From Okeania sp. SIO2C9 (GTDB taxonomy: Bacteria > Cyanobacteriota > Cyanobacteriia > Cyanobacteriales > Microcoleaceae): a stretch of 64,000 nucleotides of DNA. Shown here piece after piece: positions 1 through 64,000 of this stretch (positions within the stretch are counted from its first letter, which is position 1; each line of letters opens with the position of its first letter). Below the pieces are notes generated by a model, which did not search any database, was not told the origin of the DNA, and saw only the letters and a list, made by a program, of their open reading frames with translations. The stretch is taken from NCBI RefSeq assembly GCF_010672455.1, contig NZ_JAAHGO010000022.1, forward strand, positions 1 through 64,000, given 5' to 3'. Position numbers and translations under genes: made by a program.

Positions 1-427
1 TTTACTGGTACAGAGGGTAAAATTTCGTATGTTTTTACTACTCCTATTCTGGGTAGTTGTATGTAGTTTCCTTGGAAAATCTTAATACTTCCTTCTAAGT
101 AAAAACTGTCTTTTCTACCTTTTTTTTAAAGACTGGAAATCCACGTTTAGGAATAGTGAGAAAGTTTTTAAATGCCCTCTCTAAATCTCTTAATGCTTGT
201 TGTGGGGCACATTTAGATACCTCATAGTACCATGGATTAACTGATTTGACTTCCGCTACTAAACGTTTATGCAGAGTGATGGCGCTTGGGCGTTTTTTAG
301 TTTCTTCGTACTCTTGTATGCAAGTTGCTAATCCCCAGTTATAGGCATGACGAGCTACTCCTGCATGTTTGGCAAGTATGGTTTTTTGTTGGTTGTTAAG
401 TTTTAGCTTAGTTTTAAAGGATTTCAT
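1..427 (-). pseudogene. tnpB: IS200/IS605-type TnpB, frameshifted, 3' part off the window
   Basis: This is the N-terminal half of a TnpB RNA-guided nuclease of the IS200/IS605 group. The start chosen is the ATG at 427 (MKSFKTKLKLNN), because TnpB proteins normally begin with this beta-strand; an upstream in-frame extension to 511 looks spurious. The helical HAGVARHAYNWGL segment is typical. The frame breaks in a run of eight T at 120-127: after FKKK the protein ends in VEKTVFT, while the neighbouring frame continues with the expected GRKDSFYLEGS and LPRIG. The catalytic RuvC part lies beyond the left edge. A sequencing error in the homopolymer is possible. Confidence 0.85.
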
Positions 428-518
428 GATTATTGTTTTTGTTGGCACTAAGTGCAGTTCTGCTGTTTCATCTATAGTTAATAAGTCAGACATAACTCTA
501 GTATACCACATTAAATGT

Positions 519-730
519 CTAATTTGTCTGACTTTGTCTAATTATTTTAATACTGTTGATAGCCCTCTGCTCAGTCACCTCTGGTGGCGGACCATAATCT
601 CCATCGCTGAAATATACTCGCTCTACTATATATATTGTGGTTCTACTTCTATCCACAGACGAGCTCCTCCGGCTTGACTTTTATTCGCGTCATGGGGTTG
701 ATAGACGATTTGGCAAGGTCCGTGAATTTT
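519..730 (-). pseudogene. Decayed coding remnant of unknown family
   Basis: On the minus strand a protein-like stretch (KIHGPCQIVYQPHDANK, then GGARLWIEVEPQY) runs from about 730. It switches frame near 610 and continues as VYFSDGDYGPPPEVTEQRA to a stop at 519-521. It abuts the left end of an IS605-type fragment at about 733, so the insertion probably truncated it. I do not recognise the family. That it was once a gene is inferred only from its protein-like composition. Confidence 0.3.
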
Positions 731-732
731 CA

Positions 733-986
733 GGGTAATTAACAGCTTGACATAATCATAGATTATCTATTATAATCTATGAATATCTATATTTCATTTT
801 ATGCTACTAGGATTCAAAACTGAGTTACACCCAAATAATCAGCAAAAAACCTTATTGGCTAAACACGCTGGTGTAGCTCGTCATGCCTGGAACTGGGGAT
901 TATGGCTTACCAGAAACATCCTTAATCACAATCAGCGTCATCCTGATAGTAAACTTAAATTTCCTAATAAGAAAAGTTACACCTGA
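733..986 (+). mobile_element. 5' fragment of an IS200/IS605-type element
   Basis: The stretch starting GGGTAATTAACAGCTTGAC matches the left end of the element at about 14349, including an AT-rich leader with repeated 'tatgattatct' motifs. It carries only the first part of tnpB (801-986). The 3' end of the element is missing. Confidence 0.7.
801..986 (+). pseudogene. tnpB: TnpB N-terminal fragment
   Basis: Sixty-one residues starting MLLGFKTELHPNNQQKTLL are almost the same as the start of the tnpB at 14417. They contain the HAGVARHAWNWGLW helix. After KLKFPNK the sequence leaves the family and stops. All catalytic regions are absent, so this is a dead fragment. The ATG at 801 is equivalent to the one in the 14417 copy. 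Confidence 0.8.
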
Positions 987-1069
987 GAATAGCTTATAGA
1001 TGATGATAACAGGTCGATATAATTAAGGTTGGTTAGTTCCCACCCTTCAACCTTTCATCTTTATCTAAA

Positions 1070-1765
1070 TCAACATAATTGTTGCTTAATCATCCAGCAA
1101 AATCCTATAAAGTTTTGAAAGGTCTTCAAATGTTTGGGTTCGTCTCCAACTCTCTTGATTAACTCATCTAAATAAGATTTATTTTGAGCATCTCTAGGTA
1201 ATTTTTTACTATAACTACTATTTCTAGCTGAAAATATTTCTTTGAGATATAAATAATGAAATTCGGCATGATTATAATCTTGACTATAATTACCCATTAA
1301 TTCAGGGTCTTTTACGGATACATCATAATATTTCACATAATCTAATAGAGGCTTTTCTAAAGGTTGCCTAGAATTGAACATTTTTCTGTTGCCTAAAAAC
1401 CAGGTTTCTATACATCGGTTTTGAATAATGGGAATAAATTTCACGTTTCCTAGTTCTAGGTTGAGGTTATTTTGAACTATGAAATCGTTTATTTCCTTTC
1501 TTTTACTTTCTACGGTTTCCTCTTCAGCATCTATACAAATGACAAGGTAATTATATTTGCCTATTTCTTGAATTTTTTTTATCGCATCAGGAATGCCTTC
1601 ACGAATAACTGCGGGATAACCGTTATAACTAAATAAACAATAGTTATATTTGTCTACTTGATGATAAAATTTTACTTTTGTTAGTTCGGGTAGAAGATAG
1701 TTAAGCCAAGAAGTATAAATCTTTTTTTCTGTACTTCTTCCTTCTAAAAGAAAATAAATATTCAT
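1070..1765 (-). CDS. TOPRIM/DUF4276-like protein, partner of the ATPase upstream
   Basis: A 231-residue protein with signs of a TOPRIM-type metal site. E8 sits in LLEGRSTEKK near the N-terminus and corresponds to the usual (V/L)EGxxDE glutamate. An acidic cluster, CIDAEEE, lies at about 77-83, and IQNRCIETWFLGN at about 115-126 resembles the IE.W.L motif of DUF4276-type proteins. Its ATG shares one base with the ATPase stop codon (TAATG), so the two are probably translationally coupled. ATPase plus TOPRIM nuclease pairs occur in OLD-like, PARIS and Abi antiphage systems. A defence role here is inference, and no toxicity or target can be read from the sequence. Confidence 0.6.
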   Translation of the reverse strand: MNIYFLLEGRSTEKKIYTSWLNYLLPELTKVKFYHQVDKYNYCLFSYNGYPAVIREGIPDAIKKIQEIGKYNYLVICIDAEEETVESKRKEINDFIVQNNLNLELGNVKFIPIIQNRCIETWFLGNRKMFNSRQPLEKPLLDYVKYYDVSVKDPELMGNYSQDYNHAEFHYLYLKEIFSARNSSYSKKLPRDAQNKSYLDELIKRVGDEPKHLKTFQNFIGFCWMIKQQLC

Positions 1766-2910
1766 TATGCTTCTACCTCTTCGGAAGATTCTTCCAGAAC
1801 ATTTATTAGATCGATAAAGGCTTGATGTCTTGATTTTGAAATTCCCAAATCTTCAGGCTCTTTCACCTGTATTTTGTTACCTTGACGAGTAACTATTTTC
1901 CAATGTTTAGTTCCGATATTATTGATGATATATGGATGATGGCTAGTAATAATAAATTGTATTCCTTTATTCTCTAATATCAAATCTGTGACACTATCAA
2001 TACAATTCACTCCTAAACTCTTTTCAAACTCATCAATTAATATGACACTTCCCTCTGGCGATAAATATAATTCACTAATATACATTAATGTTTTAAACAT
2101 TCCTGAAGAAATATTATTTTGTGAAATCCAATCAGATACTCTTTTTTCTTTCAGATAAACAACTGTAGATCCTCTAAAAATATCGGTAAATGGTTCGGGA
2201 ATTTCATTGTCAGTAAATGGTGATTCTATTTTAATATCTTCAACTTGATTGAATATTTCTATAAATTTATCTTTGATTTTTTCAAAGCTTTCTGGCAAAT
2301 ATCGATAAACTAAAGATAATTTAATAAAAACAGGAAGATCGCTTTCTTGAATATCCCTGAAAGAACAATTTTCATATTTTCCTATTACAGAAATAGGTAT
2401 TCGCCAAATTCTTTCAAAAGTTCGATCAGGATTTGTCAGTATAATTTTATTAATTTCTTCCTGAACAGGACTAATATCTTCTTCTTGATTTAGTAATTCT
2501 ACTATACTTTCAAAAGGGGATAATTTTGGAGTACGAACACCTGCAAATATTATTTTTTCTGAGTCTCTTTCAATAATAATTTCCTCATCTTTATAAAGAT
2601 GTTCAGAGATGAGTTTAAAATTATCTTCTTCCTCAGAATTATTTATTTTTATCTTGAATCCCTCTACATTTTCAAACTCTCCTTGCCAACGATAGGATAT
2701 ATTATCTTTGGTTAGAAAAGTGACATTCCAGTAGACTCCATTTAATGAGTCACCATTAGCAATTTTTTTTAGAGATAAAATTGAACGAATTATTTGAGTT
2801 TTACCTGCACCAGAGACACCCACAAGCAAAGTAATATTAGGTGAGAATTCAACAGGTTCAAGATGCAAATCATATTCACGATCGCGATACTCTAGTTTCT
2901 GAATTTTCAT
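1765..2910 (-). CDS. ABC/SMC-like AAA ATPase of a putative two-gene defence module
   Basis: A 381-residue P-loop ATPase of the RecF/OLD/AAA_21 type. Walker A is GVSGAGKT at residues 31-38. The ABC-like signature ISSGM lies at 267-271, Walker B VILIDE at 289-294, and the H-loop in FIITSHHPYI near 324. The middle region is short and lacks the long SMC coiled coil. There is no fused nuclease; the next gene, overlapping by one base, supplies a TOPRIM-like domain. The start at 2910 follows an AT-rich leader. The ATP-dependent sensor role is inferred from comparable phage-defence pairs. The ATPase assignment itself is secure. Confidence 0.8.
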   Translation of the reverse strand: MKIQKLEYRDREYDLHLEPVEFSPNITLLVGVSGAGKTQIIRSILSLKKIANGDSLNGVYWNVTFLTKDNISYRWQGEFENVEGFKIKINNSEEEDNFKLISEHLYKDEEIIIERDSEKIIFAGVRTPKLSPFESIVELLNQEEDISPVQEEINKIILTNPDRTFERIWRIPISVIGKYENCSFRDIQESDLPVFIKLSLVYRYLPESFEKIKDKFIEIFNQVEDIKIESPFTDNEIPEPFTDIFRGSTVVYLKEKRVSDWISQNNISSGMFKTLMYISELYLSPEGSVILIDEFEKSLGVNCIDSVTDLILENKGIQFIITSHHPYIINNIGTKHWKIVTRQGNKIQVKEPEDLGISKSRHQAFIDLINVLEESSEEVEA

Positions 2911-3033
2911 CGATATTATCCTTAAATTATATTGACAATAATCCTATCATCTAATTTGAATAAAGTCTATTTATACTGAGGCTATCAAATAGATAAAGCG
3001 ATCAAAGGTAACAAAAAAATTCCACTAGAAGTA

Positions 3034-3122
3034 TAGTCATTCCAGTTAAGATTGAGACAAGGGTTTCTTACCTTGAAAGAGTTTCAGCAGAAAAAGTGTT
3101 CCAGTCTTATTCAGAATGACTA
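3034..3122. repeat. 89-bp miniature inverted-repeat element, TA-flanked
   Basis: The ends are inverted repeats, TAGTCATTC and GAATGACTA, with further imperfect pairing inwards. A TA dinucleotide flanks each side. TA target duplication is characteristic of the IS630/Tc1 superfamily. No coding capacity. Confidence 0.55.
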
Positions 3123-3140
3123 TAATTTTTGTATCTGATG

Positions 3141-3388
3141 TTAATTAGGGTTTGCTGATTAAATCTAAAAGCATTGACTTATATTGGCTTGAGTTTTTTT
3201 AGGATTGAAAAAAGTGCCTGGTTTTCGGTGCTTCAGAGCTACAAAAAGTAAGTATTTTGGGATGATTATGGCAGAACAATCCAGGGATAATTTTTCCAAC
3301 TACCTCCTCTATAATTCCTATTTATTCTGACTCCTGACTCCTGACTCCTCCCCTTATCACTCATACTTTTTCAGCAAACCCTAATTAA
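3141..3388. repeat. Miniature element with TTAGGGTTTGCTGA ends, copy 1
   Basis: Left end TTAGGGTTTGCTGA and right end TCAGCAAACCCTAA are inverted copies about 240 bp apart. The interior holds a seven-base tandem repeat (CTGACTC, about 3 copies near 3330). No gene inside. Confidence 0.55.
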
Positions 3389-3425
3389 GGCTTACTGATT
3401 AAAGCTAAAAGTCAGGATAGCTTAC

Positions 3426-3558
3426 GTTCAACAATGAATAATTAATAATTAATAATTAATAATTACCTCTCCTTGAAAAGAAGAGGATTGACTAATAATG
3501 AAAATTTTTCTTTATTATCCCCTTAAAAGGGAGGCGCATACCCACAATTTTTCGGTAA
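3426..3558 (+). repeat. Interspersed palindromic repeat, TTTTTCGGTAA family, copy
   Basis: Order of parts: GTTCAACAATGAATAATTA, tandem AATAATT heptamers, CCTCTCC..GAAGAGG, a CCCCTTAAAAGGG palindrome, then ACCCACAATTTTTCGGTAA. The same order recurs at 27328, 31119, 39507 and 52490. Confidence 0.75.
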
Positions 3559-3602
3559 TAGAGCTTTTTATATTCAGTTTATCTTCAAGTTTATAGCTCT
3601 TA

Positions 3603-3757
3603 TATCATGTCCGGATAATTAGTTATGAAAAAACTTTTTCCTTCAACTCCAGTTGTTCTTCTTTCTTCCCTCTTCCCCTCCTGGGAGGGGCGAGGGGTGG
3701 GTTGACTCCTGACTCCTCCGTAGTTATTTATTTATCACTGTTTAACCGGACATGATA
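3603..3757. mobile_element. Miniature element, TATCATGTCCGG family (155 bp)
   Basis: Terminal inverted repeats TATCATGTCCGG and CCGGACATGATA, flanked on both sides by TTA (3600-3602 and 3758-3760). No coding sequence. The interior has GGAGTCAG-type heptamers. Related copies lie at 23643, 34266, 46564 and 55450. Confidence 0.85.
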
Positions 3758-4933
3758 TTATTTGCCTCAAGATACTGAAATTTTCTGCTGAAATTCAAGA
3801 AAATTTATTCACATAAAATTGCCGAAACCTTTGCCTGTTATCCCCATCTCTGCGTCCCCGCGTCTGGTGTCTCCCCGTGTCCTACCCCCACCAACCAATT
3901 TTTTCAGCAGACCCTAATTATGTGTGCTACTGTCTAGTTCATTCTCAGACAAAACCAGAGCAACAAACTAATCTTAGTTCTTGAGCATAAGCGATCGCTA
4001 AATGAGTAGTACAAGTTCTTTCTAATAACTGTATTTCTCAATAATTTAAAGATTAATACTTTGATACTTTCCACCACTGAGTTTTTATTTAATTTTAGTT
4101 AATTATCTCATGGTATGTTAATAAGATTATCGACAAAAACAATCACTAGACAGGGAAATGTTTTTCCCACTTTTGCCTGTTCCCTGCTATATGAGAAATA
4201 ATACATTAATCAAATAAGGTGTTAAGTAATAGTAGAAAAAATCAATCGTTTCTCCCAATATCATATTAATTTAATTGTGCTATTTCTACTACTTCTATCG
4301 GATAAACTGAACTATAAGTCATATTACTCATAGGTCAGAAGATGTTAAATATTCAGTTATTCTATTTTTGATTCTCTGTTTTCTTTTTTTTAATTTAAAA
4401 CCTCAACAATATACTCTATTATCTTTAAAATTATCTAATATTTTATCTTTTCTTTAAAATTTACCACAACTAAAAATTTGTCAATAAATCAAATCAGAAA
4501 ATCAATCTAAATTTTTTGGAAAAAATCTTATATTATACTAAAATGTTTTAGATTTGGTATAGAAATAAATTCAAATAATGAAACTTAATATCTATGAAAG
4601 GTAATCAAATGGGTGTATTATTAAAACATAAAAAAACTACCAGATATAAGCTGAAGTAATCCTGATACTAAATGAAAAGTAAGCTAAAAATAGAGCTTTT
4701 TACCAGAATATGGGAACTGAATTAATTCTTAAAAAGCCCTTTCATTAATGGATAATAGATAATTGATAATTACATCTGGTTAAAACCGTTACGGAATTGA
4801 ATATAAGGAATATTTTCTTCTTTTTTTCCTTAAAAAGCGAGGGTTGAAACCATAATTATTTAATTATTAATTATTCGGTAAATTATGCTTTGATTGTTGT
4901 CAATAAATCGTCAGATTACCAAATTATAGAATT

Positions 4934-7492
4934 ATGCAAGAAGTACACCAAAATCAGAGTACATCGTACACAGAAAAAGTCAAAATTCAAGTAGAAGACG
5001 ATCGTACAGGCACTAGTCTCGATACCATCAAACGAGCGATCGCCGATAACTTATATTATTTACAGGGGAAAGATATAGAATTTGCTACCACCTATAATTA
5101 TTATATGGCCTTAGCATATACAGTACGCGATCGCTTGTTGCATCGTTGGCTCAAAACCACAAAAACATACTTCCATCAAAACGTCAAAACAGTATACTAT
5201 CTCTCAGCCGAATTTCTCATGGGTCGCCAACTAGCAAAAAACCTAGTCAATGTAGGTTGTTGGGAAGTCGCGAGTCAAGCTCTCGAAGAATCATGTCTTA
5301 AACTTGATGACTTAATCGAAAAAGAACCAGAACCCGGTTTAGGCAATGGTGGTTTAGGTCGTCTAGCAGCTTGTTTCCTCGACTCTCTCGCCACCCTAGA
5401 AATTCCCGCAGTAGGCTACGGTATACGTTATGAATTTGGCATTTTCAAACAACAAATTCAAAACGGCTATCAAGTTGAACAACCAGACAAATGGTTAAGT
5501 CTAGGCAACCCTTGGGAAATTCCTCGCCATGAAGACCAAGTAGAAATTAAATTCGGCGGTTACACAGAAGCATACCCAGACAAACAAGGCAATTATCGGG
5601 TTAGATGGATACCTGCACGCACAGTCATTGGAATGCCCTATGATACTCTTGTTCCTGGATACAATACCAACACAGTCAATACTCTACGCCTCTGGAGTGC
5701 CAAAGCAAGTAATGAATTTGACCTGCAAATTTTTGACTCCGGTGACTATAACCGCGCCGTCGAAGACAAAACTTTCTCTGAAAATATTTCCAAAGTTCTC
5801 TACCCCAACGATAATATATTTCAAGGCAAAATGTTGCGCTTAGAGCAACAGTATTTCTTCGTCAGTTGTTCTCTCCAAGATATCATTCGTACTCACTTGT
5901 CACGGAATCCAAATTTAGACAATTTTCAGGAAAAAGCAGCCATTCAGCTCAATGATACTCACCCCTCTATAGGAGTTGCTGAATTAATGCGCCTGTTAGT
6001 AGATGAGCATGATATGGAGTGGGAAAAAGCTTGGAATATTACTCAAAATACCTTTGGCTATACTAACCATACATTGCTATCCGAAGCTCTAGAACGTTGG
6101 CCAGTTAGTATGTTCGCAACTCTGCTACCACGACATCTCGAAATTATTTATGAAATTAATTTCCGTTTCCTAGAAAAAGTCAAGAAACGTTATCCGGGAG
6201 ATGATGGGCGGTTGGCACGGATGTCACTGATCGAAGAATTTCCTGAAAAACGCGTGCGAATGGCTCATTTAGCTTGTGCTGGCGCTCATGCTATCAATGG
6301 TGTGGCAGCATTACATACTCAACTGTTGAAAACAGATGTTTTGAGAGATTTCTACGAATTGTGGCCGGAGAAATTTACGAATAAAACTAATGGTATTACT
6401 CCTCGTCGTTGGTTGTTAATTAGTAACCCGAAATTGGCATTACTAATTACAGATAAAATTGGCAAAAATTGGATTAAAAACTTAGAGGAAATTAAGCAGC
6501 TTGAGCGGTTTATTGATGACCCTGAATTTCGCAATAATTGGAGGCAGATTAAACATGAAAATAAACAAGATTTAGCTGCTTATATTTACCAAAAGACAGA
6601 AATTGTAGTTAATCCTAATTCTCTGTTTGATATTCAGGTAAAACGACTCCATGAATATAAGCGTCAACTGTTGAGTGTGCTGCATATTATTACCCTTTAT
6701 AATCAAATTAAACAGAATCCAGATGTAGATATTTTGCACCGCACTTTCATTTTTGGCGCGAAGGCAGCACCAGGTTATTATATGGCAAAATTAATCATTA
6801 AATTGATTAACGCTGTAGGGGAAATCGTGAATAATGACCCAGATGTGCGCGATCGCCTCAAGGTAGTTTTTGTGCCTAATTTCTCTGTATCTATCGGTCA
6901 GCGAATTTATCCAGCAGCCGATCTTTCTGAGCAAATTTCTACTGCTGGAAAAGAAGCTTCTGGTACTGGCAATATGAAATTTTCCCTAAATGGCGCTTTA
7001 ACTATTGGTACTCTTGATGGAGCAAATATTGAGATTCGCGAAGCTGTTGGTGCTGAAAATTTCTTCCTATTTGGATTGAATGTTGAAGAAGTTAAAGCAT
7101 TAAAATATCAAGGATATAATCCGGAGCAATACTATACTTCTAACCAAGAATTACGGCAGGTTATTGACCGTATTGCTTCTGGTTATTTCTCCCCTGGCAA
7201 ACCAAATTTATTCCAGCCAATTGTAGAATCTTTACTAGGAAAAGATGAATATATGTTGTTTGCTGATTATCAAGCTTATATTGATTGTCAGGAAAGAGTT
7301 AATCAGGCTTATCGTAACCCCGAATATTGGACTCGGATGTCGATTATTAACTCTATTAATATGGGCAAATTTTCCGCTGACCGTACTATCAATGAATATT
7401 GTCAGGAAATTTGGAATGTCGAACCTGTGAAAATTGATATGGAAGCATATAGTCAGGAAACAGCAGGTTTACAACGTTATTGTCAAATTTAG
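4934..7492 (+). CDS. glgP: Glycogen/alpha-glucan phosphorylase
   Basis: An 852-residue GT35 phosphorylase. It releases glucose 1-phosphate from glycogen, the main cyanobacterial carbon store, and acts in the cytosol. Family landmarks are [13 protein letters not shown] near the N-terminus, [43 protein letters not shown] and [14 protein letters not shown]. The last carries the pyridoxal-phosphate lysine, about K682. Length and ends are normal, so the enzyme should be functional. The ATG at 4934 precedes a short non-conserved N-terminal extension. It stands alone, with non-coding repeat DNA on both sides. Confidence 0.97.
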
Positions 7493-7718
7493 CGTCTTCA
7501 ATAGATATAACAAACCTAGATTGAAAACCGCTGTAAGTGTCAGTATGGGTTTGTTAGATCATGTCCTCTTGAATACTTATATAGCAGTCGCCAAGACGCT
7601 TGGGACATAAAGGACAAACATAGCGTTGGGGCAGTAAATGCGGCAGCTATATCTCCTCATTGAGATGGTCTAATAATTTGATCTTTTCTCTGTCCTAACG
7701 CTTTGACAGTTGCTATAT
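7493..7718. other. Non-coding spacer before the tandem array
   Basis: No gene seen. The segment 'tatatagcagtcgccaag' near 7579 resembles 'gatatagcagttgtcaag' just after the array at about 8655, so the array may have grown inside a pre-existing repeat. Confidence 0.4.
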
Positions 7719-8657
7719 TTTCCCTCCACACACCTCATAATTCTGGTGCTTGAAAAAATGAAATGACTATTGCGACATCCGCAACAAACAGAGGAAGTAG
7801 ATATTTTTCCTCCACACACCTCATAATTCTGGTGCTTGAAAAAATGAAATGACTATTGCGACATCCGCAACAAACAGAGGAAGTAGATATTTTTCCTCCA
7901 CACATCTCATAATTCTGGTGCTTGAAAAAATGAAATGACTATTGCGACATTCGCAACAAACAGAGGAAGTAGATATTTTTCCTCCACACACCTCAAATTC
8001 TGGTGCTAAAAAAAATGAAATGACTATTGCGACATCCGCAACAAACAGAGGAAGTAGATATTTTTCCTCCACACACCTCAAATTCTGGTGCTAAAAAAAA
8101 TGAAATGACTATTGCGACATTCGCAACAAACAGAGGAAGTAGATATTTTTCCTCCACACACCTCAAATTCTGGTGCTAAAAAAAATGAAATGACTATTGC
8201 GACATTCGCAACAAACAGAGGAAGTAGATATTTTTCCTCCACACACCTCAAATTCTGGTGCTAAAAAAAATGAAATGACTATTGCGACATTCGCAACAAA
8301 CAGAGGAAGTAGATATTTTTCCTCCACACACCTCAAATTCTGGTGCTAAAAAAAATGAAATGACTATTGCGACATTCGCAACAAACAGAGGAAGTAGATA
8401 TTTTTCCTCCACACACCTCAAATTCTGGTGCTAAAAAAAATGAAATGACTATTGCGACATCCGCAACAAACAGAGGAAGTAGATATTTTTCCTCCACACA
8501 CCTCATAATTCTGGTGCTTGAAAAAATGAAATGACTATTGCGACATTCGCAACAAACAGAGGAAGTAGATATTTTTCCTCCACACACCTCATAATTCTGG
8601 TGCTTGAAAAAATGAAATGACTATTGCGACATTCGCAACAAAGAGAGGAAGTAGATA
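7719..8657. repeat. Tandem array: 11 copies of an 85/86-bp unit
   Basis: CCTCCACACA recurs at about 7723, 7809, 7895, 7981, 8066, 8151, 8236, 8321, 8406, 8491 and 8577. Units 1-3 and 10-11 (86 bp) contain TAATTCTGGTGCTTG. Units 4-9 (85 bp) contain AAATTCTGGTGCTAA. Each unit holds a small inverted repeat, TTGCGACATYCGCAA, with a C/T polymorphism. The periods are not both multiples of three, so open frames across it are not a repeat protein. Confidence 0.95.
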
Positions 8658-8850
8658 TAGCAGTTGTCAAGGCGCTTACAGCACTTTTGAAGATAGTGAA
8701 GTACAGCTATAAGACTATTTATTCCTGTATTTTCTGTTGCCTGTTCCCAGATCCGGTGTTCCCTAGAGCAATAAAACTTTGTACCTCTTTTCTTTGAAAA
8801 TCTATTCAACTATTTAGTCTAAATTCCAGTACTCAGAATTCAATTGTTAT

Positions 8851-8880
8851 AAAAAAGCACCTATAGTTTTATAGGTGCTA
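8851..8880 (-). terminator. Rho-independent terminator after the first double-glycine peptide gene
   Basis: On the minus strand AGCACCTATA pairs with TATAGGTGCT around a four-base loop (10-bp stem), followed by a run of T. It lies about 55 bases downstream of the peptide stop at 8935. Confidence 0.85.
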
Positions 8881-8934
8881 AATTTAATTCAACTATAAAT
8901 TAAACTTAAAAAGTTGTAATTATATAGCTAATTC

Positions 8935-9138
8935 TTAGTAGCAATCATAACGTCTATAGCTGTAACGTACAGGACGACTATAGTGATAACTACGGTAGTG
9001 ATAACTAACAGGGCGACGATAATAACGTCGAGAACGACCATAACCGTAACAATCATCGAAATTATGACCACCATTAATAGTGGCAGATTCTTCGGAAGAA
9101 AGCTCAGAAAATAATTCAGTGTTTTGAGTTTCTTGCAT
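8935..9138 (-). CDS. Double-glycine leader peptide with Tyr/Arg-rich core (peptide 1)
   Basis: A 67-residue peptide. The leader LFSELSSEESATINGG ends in a double glycine, the cleavage signature for C39-peptidase ABC exporters. The predicted 43-residue core has 12 Tyr and 10 Arg, contains RPVRYSYRR, and ends in DCY. The start ATGCAAGAA follows a GAGGATAATATT ribosome-binding region, which is almost repeated in the two sister genes. A strong terminator follows. No bacteriocin-maturation enzyme is nearby. It could be a secreted peptide, a bacteriocin-like product or a modified peptide; the function is unknown. Confidence 0.8.
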   Translation of the reverse strand: MQETQNTELFSELSSEESATINGGHNFDDCYGYGRSRRYYRRPVSYHYRSYHYSRPVRYSYRRYDCY

Positions 9139-9287
9139 AATATTATCCTCTTGATTAATTGTGTTTACAAGATAGTTAAAAATTATCGATATCTATTTAA
9201 CTATCTTGTTGCTTCTAATTGTATTTTTCGTTGCTGAACTCCAGCATCAGGATATTTTTTTTTGATTAGCGACTCCTTAGAGCTTGC

Positions 9288-9312
9288 TAAAAAGCACTTT
9301 AAAAATGCTTTT
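9288..9312 (-). terminator. Possible terminator after the second peptide gene
   Basis: Minus-strand AAAAGCA pairs with TGCTTTT across a short AT loop and is followed by T residues. It lies about 22 bases past the stop of the peptide gene at 9335. The stem is weaker than the one at 8851. Confidence 0.5.
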
Positions 9313-9334
9313 GAATTCAACTCATAAGTTGAAA

Positions 9335-9523
9335 TTAGTAGCAGTTAGACCTATAGCCATAATAGCGACGACGGGAGTAGTAACGTACAGGCCGACTACG
9401 GTAATAACGACGATAGCCATAACTATAATACCGACGACCATAATAGCCATGACCACCATTAATAGTGGCAGATTCTTCTGAAGAAATTTCAGTAAAGAGT
9501 TGATTATTTTTTGTTTCTTGCAT
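9335..9523 (-). CDS. Double-glycine leader peptide with Tyr/Arg-rich core (peptide 2)
   Basis: A 62-residue paralogue of the gene at 8935. The ATG at 9523 (ATGCAAGAA after a TGAGGAAAATATTC leader) is preferred over an upstream in-frame ATG at 9550, because the ribosome-binding region and first codons match the sister genes. The leader LFTEISSEESATINGG is nearly identical to peptide 1. The 38-residue core has 14 Tyr and 11 Arg, shares RPVRY, and ends in NCY. Leader conserved and core diverged is the usual pattern for exported precursor peptides. Confidence 0.8.
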   Translation of the reverse strand: MQETKNNQLFTEISSEESATINGGHGYYGRRYYSYGYRRYYRSRPVRYYSRRRYYGYRSNCY

Positions 9524-9829
9524 GAATATTTTCCTCAAGTTTGATGACATTCGTCATGTTTAATAATTCCTATATATAGGAGGAATTACAGTTAAGTATT
9601 CTTCATAAGTTGGTAATATCCGGATAACTATCTACTCCCTCTTTTCTGGATATTCTTAATAGATTCCATAAGAGTTATATTTAAAAGTGCGATTAAAGTA
9701 TTGGAGTTAAAGATTTTTTTGCAGCAGAATAATCAGCACTATATAATAGTACTTCACTACTTGATAACTACTATAAAGTTAAAATTAATTGTGCTTTAAT
9801 CCATAGAGATATAGACACAAAAAAAGACT

Positions 9830-10045
9830 TTAGTAATAGCCTTTGATATTTCCTTTATAGTAATTATAATTAGAACGTTGGTAGTCATAAGAGTAGCGGT
9901 TATCACCATAATAACTACGAGGACAAAGTTGAAAACCTAAAAAATTACGGCGATATTGATAATTTTCATTATAACCACCATTTATATAGGTAGATTGTTC
10001 ATAATTCAGTTCTGTAAAAAGTTGCTTTTTTTGAGGTTCTTGCAT
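9830..10045 (-). CDS. Double-glycine leader peptide, divergent Tyr/Asn-rich core (peptide 3)
   Basis: A 71-residue third paralogue. The start at 10045 (ATGCAAGAA after ATGAGGAAGTTAATT) matches the other two; an in-frame ATG at 10060 is less likely. The leader LFTELNYEQSTYINGG has changed more than in the others. The core is 47 residues with 13 Tyr, fewer Arg and more Asn, one Cys (QLCPRSYYG), and ends GYY. It may be an older duplicate or have a distinct target. Confidence 0.72.
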   Translation of the reverse strand: MQEPQKKQLFTELNYEQSTYINGGYNENYQYRRNFLGFQLCPRSYYGDNRYSYDYQRSNYNYYKGNIKGYY

Positions 10046-10830
10046 AATTAACTTCCTCATGATTAATAATTTTAATTAAATAGTTGTAATCTTTAGCTGA
10101 GTTCTAGAATGTATGAAGGAATGGTACTCGATCATTCCCAAATAATCTGTAGTGTCCGGAGTTTTGTATACTTCGACGATCAGGTTATTGTGAAGTATTG
10201 ACTTTAATCCTAATTTCTTCAAGTTTTCATTCTATCCGGATTAAGTTGAAACAAATCTGCAAAAATTATTAGAGAATAAATTATATACGGCAGTTATAAA
10301 TGATTTTTCATACCAAATTTAAAAAACAATACTATCTACATTTTTTGTAGAGGATTTGTATACAACACCCCTACTACTCATTACTTTATATAGCAATTAT
10401 CTAAATAATTTGTCAGAAATTCCCAGTAAAATCAACAATCTGAAACTCTTGCGACCTATTTCCCTTTTTTTAAGATATTTTTTATCTTTTTATTTTAGGT
10501 TTAATATCCCACCGTCTACACGGTGTTTACAATTGGTTGGGGTTTGAGTCCCCATCCATTTTTTCTTCCTTCTTCAAGAAATTATACTCATGACTACGAA
10601 TAGACATTTAACTAGATAAAATTGCTACAAAATATTGGACTTTAACCAGAAAGTCAAGTTGTTAACACAAATATGATTAAGGTCGTTAACAAAAGTAGCT
10701 CATCTCTCAATTTAGCCTCAAAATAATTATCGTTGTTAGGCTTCCTTTGCGTATTAGATATTAGGTCATGCGGTCAGCTTTTTCACCTAAAACCTACCAC
10801 CTTCTTTAACTTAGTAAGTGAATATCAATT
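10046..10830. other. Non-coding region between peptide genes and the HlyD gene
   Basis: AT-rich, with no credible gene. It must contain divergent promoters for peptide 3 and the HlyD gene, but no clear -35/-10 pair can be named. A CACCGTctacACGGTG hairpin lies near 10509-10524. Confidence 0.5.
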
Positions 10831-11910
10831 ATGTTAAATAATTCTGATTATGTAGAACTACAACCTCTAGAAAGTGATGAATTTCTCCCTCCTCTAAGTC
10901 CTTGGAGCAAAATAGGAGGAATGTTTTTAGTAGGAACATTTGGTGTCGCTATTGCTCTAATGAGTGTAGTCAAGTACAATCCTACTGTAAGAACTGAAGC
11001 AATTGCTCGCCCAACAGGAGATGTAAGAATTGTTCAGGCGCTTACAGAAGGTAAAGTTGAAAGTGTAGAAGTAAATGAAAATCAAGCTGTTGAAATGGGA
11101 GATGCGATCGCACGCATAGATGAATCTGCACTTAATCGCCAAAAAAATCAACTACAGGAAAAAATTAAACAGTGTGAGGTAGAATTAGAACAGATAAATC
11201 AACAAATTTCTGCTCTAGAAGTTCAAATTTTAGCTACCGCGAAACCTCAGACTTTTCAGAAATCTAAATCAAGTACAACAGCAAATAATAAAATAGATAA
11301 TGCATCTGTGGAGTCAGCCATTTTAGATTTATCTAAATCTTTACCTACAGTTGCTCAACAATTTGCTAAGGATCGACGAGACCTAATTGTGAAGCGGACA
11401 AAATTAATTAAAGATTTGACTACAGGTACTAGAGAACTAGAAAAAGTAGATATTAAACTTGATAATAGTGTAATTCGAGTCCCTGTAGATGGTACTATCT
11501 TTCAGCTATCTTTGCGTAATCCTGGGCAAACTGTAGAGTCAGGAGCAGCGATCGCTCAAATTGTTCCTAGTAATGCACCTTTAGTATTTAAAGGTAGAGT
11601 AACAGCAGCAGATATTGCTAGGGTAAAAGTTGGTCAACCCGTGCAAATGAGAATTTCAGCGTATCCTTTTCCGGACTATGGTATTCTCAAAGGAACTGTC
11701 AATTCAATTTCTCCAGATGCTATCACCTCAGAAGCACTTCGCGAAGCTTATTATGAAGTGACTATAGAACCTGAAAGACCATACTTAGTTAGGAGCGGTC
11801 GTCAATATCTAATCCAACCAGGAATGGAAGGTCGAGCTGATATAATTTCTTCGCAAGAAACCGTGCTAACTTTTGTTCTCAGAAAAATTAGGCTGTTAAG
11901 CGATTTTTAA
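10831..11910 (+). CDS. HlyD-family periplasmic adaptor (type I secretion)
   Basis: A 359-residue membrane-fusion protein. A cytosolic N-terminus (about 25 residues) precedes one transmembrane helix at about 28-48. A biotinyl-lipoyl half (VESVEVNENQAVEMGDAIARID), a coiled-coil hairpin at about 105-205, the second lipoyl half (IRVPVDGTIFQLSLRNPGQTV) and a beta-barrel domain (FKGRVTAADIARVKVGQPV) follow. Such adaptors link an inner-membrane ABC exporter to TolC. In cyanobacteria they commonly partner C39-peptidase ABC transporters that cut double-glycine leaders, which fits the three peptide genes upstream. No ABC transporter lies in this window, so the partner must be elsewhere. Confidence 0.88.
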   Translation: MLNNSDYVELQPLESDEFLPPLSPWSKIGGMFLVGTFGVAIALMSVVKYNPTVRTEAIARPTGDVRIVQALTEGKVESVEVNENQAVEMGDAIARIDESALNRQKNQLQEKIKQCEVELEQINQQISALEVQILATAKPQTFQKSKSSTTANNKIDNASVESAILDLSKSLPTVAQQFAKDRRDLIVKRTKLIKDLTTGTRELEKVDIKLDNSVIRVPVDGTIFQLSLRNPGQTVESGAAIAQIVPSNAPLVFKGRVTAADIARVKVGQPVQMRISAYPFPDYGILKGTVNSISPDAITSEALREAYYEVTIEPERPYLVRSGRQYLIQPGMEGRADIISSQETVLTFVLRKIRLLSDF

Positions 11911-12555
11911 GTTTTTATTTTCTTTGTGTTGGGCAGAGGAGGATGAGGAGTCAAAAATATTACTAGCGAATAATCTGAAAAATTTTGGTATAATTAATAT
12001 CAATTTTTCTAATAATTTTATAGATTAATTGCTGAGATACTATTTTACACATTTTCCTACTTTTTTCCATAAAGAATTGTTGAAAATACCTCTCTAACAC
12101 CTACTATTTTTTTACATTTATGTTTGACAAATTTATCAGTAAAGTTCAGAAGTAACTTGACAAATAATTTTTTATCTGGATTGAAAATTAAACTCTTTAC
12201 TCTAATTATTGTCTCCTATTTCTAAAAGAATCATTAGGTATAGTACACACTAAAGTTGCAACTTCAACAGTTGTTTTTGTTGAATATTTTAAGTTTAATT
12301 TAATATTTTTCTTGAAGAAAGTAATAAGTGACTAATTTATCTAAAAAAATATACTTTTTTTGACGGGAAATAGTATTTGCCAAGAAATATCAGCATTTGT
12401 GCTTAGATTGTTTTTTTACATTAAAATTAAAATAAATTTAGTAGTTATACTTAAGTATTATTTCTACATTTAGAAAAAGTTTTCCTAGCATTTTCAATAA
12501 TTAGATAGTACAATAAAGGATATAAACCCTACACAACAATAAAAGAAAATTGATA
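11911..12555. other. AT-rich spacer, no features recognised
   Basis: Very AT-rich sequence without open frames, terminators or repeats that I can support. Confidence 0.5.
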
Positions 12556-12924
12556 ATGAAGACAATCATTACTATCTTAGGTATTAGTGCAATCTTGCTA
12601 TCTTATACTCCTACTACTAGAGCACAATCAAATAATCCTAAAATTGGAGAAACAACTCTTTCTGGAGACTCTCTGAAAACGGTAGAAGGCAGATCCATTA
12701 ATAAAGATAATTACAGCACATATACTGATGACCCAAAATCTAGTAGCTCTCCTACAAATGGAATTAAACCTTATGAACTGCGTCGTCAACAACAAAACGT
12801 AGAAGTGATACCAGGAGTCTCTATCCCTATTAACCCAGATGAGCCTCAATCAGAGAACCCTCTAGAAAATACCCTAGAAGGGGATAAACGAGAAGAAGGA
12901 TTCAAACTAAAATTAGGAATTTAG
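12556..12924 (+). CDS. Small predicted secreted protein, unknown function
   Basis: About 122 residues from the ATG at 12556 (MKTIITILGISAILL); a TTG at 12550 would add two residues. A signal peptide is visible: Lys, a hydrophobic run, then TPTTRAQS with a likely cut after AQ or A. The mature part is hydrophilic, rich in Ser, Asn and Pro, with YELRRQQQNVEVIPGVSIP in the middle. No known domain is recognised. It follows the HlyD gene by about 650 bases on the same strand, so co-regulation is possible but not shown. Confidence 0.6.
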   Translation: MKTIITILGISAILLSYTPTTRAQSNNPKIGETTLSGDSLKTVEGRSINKDNYSTYTDDPKSSSSPTNGIKPYELRRQQQNVEVIPGVSIPINPDEPQSENPLENTLEGDKREEGFKLKLGI

Positions 12925-13278
12925 AAATAATTGATTTACTCAACTTTTTGGGAATACTTTGCAAATTATAGATTCAAATGGAAATAACAGATGGGGAACT
13001 GATTTTCTCAGTTCCTCATTTTTGATCGAAGTTTTTTTGAGCGGGAGTGTGGGGAGTGTGGGAAGGGTGGGGAGTGTGGGGAGTGTGGGAAGGGTAGGTA
13101 GTGTGGGGAGTGTGGGAAGGGTGGGTAGTGTGGGGAGTGTGGGGAGTGTGGGAAGGGTAGGTAGTGTGGGGAGTGTGGGGAGTAGTAAACATAATATCCT
13201 TATGATCAGCTAAAAATCACTTAAATTCTATATTCCCTGTTGCCTGTTGCCTGTTGCCTGTTGCCTCTTTGATCTCTA
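12925..13278. other. Spacer with simple tandem repeats
   Basis: Holds the nine-base array at 13043-13183 and about four copies of a TGTTGCC heptamer at 13238-13266, just upstream of the beta-glucosidase start. Confidence 0.6.
13043..13183. repeat. Tandem array of a 9-bp G-rich unit (GTGGGGAGT)
   Basis: About 15 copies of GTGGGGAGT and variants (GTGGGAAGG, GTAGGTAGT). Because the period is nine, one frame stays open as a Gly-Ser-Val repeat. This is a by-product; there is no ribosome-binding site or conserved flank. A shorter version lies at about 54717-54765. Confidence 0.85.
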
Positions 13279-14348
13279 ATGCAAAACAGCTTATATATGA
13301 ATAGTTATAAATTTCCAGACGATTTTATGTGGGGAGTAGCTACCGCTTCCTATCAAATAGAAGGTGCTACCACAGAAGCAGGTCGCAAACCAAGCGTCTG
13401 GGATACCTTTAGCCAAACTCCAGGAAAAGTCTTACATGACGATACAGGTGCAATAGCTTGCGACCACTATCATCGTTACGAAACAGATATTAAACTAATG
13501 GCGCAACTTGGTGTTAAACATTATCGCTTTAGTATTGCTTGGCCACGCATTATTCCTGATGGTCGGGGTACAGTCAATGAAGCAGGGATAGATTTTTATC
13601 GCCGTTTAGTAGACTGTCTGCATCAACATAATATTACTCCCCACGCAACTTTGTTTCATTGGGATAGCCCCCAAACTTTGGAAGATTTATACGGGTCTTG
13701 GCGTAGTAGAGAAATGACAAAAGATTTTGCAGACTATGTAACTGCGGTGGTAAGTCGGTTAGACGATCGCATCACTAACTGGATGACTATAAATGAAATT
13801 AATTGTTTTACCCATCTCGGTTATGCTGTCAATTCTGACCCTCCTCATGCTCCAGGTACTCGTGTTAATTCTAATAAAGAAGTCTGGCAAACTTCCCATC
13901 ATGCTTTACTTGCCCACGGGTTAGCTACTCAAGCTATTCCTGCGGCCTCTCCCAGACCTTGTTTAGTTTCTTTAGTTGATAATATTTCTGTAACTGTTCC
14001 CATTTATGAAACACCAGAAAATATTCAAGCTGCTCAACAAGCATTTCACCTTTGCGGGCAAAATGGTGGGATTATTTTTCCTGCTCTGACTGGTGCATAT
14101 AGTCCTGCTTTACTAGAGCGTTTGGGAAAAGACGCGCCAGATATTCAAGCGGGAGATTTAGAAATTATTCATCAACCCCTTGATGCTATTGGATTAAATA
14201 TCTATTCTGGTACTTATGTGCAAGCAAGGGATAATGCAGTCCATAATTACAGCGATCGCCAACCTGGTTATTAGTTTTTATCTTTTCCTGTTGGTTATCC
14301 CAAAATGTATATGCCTTGGTTAAATATTATTCCCGAAAGTCTCTATTG
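13279..14348 (+). pseudogene. GH1 beta-glucosidase, 5' part (interrupted)
   Basis: The N-terminal 350 residues or so of a family GH1 beta-glucosidase, which hydrolyses beta-linked glucosides. FPDDFMWGVATASYQIEGA, FSIAWPRIIPDGRG and TLFHWDSPQTLED are typical. The acid/base glutamate is E173 in TINEINCF. An in-frame TAG at 14272-14274 interrupts the protein after RQPGY. The same frame then continues (SFPVGYPKMYMPW to ESLYWG) until an IS605-type element enters at about 14349. The remainder is at 15690-16009. The start could also be the ATG at 13297. Clearly inactive as it stands. Confidence 0.9.
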
Positions 14349-15689
14349 GGGTAATTAACAGCTTGACATAATCTATGATTATCTAGTATATTCTATGATT
14401 ATCTATATTTTATTTTATGCTACTAGGATTCAAAACGGAGTTACACCCAAATAACCAACAAGAAACCTTGCTAGCTAAACACGCAGGTGTGGCTCGCCAT
14501 GCCTGGAATTGGGGATTATGGCTAACTAGAAACATTCTTAATCACAATTCCAATAATCCTTCAGGTAAACTTAAATTCCCCACTGCAATTGACCTTCATA
14601 AACTATTAGTAGCAATGGTTAAACCTAATAACTATTGGTATTATGAAGTATCTAAAACAGCGCCTCAATATGCTTTGAGATATTTATCTTTACTCTTGGA
14701 AACGTTGCTTTAGTAAAGTGTCTGGTCAACCTAAATTCAAGAAAAAAGGTAGGGATGATAGTTTTACTTTAGATGGCTCAATATCGGTAGGCTTTAATCA
14801 CATAAAATTACCGAGAATTGGATGGGTTAAAACCTTTGAAATATTACCAGACAATGTTACTCCCAAGTCAGTAACTATTAGTAGAAAAGCTGATAGATGG
14901 TTTGTCAGTTTCGCTCTGAGACTCAGCTTCCATAAATACTGAGAAATCTGTAGATGTAGTTGGTGTAGATTTAGGTATAAAATCTCTAGCTACGTTATCT
15001 ACTGGTGAAGTATTTGTTTGCGAAGCATTCCGAAGGAAAGGCGCTAAGTCTTACCGAAAGTTAGAATCTAAATTATCACGACTGCAATACCTCAACAGAC
15101 ATAAAACTAAATTTTCTAATAATTGGAAAAAATCTCAACTTAAGATAGCTCAGTTACACAACAGGATAGCCAATATCAGGAAAGATACATTGCATAAACT
15201 GACTACCTATCTAGCTAAAAACCACAGCCGGATAGTAATAGAAGACCTAAATGTATCAGGAATGATGGCAAATCACAGCTACATTGCATGCAACGTAGCT
15301 AAGGCTGTTGCTGACATGGGTTTTTATGAATTTCGTAGACAGTTAGAGTACAAGTGTGAGTTATTAGGTTGCTGAGTTAATCATCGTTGATAGATGGTTT
15401 CCTAGTTCTAAAACTTGCAGTAGGTGTGGAACTGTTAAAGAGTCTCTATTGTTATCAGAGCGCGTTTTTAATTGCGAACACTGCAATTTCAGTTGTGATT
15501 GCTCCGCAACGCTAGCGCGAACGAGATTTGAATGCAGCATTAAATTTAGCTATGGCGGGCAGTTTGCTCCGCAACGCTAACGCGAACGTCCGTGTCAGCT
15601 TGTGGACTGGACAACGCCGACGTTGCCAGATAGAAGCAAGAATAGAACAGATAATCATAGATTTATATAGATTATCGTAGGTTTCTAAG
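14349..15689 (+). mobile_element. IS200/IS605-type element inserted in the beta-glucosidase gene
   Basis: The left end (TAATTAACAGCTTGACATAATC) matches the fragment at 733. An AT-rich leader with repeated 'tctatgattatct' precedes a decayed tnpB. The right end has inverted 'gataatcatag' motifs. GH1 sequence flanks both sides. There is no tnpA. The exact right boundary is uncertain by a few bases. Confidence 0.82.
14417..15680 (+). pseudogene. tnpB: TnpB, multiply frameshifted
   Basis: Nearly full-length TnpB spread over several frames. The segments are MLLGFKTELHPNN (from 14417), then SGQPKFKKKGRDDSF after a shift near 14695, then VDVVGVDLGIKSLATL (RuvC-I Asp) after another near 14925, then IVIEDLNVSGMM (RuvC-II Glu). 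After a shift near 15375 come the zinc finger CSRCG..CEHC and a DLNAALN-like RuvC-III. A 22-base repeat (GCTCCGCAACGCTARCGCGAAC) interrupts the zinc finger/RuvC-III junction at about 15504 and recurs at about 15566. The nuclease cannot be made. Confidence 0.88.
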
Positions 15690-16009
15690 AACGGCGACAA
15701 GATTTACCATTATTTATTTCTGAAAGTGGTTGTGCAGCTCAAGATGAAGTTAATGTTCAAGGCAAGGTAATAGATACTGACAGAATTATGTATTTACGCC
15801 AATATTTCAAAGCTGCCCATCGTGCTATTAGTGAAGGTTATCCATTAAAAGGATATTTTGTCTGGAGTTTTATGGATAATTTTGAGTGGTCTTATGGTTA
15901 TAACCGTCGCTTTGGTTTAGTTTATATTGATTACCAAACTCAGCAACGTCTACCAAAAGCAAGTTTCGATTGGTATCGGCAATGTATTAAGCAAAATAGA
16001 GTTGTTTGA
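15690..16009 (+). pseudogene. GH1 beta-glucosidase, 3' part
   Basis: The continuation of the GH1 gene after the IS. It starts ERRQDLPLFISESGCAAQD, in which the Glu of ISESG corresponds to the catalytic nucleophile (usually TENG). Then come YLRQYFKAAHRAISEG and GYFVWSFMDNFEWSYGY, the family's C-terminal signature, and the normal end. A few residues at the junction seem lost or out of frame. No independent start is convincing. Confidence 0.88.
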
Positions 16010-16270
16010 ACAAGGAAGTAGGAAGAGGGAAGAAGGAAGAAGGCTTTAGTTATCTAGGAGAGAAAGAAGAAAATTTTTTTGATATAGCAATAACTAGAGC
16101 GGTTAGGACATAAAATAGACCTCTTGCGAATTTGATAACTATTGACTAGGAGCACATTAAATTAATTATTTTTATGTTTACTTCTCCCCCACTCACCCAC
16201 TCCCCTACTCAAGAGAAGTAATCGAGAGTCTGGAATCCACCTCTTTTTAAAGGGTGGAGTCAAGGCAAAC

Positions 16271-16286
16271 GGCGGTTAAAACCGCC
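16271..16286. other. Hairpin at the 3' end of the IsrB-like element
   Basis: GGCGGTTAAAACCGCC is a compact perfect palindrome just past the isrB-like stop. It could be the end of the transposon or a terminator. Confidence 0.45.
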
Positions 16287-16293
16287 GGGAAAG

Positions 16294-17493
16294 TTAAACA
16301 ACACACAGTTTATTAGACCTACGAATAAGTTGGACTTTCTTAGGAGAAAATTGCCCAATTCGTTTCCAATTGTGGTCATAAACGCTGATATTTTTGGTTT
16401 TAGCGTCAGTAAAACCACCAATCCATCCGCTGTAAGTTTTTCCTACTTTCTCAGCAATAACTTTATCTCCATACCGAAGTTTAAAAGGAGTAATTGTTCC
16501 ACTTTTGCGTTTACGAATACCGCCTTTTTCCGCATTATCAAAGTGTAATGCACGACGAAAATAAACAGGTCTAGCTATTACTCGAAAAACGCAAGGATTT
16601 ATGCTAACAGAACCAATCCATCCCCAGGTATCACAGTTTTTTCTGGGAGTTACCCCATGTCGGACAAATTCACTGGCCGTCAAAGCTATACCATCAACTG
16701 CATGACATTCGGGCACTTGGGCTTTTTTATCTTTGATTTTCTCCAATCCTAAATGTTTACGAAAGCGAAGCTCCTCTGCAAGAGGCATTTGACTGGTTCC
16801 ATTGTTATTTTTCTGCCAGCCATAAACGGTCTTCACTGAGGCAATAGATTTGAGTTTTTCTACACACCAACTTTGCCCAATCATAACTGGAGAAAACCCT
16901 TTACCCGAACGCGCTTTTTTCCTGCCGCTAGTTAAATCTACATCGGCTTTAACCAGTTCGTAAACAATCGTGGTAATGGGGAAAACTTTGGACAACTCTA
17001 TTATTATCCTAATTTCCATTTCCCTAGATGCTCGAATAGATGGAGCTAATTTACCCTTTTTACGGCGATTATCGAATCGTTTTTGTCTATGCGCACGCTG
17101 GTTAAAAGGTACTTTTCTATTAATCCTCCTGCCACGTCGTATTCGGCGTTGCAATGCTCTACCTCTGACATTTTTGATAACTTTTCCTTGCTTAATCACA
17201 GTAGAGCCAAGTCGTTCTTTGACTTGCTCAAACGGCAAAACTAAATGAGCGGTATAAAGAGTGAATTTGGCCGACTGGACTGCAATCCCTGTATAGTTTT
17301 TGCCAGGGTCGCAACCAATTGTTATTTATTGAGTTTAACTACCCGACGGTTCAGCTACTAGCCGGACATAATACAAGCCCGCATCATTCCAATGCTCAGT
17401 TGCTTTTCCTTGTTTAACCCAACGACGCACCCGCGATGCTTTTGTAGGCATTACAGGAGAACCATCAGGATTTTGGACTGGTATTCTAATCAT
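16294..17493 (-). pseudogene. IsrB-like RuvC nuclease (IscB family without HNH), two in-frame stops
   Basis: Read from the ATG at 17493 this is one 400-codon frame. A PLMP-like start (PVMPTKASRVRRWVKQGK) is followed by RuvC-I IGCDPGKNYTG (D62) and an Arg-rich bridge helix at about 108-145 (RRIRRGRRINRK). RuvC-II is IVYELVKADV (E179) and RuvC-III ECHAVDGIALT (H264, D267). The distance between RuvC-II and III is too short for an HNH domain, so it is IsrB-like rather than IscB. Two TAA codons (minus strand, 17335-17337 and 17326-17328) lie in the linker just before RuvC-I; everything else is intact. A structured RNA region lies directly upstream. Confidence 0.82.
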
Positions 17494-17722
17494 GGAGATA
17501 ATCCTTGTAGAACAAGTTGTGTGTCCCTAAGACCAACCAAAAACATTGTGTCTCGCAATTATGCGATGCCTTTACCCAAAAAGGCCAACAGATAATCCGG
17601 GCTAGGGAAATACCCGGAAGTGTTATCGCTTTTGGCTCAGTGGTCTAGTCAACATTATTCAGACCTTGGGCCGTCCAAGCTGCGTGACTTTAGCTCGCAG
17701 AAGTTGACGTTATTTTCAAGGA
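17494..17722 (-). ncRNA. Putative HEARO/omega RNA of the IsrB-like element
   Basis: Directly 5' of the isrB-like start, with much more structure than its surroundings. On the minus strand an outer GTCAAC..GTTGAC pairing encloses CTTGG..CCAAG. Separate hairpins follow: CCGGG..CCCGG, GCCTTT..AAAGGC and CGCA-TAAT-TGCG. HEARO RNAs occupy exactly this position in IscB/IsrB loci and guide the nuclease. The guide would come from flanking DNA beyond about 17722. Ends are approximate, and no covariance model could be run. Confidence 0.65.
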
Positions 17723-17739
17723 GAAGTAATTGTTAATTA

Positions 17740-18144
17740 TTAATTATTAATTGTTGAATCACCTTTGATTTGAGCCATCATTGCAGCATCATCCCAATAA
17801 GAAGATACTTGTTTAATTTTGCCATTTTCATTAATTTCAAATATACTAATTCCCTCTGCAACTCCCTGATTACCATTTTTTCCCACTCCCTGCATCGTCC
17901 ATTTAACTGCTGCTCCATTATCTACAATAAATATATTATTTGGTGTCAATTCTAGTTGAGCAAAAATCATTGATAATAGCTCAAAGAATTTCTGATAATC
18001 TGACTGCACATTACTGGGTGGTTTACCTACAGGGTCATAGGTAACACCGTCTTCAGCAAAGTTTTCTGCCCATGCTTCGGCATTCATCGCTGCCATATTT
18101 GTAAAATAAGAATTGACTACTGTTTCGATAGTTTCTTTTGTCAT
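17740..18144 (-). CDS. SnoaL/NTF2-like protein
   Basis: A 134-residue single-domain protein of the SnoaL-like/NTF2 fold. Landmarks are the N-terminal helix ETIETVVNSYFTNMAAMNAEAW, AENFAEDGVTYDPVG, and the closing strand pattern GISIFEINENGKIKQVSSYWD. These folds bind small molecules and may be isomerases or scaffolds; no substrate can be inferred. The stop lies within AT-rich sequence directly next to the IsrB-like element, which may have altered the last residues (STINN). Confidence 0.82.
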   Translation of the reverse strand: MTKETIETVVNSYFTNMAAMNAEAWAENFAEDGVTYDPVGKPPSNVQSDYQKFFELLSMIFAQLELTPNNIFIVDNGAAVKWTMQGVGKNGNQGVAEGISIFEINENGKIKQVSSYWDDAAMMAQIKGDSTINN

Positions 18145-18820
18145 TTTCGAGTTTTCTTTTAATCGGTTTTTGTCATCTAAATCATATTTATGATACCAAG
18201 TTGAGATAATTCGCTACAATCAAATTTTTTTTCATGGCCAGATAAACAAATTAAGAATATAATCCTAAATCCGATTTATAGAGCATCCTTTTATGTAAAA
18301 GGGGAGACTGGATTTAGGGGAAATGAGGTGAAGGTTGAATCTTACATTCTATAAAATATCTTTAATAACCGGATTTTGTCTAATTTATGATATTTAATAA
18401 TTTAATTATAGCTAGTCTATTTGATTGATTTGTGAAAAGTTTCAAAATAGATAAAAAGTTTGAAACCATTAGTTCTGCTTCCTTTAATCAAAAAGATTTA
18501 TAGAAGTTGAAGCAAAAGGTGCAGACATCTCAAAAGCTTAAAACTCAGACAACGCAATATTCTTCTTCTTCCTTCTTCCTTCTTCCTTCTTCCTTCTGCT
18601 ATATAATTTTTCCCTGTTTATTATTCCATAAAAAAAAGGGAGTAATCTTGCTGAAAAAGCTAACTGAGATACTCCCTTGTTTAATTCAAATTTTTTATTC
18701 AATTTAGTTTTTATAATTTTTCTTGGTTTAAAACCCAATTCATACCTCCTTAAATGTCGCTTCACTTGTATTACCAGGGTAATATATCTATGGCCTAGAT
18801 GATTCAGGAAATATAGTCGA
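18145..18820. other. Spacer with heptamer repeats and a hairpin
   Basis: No gene supported. CTTCCTT-type tandem repeats lie at about 18560-18598. A hairpin with GGGAGTA..TACTCCC arms spans about 18637-18675. Confidence 0.5.
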
Positions 18821-19015
18821 TTAAATGTGGGCCATCTGTAACCAGTCGAATATTTGATCTAACTGCTTCAATGTTACAAGACCGTATTGCCAAAGTATCA
18901 TCGGTAATTGATTAGGGTCTTCTTCCTCATGTCGTAAAGCAATGGCGATCGCTGAATCAGAGATGGACAACTCCCACTTCAAGAATTTGATTAACTGAGC
19001 TTGTTTTGTAGACAT
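18821..19015 (-). CDS. DUF2949 family protein
   Basis: A 64-residue soluble protein matching the cyanobacterial DUF2949 pattern: LIKFLKWELSISDSAIAIALRH, then LPMILWQYGLVTLKQLDQIFDWL. The function is unknown. It stands alone, with about 640 bases of non-coding DNA upstream. Confidence 0.8.
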   Translation of the reverse strand: MSTKQAQLIKFLKWELSISDSAIAIALRHEEEDPNQLPMILWQYGLVTLKQLDQIFDWLQMAHI

Positions 19016-19659
19016 AATTAAAAGTTTTCTCCAGTAGTATATTAAAAAAATTTTAAATCGGTTTTATTTGATAACCACGATACCTAGTATCAATTATTAT
19101 TAGGTAAGCTTCAATGACTCACATCTTTTAATGATGTGACTTCTCTCAATTTTTGTAATGATGCAGATCACAATTTTGTTGTCTAGAACACTAAACTCTA
19201 GTTCTAAAAGTTAGTCACTCTTGAGCATTTTTGATGAAACATTGATACATTTCAACTGCTATAAAATAGTTCTTAATTTAATTATCAATAAATATATATG
19301 AAAAATATGCTTTTTTTATGAGTAGCATATATAAAGTAAATATTTGATCAAATGAGTATATACTTACTATCCGATCTTCTCTGATTTAAAGTTTCATAAT
19401 ACTGTCTGACTTGTGGGATGATGTAGAGATTTTATAAATTTATTACAGGAAACTATAATTACATCACCCTCAGCAATATTACTGATGTAGGCAATAATAG
19501 CTTTGATTACTTATATCTAGATATTGTAGTAGATATGCATAGATAGAAAATAGTGAGAAAAACCTTTCTTATCTAAGATTCATTATCAATATATGTCCTA
19601 ACCAACCCTTTCTTTGCTATAGTTAATTGCCCATCGAAGTCTATTAGATACCAGAAAAC
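19016..19659. other. AT-rich spacer
   Basis: No genes or distinct repeats seen; presumably the promoter region of the DUF2949 gene. Confidence 0.45.
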
Positions 19660-20178
19660 TTATTTATCCGGTTTAGGAGACTGCTTGATTTCTGATTCGG
19701 CAGATTTTAGCGCTTGGTCTAAGATAATACGAGCTTCTTCTGCTTTCTCTCTTGCTTCTCTATAACGCAAATTAGCCACAGCAAAAGTTTTCAACACCTT
19801 AAAACCATCTTTAAGATTAGCAATTTCTTCAACAGTGACAGCTTCATCTGTGAATAGTACCTCAATTGCAGAACGAATCTTTAGTGCTTCCTCTCTCGAT
19901 TCTACAACCTTAATCTTCAGCGCTGCTAGATCGCTAAGTATTTGTACTGCTTGGGCAACAGCTTCTTCTTCCTCAGAGGCAATTTCCTTTGATTCTTTTG
20001 ACTCTTTGACCTCAATAAATTGCTCCGGACTAAATCCATTTTCTAATTCTGTTAGTATTTCACCAGAGTCCATCATTTCCACAAGCTTATCCATAGCTTT
20101 CTGACGGGCCCGGGGTGACTCTTTCCCCCTAACAGTTATGATTGTATCTGGATTTTGAGGCAAGGTATAACTAACCAT
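19660..20178 (-). CDS. Hypothetical helical protein
   Basis: A 172-residue, acidic and highly helical protein. The N-terminal segment (VSYTLPQNPDTIITVRGKESPRA) is followed by an Lys/Glu-rich stretch and a long coiled-coil-like helix from about 115 to 165 (YREAREKAEEARIILDQAL). No signal peptide or membrane helix is seen. The family is not recognised. Codon use and the intact frame suggest a real gene. Confidence 0.6.
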   Translation of the reverse strand: MVSYTLPQNPDTIITVRGKESPRARQKAMDKLVEMMDSGEILTELENGFSPEQFIEVKESKESKEIASEEEEAVAQAVQILSDLAALKIKVVESREEALKIRSAIEVLFTDEAVTVEEIANLKDGFKVLKTFAVANLRYREAREKAEEARIILDQALKSAESEIKQSPKPDK

Positions 20179-20507
20179 AATTTGACTAACAATTTAGGTA
20201 TAAATATAACTAATATACAGTAAAAATAATCATACCATTTTAGACCGAGCTAGCTGTAAATAATTAATAATTTTTGCCTGCCCTAAATTATTGTTAATGA
20301 CGAGTGAAAAAAAATTGTAGTTAGCTCATATTGAACCTACTATAGCTATCCTAGATAGAATATGAACATTAGCTACATCTCAAGAGAAGTCACTCTCAGT
20401 ATTTAGATAACTAACATTTATTCAAAACTTATTTAGGACAGCTATATTACAATATTCTTATGTACTAAGTCTATGACTTAAATTATGATGTTTCAATCTA
20501 ATTAGCT
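20179..20507. other. Divergent intergenic region
   Basis: About 330 AT-rich bases between a minus-strand gene and the sensor kinase. It probably holds both promoters; no site is identified. Confidence 0.45.
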
Positions 20508-22490
20508 ATGCTAAATGGATGGCTGAAAAAACTACAGAGACTATCCCCGATTGAGAAAATACTGAGCTATTTGGATAGTGCTAACCCTACTTCTGAAAAT
20601 AGCAGAGACTTAACAAATGTTTCATATTCACAGTGGCAACATGGTTTTTTGATTGCTCGACTAAATTTAACATTGTGGCTAGCTTTTTTCTTTTTCTTGA
20701 GTAGAAGTATACTCAGTTTAATCTTCTTCATACTAGATAAATACCCTCCTTTAGAAGAGTGGGAAATTGCCAGGATTTTAGTACATTTAACCCTACTTGG
20801 TTGTATATTTCTACTACGAACTTCCTGGGGTGGTCGTCATCTTGGTCTAATATTTATCTGCTTTTCTTGGTCTGTGACTATGATCGAGCAAATTTCAGAT
20901 ACAGTTACAGGAAATGTTAATCCTGAGTTTTTTGCCTGGATGTTGACTTTCTTTTCTCTGGCAACTTTAATTCCGGTCAGATGGTTTTTACACCTAATAT
21001 CCCAGATTACTATATTAGGCTATTACTTCGGTTTCAATAAGATTCTCGGTTTAGATGTAGCACCCTTAGATGGGAATTTTATGAAGATGTGTCTGGGAAT
21101 TTTCTGGATATGTTTAATTTGTGACATTTCTGTATATTTATATGAATCTTTGCACAAAACTGAGTTTAATACTAGATTACAATTACAGGCAGCATATCAA
21201 GAACTAAATTCAACTGAGGCCAAATATCGTAGCATTTTTGAGAATTCAGTTGAAGGTATTTTTCAGTCTACACCAGATGGGCATTACCTTTATGGTAATC
21301 CTACTTTAGCTGAGATATTTGGTTATGACTCGCCAGAGGATATGATGGCAAAAGTTACTGATATTGGCAAACAAATTTATGTTAATTCTAACTCTAGAGA
21401 TGAATTTATTGATTTAATTAGCAGGGATGGAAGTGTATTAAAGTTTGAGTATCAAGCTTATCGTGCCGATGGGAGTGTCATCTGGGTTTCTGAGAATGCC
21501 AGAGCAGTGCGTGACCCAGAAGGTAATTTAATTGCTTATGAAGGTGATATTGAAAATATTACAGAGCGCAAGTGGGCAGAAACTGAAATGAAGAAAGCAC
21601 TAGAAATAGAAAAAGAATTGAATCAACTTAAATCTCAATTTATTTCCATGGCATCCCATGAATTCCGTACTCCTTTAACTACTATATTAGCTTCGGCAGA
21701 AGCATTAGAATACTATAGTCATAAATGGAATGAAGAAAAAAAACTGACTTATTTGCGTCGTATACAAGCTACAGCTCAACATATGACAGGGTTACTTAAT
21801 GATATATTAGTTATAGGCAAAAAAGAATCAGGTTATTTTGATTTTAACCCTGCACCATTAGATTTAGAAAATTTTTGTCGAGGTCTTATAGAAGATATTA
21901 AACTCAGTATTGGTAGTCAATATTCTCTTGATTTTGTGCTTCAAGAAGCCAAGGAATTAACAACAAAATTTTCTGGCAAAGATGGGATGAATATAAGTAT
22001 TTTAAATTTCCTTCAAGCGGATTCAATTCAGCAAGAACAAAAGCAACATGATGCTATCTATAATGCTCCAGCAGAATCACAAAATGAATCTAGTGAACAA
22101 ATATTTGAATTGGTTTTCATAGATGAAAAATTGTTGCGACATATTCTATCCAATTTACTTTGGAATGCAGTTAAATATTCGACCCAAGGTAGTCATATTT
22201 TTCTCAGACTTTCTTACTTAAATAACTATGCAATTTTTCAAATTCAAGATGAAGGTATGGGAATTCCAGCAGCAGAACAAAAATATTTATTTGACTCTTT
22301 CTACCGCGCTCAAAATGCTATTAATATTTCTGGTACAGGGTTAGGACTTACTATTGTCAAAAATTTTGTAGATTTACATAGAGGTCAAATTTTTGTCGAA
22401 AGTGAAGTTGGAGTAGGAACTACATTTACTGTCATATTACCGTTAAATTTAGAAAAGGAAAATATAGATGAAAAAAATTCTAGTGATTGA
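20508..22490 (+). CDS. Membrane sensor histidine kinase with PAS domain
   Basis: A 660-residue kinase. Six predicted transmembrane helices lie at about 45-225 (e.g. LWLAFFFFLSRSILSLIFF). A PAS domain starts at about 240 (KYRSIFENSVEGIFQ) with its C-terminal cap WVSENARAVRDPEG. HisKA has H384 in ASHEFRTPL. The ATPase domain has N-box ILSNLLWNAVKYS, G1 DEGMGIP and G2 GTGLGLTIV. About 70 unusual residues sit between HisKA and the N-box. The next gene starts 23 bases before this one ends, so the pair probably forms one operon and one phosphorelay. The signal is unknown. Confidence 0.92.
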   Translation: MLNGWLKKLQRLSPIEKILSYLDSANPTSENSRDLTNVSYSQWQHGFLIARLNLTLWLAFFFFLSRSILSLIFFILDKYPPLEEWEIARILVHLTLLGCIFLLRTSWGGRHLGLIFICFSWSVTMIEQISDTVTGNVNPEFFAWMLTFFSLATLIPVRWFLHLISQITILGYYFGFNKILGLDVAPLDGNFMKMCLGIFWICLICDISVYLYESLHKTEFNTRLQLQAAYQELNSTEAKYRSIFENSVEGIFQSTPDGHYLYGNPTLAEIFGYDSPEDMMAKVTDIGKQIYVNSNSRDEFIDLISRDGSVLKFEYQAYRADGSVIWVSENARAVRDPEGNLIAYEGDIENITERKWAETEMKKALEIEKELNQLKSQFISMASHEFRTPLTTILASAEALEYYSHKWNEEKKLTYLRRIQATAQHMTGLLNDILVIGKKESGYFDFNPAPLDLENFCRGLIEDIKLSIGSQYSLDFVLQEAKELTTKFSGKDGMNISILNFLQADSIQQEQKQHDAIYNAPAESQNESSEQIFELVFIDEKLLRHILSNLLWNAVKYSTQGSHIFLRLSYLNNYAIFQIQDEGMGIPAAEQKYLFDSFYRAQNAINISGTGLGLTIVKNFVDLHRGQIFVESEVGVGTTFTVILPLNLEKENIDEKNSSD

Positions 22491-23577
22491 AGATGAAAAA
22501 GTAATTTTAGAAATAATTACAGATGTTTTAGAAGCAGAAAATTTTATAGCAATAGAGGCAGAAAATGGTAGAATAGGAGTAGAAAAAGCTCTCGAAAATG
22601 TTCCAGATTTAATTATTTGTGATGTAATGATGCCAGAACTTGATGGTTATGAAGTATTAAAATTATTACGGCAAAATTTAGTAACAGAAGCAATTCCATT
22701 TATTTTTCTGACTGCAAAATCTACAAAAGCCGATTTAAGAGAGGGAATGGAATTAGGAGCTGACGATTACTTGACAAAGCCTTTTACCAGAGATGAATTA
22801 ATGAAGGCAATTAATACTAGATTAGAAAAACAAGGAACTATTCAAAGAAAAACTCAAGAACAACTAGATGAATTAAGAAGTAGTATAACTTTATCTCTAC
22901 CTCACGAACTACGCACTCCACTCAATGGAATTATTGGTTCTGCCAATTTTATTATTGAAGAGTTTCAAGAATTAGAAAACGATGAAATTTTAGAAATGGT
23001 AGAAAATATTCACATTTCTGCCCACCGTTTATATAGACTAATCCAGAATTTTTTACTATATGCAGATTTAGAGCTATTATCACGGGAGCGAGATAGATTG
23101 AAATTATTTACAACAGGTTCTCTTAGTAATCCTAAGTCAATAATTAGAGAGGTTGCTCTAGAAAAAGCAATAAGTTTTAATCGCTTAAAAGACTTAGAGA
23201 TTGCATCAGAAAATACTCATTTAAAAATTTCTGAGCCTAACTTTAGAAAAATTGTAGATGAATTGTTAGACAATGCCTTTAAATTTTCTTATTTCGGCAC
23301 AAAAGTTAAGGTAGTAGGTAGATTAGTTCATCATGTTTTTGCTGTTGATTTTATAGATTATGGCAAAGGAATGAGTGTTAATGAAATTTCTAATATCGGA
23401 GCTTATAAACAATTTAATCGTAAAATATATGAGCAACAGGGATCGGGCTTAGGTCTCAGTATTGCTAAACAAATTGCTGAATTACATAATGGGCAATTAA
23501 AGATCCAAAGTATTCCTTTAGAACAAACCACTGTAACTGTTTTTATCCCTACAAAGGTAACAGAAAAAGGCTGTTAA
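22468..23577 (+). CDS. Response regulator/histidine kinase hybrid
   Basis: A 369-residue protein. An N-terminal receiver domain has the acidic pocket (ED near 8-10), phospho-acceptor D52 in ICDVMMPELDG, Thr in FLTAKS and Lys in LTKPF. A kinase core follows: H146 in LPHELRTPLNG, N-box IVDELLDNAFKFS, DYGKGM and GSGLGLSIAKQ. The start overlaps the upstream kinase. Having receiver first and kinase second suggests it accepts phosphate from the membrane kinase or modulates it. There is no DNA-binding output domain. Confidence 0.92.
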   Translation: MKKILVIEDEKVILEIITDVLEAENFIAIEAENGRIGVEKALENVPDLIICDVMMPELDGYEVLKLLRQNLVTEAIPFIFLTAKSTKADLREGMELGADDYLTKPFTRDELMKAINTRLEKQGTIQRKTQEQLDELRSSITLSLPHELRTPLNGIIGSANFIIEEFQELENDEILEMVENIHISAHRLYRLIQNFLLYADLELLSRERDRLKLFTTGSLSNPKSIIREVALEKAISFNRLKDLEIASENTHLKISEPNFRKIVDELLDNAFKFSYFGTKVKVVGRLVHHVFAVDFIDYGKGMSVNEISNIGAYKQFNRKIYEQQGSGLGLSIAKQIAELHNGQLKIQSIPLEQTTVTVFIPTKVTEKGC

Positions 23578-24103
23578 ACTATGAGTTAATTTCTAACTGC
23601 TAATTTGATCTTCATAGTTGATAGTTCATAGTTCATAATTTATATTATATTCGGATAATTACTTATAATAAAGTTTTTGTTTGTAGTTGGGCTTTAGCCT
23701 TGGCCATACTGATATTATTGCTCAATCAAAACTACGAAGCCCTATTATAACTGTTCTACTGTAAGCGTAGCTCCCCCGAAGGGGGCACATGATATTAAAT
23801 GTATAAAACCAATTTGATCGAGCAATGTAATATTAGTAAAGAAAAGAAAAAAGGAAAAACTGAAGTTGGAATCCGTAATCAAGAACATAAAAAGGAAAAA
23901 TAATAGAAATAAGTAGATAATAGGATTGGATTCGTTCCTTTTTAGGAGTAAAATATTTATTTTTTTTTGTGGAATTTCTACATAATAATTGGTATAATAG
24001 CTTAAAATAGATAACAAAAAATATAGATGAGTAAATATATAAATAATGTTATTTATCTACTTATAGTATAATAACTTAAAATATTAATGGAAAATTACTA
24101 ACA
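23578..24103. other. Spacer containing a miniature element
   Basis: Holds the degenerate TATCATGTCCGG-family element at 23643-23794. The rest (23798-24103) is AT-rich without a supported gene. Confidence 0.55.
23643..23794. mobile_element. Miniature element, TATCATGTCCGG family (degenerate, 152 bp)
   Basis: Left end TATTATATTCGGATAATTA and right end CACATGATA are degenerate versions of the family ends. TTA flanks both sides (23640-23642 and 23795-23797). The interior carries a CTCCCCCGAAGGGGG palindrome. Confidence 0.6.
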
Positions 24104-24346
24104 ATGAAAGACAAATTACTCAATTGGTTAGATACATTTTTAGTGGCAGATGTATTTTTAGTAATAATTGGTTTTGCTTGGTTCGCGATCGCTGTGATTG
24201 GTCGTTATTCTGGAGTGGCTTTAGGTCTGGATCTTTGGCATAGATTATGGGAACCAGTATTTACTCCAGCTATCGGAATTTTGATGGGAGGTGCAATTCT
24301 CAGTGGCATAATTAAACAAATTACCAAACGTTTAAATTCTAATTAA
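24104..24346 (+). CDS. Small membrane protein, unknown function
   Basis: An 80-residue protein with two membrane segments: VADVFLVIIGFAWFAIAVIG at about 14-33, and a C-terminal FTPAIGILMGGAILSGI hairpin at about 53-70 followed by a basic tail (KQITKRL). The pattern looks like a conserved cyanobacterial hypothetical. The function is unknown. Confidence 0.65.
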   Translation: MKDKLLNWLDTFLVADVFLVIIGFAWFAIAVIGRYSGVALGLDLWHRLWEPVFTPAIGILMGGAILSGIIKQITKRLNSN

Positions 24347-24450
24347 TCAAATTTGATTCATTACTAATAAAAAAACTTTCTCCTTGTTACTTTGTTACTT
24401 TCGGCAAGTTGAGTTCACTTTTTGTCTTCCTTATTCTTCGTTTATTATTT

Positions 24451-24672
24451 ATGAAAAATTCAATTGAACAAGAAAAGTTTAACCCTTGGAATTACAAACC
24501 TTGGTGGTGTCAACCTTGGTCAATATTGTTGACAGGAATAACTATTATTAGTGGTAGTTGGTTAGTGTTTAGAATTGTTTGGTTAACAGTTATTATCTCT
24601 ATTCCAATATTGACTTGGATGGGATTTTTTATACTAATTTGGCCGAAATTAATCGCAGAATCAAGAATGTGA
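24451..24672 (+). CDS. Small cyanobacterial membrane protein (DUF6737-like)
   Basis: A 73-residue protein from the ATG at 24451. An upstream in-frame start at 24409 would add an unlikely hydrophobic run. FNPWNYKPWWCQPWSILLTG followed by two membrane helices (LTGITIISGSWLVF and TVIISIPILTWMGFFILIWP) resembles DUF6737 proteins. I recall this family from memory and could not check it. The function is unknown. Confidence 0.6.
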   Translation: MKNSIEQEKFNPWNYKPWWCQPWSILLTGITIISGSWLVFRIVWLTVIISIPILTWMGFFILIWPKLIAESRM

Positions 24673-24752
24673 TAAAAATTGATTTTTAGAGTCATATATT
24701 CAGCATAATTTAGGTGGCAAAATTTATTTTCAATAAAAATGAGAGGTTAACC

Positions 24753-24998
24753 ATGAAAAAAGTAGAATTGCATCAGTTACAAACAGAGATATTAATAGCA
24801 AGAAAAGAAGCTTTAGCGATCGAAAATCATGGTAAATTATTAGGATACTTTTATCCTATTGTGCAAAAAAATAAAGTAGAAGTTGATGCACTCTGGGAAC
24901 GTTTAGATAAAGCAGTAGAAAGGGTAATAGTAGAAACAGGATTAGATGAAGAAGGATTAGTAGAAGCTCTAGCACCAAAGAAATCAAAACAGAAATGA
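24753..24998 (+). CDS. Phd/YefM-like antitoxin
   Basis: An 81-residue protein from the ATG at 24753, preceded by GAGAGG. EALAIENHGKLLGYFYPI matches the DNA-binding beta-strand core of Phd-type antitoxins, with a helical acidic C-terminus that would bind the toxin. The stop codon overlaps the ATG of the PIN toxin gene (ATGA), the usual TA arrangement. The antitoxin frame is intact while the toxin is broken. Confidence 0.7.
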   Translation: MKKVELHQLQTEILIARKEALAIENHGKLLGYFYPIVQKNKVEVDALWERLDKAVERVIVETGLDEEGLVEALAPKKSKQK

Positions 24999-25397
24999 AA
25001 TTAGTTCTTGATGCTAATATTTTAATAGCTGAATTATTACGAAAGCGAGGAAGAGAGTTACTAAGAAATTCTCAAATGGAACTTTACTTAGCAGAAAAAA
25101 CTAAGGAATAATCAGAGTATGAGTTGATTCAACGAGTAAAAATAATAGTTAATCAAGGAAGATTAAGCGAATCTGCTGGAGAGGAGCAAATAGAAATAGC
25201 ATTGGCAATAATTGAAACTCAAATAAATTTAATGCCAATCTCTTTTTATTCTCATCTAGAAACTGAAGCTAGAAAGAGAATTCCTAGAGATCCTAACGAT
25301 TGGGAAGCTGTGGCTTTAGCATTAGTTTTATCTGCTGCTATTTGGACGGAAGATTATGATTTTTTTTTGTTGTGGGTGTGCTACTTGGATGACATAA
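24995..25397 (+). pseudogene. PIN-domain (VapC-type) toxin, two disruptions
   Basis: A PIN-domain RNase toxin starting MKLVLDANILIAELL (first catalytic Asp). An in-frame TAA at 25109-25111 follows AEKTKE, and the same frame resumes (SEYELIQRVK). The second acidic motif is present in RIPRDPNDWEAVALAL and the third in IWTEDYDFF. A run of T near 25362-25370 then shifts the frame, and the expected GCGCATWMT ending is found in the next frame, stopping at 25397. The toxin is inactive unless one of these is a sequencing error. Confidence 0.78.
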
Positions 25398-25530
25398 ATT
25401 TTGTTACTTCAGTTATCTGGTTAATATTGAATTTTATAGGTAGGTTTAGGAGGTGTTGATTAAAATTTTCAACTAACTTTCTGATCCTAAAACTGGCCTT
25501 ATTTTGGTTTAAAATTAAATAAGTGATTTC

Positions 25531-27327
25531 CTACTCCTCTACTAAACGAAAATCTAAATCAGAACAAGCTGGATTGGGAGATTCAACAACTTCAACCAGG
25601 AAAGCTTCACCTTCGCGCTCCCCTTCTGGAGAAAATCTCAAATTTTGTCCTGATGTTTCATTCGCTGGAAGATTTACTTCTTTAAGTTTTTCCAAAACTT
25701 TAGACCTAGTTGGATTATTGCCAGAATTAGATAAAGCATAAATAAAAGCTTTAGTTGCATCATAACTGGTAGCAGTACGCCAACTAACCTCTCCTCCCCA
25801 TATAGATTTTGCCCCATCTACAAATGGTTTTGCTGTTGGTAATTTTTTATGCCACGGTACTGCTAAAATCAAACCTTGAATTGCTTGCTTGCCCTTGTTT
25901 AAAGTATCGCAATTATAAAGACTATCACCACCAAGTAATTTTAATTTTTGTTTTTCTGGCAATTCATAATTAGCTGTGGCAATTTTAATTGCTGAGTGAA
26001 TTGTTTTTACATCAGCGAAGAGCATACCAGCTTTAATTTGACTTTCTACTGCTGTCTTAACTGCTAATTCTAAATAGAAGGATTGTTCCTTCAAATCTAC
26101 CTTAATAATTTCCTTGCTATTTAAGTGAAAATCAAAATATTCTTTGAGACTTAGACTATATGAACCTTGATCGTTATCAAAAATTACAACTTTTTTTATA
26201 CCTAATTTTTTAACATATTTAGCTAGTTTTTGACTCAACATTGAGTTATTAATTACTGTTCTAAAAAAAATATCACTTTTCAATTCTGTACTTGTGCTGG
26301 TGGGAGAAATCATTGCTAATTTTTGTGCTTTTCTCTGTGCTTTATATACTTCTAGTGCTGCCTTGCTAGCATTGCTAGAATTATGTCCTATAACCCCTAA
26401 AATAGACCGTCTATTTTTCACTATTTCTTGCGCAACTTTCTTGGATATTGTCGGCTCATTACTATCATTAACAATAACAATTTCTAGTAATCTAGAATTT
26501 GATGGCCGATCTTGATTAAACTTATTTTGTGCTTGGGCAACACCTCGCAATATTTCTTTAGCTATTTTACTTTCTGTATCTGCTGGTACAACCACTGCTA
26601 GAGTTAGAGGATTACCAAATTCATAAGCTCGGCTATTATTCTGATAAATCAGTGGTTCTGGTTCATTTTGATAGTCTTTGACAAGTGCGGCAAAACAATT
26701 AGCAGTTTCACTATAATTCTTGCTTTGGAATTCTTGATTACAGTTTAAAAAATTATCATTATGTTTTGTTTCATAACTATTGGAAAAGAGTGTGCGTTCG
26801 CCACTACTAAATCTTTCTCTTTCTTGCTGCTCATTATCTGGTTCAGAATCTAGAACAGGTTGAATTTTAACTCCAAAAAAAAATCCTGTTCCAATTAGTA
26901 TAGGAACGGCTAAAGTTGCTATAAACATCACCAAACTAATTGGAATTTGCTTCGACTTTTTTACATGAGAAGTTGGAATATTTATAGGTTTTTCCTTGGC
27001 TCTAAGGTATTTAAGTTTCTCTAGAGCTTTCGTATTGTTAGATTCGATTGCTAAGACCATTTCGTATGGCTTTTTCACTAGGCTTAAATTTTTCTCGATC
27101 AAACCTTTTTGAATTAAATGATCGCCATAACCGAGCAATGATTCTATATATCCCTCTTTTGTACGTTGTGGATTAATTTTGTCAGCTCGCTCATATAATT
27201 TTATTGCTTCCTGAAATTTTTGATTTTTCCGGTATGCTTCAGCCAAATGGAATAAAGCACTAAAATGATTAGGATTAAGGTCTAAAGCCATACGATAGTT
27301 GGACGATTCATTGTCTATATTTCCCTG
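25531..27327 (-). pseudogene. TPR/periplasmic-binding-protein part of a split STAND-like gene
   Basis: An open frame of about 590 residues. TPR-like repeats (NPNHFSALFHLAEAYRKNQKFQEAIKLYERA) come first. One membrane helix, LVMFIATLAVPILIGTGFFFG, lies near 133. A Leu/Ile/Val-receptor-type periplasmic binding domain follows, from TLAVVVPADTESKIAKEIL to the C-terminus. The first repeat helix is cut by a TTTTTCGGTAA-family repeat (27328-27453). Upstream, NESSNYR continues the frame to that repeat, and the ATPase half resumes at 27454. The ancestral protein was probably a membrane-spanning ATPase with an extracytoplasmic ligand sensor. The fragment could still be translated from 27291. Confidence 0.72.
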
Positions 27328-27453
27328 TTTACCGAAAAATTCTGGGTATGCGCCTCCCCTTTTAAGGGGATAAAAAAAGAGAATATTTCAGATTTCAAGC
27401 CTCCTTATTGCAGAGGTACTGATAACTGATAACTGATAACTGATAACTGAAAT
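27328..27453 (-). repeat. TTTTTCGGTAA-family repeat inserted in a coding sequence
   Basis: On the + strand it reads TTACCGAAAAATTCTGGGT, a CCCCTTTTAAGGGG palindrome, then four copies of GATAACT. Coding sequence of one gene lies on both sides. Confidence 0.8.
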
Positions 27454-28084
27454 GACGCCATCGTTTTGCTTTTTCAAAGTAGTCACAAGCGTCTGACTCA
27501 AGGTTTTCCAATTCCCATATTTCTGACTGTAGTGGGTAATATTTGACTAACCAACGACGAACAAACTCAACTGTAACTTTATACCCGTCTGCATCTAAGA
27601 AATCATTTTTGCTCAAATTCTGTTTTGCCGAATGCAGTTGATCTGTTTCTACTCCAAAACTTTTTAGTAGCTTTAATGCTTCTTCTGGTCGTGACTGATT
27701 ATTTTGCTTGGCTTTTTCTTGAGATGTTGCTACTGCTGAAAATACAACTTTTTCTGGAATCATTAATCCCTCGCGAAACCAAATTAAGCCTGCTTCACTC
27801 AACTCAATAGCATCGTCGATCGCTTTAGCTACATCTTGAGCTAAAACTTTAGTTTTGTTGTTCTCCCGTGCTTGCACGAACAGAGCAGAGCATATAGCTT
27901 GTGTGAAGTAGGGATGTCCTGCTGAAATGCTAATAATTTTGTCTATTGCTTTACTATCGTACTGTAGCAATCCAATAACAGGATTTATAATTAACCTTTG
28001 AGCACTTAATGGGTCTAACAATCCGATTCTGTGCTGAGGTGCCCTTCTAAACAACAAAGCTAGTTTTGGCAGATCGCTTGTCAT
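27454..28084 (-). pseudogene. STAND-like ATPase, C-terminal half of the ATPase region
   Basis: About 210 residues: LLFRRAPQHRIGLLDPL, ISISAGHPYFTQAICSALF (typical helical sensor/lid region of cyanobacterial AAA-like proteins), then DGYKVTVEFVRRWLVKYYP, a winged-helix end. Translation would run into the repeat at 27453 and stop at about 27395. The N-terminal P-loop part is missing; 28085 onward is non-coding repeat DNA. This and the 25531-27327 piece belong to one damaged gene. Confidence 0.72.
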
Positions 28085-28646
28085 ATTAATTATTAGTTTC
28101 TGTAGTAACGATATTTTTACTATTGCTCACTAAGATAAAAATAACCTTTTCTATATACAATTAAGGAGTTATAGCCTAGTATGGTGCGTTAATGAAATGT
28201 AACGCACCATTTCTATTTTACCGAGTGATTTTAGCCATCTAAAGTACCCTAATGGACTGACACTTATACAATGGTGCGTTACGACGGATTGTTAAATCTC
28301 TTTAACAGTCTAAATTTTAACCATCTAAAGCACCTTACTGGACTGACACTTATGCCATGGTGCGTTACGACGGATTGTTAAATCCCTTTAATAGTCTAAA
28401 TTTTACCCGTCTAACTGAGCCTACTGGCCTATTACCAACTAACAGAAAAATAACCTTTTCTATATATAGCAATATGATTTTAGTTGTGAGATATTGAAGA
28501 CTTTTGTTTAAGGGAATAGGGAATAGGTATGGAGGGAAGAAACGAATACATAAGAATAAGATAACTGCTATATTCTATGCTTTAAAGAAACACCTCAATT
28601 CTCACATCTGATTCCTAATTACTATATAATTAAAGAGTTATAAAAA
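28085..28646. repeat. Non-coding block with a hairpin and direct repeats
   Basis: ATGGTGCGTTA pairs with TAACGCACCAT at 28181-28210. A roughly 86-bp unit starting CCATCTAAAG occurs at 28235 and 28321, with a partial third near 28406; each contains GGTGCGTTACGACGG. AATAACCTTTTCTATATA recurs at both edges (28139 and 28447). Confidence 0.75.
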
Positions 28647-29984
28647 TTATGCAAGGTATGCTGCTAGCTTGCTTACCCATTTCACTATAGATTTTATAGC
28701 TTCTTTATTTTCTGACAAATACTTAATTACATTTGTTACTTTTTTTGCTTGTTGATGACTCATAAAATTGAGAAATACTTTCTCTCTCTGTTTAAGTGTT
28801 TTTGCATTAGTCTTTTCTATTTCTTTAATTACCCACCACTCCATAATTGTTGAAGAAAATGAATAAACTGTTTTTTCTTGTTCTGTAGTTCGTTTAATCA
28901 CTCCCCTTTGTTCTAAATCAATTAACTCTCGTTCTTTTTGACTAAAAATGATATTAACATCACCTAAATTATAGCGTTTTTTTTGCACGCGACCTTCTAA
29001 ATTAGACAATGCAATTAGCATTAATAAAGTCTGTTCTAATTCATTAGCAAGCTGCCATGTATCTTGAAAAAAATGCTCTGTTGCTGCTATCAACTCTCTA
29101 GCAAATATCTCAGTACTAGGTATTTCTCCAGAGCGCATTTTATGATAATAAAGAAATCCGGCATTTTGTAGTAATAGTGGATTTCCATCAGCAATTTCTT
29201 GAATTCCATCCCATAGTCCAGGTGGCATTTTCATTTTATTAAGCAACAATTCTACTTCCTTCTGATTAAGTGGTTTTAATTGTTGAAATGCGTAATGATT
29301 ATACCAAGGAGATTTTTCTGGTGTCAGACTAGGACCAGTTTCATTCAGGCGTCGGATTGAAGTTACAATCATTGATAAATATTTTCTTTCCGAGGAGTGA
29401 TAGGCTAAATTTCTACACTCACTTAAAAATACTTCTACGTCAGTTTCGGTATATTGAGAATGGGAACGAAAAGTCGCATCATAATCATCTAAAAGTAGAA
29501 CTAAAAATTTATTTTGCTGACCTAATTTTTTCAACACATGGCGCAGGTAATCTTTAGTTATTTTTTGCTTTTTTAGTAAATCTCAAACTATAGGCTGTAG
29601 AATAGTATCATCTTTAGTTTTTTCTCTAATTAAACTAATAATTTTTCGCCAGAAAATAGCAGGCATGAAAGGCTTAATTTCTAGACAATTTAGATAAACA
29701 ATTACTGCCGTAGATGGATCTATATCTTCTGACTGCCAGACTTGCTCAGATGTCAGCAGATTTAGGAAAGAAGTTTTTCCCATTCCAGGGCCACCCCAAA
29801 TCGCTAAATTACTGCGGTTGTATATTTGGTCAAATGCTATTGCTATTAAATTTTTCCGCCCCACAAAAGCTTCTGGAGCAACTGGCTGGCCTACAGTGAA
29901 AGGATTTCTTGGATTTACCATTACATCTTGACTTGAAAATTTGAAGAAGGAAGGACTTACAGACAATATTTTTGGTATTTTCAT
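28647..29984 (-). pseudogene. STAND-like ATPase with an in-frame TGA
   Basis: One frame from the ATG at 29984 (GGAG nine bases upstream): NPFTVGQPVAPEAFVGRK, Walker A GGPGMGKT at about 64-71, then an in-frame TGA at 29583-29585 between LQPIV and DLLKKQK. The frame continues with Walker B FLVLLLDDYDA, the IADGNPLLLQNAGF sensor region and a winged-helix domain (RGVIKRTTEQEK). It is closely related in design to the ATPase fragment at 27454. Restart from a GTG/TTG near 29537 would lack the P-loop. Signalling or conflict functions are usual for such ATPases, but none can be assigned here. Confidence 0.78.
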
Positions 29985-30163
29985 TATTATAACTCCGCTG
30001 CTAGCTGATAAGTCCAAAGTTTTTTACTAAATAAAAAGTAAAAATATGTCAGAAATAAAGACAATTTAATCAGAGCTTTAATTTTGAAAATCACTTCTTA
30101 ATTGACTCAGGCTCAATAAACTTGCTAAAATATAATTAAAATTCTTAACTCATATACATAAAA

Positions 30164-31117
30164 ATGACTCAGCCAATATTATCAATTGTAGTACCCACAA
30201 GAGAAGGTCTTCCTGAATATTGGATCGAAACCCTTTTAAAAATAAATGGAGATGTGGAATTAATTTTATCCCACCCCCCAGGAATGAAAAAACTGCCAAT
30301 TAATGACCCCCGAATGCAACAAATAAATAGTTCATTTCGCGGAGAAATAATTCAAAGAATGACTGGGTTAGTAAATGCTTCGGGAAAATATATTTTAACA
30401 GTAAATTGTGATGAACTTTTGCATCCAGATATTGCAGAAATAACCAGACAATATTTTACTAAATATCCTGATAGTTGGGTTTTAAGGCTTAATAGAAAAG
30501 ATGTAAAATACGGTGATGAGGCTAGTTTAAAATCTCCATGGGAATCAATATTTAATATTGATGAAATGAATACTTGTGGTGTAAGAACGGGAGACCAAAA
30601 CTTACAGAATCAACCAAATTATATGGTAGAAATACCCATAGCTCCTTTGCAGAATAAATTCAACCCCTTGTGTCTGTTAGGGAAAAGAAAAGATCATAAA
30701 GGATGGCATACAGAAAACTTTGATAAAAAGGTATGGAAAAATGAAATAGTACAAGCAACTTTGGCAGATATTAGAGATGCGATGATTTTGTCAGGACCTT
30801 TTAAATATTTTCCTTTTTGGTGTTTGGATAGATTATTAGGGCTATCTATTCAAGCAAAGTATTATGAGCAAGGAAAAATTATCGGTCATAAATTGCCTAA
30901 ACCAGAACAAATTAGAATTGAAGATAATCCTCCTGAATATAAAAGAAGTAAAAGATTTTATGTATTTGCCGAACTTTTATTACTGAAAAATAATCCTCAA
31001 TATGGCTACCTCTGGAATCTAATTTTAGCTCAATTAACAGAGATTCCTGTGAGGGCAGTTTCTTCTGTTAGTCGCCAGTTATCTAAGAATAAAATGCAGA
31101 AAATTACTGATGGATAA
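30164..31117 (+). CDS. Family 2-like glycosyltransferase
   Basis: A 317-residue protein with a GT-A start: ILSIVVPTREGLPEYWIETLLKI. The nucleotide-sugar-binding region around ASGKYILTVNCDELLHP carries the acidic motif CDE where GT2 enzymes have DxD. The C-terminal half (KDHKGWHTENF, WCLDRLLGLSIQAKYYEQGK) is not specific. It probably transfers a sugar in envelope or exopolysaccharide synthesis; donor and acceptor are unknown. A TTTTTCGGTAA repeat starts two bases after the stop. Confidence 0.72.
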   Translation: MTQPILSIVVPTREGLPEYWIETLLKINGDVELILSHPPGMKKLPINDPRMQQINSSFRGEIIQRMTGLVNASGKYILTVNCDELLHPDIAEITRQYFTKYPDSWVLRLNRKDVKYGDEASLKSPWESIFNIDEMNTCGVRTGDQNLQNQPNYMVEIPIAPLQNKFNPLCLLGKRKDHKGWHTENFDKKVWKNEIVQATLADIRDAMILSGPFKYFPFWCLDRLLGLSIQAKYYEQGKIIGHKLPKPEQIRIEDNPPEYKRSKRFYVFAELLLLKNNPQYGYLWNLILAQLTEIPVRAVSSVSRQLSKNKMQKITDG

Positions 31118-31482
31118 TGTTCAACAATTAATAATTAATAATTAATAATTAATAATTATTAATTATTTTCAAGGATAGGATTGACTAATCATGAAATTTT
31201 TTCTTCTCTTGGTCGATTGGATATGACGAGGAGACCCGCTCTTGACAGAGCCGCTCCGAATGGCGCCATCCCTCGACCGCTTATTATCCCCTTAAAAGGG
31301 GAGGCTTTAAACCACAATTTTTCGGTAATTAGTAAATTGAGCTATGAATGATCGGGAACTGGAACATCTTTTACTAATTAAAGATAATGAATCAGTAAAC
31401 AAACAGAATACTTCAATCAAACTACCGACGTGTGAATAACACAAAGTTTTTCGGTTTAGTCTGGCTAAAAGGAAACTTGCAA
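31118..31482. other. Intergenic region mostly occupied by a repeat
   Basis: Holds the repeat at 31119-31328, then about 150 bases with the ribosome-binding region of the FAD monooxygenase (AGGAAA, about nine bases before 31483). Confidence 0.6.
31119..31328 (+). repeat. TTTTTCGGTAA-family repeat with nested GC-rich module
   Basis: GTTCAACAATTAATAATTA heptamers, AGGATTGACTAATCATG, then a module TCGATTGGATATGACGAGG..GACCGCTTATTATC not present in short copies, then CCCCTTAAAAGGGG and CAATTTTTCGGTAA. The same module is in the 39027 and 52490 copies. Confidence 0.8.
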
Positions 31483-32763
31483 ATGCAAAAGATTATAATT
31501 ATTGGAGCTGGCCCAGTAGGATTATTGCTAGCCCACTATCTACTCAGTCGAAGAGATTACCAGGTTGAGATTTATGAGCGTCGGCTCGATCCTCGATTGG
31601 CAGAACAATCAAATCAGCGTACCTTCCCAATTGCTCTACAGTCACGGGGCTTAAATGCTATCGATCAGATTCTTGGGTTGAAAGTAGCTTTAGCAAAAAA
31701 AGGAGTTTGGTCTCAAGGAGTTTTAATTTATAGCAAGCAGGGCCAACCTCGTCGGATTAACCGGAAGATGCCTTCACTACTTATTGACCGCAATCAACTT
31801 AATTTGGTGCTATTGGAACATTTGCTAGAGAAGCATAGTAGGGATTTGGTGAAGGTCAAATTTGATTGTTCCTGCGTTGACATTAATCTAGAAAGTCAGG
31901 AGGCGATCCTCCAGTCCAACAATGGAGAAAGGTTTACTACTAAATATGACCGTCTGGTGGGAGCAGATGGAGTGGGTTCCCAGGTACGGGAGGTATTGAG
32001 TGCTAGATCGGATATCCAATGTCAATATGATTTTATCCCAGATGTATACAAATCATTGCACGTTCCTAGAATTGCGCCTGATCAAACAGTAGAGCTGGCA
32101 GGAAACTGCCTTCACACCTCAACTTTGGGCAAAGGAATTCGATTAGTTATGGCTCCTCAACCTGACGACTGGCTTCATGGAACGCTGATCTTTTCCCCAG
32201 ATAATAATCCCCTGGAAAATTGCACTACTGATGAAGCAGTTCTAGCCTATTTTCAAGAGAATATCCCATTTATCAAACCTATGATGCGGTTAGAAGATGC
32301 TGCTGTCCTCCGGCAACGGCCTGTATCAAAAATTATGACGGTGAAGTGTGACCGGATGCACGTTTGCGATCGCATTTTGCTTGTTGGTGATGCTGTCCAT
32401 GCAGTTTCTCCATCCATTGGACAGGGATGTAATGCTTCACTACAAGACGTGCAGGTATTTGCTCAATGTTTAGATCGGTACGAGGATAAATGGGAAGAAG
32501 CGCTTCCAGCTTTTACAGCCAAGCGACTATCAGATGTTCATGCCTTGCGAGAGCTTTCAGATTATACCTTTCCGCGCTCAAAACCTATGATGTTAGAATT
32601 CATTTTCCGCCTGACCGTTGGTAAGAAGCTAAGACCTTGGTTTCCATTGCTGACAAATCCTCTGCCAATGGAGTTAATAATGGAGAGTGAACTTCCCTAT
32701 TCTGAAGTGCTGAAACAAAGTCAAGGCTGGATTAATCGAGTTAAAGAATCAATGCAGAATTAA
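31483..32763 (+). CDS. FAD-dependent monooxygenase (PHBH/KMO-like)
   Basis: A 426-residue flavoprotein from the ATG at 31483, which has AGGAAA at proper spacing; a GTG at 31432 is a weaker alternative. The FAD-binding Rossmann motif IIIIGAGPVGLLLAHYLL is at the N-terminus. DRLVGADGVGSQVRE is the second motif, and LLVGDAVHAVSPSIGQGCNASLQD is the third (GD motif). The overall layout resembles kynurenine 3-monooxygenase and related aromatic hydroxylases. A P450 gene follows 92 bases downstream in the same direction, suggesting a joint oxidative pathway. The substrate is unknown. Confidence 0.85.
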   Translation: MQKIIIIGAGPVGLLLAHYLLSRRDYQVEIYERRLDPRLAEQSNQRTFPIALQSRGLNAIDQILGLKVALAKKGVWSQGVLIYSKQGQPRRINRKMPSLLIDRNQLNLVLLEHLLEKHSRDLVKVKFDCSCVDINLESQEAILQSNNGERFTTKYDRLVGADGVGSQVREVLSARSDIQCQYDFIPDVYKSLHVPRIAPDQTVELAGNCLHTSTLGKGIRLVMAPQPDDWLHGTLIFSPDNNPLENCTTDEAVLAYFQENIPFIKPMMRLEDAAVLRQRPVSKIMTVKCDRMHVCDRILLVGDAVHAVSPSIGQGCNASLQDVQVFAQCLDRYEDKWEEALPAFTAKRLSDVHALRELSDYTFPRSKPMMLEFIFRLTVGKKLRPWFPLLTNPLPMELIMESELPYSEVLKQSQGWINRVKESMQN

Positions 32764-32855
32764 ATCGTAGGTTATTGTGCAAATGCTCCATCTCGTCCAC
32801 GTTATTTTTCTGACAATGGTACACTACCAATAAAATCACACACGAAAGTATAAAA

Positions 32856-34196
32856 ATGCAAACTCTTAAAAAGACAGAAGAAAATACTCATCCTTTACCC
32901 CCTGGTAGTTTTGGGCTGCCATTAATTGGTGAAACTCTTGATTTTCTAAGAGATCGTAATTTCGCCGATCGACGAGAACAAAAATACGGTACTATCTTCA
33001 AAACTCATATATTAGGTCGTCCTACAATTGTAATGATCGGCCCTGAAGCAAACCGTTTTATTCTCCACACTCATTTTGACCATTTTTCTTGGCGTGACGG
33101 TTGGCCGAAAAATTTTCACGAACTTTTAGGCAGATCTCTTTTCTTGCAAGAAGGAGAAGAACATCAAAGAAACCGTCGATTATTAATGCCTGCTTTTCAT
33201 GGACAAGCTTTAAGGAATTATTTTGCCACTATGGTTGATATTATCAATCGTTATTTAGTGAAATGGTCTGAGATGAAACATCTGACTTTACTACCAGAAA
33301 TGAAACAGATGACCTTTGAAGTTGCGAGTATATTGCTTTTAGGTAGTAAACCAGGAACAAAAACTGCACTTTTGTCTCAAAAATTTAGCGAACTAAGTGC
33401 AGGTTTCTTTGCTTTACCCATTAGGCTACCTTTTACTACTTATACCTCAGCGTTAAAGGCGAGAGATTTTTTACTGAATCATATAGAAGCAGAAATCAGA
33501 GAAAGAGAAAAAAATCCAACTCAAGATGCACTAAGTTTATTAATTCAAACTAGAGATGAAGAAGGGAACAGTCTCAGTCTGGAAGAAATTAAAGTACAAG
33601 CATTACTAATGCTATTTGCCGGACATGAAACCACAACATCAATGTTTACCTCACTATGTATGGCATTGGCGCAACATCCTGATATTTTAGCACAAGCAAA
33701 AGCGGAGCAAGAAAAATTAAAGCAGCAGGGAGAGTTGAGTAATGAGCAACTCAAACAAATGCCTTATTTAGAGCAAGTCCTCAAAGAAGTAGAAAGACTA
33801 TATCCTCCTGTTGGTGGAGGTTTTCGAGGTGTGGTTAAACCTTTTACTTACAACGGTTACTATGTGCCCCAAGGTTGGCAAGTATTATATCGCATCGAAA
33901 GAACTCACCAAGATCAAAGAGTTTATACTAATCCTTCAGAATTCGATCCAGAGCGTTTTCATCCAGAAAGAGCTGAAGATAAGAAGATGGATTATAGTTT
34001 AGTTGGTTTTGGTGGAGGTTCCAGATTTTGTTTGGGTTATGCTTTTGCTCAAATGGAAATCAAGATTTTTGCTTCTCTACTATTGCGTAATTATCAGTGG
34101 AAATTGGAGCCAAATCAAGATTTATCACTTACAGCGATTCCCAGTTTACACCCTCGCTCTGGTTTAAAAATACTGATGATGAAAAATTCAGGCTAG
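32856..34196 (+). CDS. Cytochrome P450, CYP120-like
   Basis: A 446-residue soluble P450. LPPGSFGLPLIGETLDFL is the proline-rich start. The I-helix oxygen motif is FAGHETTTS, the K-helix ExxR is EVERLYP, followed by PPVGGGFRG, and the heme loop is FGGGSRFCLGYAFA with ligand C392. The pattern (PPVGGGFR, FGGG heme loop) resembles cyanobacterial CYP120, whose Synechocystis member oxidises retinoids. There is no membrane anchor. It probably works with the flavin monooxygenase upstream. Electron donors are not in the window. Confidence 0.92.
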   Translation: MQTLKKTEENTHPLPPGSFGLPLIGETLDFLRDRNFADRREQKYGTIFKTHILGRPTIVMIGPEANRFILHTHFDHFSWRDGWPKNFHELLGRSLFLQEGEEHQRNRRLLMPAFHGQALRNYFATMVDIINRYLVKWSEMKHLTLLPEMKQMTFEVASILLLGSKPGTKTALLSQKFSELSAGFFALPIRLPFTTYTSALKARDFLLNHIEAEIREREKNPTQDALSLLIQTRDEEGNSLSLEEIKVQALLMLFAGHETTTSMFTSLCMALAQHPDILAQAKAEQEKLKQQGELSNEQLKQMPYLEQVLKEVERLYPPVGGGFRGVVKPFTYNGYYVPQGWQVLYRIERTHQDQRVYTNPSEFDPERFHPERAEDKKMDYSLVGFGGGSRFCLGYAFAQMEIKIFASLLLRNYQWKLEPNQDLSLTAIPSLHPRSGLKILMMKNSG

Positions 34197-34265
34197 TGCC
34201 ACTACGCGGAAGTCAAAAGTCAAAAGTATTGATTGGTAAGGCTTTTAGGATTTTGTAACTGGTTA

Positions 34266-34414
34266 TATCATGTCCGGTAGCATCGGTATTGTATAGCGAA
34301 AGTAAGGAAGAAGGAAGAAGGAGGAGGGAAGAAGGCTTAAAAGCTTGAAAAAACTTAAATTTTCTTTAGATATTCACCCTTGGTTTTACACAAACAATAC
34401 TAGCGGACATTATA
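34266..34414. mobile_element. Miniature element, TATCATGTCCGG family (149 bp)
   Basis: Ends TATCATGTCCGG and CGGACATTATA, flanked by TTA at 34263-34265 and 34415-34417. The interior (GGTAGCATCGGTATTGTATAG, and the half containing TTTTACACAAACAATAC) is clearly homologous to the element at 46564. The two differ in a central heptamer stretch. Confidence 0.85.
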
Positions 34415-34621
34415 TTAGTTATTTCTGCCATCCTGCACTAGAACTTTACCAAAAAATTGGGTCTCTTCCCCTAACCCATAAGCAGGCGACTTTTTGATCG
34501 ATCAAGTAGAAAAAAATATTCTATGGTGTTATTGTCGCAGGTGGGCTAAAACTAGAGATATTAACGATAAATCCTGTCGGTCGCAATGAAGGAAATGCGT
34601 TGCAGGTGCGTAATTCCTATA

Positions 34622-34820
<199 letters not shown>

Positions 34821-34984
34821 TATCACAATTAACTACCATTTCCAAACTGCTAATTCCCAATTACTAATTACTAAAATTTAACCGGAAGCGAGGGGGGAGA
34901 ATTTGTAGCTAAATTCAGAGAGAAGGATATTGGAAGTCTCCAAATTACCATCCTCTAATTCTGCTGAAATATTCATAGAGGAAT

Positions 34985-37183
34985 TTGGCTATGCGAAATA
35001 GAAGTGAAACTATTAGCGATATTATCGATAAACGTCGTCCCCTTGCTCAGAAAATTGAACGCACAGAGGAAAATTTGAGGGAACTTACCTCAGCGCTACA
35101 CGCTCTCGAATCTCAACGCAATAAATTAATTACCCAAATAGAAGACCGGAAAATTCAAGGTAGACTGGCAGAAATAGATTTTCTGGCGCTACAACTAAAA
35201 ATTGCTACAGAGTTAGAAGCGTTAGCAAAACTGAAGGTACGTTTTTCCCGCGACACTTTGAATATTGGGGTGGTGGGTCGTGCTAGACAAGGAAAAAGTC
35301 GCCTTTTGCAAAGTTTAACGGGGTTGACTGCCACAGAAATTCCCGATGGCGATCGCCAACATTGTACGGGCGTTCGTAGTACTATTCATCACAACCCTAA
35401 TGTTACGACTTTCGGTGAGGTTTATTTTCATTCGGAGCGGTCGTTTATTGACGATGTTATTGCTCCCTATTATGAAAAGCTACATCTAGGTGTTAAACCT
35501 AATAGTTTAGTTGAGTTTGCTTCTAAACCTTTGCCACCATTACCAGAAAATTTGCCTGGATATGCGGAACCGGGTGCGATGTACGAACATTTGACTCGAT
35601 ATCATACTAATATTGATAAATATGTGGGGTTATTAAATTCTCCACCCAGGCGTATTTCTAGTAATGAAATTCGGGAATATGTGGCTCAAGATACTGCCGA
35701 CGGCCAGCGCATATTTTTCAATTATTTAGCAGTAAAAGAAGTGAAAATAACTTGCCCCTTTCCTAATAATGAAGTTGGGCAAATTGCTTTAGTTGATATG
35801 CCGGGATTAGGGGATACTGGAGTAGGAGATGAAGAACGATTAATTAAGACATTAAGTCAGGATATTGATGCTGTTTTATTTGTGAGAATGCCTAGTGCTA
35901 AAGGTGACTATTGGGCAGATGTTGATGTACGACTTTATGACACAGCTAGTGCAGCAATTATAGACTTGCCTTTGGATTTGTGGTCGTTTATGATTCTCAA
36001 TCAAACTAATGCTAATTCGGCTAATGGTGATAATTTGAATAATTGTCAAGATTTGGCTGGCGACCTGAGCAAAAAACATCTGAATTTAGTGGATTGTATT
36101 ATTGCTAATTGTGCGGATGTAGAAGCAGCTAATATGAAAATATTAGATACTGTTTTAAATTATTTAGCTACTAAAATTCAGAGTTTAGATAGACAATATG
36201 CCTCCTCTTGTCAGGAGCGGATGGTGGAGTTACAAAAAATTTTAGAGGTAGAAATAGAAAAGGCGCGTCAGGCTTTAGCAAGTCCGACTGCAAATCAAAA
36301 TGAAATGGGAGTTTTTCTACCTTTATATAATCAGTTGATGAGTAATTTATCGGTAGGGTTAATGGAATTACTGGATAATTTTAAGCAGCAACGTTATTTA
36401 GTAGATGAAGACTTTTTTAAGCCACAAGTAGAGGTAGCAATTCAAGGTTGTAAAGAAGATCCGGGAATTCCTAGTTTACAAGAGATTAAGGTTAGACATC
36501 GGGAAAAGGGTTCCTGGGAAATTGTTTATGCCGAATATTTACATAAAATTAGGACTCATTTAACTCGACATTTTAATTCTCTAGATAATGGGTTAAAACA
36601 ATTAATTGATGATGCCAAGTCTCAAATAACTAAAATATTAACCAAACAAGGAAAAATGGGAGGTTTAACTACTGCTAGAGAAGCAGATTTTTTGCAAGTT
36701 ATTGCTCAGAATAAAGTGTCTGAATTACAACCTAATTTACGCAGAGCTTTCCAGAATTTATGGAATTTTGAAATGTCTTATGAAGTAAATTTTCATTACC
36801 GAATTAGACAACACTTAGATGACTTAACTCCTGACGATACTTCCCTCCGATTATCTGCTAAACCCACCGCTGAAGAAGTGCTAGAAAATTTAGAACAATT
36901 GCACCAAGAAACAGTATATAAATGTCAAGAAGCCTTAGCAGATTTATCATCAGAACCAAAATTAGCCGTATTTGCTGCAGTAGAAGAATTTGTCGATCAA
37001 GTATTGCGTGGAGAAGAAATAAAAAATGAATGGCCTGTGTTTTTATATGAAGTGCGATCGCAAGTTTGGCCTACTTATTTTAAACCTATGGGAGAAGGTT
37101 CAAATTCACTCAAAGAATGGCAAAAATTAGTAGAGAGAGTTGCTGATGCTAATCAATTAGAGTTACTACAATTTATTAATTAA
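34985..37183 (+). CDS. Large dynamin-like/TRAFAC GTPase, unknown role
   Basis: A 732-residue P-loop GTPase. The N-terminal coiled coil (residues about 5-90) comes first. P-loop GRARQGKS is at 98-105, a candidate switch Thr lies in HCTGVRST near 125, G3 is LVDMPGLGDTG near 265, and MILNQTNAN near 335 is a possible degenerate G4. A long helical C-terminal half follows from about 420. A coiled coil-GTPase-helical layout suggests a dynamin-like or conflict-system GTPase. There is no membrane segment. The role is unknown, and repeats isolate it on both sides. Confidence 0.72.
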   Translation: MAMRNRSETISDIIDKRRPLAQKIERTEENLRELTSALHALESQRNKLITQIEDRKIQGRLAEIDFLALQLKIATELEALAKLKVRFSRDTLNIGVVGRARQGKSRLLQSLTGLTATEIPDGDRQHCTGVRSTIHHNPNVTTFGEVYFHSERSFIDDVIAPYYEKLHLGVKPNSLVEFASKPLPPLPENLPGYAEPGAMYEHLTRYHTNIDKYVGLLNSPPRRISSNEIREYVAQDTADGQRIFFNYLAVKEVKITCPFPNNEVGQIALVDMPGLGDTGVGDEERLIKTLSQDIDAVLFVRMPSAKGDYWADVDVRLYDTASAAIIDLPLDLWSFMILNQTNANSANGDNLNNCQDLAGDLSKKHLNLVDCIIANCADVEAANMKILDTVLNYLATKIQSLDRQYASSCQERMVELQKILEVEIEKARQALASPTANQNEMGVFLPLYNQLMSNLSVGLMELLDNFKQQRYLVDEDFFKPQVEVAIQGCKEDPGIPSLQEIKVRHREKGSWEIVYAEYLHKIRTHLTRHFNSLDNGLKQLIDDAKSQITKILTKQGKMGGLTTAREADFLQVIAQNKVSELQPNLRRAFQNLWNFEMSYEVNFHYRIRQHLDDLTPDDTSLRLSAKPTAEEVLENLEQLHQETVYKCQEALADLSSEPKLAVFAAVEEFVDQVLRGEEIKNEWPVFLYEVRSQVWPTYFKPMGEGSNSLKEWQKLVERVADANQLELLQFIN

Positions 37184-37214
37184 TAGGTAAGCATTTCCTG
37201 CGGAATGCTTAGAT

Positions 37215-37332
37215 TACAGTGGTTTTCATTTCAGTAGACCACAGTAGGGGCGTTAACGATAGTTATGCGAAGCAAATGGCATTCGCCCTTTTGGTTATGA
37301 CGATGTGGTTCATCAATCTGAAAAGCGCTGTA
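37215..37332. repeat. Miniature element with TACAGYGGTTTTCA ends, copy 1 (118 bp)
   Basis: Left TACAGTGGTTTTCATTTCAG and right CTGAAAAGCGCTGTA are near-inverted. Internal GGCATTCGCCC and ATGACGATGTGGTT are shared with the second copy at 54600. Confidence 0.65.
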
Positions 37333-37539
37333 ATAGAACTCTCCAGAAAAGAGGTAGTATGTAGTAGGCAATAGGGAGAAATAAATGATAATTTCTGTGT
37401 GATAATTGATTTGATTTTTTATTATCAAAATAACTTGACTTTTGGAAAAAAGTAAAAAATAATAGCCTCTATTCTAGATATAAAATGGATTATACCTGGG
37501 TTTACCCCCAGATCAATCCTATTCCTTTTAGGGAGAGGT

Positions 37540-37690
37540 CATTTCAGTTATCAGTTATCAGTTATCAGTGAACCTCCGACTGAAGTCGGAGGCTTGAAAT
37601 ACTGAACTAAATATTTTTTTCATCCCCTTAAAAGGGGAGGCACATACCCTCATTTTTTGGTAATTATCAATTATCAATTATTGAACACCT
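37540..37690 (+). repeat. TTTTTCGGTAA-family repeat, divergent copy
   Basis: TTATCAG heptamers, CCTCCGACTGAAGTCGGAGG hairpin, CCCCTTAAAAGGGGAGG, then CATTTTTTGGTAATTATC. It ends in a stretch (AATTATTGAACACC) like the outer end of other copies. Confidence 0.6.
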
Positions 37691-37860
37691 TTGACATCCT
37701 CCCCGGCCTAAAGGCACGGAGATTCCTACTGAGCCGTAGCTCCTCGGCGGGTTGACGCTTTGCTTCGCATAGCTGCCGCTAACACAGGGTGCTGCTTCCT
37801 TGGCGGTAGTCTAACGCTTCCCTCCACGTCCGCGCACGAGTTTCCGAGTGCCCCCCGGCA
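37688..37860 (-). mobile_element. IS200/IS605-type right-end (omega RNA) remnant
   Basis: On the minus strand it ends TAGGAATCTCCGTGCCTT, TAGGCCGGGGAGGATGTCAA, the characteristic right end of tnpB elements where the guide-RNA scaffold is encoded. No tnpB is attached. The adjacent GC-rich sequence up to about 37860 is probably more of the same element. Confidence 0.55.
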
Positions 37861-38321
37861 ACTAATAACACTGTACCACATATTCAATTCACTTGCACAT
37901 AAAATAAAAAGTCGCCCTACAAGGGCGAGGCTTTAAACCCAATTTTTCGGTAAGAAATGCTTCTAAGATTTCTGTGAAATTTGTCAAAGGTTTATGAGAA
38001 TAACGTTTTCTCAGCTCTCCCATTAATTGTTGGTATACAATGAAAGTATAGGCTGTAAAAACTAAAATAAAGTGACGCATTAAACTGGTTTTATCTCTGA
38101 CTTGATACTCTTTTAAACCCAAGCATCCTTTAGATTCTCTATAAAACTTTTCAATGTAGTTTCTCTAAGAAAAGGTCTTAACTATCCATTCTACTGTCAC
38201 ACTTTTATCTTGTTTATTTGTAATTAAATAATCAATTTCAGTTGCATCTTTTACAGAATTATTATTCATGACGATAGCAATAGTTATTTGACCAGTTAGA
38301 CCTTTGATTTCTGCTTCTATA

Positions 38322-38548
<227 letters not shown>

Positions 38549-39026
38549 TATAGTAGCTACCCAAACTGTTTTTGGGATATCTTGTTCTAAAGTTACTGCT
38601 TGAAAATTTTTTTAAGGTAAAGATAATGCTATTTCATCTAACCTTTTTTGTCCGTTTTTTTTACTGATTTTTTGAGCGATAACACTGACTAAGCGATTCT
38701 TGGCAAAACCACCTATATAGTTAAGGTTTAGCCTTTCTAGTACCTCTAAAAATGAAGAATTATTACCATAACCTCCATCCATTAAAACTACACCAGGACG
38801 ATATTTTCTGGACAACGTTTGATGAATTAATTTGAGTGCCAAGTCCGGTTTTTTTACAAATTATTTATCTTCTTTTCCCTCTGGAAAAGAAGATGAAGAT
38901 TGATATAATTCCACATCCAAAGGTAGACTTCGTACTCCATCATATAAGTGAGTTGTCACTATGACTACTCCATTGTCTATTTTACCAATTTCTCCAAGAT
39001 ATTGTCTACTTACCCCCGAAGTAAAA

Positions 39027-39229
39027 TTACCGAATAATTAAGCTTTAAAGCCTCTCCTTTAAAGGAGAAACAAGCGGTCGGGGGATGGCGCAATTCGGAG
39101 CGGCTCTGATAAGAGCGGGTCTCCTCGCCATATCCAATCGACCAAGAGAGAAAAAATTTTCCTTTTATTCAATCCTCTTCCTTTTAGGGAGAGGTAATTA
39201 TCAATTATCCATTATCAATTATTGAACAC
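39027..39229 (-). repeat. TTTTTCGGTAA-family repeat inside the transposase remnant
   Basis: Reads TTACCGAATAATTAAGC, a CTCCTTTAAAGGAG palindrome, the GC-rich module (CAAGCGGTCGGGGGATGG to CCATATCCAATCGACC), and TTATCAA heptamers ending ATTGAACACT. Confidence 0.8.
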
Positions 39230-39506
39230 TTTTCCTATGTTCGCATGGCATCAATAATCAGAGCAAATCCATGCCTAATTTTTGTTTGATTACCTTTGTT
39301 CATTATTTGTAAACGACGTTCATTTATTACGCTTTCATTCCCCAATCGCAAAACTTATAAAATGATATATATTATTGTACGAAGCACCAATAAAATTGTT
39401 GGTCATTTGAGCAATATTTTTCCTTTTGCTTTCTCCAAGTAATCCCGCTAAATAATAACAAAATCCCTTTGTTTGAGCTTTGGTTTTAAATAAATTATCA
39501 AATTTT

Positions 39507-39637
39507 TTACCGAAAAATTGTGGGTATGCGCCTCCCCTTTTAAGGGGATAATAAAAAAAAATCATGAATTTGTCAATCCTCTTCAATTCATGGAGAGGTA
39601 ATTATTCATTATTCATTATTCATTATTAATTTTTGAA
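39507..39637 (-). repeat. TTTTTCGGTAA-family repeat at the transposase 5' end
   Basis: TTACCGAAAAATTGTGGGT, a CCCCTTTTAAGGGG palindrome, TCATGAATTTGTCAATCC, GGAGAGG, then TATTCAT heptamers. It interrupts the first codons of the transposase reading frame. Confidence 0.8.
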
Positions 39638-39732
39638 AGAGATACCTAATACTTGGAATTTTGGAAAAAAATGAAGTAAACTGAGGCTGAGGAGCAAAAA
39701 AATTAGACTCAAATACGAAAAAGCAGAACCAA

Positions 39733-42700
39733 ATGATGGAGACAAAAACAATTCAAGTCGCTAATTATCAAAGCCTTGAACTCATCCACGAAAGCCAACG
39801 TACCCTAGTCTATCGCGGTAGAAATATCGATAGTGGGCAACCCGTAATTATGAAATTGATGGGTAACGAATATCCTTCCTTTAATGAATTAGTGCAGTTT
39901 AGAAATCAATACGCAATTGCCAAAAATCTAGACATCCCCGGTCTTGTCAAACCAGACTCCCTCTTGCGTTACAAGAATGGCTATGCTCTAATCATGGAAG
40001 ATATAGGAGCCATCTCCCTCGCAGAATATCAGCGTCAATTTTCTGTATCCCTCAAACAATTTTGGGAAATTGCTCTATCTATAACAGAAATTCTGCACCA
40101 TCTCCATCAAAATTGCATTATTCATAAAGATATCAAACCAGCAAATATATTAATTCATCCAGAAACAAAAGAAGTAAAATTAATAGATTTTAGTATTTCA
40201 TCGTTACTGCCGAAAGAACAAACAAGTTTACAAACTCCCAATGTTTTAGAAGGAACCCTAGCTTATATTTCTCCAGAACAAACCGGAAGGATGAATAGAG
40301 GTATTGACTATCGCAGCGACTTTTATTCTCTAGGAGTCACATTTTATGAATTAGTGGTGGGAATTCTACCCTTTAGCAGTGATGATCCCTTAGAACTGAT
40401 TCATGCTCATCTGGCCGTCTCTCCAGAGCCTCTGAGTCAGTTTTTGGTATTAGAGGGTTCTTTATGTCCGAAATGCCTCTCATATATTGTCCTGAAGTTG
40501 ATGGCGAAAAATGCAGAAGAGCGGTATCAAAGTGCTTTGGGATTAAAACATGACTTAGAGAAATGCAGGAAGCAATGGGTAGAAACGGGAAAAATTGAAG
40601 AGTTTGAGTTAGGAGAGCGGGACTTGTGCGATCGCTTTATCATTCCCGAAAAACTATACGGACGGGAAAAAGAAGTACAAACCTTGCTCAATGCTTTTGA
40701 AAGAGTAGCATCCCCCCCAACCCCCCTTGGTAAGGGGGGAAGATCGGAAATGATGCTAGTAGCAGGATATTCAGGTATAGGAAAAACCGCCGTGGTGAAT
40801 GAAGTTCACAAACCCATCACCAGACAGAAAGGATATTTCATCAAAGGAAAATTCGACCAATTCAATCGGAACATTCCCTTTTCTGCCTTCGTCATCGCCT
40901 TCCGAGACTTAATGGGGCAATTACTAGGAGAATCTGATGCCCAATTGCAAAAGTGGAAAGGAAAAATCCTAGAAGCAGTGGGAGAGCAAGGGCAAGTTCT
41001 CATTGATGTTATTCCCGAACTCGAAAGGATTATTGGAGAACAGCCTCTTGTCCCCGAACTTTCTGGCAATGCGGCCCAAAACCGATTCAATCTGCTGTTT
41101 GAAAAATTTATCGCCGTTTTCACAACAATTGAGCATCCCTTAACGCTGTTTCTTGATGATTTGCAATGGGTGGATTCAGCATCGTTAAACTTGCTGAAAG
41201 TACTGATGGGAGATAATCAGAGTGGATATTTGCTGCTGTTGGGAGCATATCGGGATAATGAAGTGTTTCCTGCCCATCCGTTGATGTTGACTTTGGGGGA
41301 TTTGGATAAACAACAAACAACAATTTCAACCATTACTCTAGCTCCCTTATCTGTTGCTCATATCAATCAACTGGTCGCTGAAACTCTTAGTTGTACTGTG
41401 AATTTAGCCGCTCCTTTAACAGATTTAGTCTATCAAAAAACTCAAGGCAATCCCTTCTTCACCACTCAATTCTTAAAAGGATTGCATGAGGATATGTTGA
41501 TTGAATTTAACCAAAATTTAGGATATTGGGAATGCGATTTGGTGAAGGTACGAGATGCAGCTCTGACGGATGATGTTGTGGAATTTATGGCCTCCCGATT
41601 GCACAAGTTGCCTGAAGCTACTCAAGCAGTGTTGAAATTAGCGGCTTGTATGGGCAATCAATTTGATTTAGAAACCTTAGCCATTATCTGTCAAACTCCA
41701 CCAGAGGAAGTCGCCATTGTTCTGTGGAATGCTCTGCGAGAAGGGTTTATTTTACCCCAGAGCGAAGCCTATAAGTTTTTTCAAGAATGGGAAAAACAGG
41801 AGGATAATGCCGAGGGGATTAGAGTGGGTTATCGATTTTTGCACGACCGCGTTCAACAAGCTGCTTATTCTCTAATTCCCGAAGAACGGAAACAGCAAAC
41901 CCATCTAACCATTGGTCGATTGCTGCTCGATTCTACATCAGAAGAAAACTTAGAAGACAAAATTTTTGATATTATCAATCATCTGAATATAGGAGCGGGT
42001 TTAATCGCTACAGATGAAGATAAAAAACAACTGTGCGAGTTAAATTTACAAGCAGGACGCAAAGCCAAAAATGCAACAGCTTACGCAGCCGCCATTGAAT
42101 ATTTATTGTTGGGAATCGAATTATTGAGCGAAAATAGTTGGGAGTGCGATTACGAACTGACCTTGGCATTGTACGAGTTGGCTTGTGAGTCCGCTTATCT
42201 CAATGGTGACTTGGAAAAAATGGAGCAGTTGGCCGAGGTGGGACTGAACAATGCTCGTGCTTTGCTCGATACTATCAAATTTTATGAGGTCAAAATGCAG
42301 GCATTAGAAGATCGCACTTGCTTTCAGGAAGCAGTTGATACTGGCATGATGGTTTTGGAAAAATTAGGGATTCGGCAGTTTCCTAAAAAAACAAATTCCT
42401 CGGATATTGAGCTTTGGTGGAATGATTTAAAAGCAACTTTGGGCGATCGCCATCCAAGCACCTTAGCAGAACTACCTGTGATGACCAACCCTAAGATGCT
42501 AGCAGCGATGAGACTTTTATTCTATGTAAGTCCTATTACTTACAAATGCGACCCAATGTTGATGGTACTACTTACTTTTGAGCAAGTTAATTTATCGCTG
42601 CGGTACGGCAACTCACCTGTTTCTGCTAGTGGGTATTGCTTTCAAGGTTTTTTGTCATGTAACAATTTTGGTGACATCGAACAAGGATATCAATTTGGCA

Positions 42701-45126
42701 AACTAGCACTCCAACTGGAACACCAAAGTAATGCAGTTGCCTATGGTCGGGCTTTTTACATGATGACTAATCATATCCAGCATTACAAAGAACACTTAAG
42801 AAATAGCATCAAAAATCTTAAAGAAGCCTATACAATTTGTTTAGAAGTTGGAGACCTTCAATTTGCAGCCTATGCTCTTGCCTTTTATTCATACTATAGC
42901 TATCTTAGCGGCAAAGAATTATCTGAGCTGGCAAAAGAAATGTTAGTTAATAGTAAAGCTGTAGAACGCATGAACAAGGAAACTTCTAAGAATTGGATTG
43001 ATATATATCGTCAGATAGTTGATAACTTGTTGGGTAACTCTCAAAATCCTTGCGCGATAGTCGGTGAAGCTTATGATGAAGAAAAAATGCTGCCTCTTTG
43101 CAAGCAAGCCAATGATTTGACAACACAAAGTTATTTTTACATTCCTCGGGTATTTCTTTGCTATTTATTTCAAGACTGGAATGGTGCATTTGAGAGTCTT
43201 GACAATGCAGAGAACTGCTTGGCAGGTGCTACCGCAACTCCGTTGGTGACTCTCTTTTATTTTTATCAATCTCTGGTGATGTTAGCCGAATTCAGCTCCC
43301 AACCAGAAAGCGAACGCCAAAAGAGGCTGGAAAAAATTGCAGCTAATCAGAAGATATTGCAGAATGCAGCAATTCATGCACCAACCAATTTTTTGCACAA
43401 ATGGCATTTGATTGAAGCAGAAACATATCGGGTGTTGGGCAATAAAACTGAAGCAATGGAGCAATACGATCACGCTATTGCTGGAGCAAAAGAAAATGAA
43501 TACATTCAAGAAGAAGCTCTTGCCAACGAACTCGCAGCTAAATTTTATCTCAACTGGGGTAAAGAAAAAATAGCGTGTACCTACATGCAGGATGCCTATT
43601 ATTGTTACGCTCAGTGGGGAGCCAAAGCAAAAATAGAAGACCTCGAAAAACGTTATCCCCAACTGCTCTCTCCCATTCTACAACGGCAGCAATTTAGGAG
43701 CACTGCCAACGATACCATAACCAATCTTACTAAAGGAACGGTGTCCAGCACCAGTACCTCCACCGGAGAACTGTTAGATTTAGCCTCTCTTATGAAAGCA
43801 TCCCGCAGCCTTTCCCAAGAAATCAACCTTAAGGGTGCTATCGTCAACTTCATGCAAGTCATCCAAGAAAATGCTGGTGCCGAGACCGTCGCATTAATGT
43901 TATTCCGCGAGGAAGCCTTAATCCTAGAAGCCAAGTTATCTGACGGACAAACCAAACCCATAGAGAGTATTCCCGTTGAAGACAGCCTGGAAGTTCCCTT
44001 AGCGATCGTCAATACAGTCAAGCGTACCCGAAAGTCTCTTATCCTAGATAATTGTGTAGGTGAAACTGACTATGTAGGAGATAGGTATATAAAAGAAAAT
44101 CAACCTGGTTCTATTTTATGTCTGCCTCTATCAGACCGCGGAAAACTCATCGGTATTGTTTATCTGGAAAACAATCGAACAATGGGAGCTTTTACCGTAG
44201 ACCGGGTAGAAGTGATAGAATTGCTCTGCGCTCAAGCTGCTATTACCCTGGAAAATGCCCGCCTTTATCAAGAATCCCGTAAAGCTCTAAAACTGGAACG
44301 AGAACTCCATAAACTCCAACAAACCCAAATCCAATTGATTCAAAGTGAAAAAATGTTTAGTTTGGGTCAAATGGTAGCAGGAGTTGCCCATGAAATTAAC
44401 AATCCTGTGAGTTTTATTCATGGCAATATTACCCATGCCAACACATATATGGAAGAAGTGCTGGAATTACTTGCCCTTTATCAAAGCCACTATCCTCAGC
44501 CGCACCAGGAAATTGAAATCGCAATGGAGGAGATGGATTTAGAGTTCCTGCGTTCTGACTTTGAAAAACTGTTAAAATCTATGGAAAATGGGAGCGAACG
44601 CATCAAAAATATCGTGACATCCCTACGAACCTTTGCACGTCTGGATGAGTCAAAATTAAAACGTGTAGATTTACATAAAGGGATTGAAAGTACCTTAACG
44701 GTTTTACAACATCGGTTGCAAAAACAGGAAAAACGAGCAGAAATTCAAGTGGAGAAAAACTATGGAAAATTACCTTTAGTGGAATGTTATGCCGGACAAT
44801 TAAATCAAGTGTTTCTGAATATACTTAATAATGCCATTGATGCTTTGGAAGAATGTGAGGCTCAAGATTCTCTAACTCTTCACATTGGCACGGAAGCGGA
44901 TGGAAAACAAGTGAAGATTACGATAGCTGACAATGGAGTGGGCATGAGTGAACAAACGCAAAAGCAACTTTTCGATCCTTTTTTTACTACCAAAGAAGTA
45001 GGAAAAGGAACGGGATTGGGATTAGCGATCGCCTATCAAATAGTCACAGAAAAACACGGTGGTATGATTACCTGTAATTCCACAGTTGGGGAAGGTACAA
45101 TTTTTACAATTATTATTCCTAGATAA
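39733..45126 (+). CDS. Giant Ser/Thr kinase-AAA-GAF-histidine kinase (kinase A)
   Basis: A 1797-residue cytosolic signalling protein of the HstK type. A Ser/Thr kinase domain (about 10-275) carries VIMKLMG, IIHKDIKPANIL, a DFS variant of DFG and ISPEQTGR. An AAA_16 ATPase has Walker A GYSGIGKT at 345-352 and LFLDDLQW. About 700 helical repeat residues follow. A GAF domain (about 1400-1500; PLSDRGKLIGIVYLEN) precedes the histidine kinase, with H1553 in GVAHEINNP and GTGLGLAIAYQIV. Residues 327-338 (SPPTPLGKGGRS) are encoded by an inserted CCCCCCTTGGTAAGGGGGG palindrome absent from kinase B. Intact; the signal is unknown. Confidence 0.92.
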   Translation: MMETKTIQVANYQSLELIHESQRTLVYRGRNIDSGQPVIMKLMGNEYPSFNELVQFRNQYAIAKNLDIPGLVKPDSLLRYKNGYALIMEDIGAISLAEYQRQFSVSLKQFWEIALSITEILHHLHQNCIIHKDIKPANILIHPETKEVKLIDFSISSLLPKEQTSLQTPNVLEGTLAYISPEQTGRMNRGIDYRSDFYSLGVTFYELVVGILPFSSDDPLELIHAHLAVSPEPLSQFLVLEGSLCPKCLSYIVLKLMAKNAEERYQSALGLKHDLEKCRKQWVETGKIEEFELGERDLCDRFIIPEKLYGREKEVQTLLNAFERVASPPTPLGKGGRSEMMLVAGYSGIGKTAVVNEVHKPITRQKGYFIKGKFDQFNRNIPFSAFVIAFRDLMGQLLGESDAQLQKWKGKILEAVGEQGQVLIDVIPELERIIGEQPLVPELSGNAAQNRFNLLFEKFIAVFTTIEHPLTLFLDDLQWVDSASLNLLKVLMGDNQSGYLLLLGAYRDNEVFPAHPLMLTLGDLDKQQTTISTITLAPLSVAHINQLVAETLSCTVNLAAPLTDLVYQKTQGNPFFTTQFLKGLHEDMLIEFNQNLGYWECDLVKVRDAALTDDVVEFMASRLHKLPEATQAVLKLAACMGNQFDLETLAIICQTPPEEVAIVLWNALREGFILPQSEAYKFFQEWEKQEDNAEGIRVGYRFLHDRVQQAAYSLIPEERKQQTHLTIGRLLLDSTSEENLEDKIFDIINHLNIGAGLIATDEDKKQLCELNLQAGRKAKNATAYAAAIEYLLLGIELLSENSWECDYELTLALYELACESAYLNGDLEKMEQLAEVGLNNARALLDTIKFYEVKMQALEDRTCFQEAVDTGMMVLEKLGIRQFPKKTNSSDIELWWNDLKATLGDRHPSTLAELPVMTNPKMLAAMRLLFYVSPITYKCDPMLMVLLTFEQVNLSLRYGNSPVSASGYCFQGFLSCNNFGDIEQGYQFGKLALQLEHQSNAVAYGRAFYMMTNHIQHYKEHLRNSIKNLKEAYTICLEVGDLQFAAYALAFYSYYSYLSGKELSELAKEMLVNSKAVERMNKETSKNWIDIYRQIVDNLLGNSQNPCAIVGEAYDEEKMLPLCKQANDLTTQSYFYIPRVFLCYLFQDWNGAFESLDNAENCLAGATATPLVTLFYFYQSLVMLAEFSSQPESERQKRLEKIAANQKILQNAAIHAPTNFLHKWHLIEAETYRVLGNKTEAMEQYDHAIAGAKENEYIQEEALANELAAKFYLNWGKEKIACTYMQDAYYCYAQWGAKAKIEDLEKRYPQLLSPILQRQQFRSTANDTITNLTKGTVSSTSTSTGELLDLASLMKASRSLSQEINLKGAIVNFMQVIQENAGAETVALMLFREEALILEAKLSDGQTKPIESIPVEDSLEVPLAIVNTVKRTRKSLILDNCVGETDYVGDRYIKENQPGSILCLPLSDRGKLIGIVYLENNRTMGAFTVDRVEVIELLCAQAAITLENARLYQESRKALKLERELHKLQQTQIQLIQSEKMFSLGQMVAGVAHEINNPVSFIHGNITHANTYMEEVLELLALYQSHYPQPHQEIEIAMEEMDLEFLRSDFEKLLKSMENGSERIKNIVTSLRTFARLDESKLKRVDLHKGIESTLTVLQHRLQKQEKRAEIQVEKNYGKLPLVECYAGQLNQVFLNILNNAIDALEECEAQDSLTLHIGTEADGKQVKITIADNGVGMSEQTQKQLFDPFFTTKEVGKGTGLGLAIAYQIVTEKHGGMITCNSTVGEGTIFTIIIPR

Positions 45127-45141
45127 AATATGGTTTTTCTG

Positions 45142-46518
45142 GAAACTGACTATAACAGGACTTACGCAAAGACACTATATATAGTGTATGGCAAATATAG
45201 CGATTGCTGACGCAAAGCTCCGCTAAGGCTATAATCTTTTAAGCGATCGCCTGAACCACAACAAAATTATCATCAACTGAAAAATTTGATTGAGATTTAT
45301 GTAGATTATTTTGTATAATAATTAAGTATAACATTAATTTTTAATTAAGATTTTTTAATGGACTTTAATTATATAAAATATTGTCAGTATTTAATAAGTA
45401 GTCAGAAAAATTACACCTTAACAAATCTTGCTAACCATTTGGAACAAGTTAGCCACGATCAAATTAACCGTTATTTAAAAAATATTGATTTAGGAACAGA
45501 GATGTTGTGGCAAAATGTCAGAGAAGAAATTGTAACTACTGAAGATGGTTATTTAATTTTTGACGACACAGTTCTTAAGAAAAAGTATTCCCATGCATAT
45601 TGAGCTTGTTCGGCGTCAGTATAGTGGTAACGAACATAGAGTAGTGCGTGGAATAGGAATAGTTAATTGCTTATATTTTAATCCTCACATAGAACGTTTA
45701 TGGATAGTAGATTATAGGATTTATAACCCAGAAAGTGATGAAAAGAGTAAAATAGATAATGTAGAATATATGATGATTGATGCAGTAAAAAAGAAGAAAA
45801 TACCAGTTAAAACAGTATTAATGGATAGCTGGTCTGCAACCCAAAGACTCATAGCCTTAATAGATAACTTAGGTAAAATTTACTATTGCCCGTTAAAAAG
45901 CAATCGTTTAGTAGACGATACAGGGGGTGTGAAAAAATATCAAAAACTGGAAGAACTAACATGGAATGAGAGGGAATTAGTATCGGGAAAAGTTATAAAA
46001 ATTAAAGGTTTTCCAAGAGACAAAAAAGTCAAATTATTCTGGGTTACTGTTTCTACAAACAGAACAGAATATATTGTGAGTAATCACCTCAGTAATCAGA
46101 GTACAGATGACGTTGAGTTTGAGATTCGCGCCTAGATGGAAAATTGAGGAATTTCACGCCAGAATTAAACAACTAACAGGGCTGGAATTTTGCCCGACGA
46201 CATTGGCAAAATTCCAAAAAAATCATATAGCTTGTGCCATGTTAGTCTGGAATTATTTGAAAAAAATGGCAAATATTTTGGGGATAACTATTGATCATCT
46301 GAAACATCAATTATTGTCCAAATATCTAGTATCTGAACTTAAATATCCTACAATTAAAATGACAGTTATTTAGGTTTTGAAGAATAGGTATAAAACCAAC
46401 AGTGTTAGGCGATAGCTATAATTTTTCTAAGCGTTAGCGGAGCTTTGCGTCAGCAATCGCTATATTTGCCATGCACTATATATAGTGTCTTTGCGTAAGT
46501 CCTGTTATAGTCAGTTTC
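45142..46518 (+). mobile_element. IS4-superfamily insertion sequence with 85-bp inverted repeats
   Basis: The left end (45142-45226) and the right end (46434-46518) are inverted copies over 85 bases with about one mismatch, including GACTTACGCAAAGAC and a GCTGACGCAAAGCTCCGC segment. A broken DDE transposase lies between. It is inserted between the two giant kinases. Confidence 0.85.
45358..46373 (+). pseudogene. IS4/IS701-like transposase with two frameshifts
   Basis: Three consecutive reading frames make one transposase. The first is MDFNYIKYCQYLISSQ to LIFDDTVLKKKYSH (first Asp). A shift near 45595 leads to IELVRRQYSGNEHRVVRGI and KTVLMDSWSATQRLI (second Asp). A shift near 46130 leads to RWKIEEFHARIKQLTGLEF, the catalytic Glu region. 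Both shifts go to the +1 frame and lack a convincing slippery site plus structure, so they are taken as mutations. Inactive. Confidence 0.85.
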
Positions 46519-46812
46519 TTTTCGGGAGTAATCGCAATTCATTGATTTTTGGGAAATGTCTGATATCATTCCGGTAGCATCGGTCTTGTATAGTAAATAG
46601 GCAACAGCTCATCTGCTCCGGAAGGCAACAGGCAAGAAAAAAACTTAAATTTCCTGTAGATATCCACACTAACTTTTACACAAACGATTGCCTTCGGACA
46701 TGATATGAGTATTTCCGGAGATGTCTAATAGCTGGACTTTCGGAAAAAAACTAATTAAAATAGGTATAGATATGATAAAAATTAGACTAAAAAGATAAAC
46801 AAATTCAGCCAA
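46374..46812. other. IS right end and miniature element upstream of kinase B
   Basis: Contains the IS end (to 46518), the TATCATTCCGG element at 46564-46705 and about 100 bases of presumptive leader for kinase B. No gene. Confidence 0.7.
46564..46705. mobile_element. Miniature element, TATCATGTCCGG family (142 bp)
   Basis: Ends TATCATTCCGG and CGGACATGATA, with TGA on both sides (46561-46563 and 46706-46708). Its interior matches the element at 34266 (GGTAGCATCGGT, TTTTACACAAACGATTG). The centre carries GGCAACAG repeats instead of AAGGAAG. Confidence 0.88.
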
Positions 46813-49800
46813 ATGATGGAGACAAAAACAGTTAAAGTCGCTAATTATCAAACCCTTGAACTCATCCACCAAAGTGAACGTACTCTAGTCTATCGTGGCA
46901 TAAATTTGGAGAGCAAGCAATCCGTAGTGGTCAAATTAATGGGTAACGAATATCCTTCCTTTAACGAATTAGTTCAGTTTAGAAATCAATACGCCATTGC
47001 CAAAAATCTAGACACCCCCGGTATAGTTAAACCATACTCCCTCTTGCGTTACAAGAATGGCTATGCTCTCATCATGGAAGATATAGGAGCTATCTCCCTG
47101 GCAGAATATCAGCACCAATTTTCTATATCCCTCAAACAATTTTGGGAAATTGCTCTATCTATAACAGAAATTCTGCACCATCTCCATCAAAACCAAATTA
47201 TTCATAAAGATATTAAACCAGCAAATATATTAATTCATCCAGAAACAAAACAAGTAAAATTAATCGATTTTAGTATCTCATCGTTACTGCCCAAAGAAAC
47301 CCAAAGTTTGCAAACCCCCAATGTCTTAGAAGGAACTCTAGCTTATATTTCACCAGAACAAACTGGACGAATGAATAGAGGCATAGACTATCGCAGCGAT
47401 TTTTATTCTCTAGGAGTAACCTTTTATGAACTCTTAACAGGCAAACTACCCTTTGAAAGCGAAGACCCCCTGGAACTGGTTCACGCACACATAGCCAAAA
47501 GTCCTCCCACAATTCCTGAAACCCAAGTACCGATACCCTTAGCAAATATAGTGTTGAAATTGATGGCGAAAAATGGGGAACAGCGGTATCAAAGTGCTTT
47601 AGGGCTAAAGTATGACCTAGAAAAATGTAGAGTTGAATATCAACAAACCGGGAAAATAGATCCGTTTGTATTGGGAGAACGAGACTTGTGCGATCGCTTT
47701 TTAATCCCCGAAAAACTATATGGAAGGGAAAAAGAAGTACAAAGTTTGCTTGATGGGTTTGAAAGAGTAGCAGCAGGACAAACAGAAATGATCCTAGTAG
47801 CGGGATATTCGGGTATCGGGAAAACTGCAGTGGTGAATGAAGTACACAAACCCATCACCAGACAAAAAGGGTACTTTATCAAAGGCAAATTCGACCAATT
47901 CAATCGCAACATACCTTTTTCTGCCTTTGTCATCGCCTTCCGAGACCTGATGGGGCAATTACTGGGAGAATCAGATGCCAAATTGCAAAAGTGGAAAGCA
48001 AAAGTACTAGAAGCAGTGGGAGAAAATGGGCAAGTTCTGATTGATGTCATTCCTGAACTTCAACACATCATCGGACAACAGCCTCCAGTCCCAGAACTTT
48101 CTGGCAATGCAGCCCAAAACCGATTCAATCTCCTGTTTGAAAAATTTATCGCCGTTTTCACAAGCATTGAGCATCCCTTAACCCTCTTTATTGATGACTT
48201 GCAATGGGCGGACTCAGCATCGTTAAACTTGCTGAAAGTGCTGATGGGGGAGAATCAAACGGGATATTTGCTCCTGTTAGGAGCCTACCGAGATAACGAA
48301 ATCTTCCCCGCCCATCCGTTGATGTTAACTTTAGCGGAGTTGGAGAAGCGGTGCGACTCCGCGTCGGCGAGAGACGCAAGCAGTGCGACCCCGCGACGAC
48401 GACATTCGCAAGCGGTCAGACCCAGCGGCAACGACAGTCGCAAGCGGTGCGACCCCGCGACGACGACATTCGCACCTGTTAGCGCACCAAGAGAGGGAAT
48501 GCTGACCAAGAAAGGGAATGCTGAACAAGAGAGGGAACGCGTACCAAGAGAACAAAAAGCGACGATTTCGACCATTACTCTAGCACCGTTGTCTGTAGGT
48601 CATATCAATCAATTGGTGGCAGAAACCCTCAGTTGTACGGTGGAGTTAGCAGCTCCCTTAACGAATTTAGTCGATCAAAAGACGAAAGGAAATCCTTTTT
48701 TTACCACCCAATTCTTAAAAGGATTGTATGAAGATGATTTGATTGTATTTAATCCCAATTTTGGATATTGGGAATGCGATTTAGTTCAGGTACGAGATGC
48801 AGCTATCACTGATGATGTAGTAGAATTTATGGCAGGACGGTTGTACAAATTGCCTGAAGCCACCCAAAATGTCCTGAAATTAGCCGCCTGTATCGGCAAT
48901 CAATTTGATTTAGAGACCTTAGCCATTATCTACGAAACCCCTTCCGAAGAAGTCGCTACCGCCCTGTGGAGCACCCTGCAAGAAGGGTTTATTCTACCCC
49001 AGAGCGAAGCCTACAAATTTTTCCAAGGATGGGAAAAAGACGAAGAGAAAGCTGACAGCATTGCAGTAGGCTATCGCTTCCTACACGATCGCGTTCAACA
49101 AGCAGCTTATTCTTTGATTCCCGAAGCAGAAAAGGCAAGCTTGCATTATCACATCGGACGGCTGCTACTAGACAACATTGCCTTGGAAGAGCGAGAAGAA
49201 CACATCTTTGAGTTGGTGGGTCAATTAAACTACGGCATTGATGCGATATCCAAACCAGAAGAAAAGGAAGAATTGGCGCGGCTCAATCTTATAGCCTGTC
49301 GCAAGGCAAAAAATGCTACGGCTTATCAAGCGGGACGGGAATATGCAGACAAAGGTTTATCGTTATTGGGTGAAAATCCTTGGCAGGAACAATACGAAAT
49401 GACCCTTGCCTTCAGCGAACTCGCCACCGAATTTGTCGCCTTGTGCGGGGAATGGGAAGAGATGGACTGCTGGGTGGGAGAAGTGGTTGCCAACAGCCAT
49501 TCCCTGGTGGAACGGGCGAATGTTTATCGCATTCAAATTCAAGCCAATAACTCTCGCGAGCAACTGGCTGAGGCAATCGAGATTGGCCGAGGGTTCTTGC
49601 AACAGTTAGGGGTGAGGTTATCCGAAAACCCGACGGAAGCCGATATCACTAATGCCTTCACCACTGTCCAAGAACTTATGGAAAATCGTGAAGTTGAAGA
49701 CTTGCTCGACTTACCAGAAATGAAGGATGAGGAAACAATTGCGATCGTGCAAACTGCCAATAGCATTTTCAGCAGTACTTACACCTGCAATTCCCTACTT

Positions 49801-52395
49801 TTTCCTCTCCTTGTTTGTTTGTGCGTTTCTCTCTCCATCCAGTACGGAAATATTCCCGCTTCAAGTTTTGCCTATGTTTGCTATGGTTTGATGATTTCTA
49901 CCAGTGCGACTCCCGATATCATTACTGGGGGGAAATTCGGTCAGCTCGCCTTGCAATTGGTTGACAAACTCGCCACTAAAACTGCCAAGCCTGAAGTATT
50001 ACTGATGGCAGGTGCGTTTATTCTCCATCGCACCTCTCACCTTCAAGAGACCCTGCAGTTCCTGCAAGCAGGCTATACCAGTGGCTTGGAAACTGGTAAT
50101 TACGAATTTGCAGGCCATAGCGGTCATAGTTTTTGTGGCTACTCACTTTCGTGCGGTTACCCCCTAGAGACTTTGGTAGAAGAAACCCGCACTTACTGTC
50201 GCGGTTTAGAGCAAATCAATCAAATCTTTACAGCAAATTACACTCGGATCTATTGGCAAGCCATGTTAAATTTGCTCGCGCAGGCAGAAAATCCTACTGT
50301 TTTGTCTGGAGAAGCCTTGCAAGAAAGCGAAGCGCTCCTCCAATGGCAAGCAGCTAACGATGTCACCGGATTATCTTATTTTCATACCTGGAAACTCATG
50401 CTATGCTATCTGTTTGGGGATATCGAGTCCGCTCTCATCCAAATCGATACCTGTCGGCAATACACTTTGGGAACGACAGGAACGATATATGTTCCCGCTC
50501 TTCATTTCTATGCAGCTTTAAGCACTTTGGCAGGGTTGCAGCCTGCTTTGGAGAATGTAGCAGAAGTTATCCAGCAGGTGGAAGCCGATCTTGCCTCCCT
50601 ACAACATTGGGCCGATTATGCCCCGATGAACCATCAACATAAGGTGAATTTAGTAGAGGCAGAAAAATGCCGAGTGCTCGGACAGAAATTAGAGGCAATA
50701 GAATTTTATGACAAAGCGATCGCCGGAGCAAAAGAAAACGAATTCATCCAAGAAGAAGCGATCGCCAACGAACTCTTTGCCAAGTTCTATCTCGATTGGG
50801 GGCGAGAAAAAGAGGCTGCTGTATATATGCAACAAGCCTATTATTGTTACGCTCAGTGGGGAGCTAAAGCTAAAACAGACGACCTAGAGAAAAACTATCC
50901 CCAACTGCTCTCTCCCATTCTCCAATGGCAACAATTGGGTCGGACTGCACAAAGTACAATAAATTCTCTCACTAAAGGAACAACTTCCACTGTTGGAACC
51001 TCCACTGGAGAGTTGTTAGATTTAGCCAGCCTTATGAAAGCTTCCCGCAGCCTTTCCGAGGAAATAGACCTCGATCTTACCATTGCTAACTTGATGGAAG
51101 TAATCCAAGAAAACGCTGGAGCTGAAAGCGTTACACTCATGCTCTTTCAAGAAGAGATTCTCATGCTAACAGCCCAGAACACAAAAGAGGAAATGTCTCT
51201 AATAAGCATTCCGGTTGAGAAAACTAACAGTGTGCCTTTAACTATCATAAATCATGTGAAAAACACGGGAGCGTACCTCGTCCTAGATAATGTCAAAGAA
51301 GATAAGGACTATGATCGAGATGACTACATCCAAAAGCATCAACCACAGTCAGTTTTATGTATACCTTTAATTGACAGAGGTCAACTTATCGGCATTCTCT
51401 ACTTGGAAAACAATCAAGTATCAGGAGCATTTACCAGCGATCGCATCGAAATATTGAATTTGCTCTGTTCTCAAGCAGCCATAGCGCTCCAAAATGCCCA
51501 ATTATACGACAAAGAACAACTTGCACGGAACGAGTTACAACAAGCATTAACAGATTTACAACAAGCACAATTGCAATTAGTGCAAAGTGAAAAAATGGCT
51601 GCCTTGGGCAATCTTGTCGCGGGAGTCGCCCACGAAATTAATAATCCTGTTGGCTTTATTGGTGGTAATGTCGCTCCAGCACAAGAACATTTGCAAGATT
51701 TGCTATCAATCCTTTCTCTCTATGAAGAAAATGCCTCCCTGCCAGAATCTATTGCTGAACAAATTGAAGACCTTGATGCCGATTTTATTAGGGAAGATTT
51801 CCCGAAACTGATAGTATCAATGAAAGAGGGATGCGAGGTAATTCGCAATATCAGCACATCTCTGCGTACTTTTTCCCGTACAGATACTGTCAGCAAAACC
51901 GAGTTTAATCTGCACCACGGGATAGATAGCACCTTATTAATCTTAAAATACCGCCTCAAAGCGAATGAGCAAAGACCAGCCATTGAAATTGTGAAAAACT
52001 ATGGGGATATTCCGGAAGTGAAATGTTATCCGGGACAACTAAATCAAGTATTTATGAACTTATTGGCGAATGGGATTGATGCTTTAGATGAAAGCAATGA
52101 AGGGAAAACATTTGCCGAGATAGAAAAAGAACCTAATTCTATTACCATTGCCACAGAATTAAGCGAAGACAATAAGCAGGTCATCGTCCGAATTGCGGAC
52201 AACGGAACGGGAATGCCAGAAGAGGTGAAAGCCAGACTATTCCAGCAAGGATTTACGACAAAAGGAGTGGGCAAAGGAACGGGATTGGGGATGGCGATCG
52301 CCTATCAAATCGTAACAGAAAAACACGGAGGTATGATTAGCTGTAATTCAAAAGTTGGGCAAGGTACAATTTTTACCATCGTGATTCCTAGATAA
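46813..52395 (+). CDS. Giant Ser/Thr kinase-AAA-GAF-histidine kinase (kinase B)
   Basis: An 1860-residue paralogue of the kinase at 39733 with the same domain order. IIHKDIKPANIL and DFS are in the Ser/Thr kinase, GYSGIGKT and LFIDDLQWAD in the AAA domain. A divergent helical middle follows, then a GAF domain (PLIDRGQLIGILYLEN) and a histidine kinase with H1607 in GVAHEINNP and GTGLGMAIAYQIV. The first 500 residues are very similar to kinase A; the helical sensor half is much more divergent. Residues about 513-580 are an extra Arg/Ser-rich peptide encoded by GC-rich tandem repeats (see findings). The frame is intact. Confidence 0.92.
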   Translation: MMETKTVKVANYQTLELIHQSERTLVYRGINLESKQSVVVKLMGNEYPSFNELVQFRNQYAIAKNLDTPGIVKPYSLLRYKNGYALIMEDIGAISLAEYQHQFSISLKQFWEIALSITEILHHLHQNQIIHKDIKPANILIHPETKQVKLIDFSISSLLPKETQSLQTPNVLEGTLAYISPEQTGRMNRGIDYRSDFYSLGVTFYELLTGKLPFESEDPLELVHAHIAKSPPTIPETQVPIPLANIVLKLMAKNGEQRYQSALGLKYDLEKCRVEYQQTGKIDPFVLGERDLCDRFLIPEKLYGREKEVQSLLDGFERVAAGQTEMILVAGYSGIGKTAVVNEVHKPITRQKGYFIKGKFDQFNRNIPFSAFVIAFRDLMGQLLGESDAKLQKWKAKVLEAVGENGQVLIDVIPELQHIIGQQPPVPELSGNAAQNRFNLLFEKFIAVFTSIEHPLTLFIDDLQWADSASLNLLKVLMGENQTGYLLLLGAYRDNEIFPAHPLMLTLAELEKRCDSASARDASSATPRRRHSQAVRPSGNDSRKRCDPATTTFAPVSAPREGMLTKKGNAEQERERVPREQKATISTITLAPLSVGHINQLVAETLSCTVELAAPLTNLVDQKTKGNPFFTTQFLKGLYEDDLIVFNPNFGYWECDLVQVRDAAITDDVVEFMAGRLYKLPEATQNVLKLAACIGNQFDLETLAIIYETPSEEVATALWSTLQEGFILPQSEAYKFFQGWEKDEEKADSIAVGYRFLHDRVQQAAYSLIPEAEKASLHYHIGRLLLDNIALEEREEHIFELVGQLNYGIDAISKPEEKEELARLNLIACRKAKNATAYQAGREYADKGLSLLGENPWQEQYEMTLAFSELATEFVALCGEWEEMDCWVGEVVANSHSLVERANVYRIQIQANNSREQLAEAIEIGRGFLQQLGVRLSENPTEADITNAFTTVQELMENREVEDLLDLPEMKDEETIAIVQTANSIFSSTYTCNSLLFPLLVCLCVSLSIQYGNIPASSFAYVCYGLMISTSATPDIITGGKFGQLALQLVDKLATKTAKPEVLLMAGAFILHRTSHLQETLQFLQAGYTSGLETGNYEFAGHSGHSFCGYSLSCGYPLETLVEETRTYCRGLEQINQIFTANYTRIYWQAMLNLLAQAENPTVLSGEALQESEALLQWQAANDVTGLSYFHTWKLMLCYLFGDIESALIQIDTCRQYTLGTTGTIYVPALHFYAALSTLAGLQPALENVAEVIQQVEADLASLQHWADYAPMNHQHKVNLVEAEKCRVLGQKLEAIEFYDKAIAGAKENEFIQEEAIANELFAKFYLDWGREKEAAVYMQQAYYCYAQWGAKAKTDDLEKNYPQLLSPILQWQQLGRTAQSTINSLTKGTTSTVGTSTGELLDLASLMKASRSLSEEIDLDLTIANLMEVIQENAGAESVTLMLFQEEILMLTAQNTKEEMSLISIPVEKTNSVPLTIINHVKNTGAYLVLDNVKEDKDYDRDDYIQKHQPQSVLCIPLIDRGQLIGILYLENNQVSGAFTSDRIEILNLLCSQAAIALQNAQLYDKEQLARNELQQALTDLQQAQLQLVQSEKMAALGNLVAGVAHEINNPVGFIGGNVAPAQEHLQDLLSILSLYEENASLPESIAEQIEDLDADFIREDFPKLIVSMKEGCEVIRNISTSLRTFSRTDTVSKTEFNLHHGIDSTLLILKYRLKANEQRPAIEIVKNYGDIPEVKCYPGQLNQVFMNLLANGIDALDESNEGKTFAEIEKEPNSITIATELSEDNKQVIVRIADNGTGMPEEVKARLFQQGFTTKGVGKGTGLGMAIAYQIVTEKHGGMISCNSKVGQGTIFTIVIPR
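48349..48560. repeat. GC-rich repeats embedded in frame in kinase B
   Basis: Repeats of GTGCGACYCCGCG and CGACGACGACATTCGCA are followed by about four copies of CAAGAGAGGGAATGCT. Together they add about 68 codons relative to kinase A without changing the frame. Base composition differs sharply from the AT-rich host gene. Confidence 0.85.
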
Positions 52396-53045
52396 AATAT
52401 GACCTTCCTTTTGGAAGTAAATATATTTATGTTTTTAGGGAATAGGGAGTAGGGGAGATGGAGAGATAAGTAATAGAGAATAAGGAACAGTTCAACAATG
52501 AATAATGAATAATTACCTCTCCTTGAGAATAAATTGAAGAGGATTGACAAATTCATGAAAATTTTTCTTCACAGGAGTCGATTGGATATGGCTCCGAGAC
52601 CTCGCCATCCCATCCTAAGGTCATGCTCCGCAAACGACCGCTTATTATCCCCTATCCAAGGGGAGGCGCATACCCACAATTTTTCGGTAAAAAATATTCA
52701 TTCCGTCAGTTTTATCACATTAATCTGGAATCTGCTGTATATTTTTTTCTGTAGTCTACCTTTGTCAAAAACCTCTAGTAAATATAAATAGTTAGACCAC
52801 TATTACAGCCAATTTCATTGACAGCACTTTTTAGGATAGTCAGGTACAGTTTATTAATTCTCTGTTGCCTTCCGGAGCTGTTGCCTAAAGTCCTAAATTT
52901 TGTACCTCACTAACTCCGAAACTGCTGTAAGTGAGCTGCACTTGTGGCAGGCCAGATGCCTACACCACAAAAGTTTTATTATTAGTGTTTATACCTCATA
53001 ATACCTACGATCAATTAACAATCAAATCAAGGAATAATTATCACT
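52396..53045. other. Intergenic region with repeats
   Basis: Contains the repeat at 52490-52689. About 52824-52905 (GCACTTTTTAGGATAG, CTGTTGCCT, TTTTGTACCTCAC) resembles about 8680-8785. No gene supported. Confidence 0.55.
52490..52689 (+). repeat. TTTTTCGGTAA-family repeat with nested module
   Basis: GTTCAACAATGAATAATGA, CCTCTCC..GAAGAGGATTGAC, the module TCGATTGGATATGGCTCC..ACGACCGCTTATTATC, then GGGGAGGCGCATACCCACAA and TTTTTCGGTAA. Confidence 0.8.
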
Positions 53046-54014
53046 ATGAATGAACTAAAAATCACACTTCTAGGTCCTAGCGCTGTTGGTAAAACTAGCC
53101 TATTAACTTCAATGTACGAACAATTTAAAAGAATAAGTTTTCAGGCTAACCTCCAACTAATTCCAGAAGCAGAAAGTCACGCTATTCTCAAAAAACGCCT
53201 GAAAGAATTAAAAAGTATCACAGAAACTTTTAAAGTTCAACCAGGAGCAGGTATTCCCGGTTCTTCAGAAGTTCGCTCTTTTATTTTTGACTTAGCTGAA
53301 CAGGATAAAAAGCCATTTTTAAGACTGAATTTTTATGACTATCCAGGAGGTTATATTTCTGATAAAGCTAGTCCTAACGAGAGAAAATTTGTCAGAGAAT
53401 TGATGAATGATGCTGCTGCAGTTGTCATTGCTATTGATACGCCAGCATTGATGATGTCTAAGGGCAAGTTTAATGAATATGTAAATAAACCAAAGCAAAT
53501 TACGGCAATGTTTAAAGAAGCTTATCAGGATATTCGAGAACCCCGGTTAGTAATATTTGCTCCAGTAAAATGTGAGATGGAAATGACTAAAGGACAGAGA
53601 GCAGCCAAACAATTATTAGAAAGAATCAAAAAAGAATATGCCGACTTGCTTAATTTCTTATCCTCTCCACCATTAAATTCTCAAGTTGCTATTGCCATTA
53701 CTCCAGTACAAACTTTGGGAAGTGTAATTTGTACAATGATTGAAGAGCAAAGAAACGATTATTTACCAACATTTGGATTTCGGAAAATTAGTCGCGACGC
53801 TGAATATAGTCCTGTAGATAATGACCAACCTTTACGTTACTTATTACGGTTTTTGTTGAAAATGCACCATGAAGAGCGTACCCCTAAATTTTTACAAGCT
53901 TTTGTTAGTTGGATTGGCTTAGATGCTCATATTAAAAATGCTCTGACTCAGTTTTCTAAGGGTTGTAAAAATACTGGAGGTTTTGCGGTACTTCAGGGTA
54001 GAGATTTATTGTAA
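53046..54014 (+). CDS. Small P-loop GTPase-like protein
   Basis: A 322-residue protein. P-loop GPSAVGKTS starts at residue 10, the switch-II-like DYPGGY is near 99, and VIFAPVKCEME near 175 occupies the place of the NKxD motif. The layout fits the TRAFAC 'double-GTPase'-type families seen in bacterial conflict systems. No membrane helix. The stop codon TAA (54012-54014) is also the flank of a TATTATGTCCGG element, so the original C-terminus may have been different. The function is unknown. Confidence 0.68.
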   Translation: MNELKITLLGPSAVGKTSLLTSMYEQFKRISFQANLQLIPEAESHAILKKRLKELKSITETFKVQPGAGIPGSSEVRSFIFDLAEQDKKPFLRLNFYDYPGGYISDKASPNERKFVRELMNDAAAVVIAIDTPALMMSKGKFNEYVNKPKQITAMFKEAYQDIREPRLVIFAPVKCEMEMTKGQRAAKQLLERIKKEYADLLNFLSSPPLNSQVAIAITPVQTLGSVICTMIEEQRNDYLPTFGFRKISRDAEYSPVDNDQPLRYLLRFLLKMHHEERTPKFLQAFVSWIGLDAHIKNALTQFSKGCKNTGGFAVLQGRDLL

Positions 54015-54112
54015 TATTATGTCCGGTTGAACAATTATAAATAAATTACGGAGGAGTCAGGAGTCAGGAGTCAGGAGGAAATAAAGAAGAATAAAGAGGA
54101 GCAGAACAAGAA
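54015..54112. mobile_element. Left part of a TATCATGTCCGG-family element
   Basis: TATTATGTCCGGTTGAAC followed by ACGGAGGAGTCAGGAGTCAG matches the inverted form of the element at 3603. The right end is not found here; sequence turns into short-chain dehydrogenase coding at about 54113. Confidence 0.65.
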
Positions 54113-54508
54113 AGTTTTTTGACCGCGTAATTGATATTAATATCAAAGGAGTGGCTAATTTTCTCCGGCATTTTATACCACAAATGCTCCCTAAGAGTCA
54201 AGGAGTAATTGTTAATTTTAGTGCAGCTTGGGGACGTTATACCACTGCCAACGCGGTCCCTTATTGTGCGAGCAAATGGGCGATCGAAGGATTGACCAAA
54301 GCTTTAGCTCAAGAGTTACCTCCTGGTATGGCAGCCGTTTCTCCTGTAGCCAGGAACCATCCATACCGATACCCTAGAAACATTTTATGGACGAGAAAAA
54401 GCAGCTAAATGTCTTCAACCTCAAGCTTGGGTACAAGTTGCTGTTCCTTTTCTGTTACACATTGGAGCGAGCGATAATAGTAAAGCTTTAACTATTTCGA
54501 CAGGTTAA
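54113..54508 (+). pseudogene. Short-chain dehydrogenase, truncated and frameshifted
   Basis: The C-terminal half of an SDR oxidoreductase. FDRVIDINIKGVANFLRHF and VIVNFSAAWGRY precede the active-site motif PYCASKWAIEGLTKALAQEL (Tyr and Lys of YxxxK). A frameshift near 54345 moves the downstream PGTIHTDTLETFYG and WVQVAVPFLLHIGASDN into another frame, ending TISTG at 54508. The NAD-binding N-terminus is gone, replaced by the miniature-element fragment. Inactive. Confidence 0.82.
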
Positions 54509-54599
54509 CGAAGTCAGAAGTCAGAAGTTCTAATAGAAAAATGGTAGTTCTGCTGGCGTAATGGCAGATGGGGCTACTTACTACTGGACTGACACACCT

Positions 54600-54703
54600 T
54601 ACAGCGGTTTTCATTTCAGTGAACCACAATAAGGGCGAATGCCATTCGCCCCTACAGGGTTGTATTTATGACGATGTGGTTTATTAGTCTGAAAAGCACT
54701 GTA
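54600..54703. repeat. Miniature element with TACAGYGGTTTTCA ends, copy 2 (104 bp)
   Basis: Left TACAGCGGTTTTCATTTCAG and right CTGAAAAGCACTGTA, with the GGGCGAATGCCATTCGCCC hairpin inside. Matches the copy at 37215. Confidence 0.65.
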
Positions 54704-54829
54704 AATGGTGCATTAGATGGGGAGTGTGGGGAGTGTGGGAAGTGTGGGAAGGGTGGGGAGAAAAAGACACCTAGAAATAAAAATAAGAGTGCACAGTTTT
54801 AGCTGTGTCAGTCTACTACTACAAACAAA

Positions 54830-54886
54830 AACTTTTTGATCGCGTAAGCGGAACAGAGTTCTATCGCTGATTATCTGGACATAATA
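54830..54886. mobile_element. Right-end fragment of a TATCATGTCCGG-family element
   Basis: GATTATCTGGACATAATA at 54869-54886 is a degenerate family end, followed by TTA. No left end with a matching duplication is found close by. Confidence 0.45.
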
Positions 54887-54910
54887 TTACTCAATAAAAT
54901 TTTTAACAAA

Positions 54911-55110
54911 ATGTCAACTAACTTTCAAATTCGCTTACCCGATAATATCGAAAATTTACCAATTAATGAAGAATATTTTTTCATTACAGAAAACGGGCCA
55001 GAGCGTCGCTGAAAACTCCATGATTATCCAGAAGTTTATCGCATTCCTGGACTTTTTAGATAAACTCTATTATTGATCGCCCGAAGTTATGGCTACTCTA
55101 CTATTTTTCA
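54911..55110 (+). pseudogene. Class I SAM methyltransferase, 5' fragment
   Basis: From the ATG at 54911: FQIRLPDNIENLPINEEYF and ENGPERR, then in-frame TGA, then KLHDYPEVYRIPGLF, a pattern typical of the N-terminus of cyanobacterial methyltransferases (LHDY..IY..PGLY). A stop and frameshift follow, with a trace of SPEVMATLL in another frame. The SAM-binding core is absent. Family assignment rests on this short N-terminal pattern only. Confidence 0.5.
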
Positions 55111-55158
55111 AACATAAAATCAATGGATATAGAACTTTTAAAATCAATTTTCTATATA

Positions 55159-55371
55159 GAACCCATTTGAGATCTATATAATTATGGTAGCCAAGTCTTT
55201 TCGCGCATCAATGAGTGAGGAAAAATCTGAAAAGGAGTGTTGAATTTTTTGTATTATTTATCCCCACATCTTCCCTCTTCCCTCTTCCCTCTTCCCTCTT
55301 CCCTCTTCCCTCCTGTCTCCTGTCTCCTAGCTAGAAAAATTTAATATTTATGAAGATACGCTTAGGGGTTC
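55159..55371. mobile_element. Miniature element, GAACCC/TATA family, copy 3 (213 bp)
   Basis: Begins GAACCCATTTGAGATC and ends TAGGGGTTC, flanked by TATATA on both sides, so the exact duplication (TA or TATA) is ambiguous. Internal CTTCCCT heptamers, about five copies. Confidence 0.88.
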
Positions 55372-55449
55372 TATATAGATTTGCCATTCCTAATAATTAT
55401 CAGGTTGCGGAATTAACCCCCCAACTAATGAAGAATTTAGGAGCAGTAA

Positions 55450-55616
55450 TATCATTCCGGTTGAATACTTATAATTAAGATAGTAGGGGAGCGGGAGAGT
55501 AGGGGAGTGGGAGAGTAGGGGAGTGGGGGAGTAGGGGAGGCCGGGAAAATAGAAAGATTTACTGTTGAAGCACTCATGATAAGTTTTTTCCAGATCGCTC
55601 TTATCCGGACATGATA
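55450..55616. mobile_element. Miniature element, TATCATGTCCGG family (167 bp)
   Basis: Ends TATCATTCCGG and CCGGACATGATA, with TAA on both sides (55447-55449 and 55617-55619). Removing it with one TAA restores the DUF2785 frame. The interior has a G-rich array (GGGAGAGTAGG). Confidence 0.9.
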
Positions 55617-56434
55617 TAATATCGGATTTGCGGGATTACAGCTATATGACATTGAGTGCATACATTTGGGGATGGTATGACCAGACCCACTATAGTGACC
55701 CAGAACTGCTGGAACTCTCAGAACAAGCTAAACGTAATATCAAAATTGGTCTCGGTGAAGCAGAAAGCTATGGAGTATTTTTGCGGAGTTATTCTATATT
55801 ACTTTTAAATGACTTAACCGACTTTCATCGCCATCATCCTTACCTAGAAGAACCAGAAATTCGTAGTCCTATGGAACTATACCTAACTTATCTAGAAAAA
55901 GAGCAAAATTTAAGGGGATATTTTGATCCAGAGAAAGGATGGTTTCACGGAATTGCTCATGTTGCCGATGCTTTAGGTATTCTCAGCTTAAATTCCTATC
56001 TCAACGATTCAGATTTGATGAGATTGTTAAAAGCGATCGCGACCAAACTTCGCCAACCAGTACCATCAGTTGATCTCCATTCAGAAGAGGAGAGACTAGC
56101 ACGAGCAACTGTCAAAATTTGCCAACAGAATATGCTTAGTATTGAGCAAATAAATTCCTGGTTGGATATCTTGATTGAAACTGAGCGGTGTCCATCGGGT
56201 CTTTTGATTTGGGATAACTTTGAAAAGTATCCTTGGCGAAAAATACTTACAAGTTCGACTGAACAACTATGTGCTTATCGAAATATCCAAAATTTTCTGC
56301 GCTCTCTCTATTTTCAGTGGGACATGGCAGAAAATACCATTGAGAAGCAACATCCAGTTCGACAACTAATTTATCAAGCTTTACAATTTATAGAAACAGG
56401 TTTTTGCAATGCTGTTAACGTAGTTCCGACCTAG

Positions 56435-56798
56435 GAGACTAGCTAATGCCTGATAGCTAGTTAACTAGAATAAACAAGCTCTATTATACCCATTCAAAAA
56501 AATAATTTTACAAATAATTGAATCATTTCAGTTATAAGTTAACAGTACCCTCTACTGAAGTAGAAGGCTTGAAAATACTGAATTTTATTTTTTTTATGCC
56601 TTTTAAATGGGAGGCTTTATACCTGATTTATGGTCAGCCAAGATGTTTTCATTTAGATATCTATGGGAGGGAATGGAATTGTTTCATGTCAAAAAAATTA
56701 TCATAATCTCAATCTATTTACTACTAGAAACAGCTGGCGTATTTGTGGCAATAAATTATTAATTTTGTATTATTTCAGATTTTAAACAGGAGATTTAT
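56435..56798. other. Spacer with a degenerate repeat
   Basis: A degraded TTTTTCGGTAA-type repeat is likely at about 56519-56640 (TCAGTTATAAG, CCTCTACTGAAGTAGAAGG). No gene. GGAG lies about eight bases before the ATG at 56799. Confidence 0.5.
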
Positions 56799-57587
56799 AT
56801 GGAAATATATATTGAAAGTAGAGGCTTTTCTCAAGATGATGATTATCGTTGGCTAAAGGTTGCGGAAGAGACTCTAGCTAGAATAGATAAACAAAATTTG
56901 CCCGCCATAATTCAGGAAGCAAATCAACTAATTGATAGCGAGTCTGCTTCAGTAGTTTTGAGTAGGAAAAATAATAACTTACTGTGTTTATTAACAGCTA
57001 TTAAACCTCAAGATCGAGTAGATTTTGCTGATCGTCAGATTCGGATTTCTATAGCTTGGGTAATCTCAGATTCTCCAGATAATGAAAGAATTTTGCGAAT
57101 GTTAGCTGCTGTGGCTTTAAATACAGAAGAAAGACAACATTTCACAGTAGAAATTAGTCAAGCTGTGAGTTTAGGAGGAGAGCTTGGTTTTCAAGTTGAT
57201 TTTCAGCATATACAAAAATTAACTAATACTGAAAAAGCTCAAAAATTACTCCAAGATAAATTGCCAAATACAACTAAAAAAATTGCCGAAACTTCACTCC
57301 AACGTCAACAGGAATTAGCTATGGAATTGAAAGAATATCGCTTACCAACTCAACAGAGTTTAATTGTAGTTGTAACGGGAATAAAAAAAGAACAAACTTT
57401 AATTGATTCTGACATTTGGCGTGGTTTATCTAGTTTAGTCTTATCTTCAGATTGGCAGATTGTTAATCGTACCTTGCCAGACAAAAATCTTGCTAATAAA
57501 TTCTCAAAATACTTCAATAACTTGATGATTATTATTGGACTTATTAGTGCAGTCTCTTTATTAGCGAAGACTTTAAATTTTTTATAA
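56799..57587 (+). CDS. C-terminally membrane-anchored protein, unknown family
   Basis: A 262-residue protein starting MEIYIESRGFSQDDDYRWL. A mixed alpha/beta domain (about 1-150) includes LLCLLTAIKPQDRVDFADRQIRIS and WVISDSP. A second part contains LIVVVTGIKKEQTLID, and one C-terminal transmembrane helix, LMIIIGLISAVSLLAKTL, sits at about 242-259. Tail-anchored accessory proteins of this size often accompany bacterial GTPase/STAND conflict systems, and GTPase-like genes lie at 34985 and 53046. A link is inference only. The start is supported by GGAG upstream. Confidence 0.6.
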   Translation: MEIYIESRGFSQDDDYRWLKVAEETLARIDKQNLPAIIQEANQLIDSESASVVLSRKNNNLLCLLTAIKPQDRVDFADRQIRISIAWVISDSPDNERILRMLAAVALNTEERQHFTVEISQAVSLGGELGFQVDFQHIQKLTNTEKAQKLLQDKLPNTTKKIAETSLQRQQELAMELKEYRLPTQQSLIVVVTGIKKEQTLIDSDIWRGLSSLVLSSDWQIVNRTLPDKNLANKFSKYFNNLMIIIGLISAVSLLAKTLNFL

Positions 57588-57922
57588 TTTAACTATTAGG
57601 CATCTCCTACAAAATAGAAGGTAGGGGGAAAGAATTGATGAATAAGACTGCAATAATTGATTTGATTTTTGATTATTGGAGAAGTCTATTAAAAATACTT
57701 CTATACACCCCATCTTCCCATCCCCTCATCTCCCCCTCTATTTTTAAATAAATCCCAAATGAGATCTATAACGAAGTCAGAAGTCAGAAGTCAGAAGTTA
57801 ACCCACCCCTAACCCCTCCGGTGGAGGGGAAGTAGGGGATTTAAGCCCCGCTCCAAAAACCCGATCACCTTAAAAGGCGGGGTTGCGCGACCCATGTTAT
57901 TTTGATAAATGAGAGTATCAAA
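57588..57922. other. Intergenic region with GC-rich repeats
   Basis: GAAGTCA heptamers near 57775-57800, the palindrome CCCCTCCGGTGGAGGGG at about 57814, and TCCCAAATGAGATCTATA (57752), a fragment like the end of the GAACCC family. No gene. Confidence 0.5.
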
Positions 57923-59326
57923 TCATATCTGGTGTTCCGTCTTAATGCTAGAAACAGGAGATAGATGACGATCGCTTTTTGGTGATTCAATATCTAATCT
58001 ATCTAAAATATCCAACATTTCCCGTTCAAAGGCCACACTAGCGCGATTAGTTTTACCCCCAATATAAACCCGCTCGCTTTCTTGCCAAGCCCAAATTTGC
58101 GAGTGAGAAACATAACTCATCAACACACTCAACATCAATAAACCAAAACCTAAATAAACAATAGGAATTCCAGGGTCAGCCTTTATTTGTAAACCCGTAC
58201 TACCTATAATCTTGTCAACAAATAGCGTTATCCCATTAACTTCTGTAGACATTCCTTCCCGCACACTAGCAACTAATTTACCAGTAGCATCATAAATTAA
58301 TACAGTTCCTTGTAAATCTCTTGCCAGTAAAGATAAACCCTCACTCAAATCTGGTTTAGTCGGAATCCAAGTTCCCCAAATTCTGCCCCCGACCGCTGTA
58401 TTTAACTTGGCCATTGGCAACTCAAAAACAGGACTTCTATTAACCCTGACTCTAACTGCAGCGATCGCCCAATCTGCCTGATACATTGTCACCCCATGAT
58501 ATCTCATAGGTTGATTCACAAATATAGTTTTCCGATCGACTTCGGAGCCATTTTTATCTAATATTGATAGGTCTGAATAAAACTGGTCAATTGCTCCTTC
58601 TGGAGTATAGTCAATCCAAAAACGATTTACCCGCACCAACCAATCTTGAGGAATTTGCGATTCGGCAAAAATTCCAGCATCCACAATATTTTTAACTTGA
58701 AATGTTTCTCCACTCGGCACTATTTCTTGACCGATAAATCCGGTCATTGAACCAACTATTGACCCTGCTAAAATAATCAACATACTAGCGTGAACTATTA
58801 TCGGGCCAATTTTGCCAATAATTCCTTTTCGCCCATAAAGTTTATCTCCTTCTTGAAATACCTGATAACCACGTTGCTGTAATATTTTTTCTAGGGAATC
58901 TAGGGAAGCTTTTTCTATTTCTGTGCTTAATGCTAAGTTCTCAAATTGTTGTTTCTTATTATAGAATTTCCAGCGATTAGCAGACTTTAGAGCTGGCATT
59001 TGTCGCGTAAAAGTACAAGCTGTTAAACTTGCTCCAAACAAAATTAATATTGATAAAAACCACCAAGTACGGTAGACATGGTCTAACTCCAATAACAAAA
59101 TTACTTTCCAAGTCAAAAATCCAAATAATGCTGGTTTTTCAGGATAATTTTCCTGATAAAAATTTATTGATTCACCTTGCTCTATAACTGTGCCAGAAAT
59201 GCTGCTTATAGCAATTATTAATAGTAGAGCGATCGCTAATCTTAAATCAGCCAATAATGGCAATATTTCTCTTCTAAATATTTTGAGAGGATTGAACGAG
59301 CCTAATCCTGAATCTTTAGCATCCAT
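57923..59326 (-). CDS. ccs1: Cytochrome c biogenesis protein Ccs1 (ResB-like)
   Basis: A 467-residue membrane protein of the system II cytochrome c assembly machinery. With CcsA it carries heme across the thylakoid/plasma membrane to apocytochrome. Membrane segments are [66 protein letters not shown] and the C-terminal [24 protein letters not shown]. The large lumenal domain lies between segments 3 and 4. The His in IIVHASM and in SYVSHSQ are conserved heme-handling positions. Start ATG at 59326. CcdA, from the same pathway, is 950 bases upstream on the same strand. Confidence 0.93.
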
Positions 59327-60273
59327 TAATTTAATTCCTATCAGCTTTAATATTTTTTAATCGTGGTGTACAAGTATTAATATTCCCTCGAAAAAGTCAA
59401 GTACAGCAATTCTAAACCATTGGTCATAACAGTACTTTGAGATTTTTGAGACCGAAAATGACTTTAAATCCTGTATTAGCAAGGGGAATACCTAAAAAGT
59501 CTAAAAATGGCTGTTTGTGTAGCATGACCTAGGAAAACCTAGTGTAGGATGGCGGAAATAACTAACCAGTTACAAAATCTTAAAACAATTACAAATCAAA
59601 AATGATTGACTTTTAAATGCATGACTTTTAACTTCCGCGTAGTGGCACTAGTAGTTTGTCCAGACTAAAATTGTGGGTAAATACAGGCCGATAATATTGA
59701 ATTTACTGCCTTCTTAGCAATTAGACCTAGGCGTGAAAAAGATATAGATTTTTTCCAGGAGTAGGCAACAGCTCCGAAAGGCAACAGGCAAAAGGTAAGA
59801 TATTTTTACAAAAAAGAAAAAGGATTTTTTAGGGCGATTTTTTCTTTCCTAAACCGATCTAATTAAAAGGTTTATTTATTTTCCACCAGATGTCTATTGC
59901 TTTACCCACATTTTAAAGCTAGACGCGCTACTAGATATATCTAAAAAATAGTTAATTCAAGGTGAAACCATTACTGTATAAACTTTCGAGCATATTTTTC
60001 ACCTATTTTGACTGTTTTTTATTCGTCACCTCAACCATAAATTACTACTATCTATCAGACTACCTTTTTTTTTACTAGCTATCAGCTAGCCTCCTAACGG
60101 AGGAACTGCGCTAACAGCTTTTAGCAGCTCCGGGTAAAAATCCCCAGCTTCTTATCAGCCTGATGGCCTTTGGAGCAGTTGAAATCTCCTTTCCGTTCCG
60201 GAATACTCCACAAACGAGGGGGTCTCAAAGAAAATCTGCTGATTGCTGAGGTGCTGAGGTGCTGACTGCTTCT
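59327..60273. other. Long intergenic region
   Basis: No gene supported. Short GGCAACAG repeats lie near 59765-59790, a CCTCCTAACGGAGG hairpin near 60090, and TGCTGAGG heptamer-like repeats at about 60244-60266. Otherwise AT-rich. Confidence 0.5.
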
Positions 60274-61008
60274 TTAAGTAACTGGTACTATTCTAAATAA
60301 CAGTGAAAATACACCAAAACCAACTAATAAAATACCACTAGCAGGTGTAATCCAACTAGACCATTTTCGCAGTTCTAAAAATTTTTTAATATTAGCTATA
60401 AAAGTACCTGCTAATATCAAAGGAGTTACATAACCAAGGGCATAAAATAACAATAAAATTCCTCCTAAAACCAAGTCTCCAGTTGTAGAAACCCAAGCTA
60501 ATAATGTTGCTAATACGGGAGTGCTGCAGGGAGATGCGACCAAACCAAATGTTAAACCTAATAAATATGAACGTATTCCTTTAGGTAAATCTTGAGATAT
60601 CCATCCCATACTGTCAAAAGAAGGCATAGGTAATGGCAATGCTTCTAGTAAATTAAGACCCATTAAAATAGCAACTATACTAACAATAATTGGCAATCCT
60701 ATACCTACTTGACCATATACTTTTCCCAGCAATGATGCTACAATCCCTAAACCAGCAAGAGTTGTGGCTAATCCTAAAGAAAACCAAGTAGATTGAGCAG
60801 CAGCTTGGAGACGACTCTTGGCTTCATATCCGCCAATATAGCCAATAGTGATTGGTAACATCGAAAGCATACAGGGCGTCAAACTGGTGAGTAAACCAGC
60901 TACAAATATAATTATCAAACTAACCCAACTTAGATGTATGAGCTGAGTCTTCACTATGGTATTTGCATATTGAGTAGTTTCGTAAAGTAAAGTCAGAAAA
61001 GTTTCCAT
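60274..61008 (-). CDS. ccdA: Cytochrome c biogenesis protein CcdA
   Basis: A 244-residue polytopic membrane protein from the ATG at 61008; a 30-residue upstream extension to 61098 is less likely. It passes thiol reducing power across the membrane to keep apocytochrome c cysteines reduced. FVAGLLTSLTPCMLSMLPITIGYIGGY carries the first redox Cys (TPCMLSMLP), and LTFGLVASPCSTPVLATLLAWV the second (SPCSTP), the hallmark of CcdA/DsbD. Six transmembrane helices are visible. It functions with Ccs1 encoded downstream. Confidence 0.93.
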   Translation of the reverse strand: METFLTLLYETTQYANTIVKTQLIHLSWVSLIIIFVAGLLTSLTPCMLSMLPITIGYIGGYEAKSRLQAAAQSTWFSLGLATTLAGLGIVASLLGKVYGQVGIGLPIIVSIVAILMGLNLLEALPLPMPSFDSMGWISQDLPKGIRSYLLGLTFGLVASPCSTPVLATLLAWVSTTGDLVLGGILLLFYALGYVTPLILAGTFIANIKKFLELRKWSSWITPASGILLVGFGVFSLLFRIVPVT

Positions 61009-61316
61009 AGTTATGATTAAATTGAGTAGAAATAAAATATTTACTTCAGTGGCAGAAGTTATAGGATGGCAGAAACTGAAGGTTCTGTGATTAGACACAT
61101 AGAACTTCTTGCCTTTTTGCCATGAAGGCTGGAATACTGGATATTTCTCACTTCCTGCAAGTGAAGTTCTCTCCCGTTAAATCGGAAATTATAACGGGAA
61201 GCTCACAAGCAAAGATAATTGAACCCAAGTTTTAGAAGTTTCTTGCGAGTGCTGGCGCAACTCTAGGCAAACACAGACTGACAAACGTCTTACGCCTCCA
61301 CAAGCAGGCAAGACGA
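61009..61316. other. IS200/IS605 remnant DNA
   Basis: GC-richer than the surroundings. On the minus strand GAGAGAACTTCACTTGCAGG and CTTGGGTTCAATTATC look like the 3' scaffold of a tnpB element. No complete gene. Confidence 0.4.
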
Positions 61317-61516
61317 TACCCACCTCGCTTGAGTAAATTTATAGCTAATCTCAAAACTGTTTCTAGCAGTTTGCTCGGGAGAGACTTTGCTGATTACCCG
61401 GCAAGATTTTATCGGAAACCTGTACTGTAGAATGGTTCCTATTTTATTGCTAGTTGCGGTGGTGTAACTATTGAGCAATTAAAGCAATATGTCGAACATC
61501 AATCCACACCAGTTTA
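61317..61516 (+). pseudogene. tnpA: IS200/IS605 TnpA (Y1 transposase), C-terminal remnant
   Basis: A single frame reads PPRLSKFIANLKTVSSSLL, RKPVL-stop, NGSYFIASCGGVTIEQLKQYVE to the end STPV. This is the C-terminal part of a Y1 single-strand transposase; the Tyr in LKQYVEHQ is the expected catalytic residue. A TAG (61424-61426) stands where Trp is expected. The HuH-motif N-terminal half is missing. Confidence 0.7.
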
Positions 61517-61857
61517 ATTTACTGTCGGTAATTCCCCTCACCGTTAAGCTGTCACTATAATGGGAGACCCCTTGCCGAATCAAGCTGGATTAAGATTCAA
61601 ACCCCAAGCAATTTTTCCTTCTGGCCTCTGCATTTTTCACTGTTAGATTTTAGATTTTTCCCGAATTTAAGATTTTCTCTGGAATTATTTGAAACAAATT
61701 GACTCCAAATTAAATCTAGAATATAGGATGATTTTGAGTTTCAGTATCAGGAGGAGTTAAATGTCTCAATAAATTCAAGAGGTGAGACCTTTTTGAATAA
61801 GTATTGACAGCAATATAACCTGTGATTATACTAACATAAAAGTTAAATTATAATTAT
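61517..61857. other. Spacer upstream of the RHH/MazF pair
   Basis: IS-derived sequence may continue to about 61620. The remainder is AT-rich and should hold the toxin-antitoxin promoter, which I cannot define. Confidence 0.4.
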
Positions 61858-62112
61858 ATGGCCACTGTCAAAACTGCAATTTCATTACAAGAGTATCTGT
61901 TTGAACAAGCTGAAGCACTAGCAGCAGAAATGAAAATATCTAGAAGTCGTTTAATAGCGATCGCTCTAGAAGAGTTTATTCGTCGGCATCAAAATCGACT
62001 ATTGCTAGAAAAAATAAATGCTGCTTATGAGGATGTTTCTGATACAGAAGCATCAACATCGATAAATAGTATTAGTGGACACCATAGGAGTATAATAGAG
62101 GACGAGTGCTAA
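61858..62112 (+). CDS. Ribbon-helix-helix antitoxin (MazE-like)
   Basis: An 84-residue protein. The N-terminal beta-strand and two helices (TVKTAISLQEYLFEQAEALAAEM, SRSRLIAIALEEFIRRH) form a CopG/RHH DNA-binding domain. The tail to IEDEC is the expected toxin-binding segment. It overlaps the MazF gene by seven bases. It probably represses its own operon, as RHH antitoxins do. Confidence 0.82.
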   Translation: MATVKTAISLQEYLFEQAEALAAEMKISRSRLIAIALEEFIRRHQNRLLLEKINAAYEDVSDTEASTSINSISGHHRSIIEDEC

Positions 62113-62462
62113 TTAATCAAGGTGATATATTCTGGATTGAATTAGATGAACCATCCGGTTCTCAAGGTACTTACAGACATCCTCATGTTGTAATTCAGAA
62201 CAATGTTTTTAATTTTAGTTTGATTAAGACTGTGGTTGTTTGTAGTTTAAGTTCTAATCTCAAGCTTGCTGCTGTTCCTGGTAATATTGTTTTGGCAGTA
62301 GGTGAGGCAAATTTACCAGATCAAACAGTTGTGAATATATCCCAGATTTTCACAGTAGAAAAAACAAAATTGACAGATAAAATAGGTACTCTTTCGCCGG
62401 AGAGAGTAGAAAAAATATTAGAGGGAGTAGAGTTACTACTTAAACCAACAGAAATGGAATAG
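62106..62462 (+). CDS. mazF: MazF/PemK-family mRNA interferase toxin
   Basis: A 118-residue toxin starting at a GTG (62106) inside the antitoxin gene. QGDIFWIELDEPSGSQGTYRHPHVVIQNN is the conserved MazF core, including the GxxxxxxRPxVVVQ-like stretch (here RHPHVVIQ). VVCSLSSNLKLA and LPDQTVVNISQIFTVEKTKL carry the remaining family motifs (usual S-Q-.-..D/..K). The length is normal and the frame intact, so the pair should be active. Confidence 0.88.
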   Translation: MLINQGDIFWIELDEPSGSQGTYRHPHVVIQNNVFNFSLIKTVVVCSLSSNLKLAAVPGNIVLAVGEANLPDQTVVNISQIFTVEKTKLTDKIGTLSPERVEKILEGVELLLKPTEME

Positions 62463-62618
62463 CGATGGGATTTTTGCCTGTTTTGCTCCTCACCTTAAGT
62501 TTTTTATAGGCAATTTTTGTATCAAAAAATTTTAATTTTTGCTGTATCTACTATATTTTTTTACAAAGAAAAATTAGTTTCCGCTACACAATAAATATTA
62601 GCTGAATCGCTGAGAAGC

Positions 62619-62649
62619 CTCACGCCATAATTTTTAAGAGGAGCGTGAG
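62619..62649. repeat. Hairpin CTCACGC..GCGTGAG
   Basis: A seven-base perfect stem with a 17-base loop, upstream of tnpB; a candidate transposon-end structure. Confidence 0.5.
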
Positions 62650-62660
62650 ATGAATCGGCG

Positions 62661-62695
62661 GCAAATTGAATGGGTTCGATGCCCATTCAATTTGC
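62661..62695. repeat. 14-bp perfect hairpin at the tnpB element left end
   Basis: GCAAATTGAATGGG pairs perfectly with CCCATTCAATTTGC around a seven-base loop. IS200/IS605 ends form hairpins recognised by TnpA, although this one lacks the usual bulge. Confidence 0.6.
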
Positions 62696-62774
62696 ATACT
62701 ATCCCCGCAGAAGCTTTTGCCCTAGTTGAAAAACTTGTATTATTATGTTGCTATAACCCCGGAAATTTTCCACC

Positions 62775-64000
62775 ATGCGCACTGCCTACCAATATAAATT
62801 AAGGCCCGACAAAGAACAAATAGCCACAATAGAAATGTGGTTAGAATTATTGCGTCGGCAGTACAATTATCGGTTAGGTGAGCGGTTCTCGTGGTGGTCA
62901 GAAAACCGTTGTCCAGTTAACGCCTGCCCCTTAGTAACGCCCATTCCTCAACTAAGAGATAATCCAGATTATTACTCTCAAAAACGAGATTTGGTTAATA
63001 CCAAAGACAAATTTCGGGAGTACAAACTAATTCATTCTCAGGTCTTGCAGGATTGCATAAAACGGGTAAAACTTGCTTTTGATAGATGGTTTAAGGCAGA
63101 TAAAAAAGGAACTAGATTAGGAAAACCAAGATTTAAAGGAATTAGACGTTATCGCAGTTTTACTTATCCTCAAATCAAGCAAGACTGCATTGAAGACAAT
63201 CAAATTAATTTGCCAAAAATAGGCAATATCAAGTTGATTAAACATCGACCGCTACCTGATGGTTTTCAAATTAAAACAGTGACAATTAGTCGTAAAGCAG
63301 ATGGTTATTATGTGACTTTATCCCTAGAAGACAAATCAGTTCCAGCTTTGAGTTGTGAAATTGAACCTACATTAAAAAATACTTTGGGAATTGATATGGG
63401 ATTGAAGGAGTTCTTAGTAACAAGTGAAGGAGAATCTATCCCCATCCCTCAATACTACCGCTCTTCTCAGCAGCGATTAAAGACTCTACAAAAACGCTTA
63501 TCCCGTAAAAAGAAAGGAAGTAAAAGATGGTTAAAAGCTGTTAAAGCTGTAGCTAAACAACATAAAAAAGTAGCCGATAAACGTAAAGACTTTCATTTCA
63601 AAACAGCCCATGAATTGTTATTAAAAGCTGAAATTATCGCCCATGAAAACTTAAACATTAAAGGACTAGCAAAGACTCGTTTGAGTAAATCAATTAATGA
63701 TGCAGGATGGGGAAATTTCCTGTCTATTTTGACTGTCAAAGCTGAAAATGCTGGACAGAAAACCATAGCAGTGAACCCCAGAAATACCAGCCAAGATTGC
63801 TCAAATTGTGGGGAAAAAGTCCCCAAAGAATTAAACATACGAACTCATTCTTGCCCACATTGCGGCATAGTAATGGACCGCGACTTAAATGCGGCGATAA
63901 ATATCAAAAATAGGGCGGTAGGGCATTCCGTCTTTAAAGCTCGTGGAGCCCGATGCAATAGCAGGGCTGGGAAACGAGAAGCTCACACTAAGCTGGCGCT
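62775..64000 (+). CDS. tnpB: TnpB RNA-guided nuclease, apparently intact, runs off the window
   Basis: An open frame of 408 residues without disruption, starting MRTAYQYKLRPDKEQIATIE at 62775. RuvC-I has D207 in LGIDMGLKEF, RuvC-II has E291 in IIAHENLNIKGLA, the zinc finger is CSNCG..CPHCG, and RuvC-III has D370 in MDRDLNAAINI. It is a different lineage from the tnpB copies at 1, 801 and 14417 (longer N-terminus with REYKLIHSQVLQ). The last visible part, after AVGHSV, probably overlaps the guide-RNA scaffold. The right end of the element and the guide lie beyond the window. No tnpA is linked; the 61317 remnant may be unrelated. Confidence 0.9.
   Translation, partial: MRTAYQYKLRPDKEQIATIEMWLELLRRQYNYRLGERFSWWSENRCPVNACPLVTPIPQLRDNPDYYSQKRDLVNTKDKFREYKLIHSQVLQDCIKRVKLAFDRWFKADKKGTRLGKPRFKGIRRYRSFTYPQIKQDCIEDNQINLPKIGNIKLIKHRPLPDGFQIKTVTISRKADGYYVTLSLEDKSVPALSCEIEPTLKNTLGIDMGLKEFLVTSEGESIPIPQYYRSSQQRLKTLQKRLSRKKKGSKRWLKAVKAVAKQHKKVADKRKDFHFKTAHELLLKAEIIAHENLNIKGLAKTRLSKSINDAGWGNFLSILTVKAENAGQKTIAVNPRNTSQDCSNCGEKVPKELNIRTHSCPHCGIVMDRDLNAAINIKNRAVGHSVFKARGARCNSRAGKREAHTKLA

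What the first reader, a model, noticed from the sequence alone, without database searches (positions are those of the whole stretch)
8851..11910. Three double-glycine peptides with Tyr/Arg-rich cores beside a HlyD adaptor: candidate undescribed secreted-peptide system
Seen: three paralogous short genes share GAGGA ribosome-binding regions, the ATGCAAGAA start and leaders ending INGG. Their cores are extremely rich in Tyr (12 of 43, 14 of 38, 13 of 47). The first two are also Arg-rich with RPVRY and end in CY. A HlyD-type adaptor is about 790 bases away. Known: double-glycine leaders are cut by C39-peptidase ABC exporters, which use HlyD adaptors. Inference: this is an export locus for tyrosine-rich peptides that could be redox-crosslinked, membrane-active or signalling.
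Basis: partly seen in the sequence, partly recalled or inferred. Interest (0 to 1): 0.82.

Follow-up and report, generated by a model that had tools for sequence, protein, structure and literature searches.

The report
Exported tyrosine-rich peptides of marine cyanobacteria
A marine mat-forming cyanobacterium carries small genes for unusual tyrosine- and arginine-rich peptides with an export tag; relatives keep the same genes beside the exporter that should cut and release them, so they are probably secreted, perhaps as surface or matrix material, but their job is unknown.

Summary
In detail: three minus-strand genes with GAGGA sites, ATGCAAGAA starts, INGG leaders and cores with 12/43, 14/38 and 13/47 Tyr. 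They have orthologues in relatives, and their cores are mostly under purifying selection. The missing exporter was found: in the same genome a fourth paralogue lies about 570 bp upstream of a 736-aa C39-peptidase ABC exporter on another contig. In 16 relatives' loci hlyD, peptides and this exporter stand together within 4-8 kb, so the window holds half of a cluster that was split in Okeania. Over 61 family genomes, peptides and full-length cognate HlyD co-occur 44/2/0/15. The machinery is of a known kind: short C39 exporter, HlyD and double-glycine precursors, as in "group III" of Wang et al. 2011. The Tyr/Arg-rich, lysine-poor cores passed no Pfam or NCBIfam cut-off. Function is unproven; I favour secreted surface or matrix material, working like EbfG/PteB of Synechococcus elongatus, over a bacteriocin or signal. 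New variant of a known kind.

The parts
8935..9138 (-). pepA: 67-aa precursor, 24-aa leader ending INGG, 43-aa core (12 Tyr, 10 Arg, 0 Lys, ends DCY)
   Evidence: orthologues; alignments A1 and A4
9335..9523 (-). pepB: 62-aa precursor, 24-aa leader ending INGG, 38-aa core (14 Tyr, 11 Arg, 0 Lys, ends NCY)
9830..10045 (-). pepC: 71-aa precursor, 24-aa leader ending INGG, 47-aa core (13 Tyr, 5 Arg, 2 Lys); blocks FLGFQLCPRSYY and NYYKGN..GYY well conserved
   Evidence: alignment A3
9146..9150 (-). GAGGA ribosome-binding site of pepA
   Evidence: position by reading
9532..9536 (-). GAGGA ribosome-binding site of pepB
   Evidence: position by reading
10054..10058 (-). GAGGA ribosome-binding site of pepC
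   Evidence: position by reading
8856..8879 (-). terminator-like stem-loop with T tail after pepA (10 pairs)
10831..11910 (+). hlyD: 359-aa HlyD-type membrane-fusion adaptor, divergent from the peptide genes; the only strong match to this HlyD alignment in the genome (next best E 1.6e-27)

Best explanation
pepA, pepB and pepC, together with pepD on another contig, are precursors of small secreted peptides. The 24-residue leader (LF(T/S)(E/D)(I/L)S.EESATINGG and variants) is recognised by the C39 domain of the ABC exporter encoded beside pepD. The leader is cut after GG, and the 38-53 residue core leaves through exporter - HlyD (this window) - a TolC-type outer-membrane channel. The HlyD here and the exporter on the other contig are parts of one machine whose genes were separated by a rearrangement in Okeania. 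Outside the cell the Tyr/Arg-rich, lysine-poor, hydrophilic, probably disordered cores most likely serve as surface or extracellular-matrix material that sticks through Tyr-Arg contacts and perhaps Cys or Tyr cross-links, much as the EbfG peptides exported by PteB do in Synechococcus elongatus biofilms. Shown: genes, conservation, selection, linkage and the split. Inferred from established families: cleavage and export (about 0.9). Inferred by analogy only: matrix role (about 0.4). The confidence given is for the whole statement.
For: Export: the own genome has a C39 exporter with a fourth paralogue about 570 bp upstream. It aligns from C39 domain to ATPase with the solved PCAT1 4ry2 (E 6e-108), and the aligned DCGAACL, H(W/F)VV and ADP blocks keep Cys, His and Asp (that these are the catalytic residues is recalled). 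hlyD and this exporter are in one locus in 16 of 33 fetched loci L036-L068 (in three of the 16 the exporter is cut by a contig end). Of 78 loci found by HlyD, 58 hold an exporter and a HlyD, 52 of these divergent, 41 with GG peptides between by my pattern. Peptides and full-length HlyD co-occur in 44 of 61 family genomes, peptides alone in 2, HlyD alone in 0, neither in 15. Split: the two halves lie on different contigs in Okeania, including 668-kb and 528-kb contigs of one genome. One TolC-like ORF is present. Selection: core dN/dS below 1 in 26 of 27 defined comparisons, pepC 0.12-0.21 in all 11. Ten core Tyr columns are invariant among 11 pepA sequences. Matrix: GRAVY -1.45 to -1.95, charge +3.7 to +10.8, 1-5 residues of ILMVAFW per core; AlphaFold2 gives no confident fold (mean pLDDT 46 and 50, 10-row alignments). 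L169 holds five copies with identical cores, as for a product needed in amount. EbfG1 and EbfG2 mature N-termini contain repeated Tyr, and EbfG1-3 form amyloid.
Against: No expression, secretome or phenotype data. The matrix role rests on analogy and composition alone; EbfG sequences were not compared here. High positive charge is equally typical of antimicrobial peptides. Planktonic Trichodesmium also has the genes. pepD shows no third-codon-position excess (123/63/81 changes), so its core is not cleanly under purifying selection; pepB against L050 has core dN/dS 1.2, pepA against L053 and L055 0.72 and 0.6, and several synonymous distances are near saturation. In one Okeania genome (G001) hlyD is cut to 73 codons and pepB is frameshifted, so the system is dispensable there.
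Confidence: 0.42

Rival explanations
1. Cationic bacteriocins: the cores are exported by the same machine but kill or inhibit competing cyanobacteria or heterotrophs, by membrane or intracellular action.
For: Cores carry +3.7 to +10.8 charge. The best family model, below cut-off and in the leader, is called a bacteriocin (NF038167, E 0.016). Wang et al. 2011 call all such clusters bacteriocins, from genome mining, with most products unknown.
Against: No conserved extra gene, such as an immunity gene, beside the cluster among ORFs of 90 aa or more (shorter ORFs were not clustered, so a small immunity gene could be missed). Cores are very hydrophilic and mostly conserved rather than diversifying. 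Not a match to class II (PF10439, 12.7 bits against 27.1).
Confidence: 0.27
2. Signalling peptides: small pheromones that report cell density or trigger differentiation, as PCAT products do in Gram-positive bacteria and as has been proposed for HetC.
For: Same exporter class; HetC is proposed to export a signalling peptide (PMC10986499, abstract and passages).
Against: Three or four long, compositionally simple, paralogous cores per genome are unlike known pheromones (recalled); no regulator gene is conserved beside the cluster among ORFs of 90 aa or more.
Confidence: 0.12
3. Metal-, polyphosphate- or polysaccharide-binding secreted peptides: the Arg/Tyr/Cys cores bind anionic sheath polymers or metals, for nutrient capture rather than structure.
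For: Arg-containing cores with one to three conserved Cys. Genes named CTB family bacteriocin are induced under phosphate limitation in Nodularia (PMC9846622, passages), but these are not shown to be homologues.
Against: No direct evidence; the Nodularia genes were not compared with these.
Confidence: 0.12
4. The ORFs are low-complexity artefacts or relics with no exported product.
For: Cores are compositionally simple; a chimeric frameshifted copy exists (L052); pepB and hlyD are broken in G001.
Against: Orthologues in many genomes, most with open frames, mostly purifying selection, ribosome-binding sites and near-perfect co-occurrence with HlyD.
Confidence: 0.04

Closest known systems
Group III cyanobacterial bacteriocin gene clusters (Wang, Fewer and Sivonen 2011, PMC3140520; text parts 1-3 of 5 read)
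   Same: Short C39-peptidase ABC exporter, HlyD, several double-glycine precursors; one group III cluster listed for T. erythraeum IMS101.
   Different: Cores are of one Tyr/Arg-rich type, not mentioned in the parts read; the paper names Gly, Cys, Ser and Thr as frequent in NHLP/N11P cores. In Okeania the cluster is split in two loci. Whether these exact peptides are in its Table S3 could not be checked.
EbfG1-4 / PteB of Synechococcus elongatus PCC 7942 (PMC4997328 and PMC9981879, passages)
   Same: Four GG-motif peptides, C39 exporter required for efficient secretion, Tyr-containing mature N-termini of EbfG1 and EbfG2; S. elongatus has one group III cluster in Wang's table.
   Different: No biofilm phenotype is known for the Okeania peptides; EbfG sequences were not compared here.
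CTB family bacteriocin, NCBIfam NF038167
   Same: Weak match limited to the leader region (E 0.016).
   Different: 15.4 bits for pepA against a cut-off of 32; 4 of 30 members match at E <= 0.1, best E 0.016.
PCAT1 of Clostridium thermocellum (4ry2) and HlyB/HlyD type I secretion
   Same: Domain order and C39 active-site blocks of the exporter; HlyD adaptor family.
   Different: Gram-positive PCAT1 needs no adaptor (recalled); HlyB has a non-proteolytic C39-like domain (recalled).

Membership tests
Wang 2011 group III cluster | Short-type C39 exporter: C39 + transmembrane + ATPase, no N-terminal nucleotide-binding extension | tested here: met
   736 aa; residues 23-728 align to PCAT1 11-715; located at L051 7762-9972
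Wang 2011 group III cluster | HlyD gene in the cluster | tested here: met
   Same locus in 16 relative loci and in 58 of 78 named loci; but in the window's own genome hlyD is on a different contig from the exporter, so there the cluster is not contiguous
Wang 2011 group III cluster | Double-glycine precursors beside the exporter | tested here: met
   pepD about 570 bp upstream in the own genome; 1-4 between exporter and HlyD in 41 of 58 loci by my pattern
Wang 2011 group III cluster | No additional ABC transporter without a peptidase domain, no SurA, no LanM | tested here: inconclusive
   No third gene family recurs in more than 6 of 34 loci, but these genes were not searched by profile
Wang 2011 group III cluster | Exporter branches in clade III of the C39 exporter tree | not tested
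   No tree with the paper's reference sequences was built
CTB family bacteriocin NF038167 | Score over the curated cut-off (32 bits) | tested here: not met
   15.4 bits for pepA, 12.2 for pepB, none for pepC; 4 of 30 members at E <= 0.1, best E 0.016; none of five more peptides at E <= 0.01
NHLP and N11P (Nif11) precursors | Match to the NCBIfam leader models | tested here: not met
   Only three families were listed for 30 peptides at E <= 0.1, none of them NHLP or Nif11
Class II bacteriocin PF10439 | Score over the gathering cut-off (27.1 bits) | tested here: not met
   12.7 bits, E 0.14, pepA leader only; pepC rings PF14406 (Bacteroidetes peptide) at 15.1 bits against 25
EbfG/PteB biofilm system | Core homology with EbfG1-4 | not tested
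   EbfG sequences were not obtained; the paper states that mature EbfG show no homology to proteins of other cyanobacteria
EbfG/PteB biofilm system | Secretion depends on the C39 cysteine; peptides needed for biofilm | not testable with these tools
   Needs mutants and mass spectrometry

The most novel reading that the evidence does not exclude
Mat- and colony-forming filamentous cyanobacteria (Okeania, Trichodesmium, Microcoleus and kin) share a dedicated exporter for Tyr/Arg-rich disordered peptides that assemble outside the cell, by Tyr-Arg contacts with Cys or dityrosine cross-links, into a protein glue of the sheath or colony matrix: a peptide material system hidden among genes counted as bacteriocins.
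Probability: 0.25. Interest if true: 0.75.

Novelty: new variant of a known kind. Interest (0 to 1): 0.5.

Why it matters
Cyanobacterial GG-peptide clusters are mostly named bacteriocins without a product or activity known. Here one type has a recognisable and conserved core chemistry (Tyr + Arg, little Lys), a defined exporter and adaptor, and occurs in Trichodesmium and in mat builders such as Microcoleus. That makes a direct test possible: look for peptides starting after GG in the sheath or medium. A matrix role would change how the bacteriocin label is read across cyanobacteria; an antimicrobial role would give a new peptide class. The split cluster in Okeania also shows that an orphan HlyD with GG peptides can mark an exporter elsewhere in the genome.

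Tried and rejected
A tRNA-like look of window 10530-10560 came to nothing (ARAGORN 0 genes). Conserved tailoring or cross-linking enzymes beside the cluster: no third family of ORFs of 90 aa or more recurs in more than 6 of 34 loci. Tyrosinase PF00264: no match in the own genome, but no control genome rang either, so this is uninformative. Literature on Tyr-rich secreted cyanobacterial peptides; by titles and abstract starts none of the listed papers describes this core type, but the lists were capped (20 of 168, 20 of 1,587, 15 of 35, 15 of 115), the library is open-access only, and Wang's supplement could not be opened. Structure prediction of pepC and pepA: no confident fold, so no fold search was made. 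dN/dS for pepD was not obtained (script stopped); only codon-position counts exist. A note of mine that pepB of G001 lost its start codon was wrong: one search shows an intact start and a frameshift in an A-run of the leader. Other weak family matches of the 30 peptides (NF006040 in 2 members, best E 0.009; NF002898 in 1) were taken as chance.

Limits of the counts. The HlyD threshold in the 44/2/0/15 table (full length, E at or below 5.5e-115) was chosen after seeing the list; with the search's own cut-off (1e-40) 50 of 61 genomes have a HlyD match, some from other HlyD clades. Some peptide matches cover the leader only (for example G032, G076). The genomes are related, so Fisher's P of 1.9e-12 overstates independence. 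The order-wide search scored at most 15 candidates per genome, so its counts are lower bounds. GG-peptide counts come from a regular expression that misses leaders of other kinds (L115 counts 0 there but shows GG peptides).
Full report
WHAT IS THERE. On the minus strand lie pepA (8935-9138), pepB (9335-9523) and pepC (9830-10045), each with GAGGA 7-8 nt before ATGCAAGAA and a 24-residue leader ending INGG. Mature cores have 43, 38 and 47 residues with 12, 14 and 13 Tyr; Arg 10, 11 and 5; Lys 0, 0 and 2. Against the Tyr frequency of long window ORFs (3.5%) this has binomial probabilities of 2e-8, 2e-11 and 5.9e-9. ORFs with a GG-type leader and at least 20% Tyr in the core: 3 in the window, none in 40 Markov simulations. 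A terminator-like hairpin follows pepA (8879-8856). The HlyD ORF (10831-11910, +) starts 785 bp from pepC and is divergent.

WHOSE GENOME. The window is contig C135 of a 10.88-Mb assembly. So it is very probably an Okeania (Microcoleaceae).

THE MISSING EXPORTER. The own genome has five C39-peptidase matches. One (G000:C24) is a 736-aa exporter with a fourth peptide, pepD, about 570 bp upstream on the same strand; no HlyD match lies in the 18 kb taken around it. The leader of pepD (MQDTQNNELFSDISTEESATINGG) is close to that of pepA. The exporter aligns from residue 23 to 728 with PCAT1 (4ry2, E 6e-108), with the Cys, His and Asp blocks of the C39 domain kept (their catalytic role is recalled). 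The own genome has one strong match to the HlyD alignment, the one in the window (E 4e-202; next 1.6e-27), and one TolC-like ORF, on the same contig C24 as the exporter.

THE CLUSTER IN RELATIVES. Of the 33 loci L036-L068 fetched (six of them from the own genome), all from relatives, hold this HlyD and this exporter together (in L048, L058 and L059 the exporter is cut by a contig end), with one to four GG- or GA-type peptides between, within 4-8 kb. L057 is complete in 6.1 kb: hlyD (282-1406, -), pepC, pepB, pepA, pepD, exporter (4152-6362, +). A scan of a named genome collection with a HlyD alignment kept 78 loci. Of these 78, 58 have an exporter and a HlyD, 52 of 58 divergent, 41 of 58 with GG peptides between by my pattern, 98 peptides in all, 68 of 98 with at least 15% Tyr. 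These include Trichodesmium (L073, L075, L077, L105), another Okeania (L074), Microcoleus, Tychonema and Kamptonema relatives, Phormidium LEGE 05292 (L112, 42-44% Tyr), Microseira (L111) and two UBA genomes (L106, L108). In more distant Nostoc and Calothrix loci the arrangement stays but cores are of other kinds (L115, L118, L140). So leader and machine look old and shared, and the Tyr/Arg core is a type found mainly in Microcoleaceae and a few other families.

THE SPLIT. In the window's genus hlyD+pepA-C and pepD+exporter are at two places. In G002 these are contigs of 528 kb (around 130 kb) and 668 kb (around 547 kb), so this is not a contig-end artefact. The exporter side still shares two downstream neighbours (a patatin-like gene and the next ORF) with the unsplit cluster of L061, so the hlyD side, now beside a glycogen phosphorylase gene, probably moved (inference; gene names are recalled readings of the translations).

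CO-OCCURRENCE. Profile A1 (30 peptides) matches 46 of 61 genomes of the family at E <= 0.001. Full-length HlyD of this clade is in 44 of 61 (threshold set afterwards). Both: 44; peptides only: 2 (G001, G071); HlyD only: 0; neither: 15, of which G063 (74% complete) has a HlyD fragment at a contig end. Fisher P is 1.9e-12 but genomes are related. In G001 hlyD is cut to 73 codons and pepB is frameshifted in its leader, while pepA, pepC, pepD and the exporter have open frames: a decaying copy, consistent with linked function. Over the order, 57 of 388 genomes match at E <= 1e-6, 12 of them outside the family (lower bounds, 15 candidates scored per genome).

SELECTION AND COMPOSITION. Core dN/dS of the window genes against orthologues: pepA 0.11-0.72 (10 pairs, one undefined), pepB 0.16-1.2 (7 pairs), pepC 0.12-0.21 (11 pairs). 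The high values come from close pairs with few changes; several distant pairs have near-saturated synonymous sites. Invariant core Tyr columns: 10 in pepA (11 sequences), 6 in pepB (8), 5 in pepC (12), 6 in pepD (9). Third codon positions change most in pepA, pepB and pepC but not in pepD, which counts against clean constraint there. Mature cores: 5.1-6.3 kDa, pI 9.3-10.2, GRAVY -1.45 to -1.95, charge +3.7 to +10.8. AlphaFold2 on the precursors with 10-row orthologue alignments gives mean pLDDT 46 (pepC) and 50 (pepA): no confident fold; shallow alignments, so this is weak support for disorder.

HOW IT MOST LIKELY WORKS. Shown: the genes, their conservation, their linkage to one exporter and one adaptor. 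From established knowledge of C39 exporters (PMC10986499 passages): cut after GG coupled to export, with adaptor and outer-membrane factor in Gram-negatives. Inferred: the own exporter on C24 serves pepA-C in trans with the window's HlyD. The role outside is open. I favour matrix or surface material. The nearest tested system is EbfG1-4/PteB of S. elongatus: four GG peptides, efficient secretion depending on the C39 cysteine, mature peptides beginning TTYNPPSYPYPSYPK and SGYSIPTYPK (PMC4997328 passages), and EbfG1-3 amyloid-forming and thought to build the biofilm matrix (PMC9981879 passages). The composition here (Tyr and Arg stickers, little other hydrophobic matter, a conserved Cys) fits a sticky disordered material better than a pore former. 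Tandem copies in other cyanobacteria (five identical cores in L169) fit a product needed in quantity. Bacteriocin remains the main rival.

WHAT IT IS AMONG KNOWN THINGS. It works like, and by gene content is, a group III cluster of Wang et al. 2011 (text parts 1-3 of 5 read), except that it is split here; the absence of SurA, LanM and a second exporter was not tested by profile, nor the exporter's place in that paper's tree. It is not a member of the CTB family model, NHLP/N11P or Pfam class II bacteriocin by score. The T. erythraeum group III cluster in that paper's table may be this one; its supplement could not be read. In the papers listed (titles and abstract starts; several lists capped) I saw nothing on this core type.

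VERDICT. Observation confirmed; export interpretation upheld and strengthened; novelty claim reduced to a new variant of a known kind; function open.

Noticed in passing
window 7715-8658: 85-bp minisatellite, 11 copies, 98% matches, between the glycogen-phosphorylase-like ORF and pepA; the same unit gives 14, 7, 6 and 6 hits in the four other Okeania loci L050, L055, L053, L054.
   Followed up: partly
L052 7650-7866 (G000:C261, also G004:C22): Chimeric extra copy: leader like pepB, core like pepA, frameshifted in the core; matched in two Okeania genomes.
   Followed up: partly
L168 6183-9041, L169 5611-8832: Cyanobacteria of another family with six and seven tandem GG peptides with Tyr-rich cores, five cores identical in L169, and no exporter or HlyD match in the stretch fetched.
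   Followed up: no
most of L082-L104, and L126, L132 (Microcoleus and kin), peptide next to hlyD: The hlyD-proximal peptide of these clusters is a different kind: Asn/Ser-rich core ending like LYMYDPSR.RPYKTLVV, 2-8% Tyr, alike across loci by eye.
   Followed up: no
L055 (G001:C223): hlyD reduced to its first 68 matching residues (73-aa ORF) and pepB frameshifted within an A-run of the leader in one Okeania genome.
   Followed up: partly
window 13043-13183: 9-bp tandem repeat GGGAGTGTG, about 16 copies, between the small ORF at 12550 and the beta-glucosidase-like ORF.
   Followed up: no
L176 8018-8227 (G007:C2): Family member with a His/Tyr-rich core (a run of His) between HlyD and exporter: possible metal-binding variant.
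   Followed up: no
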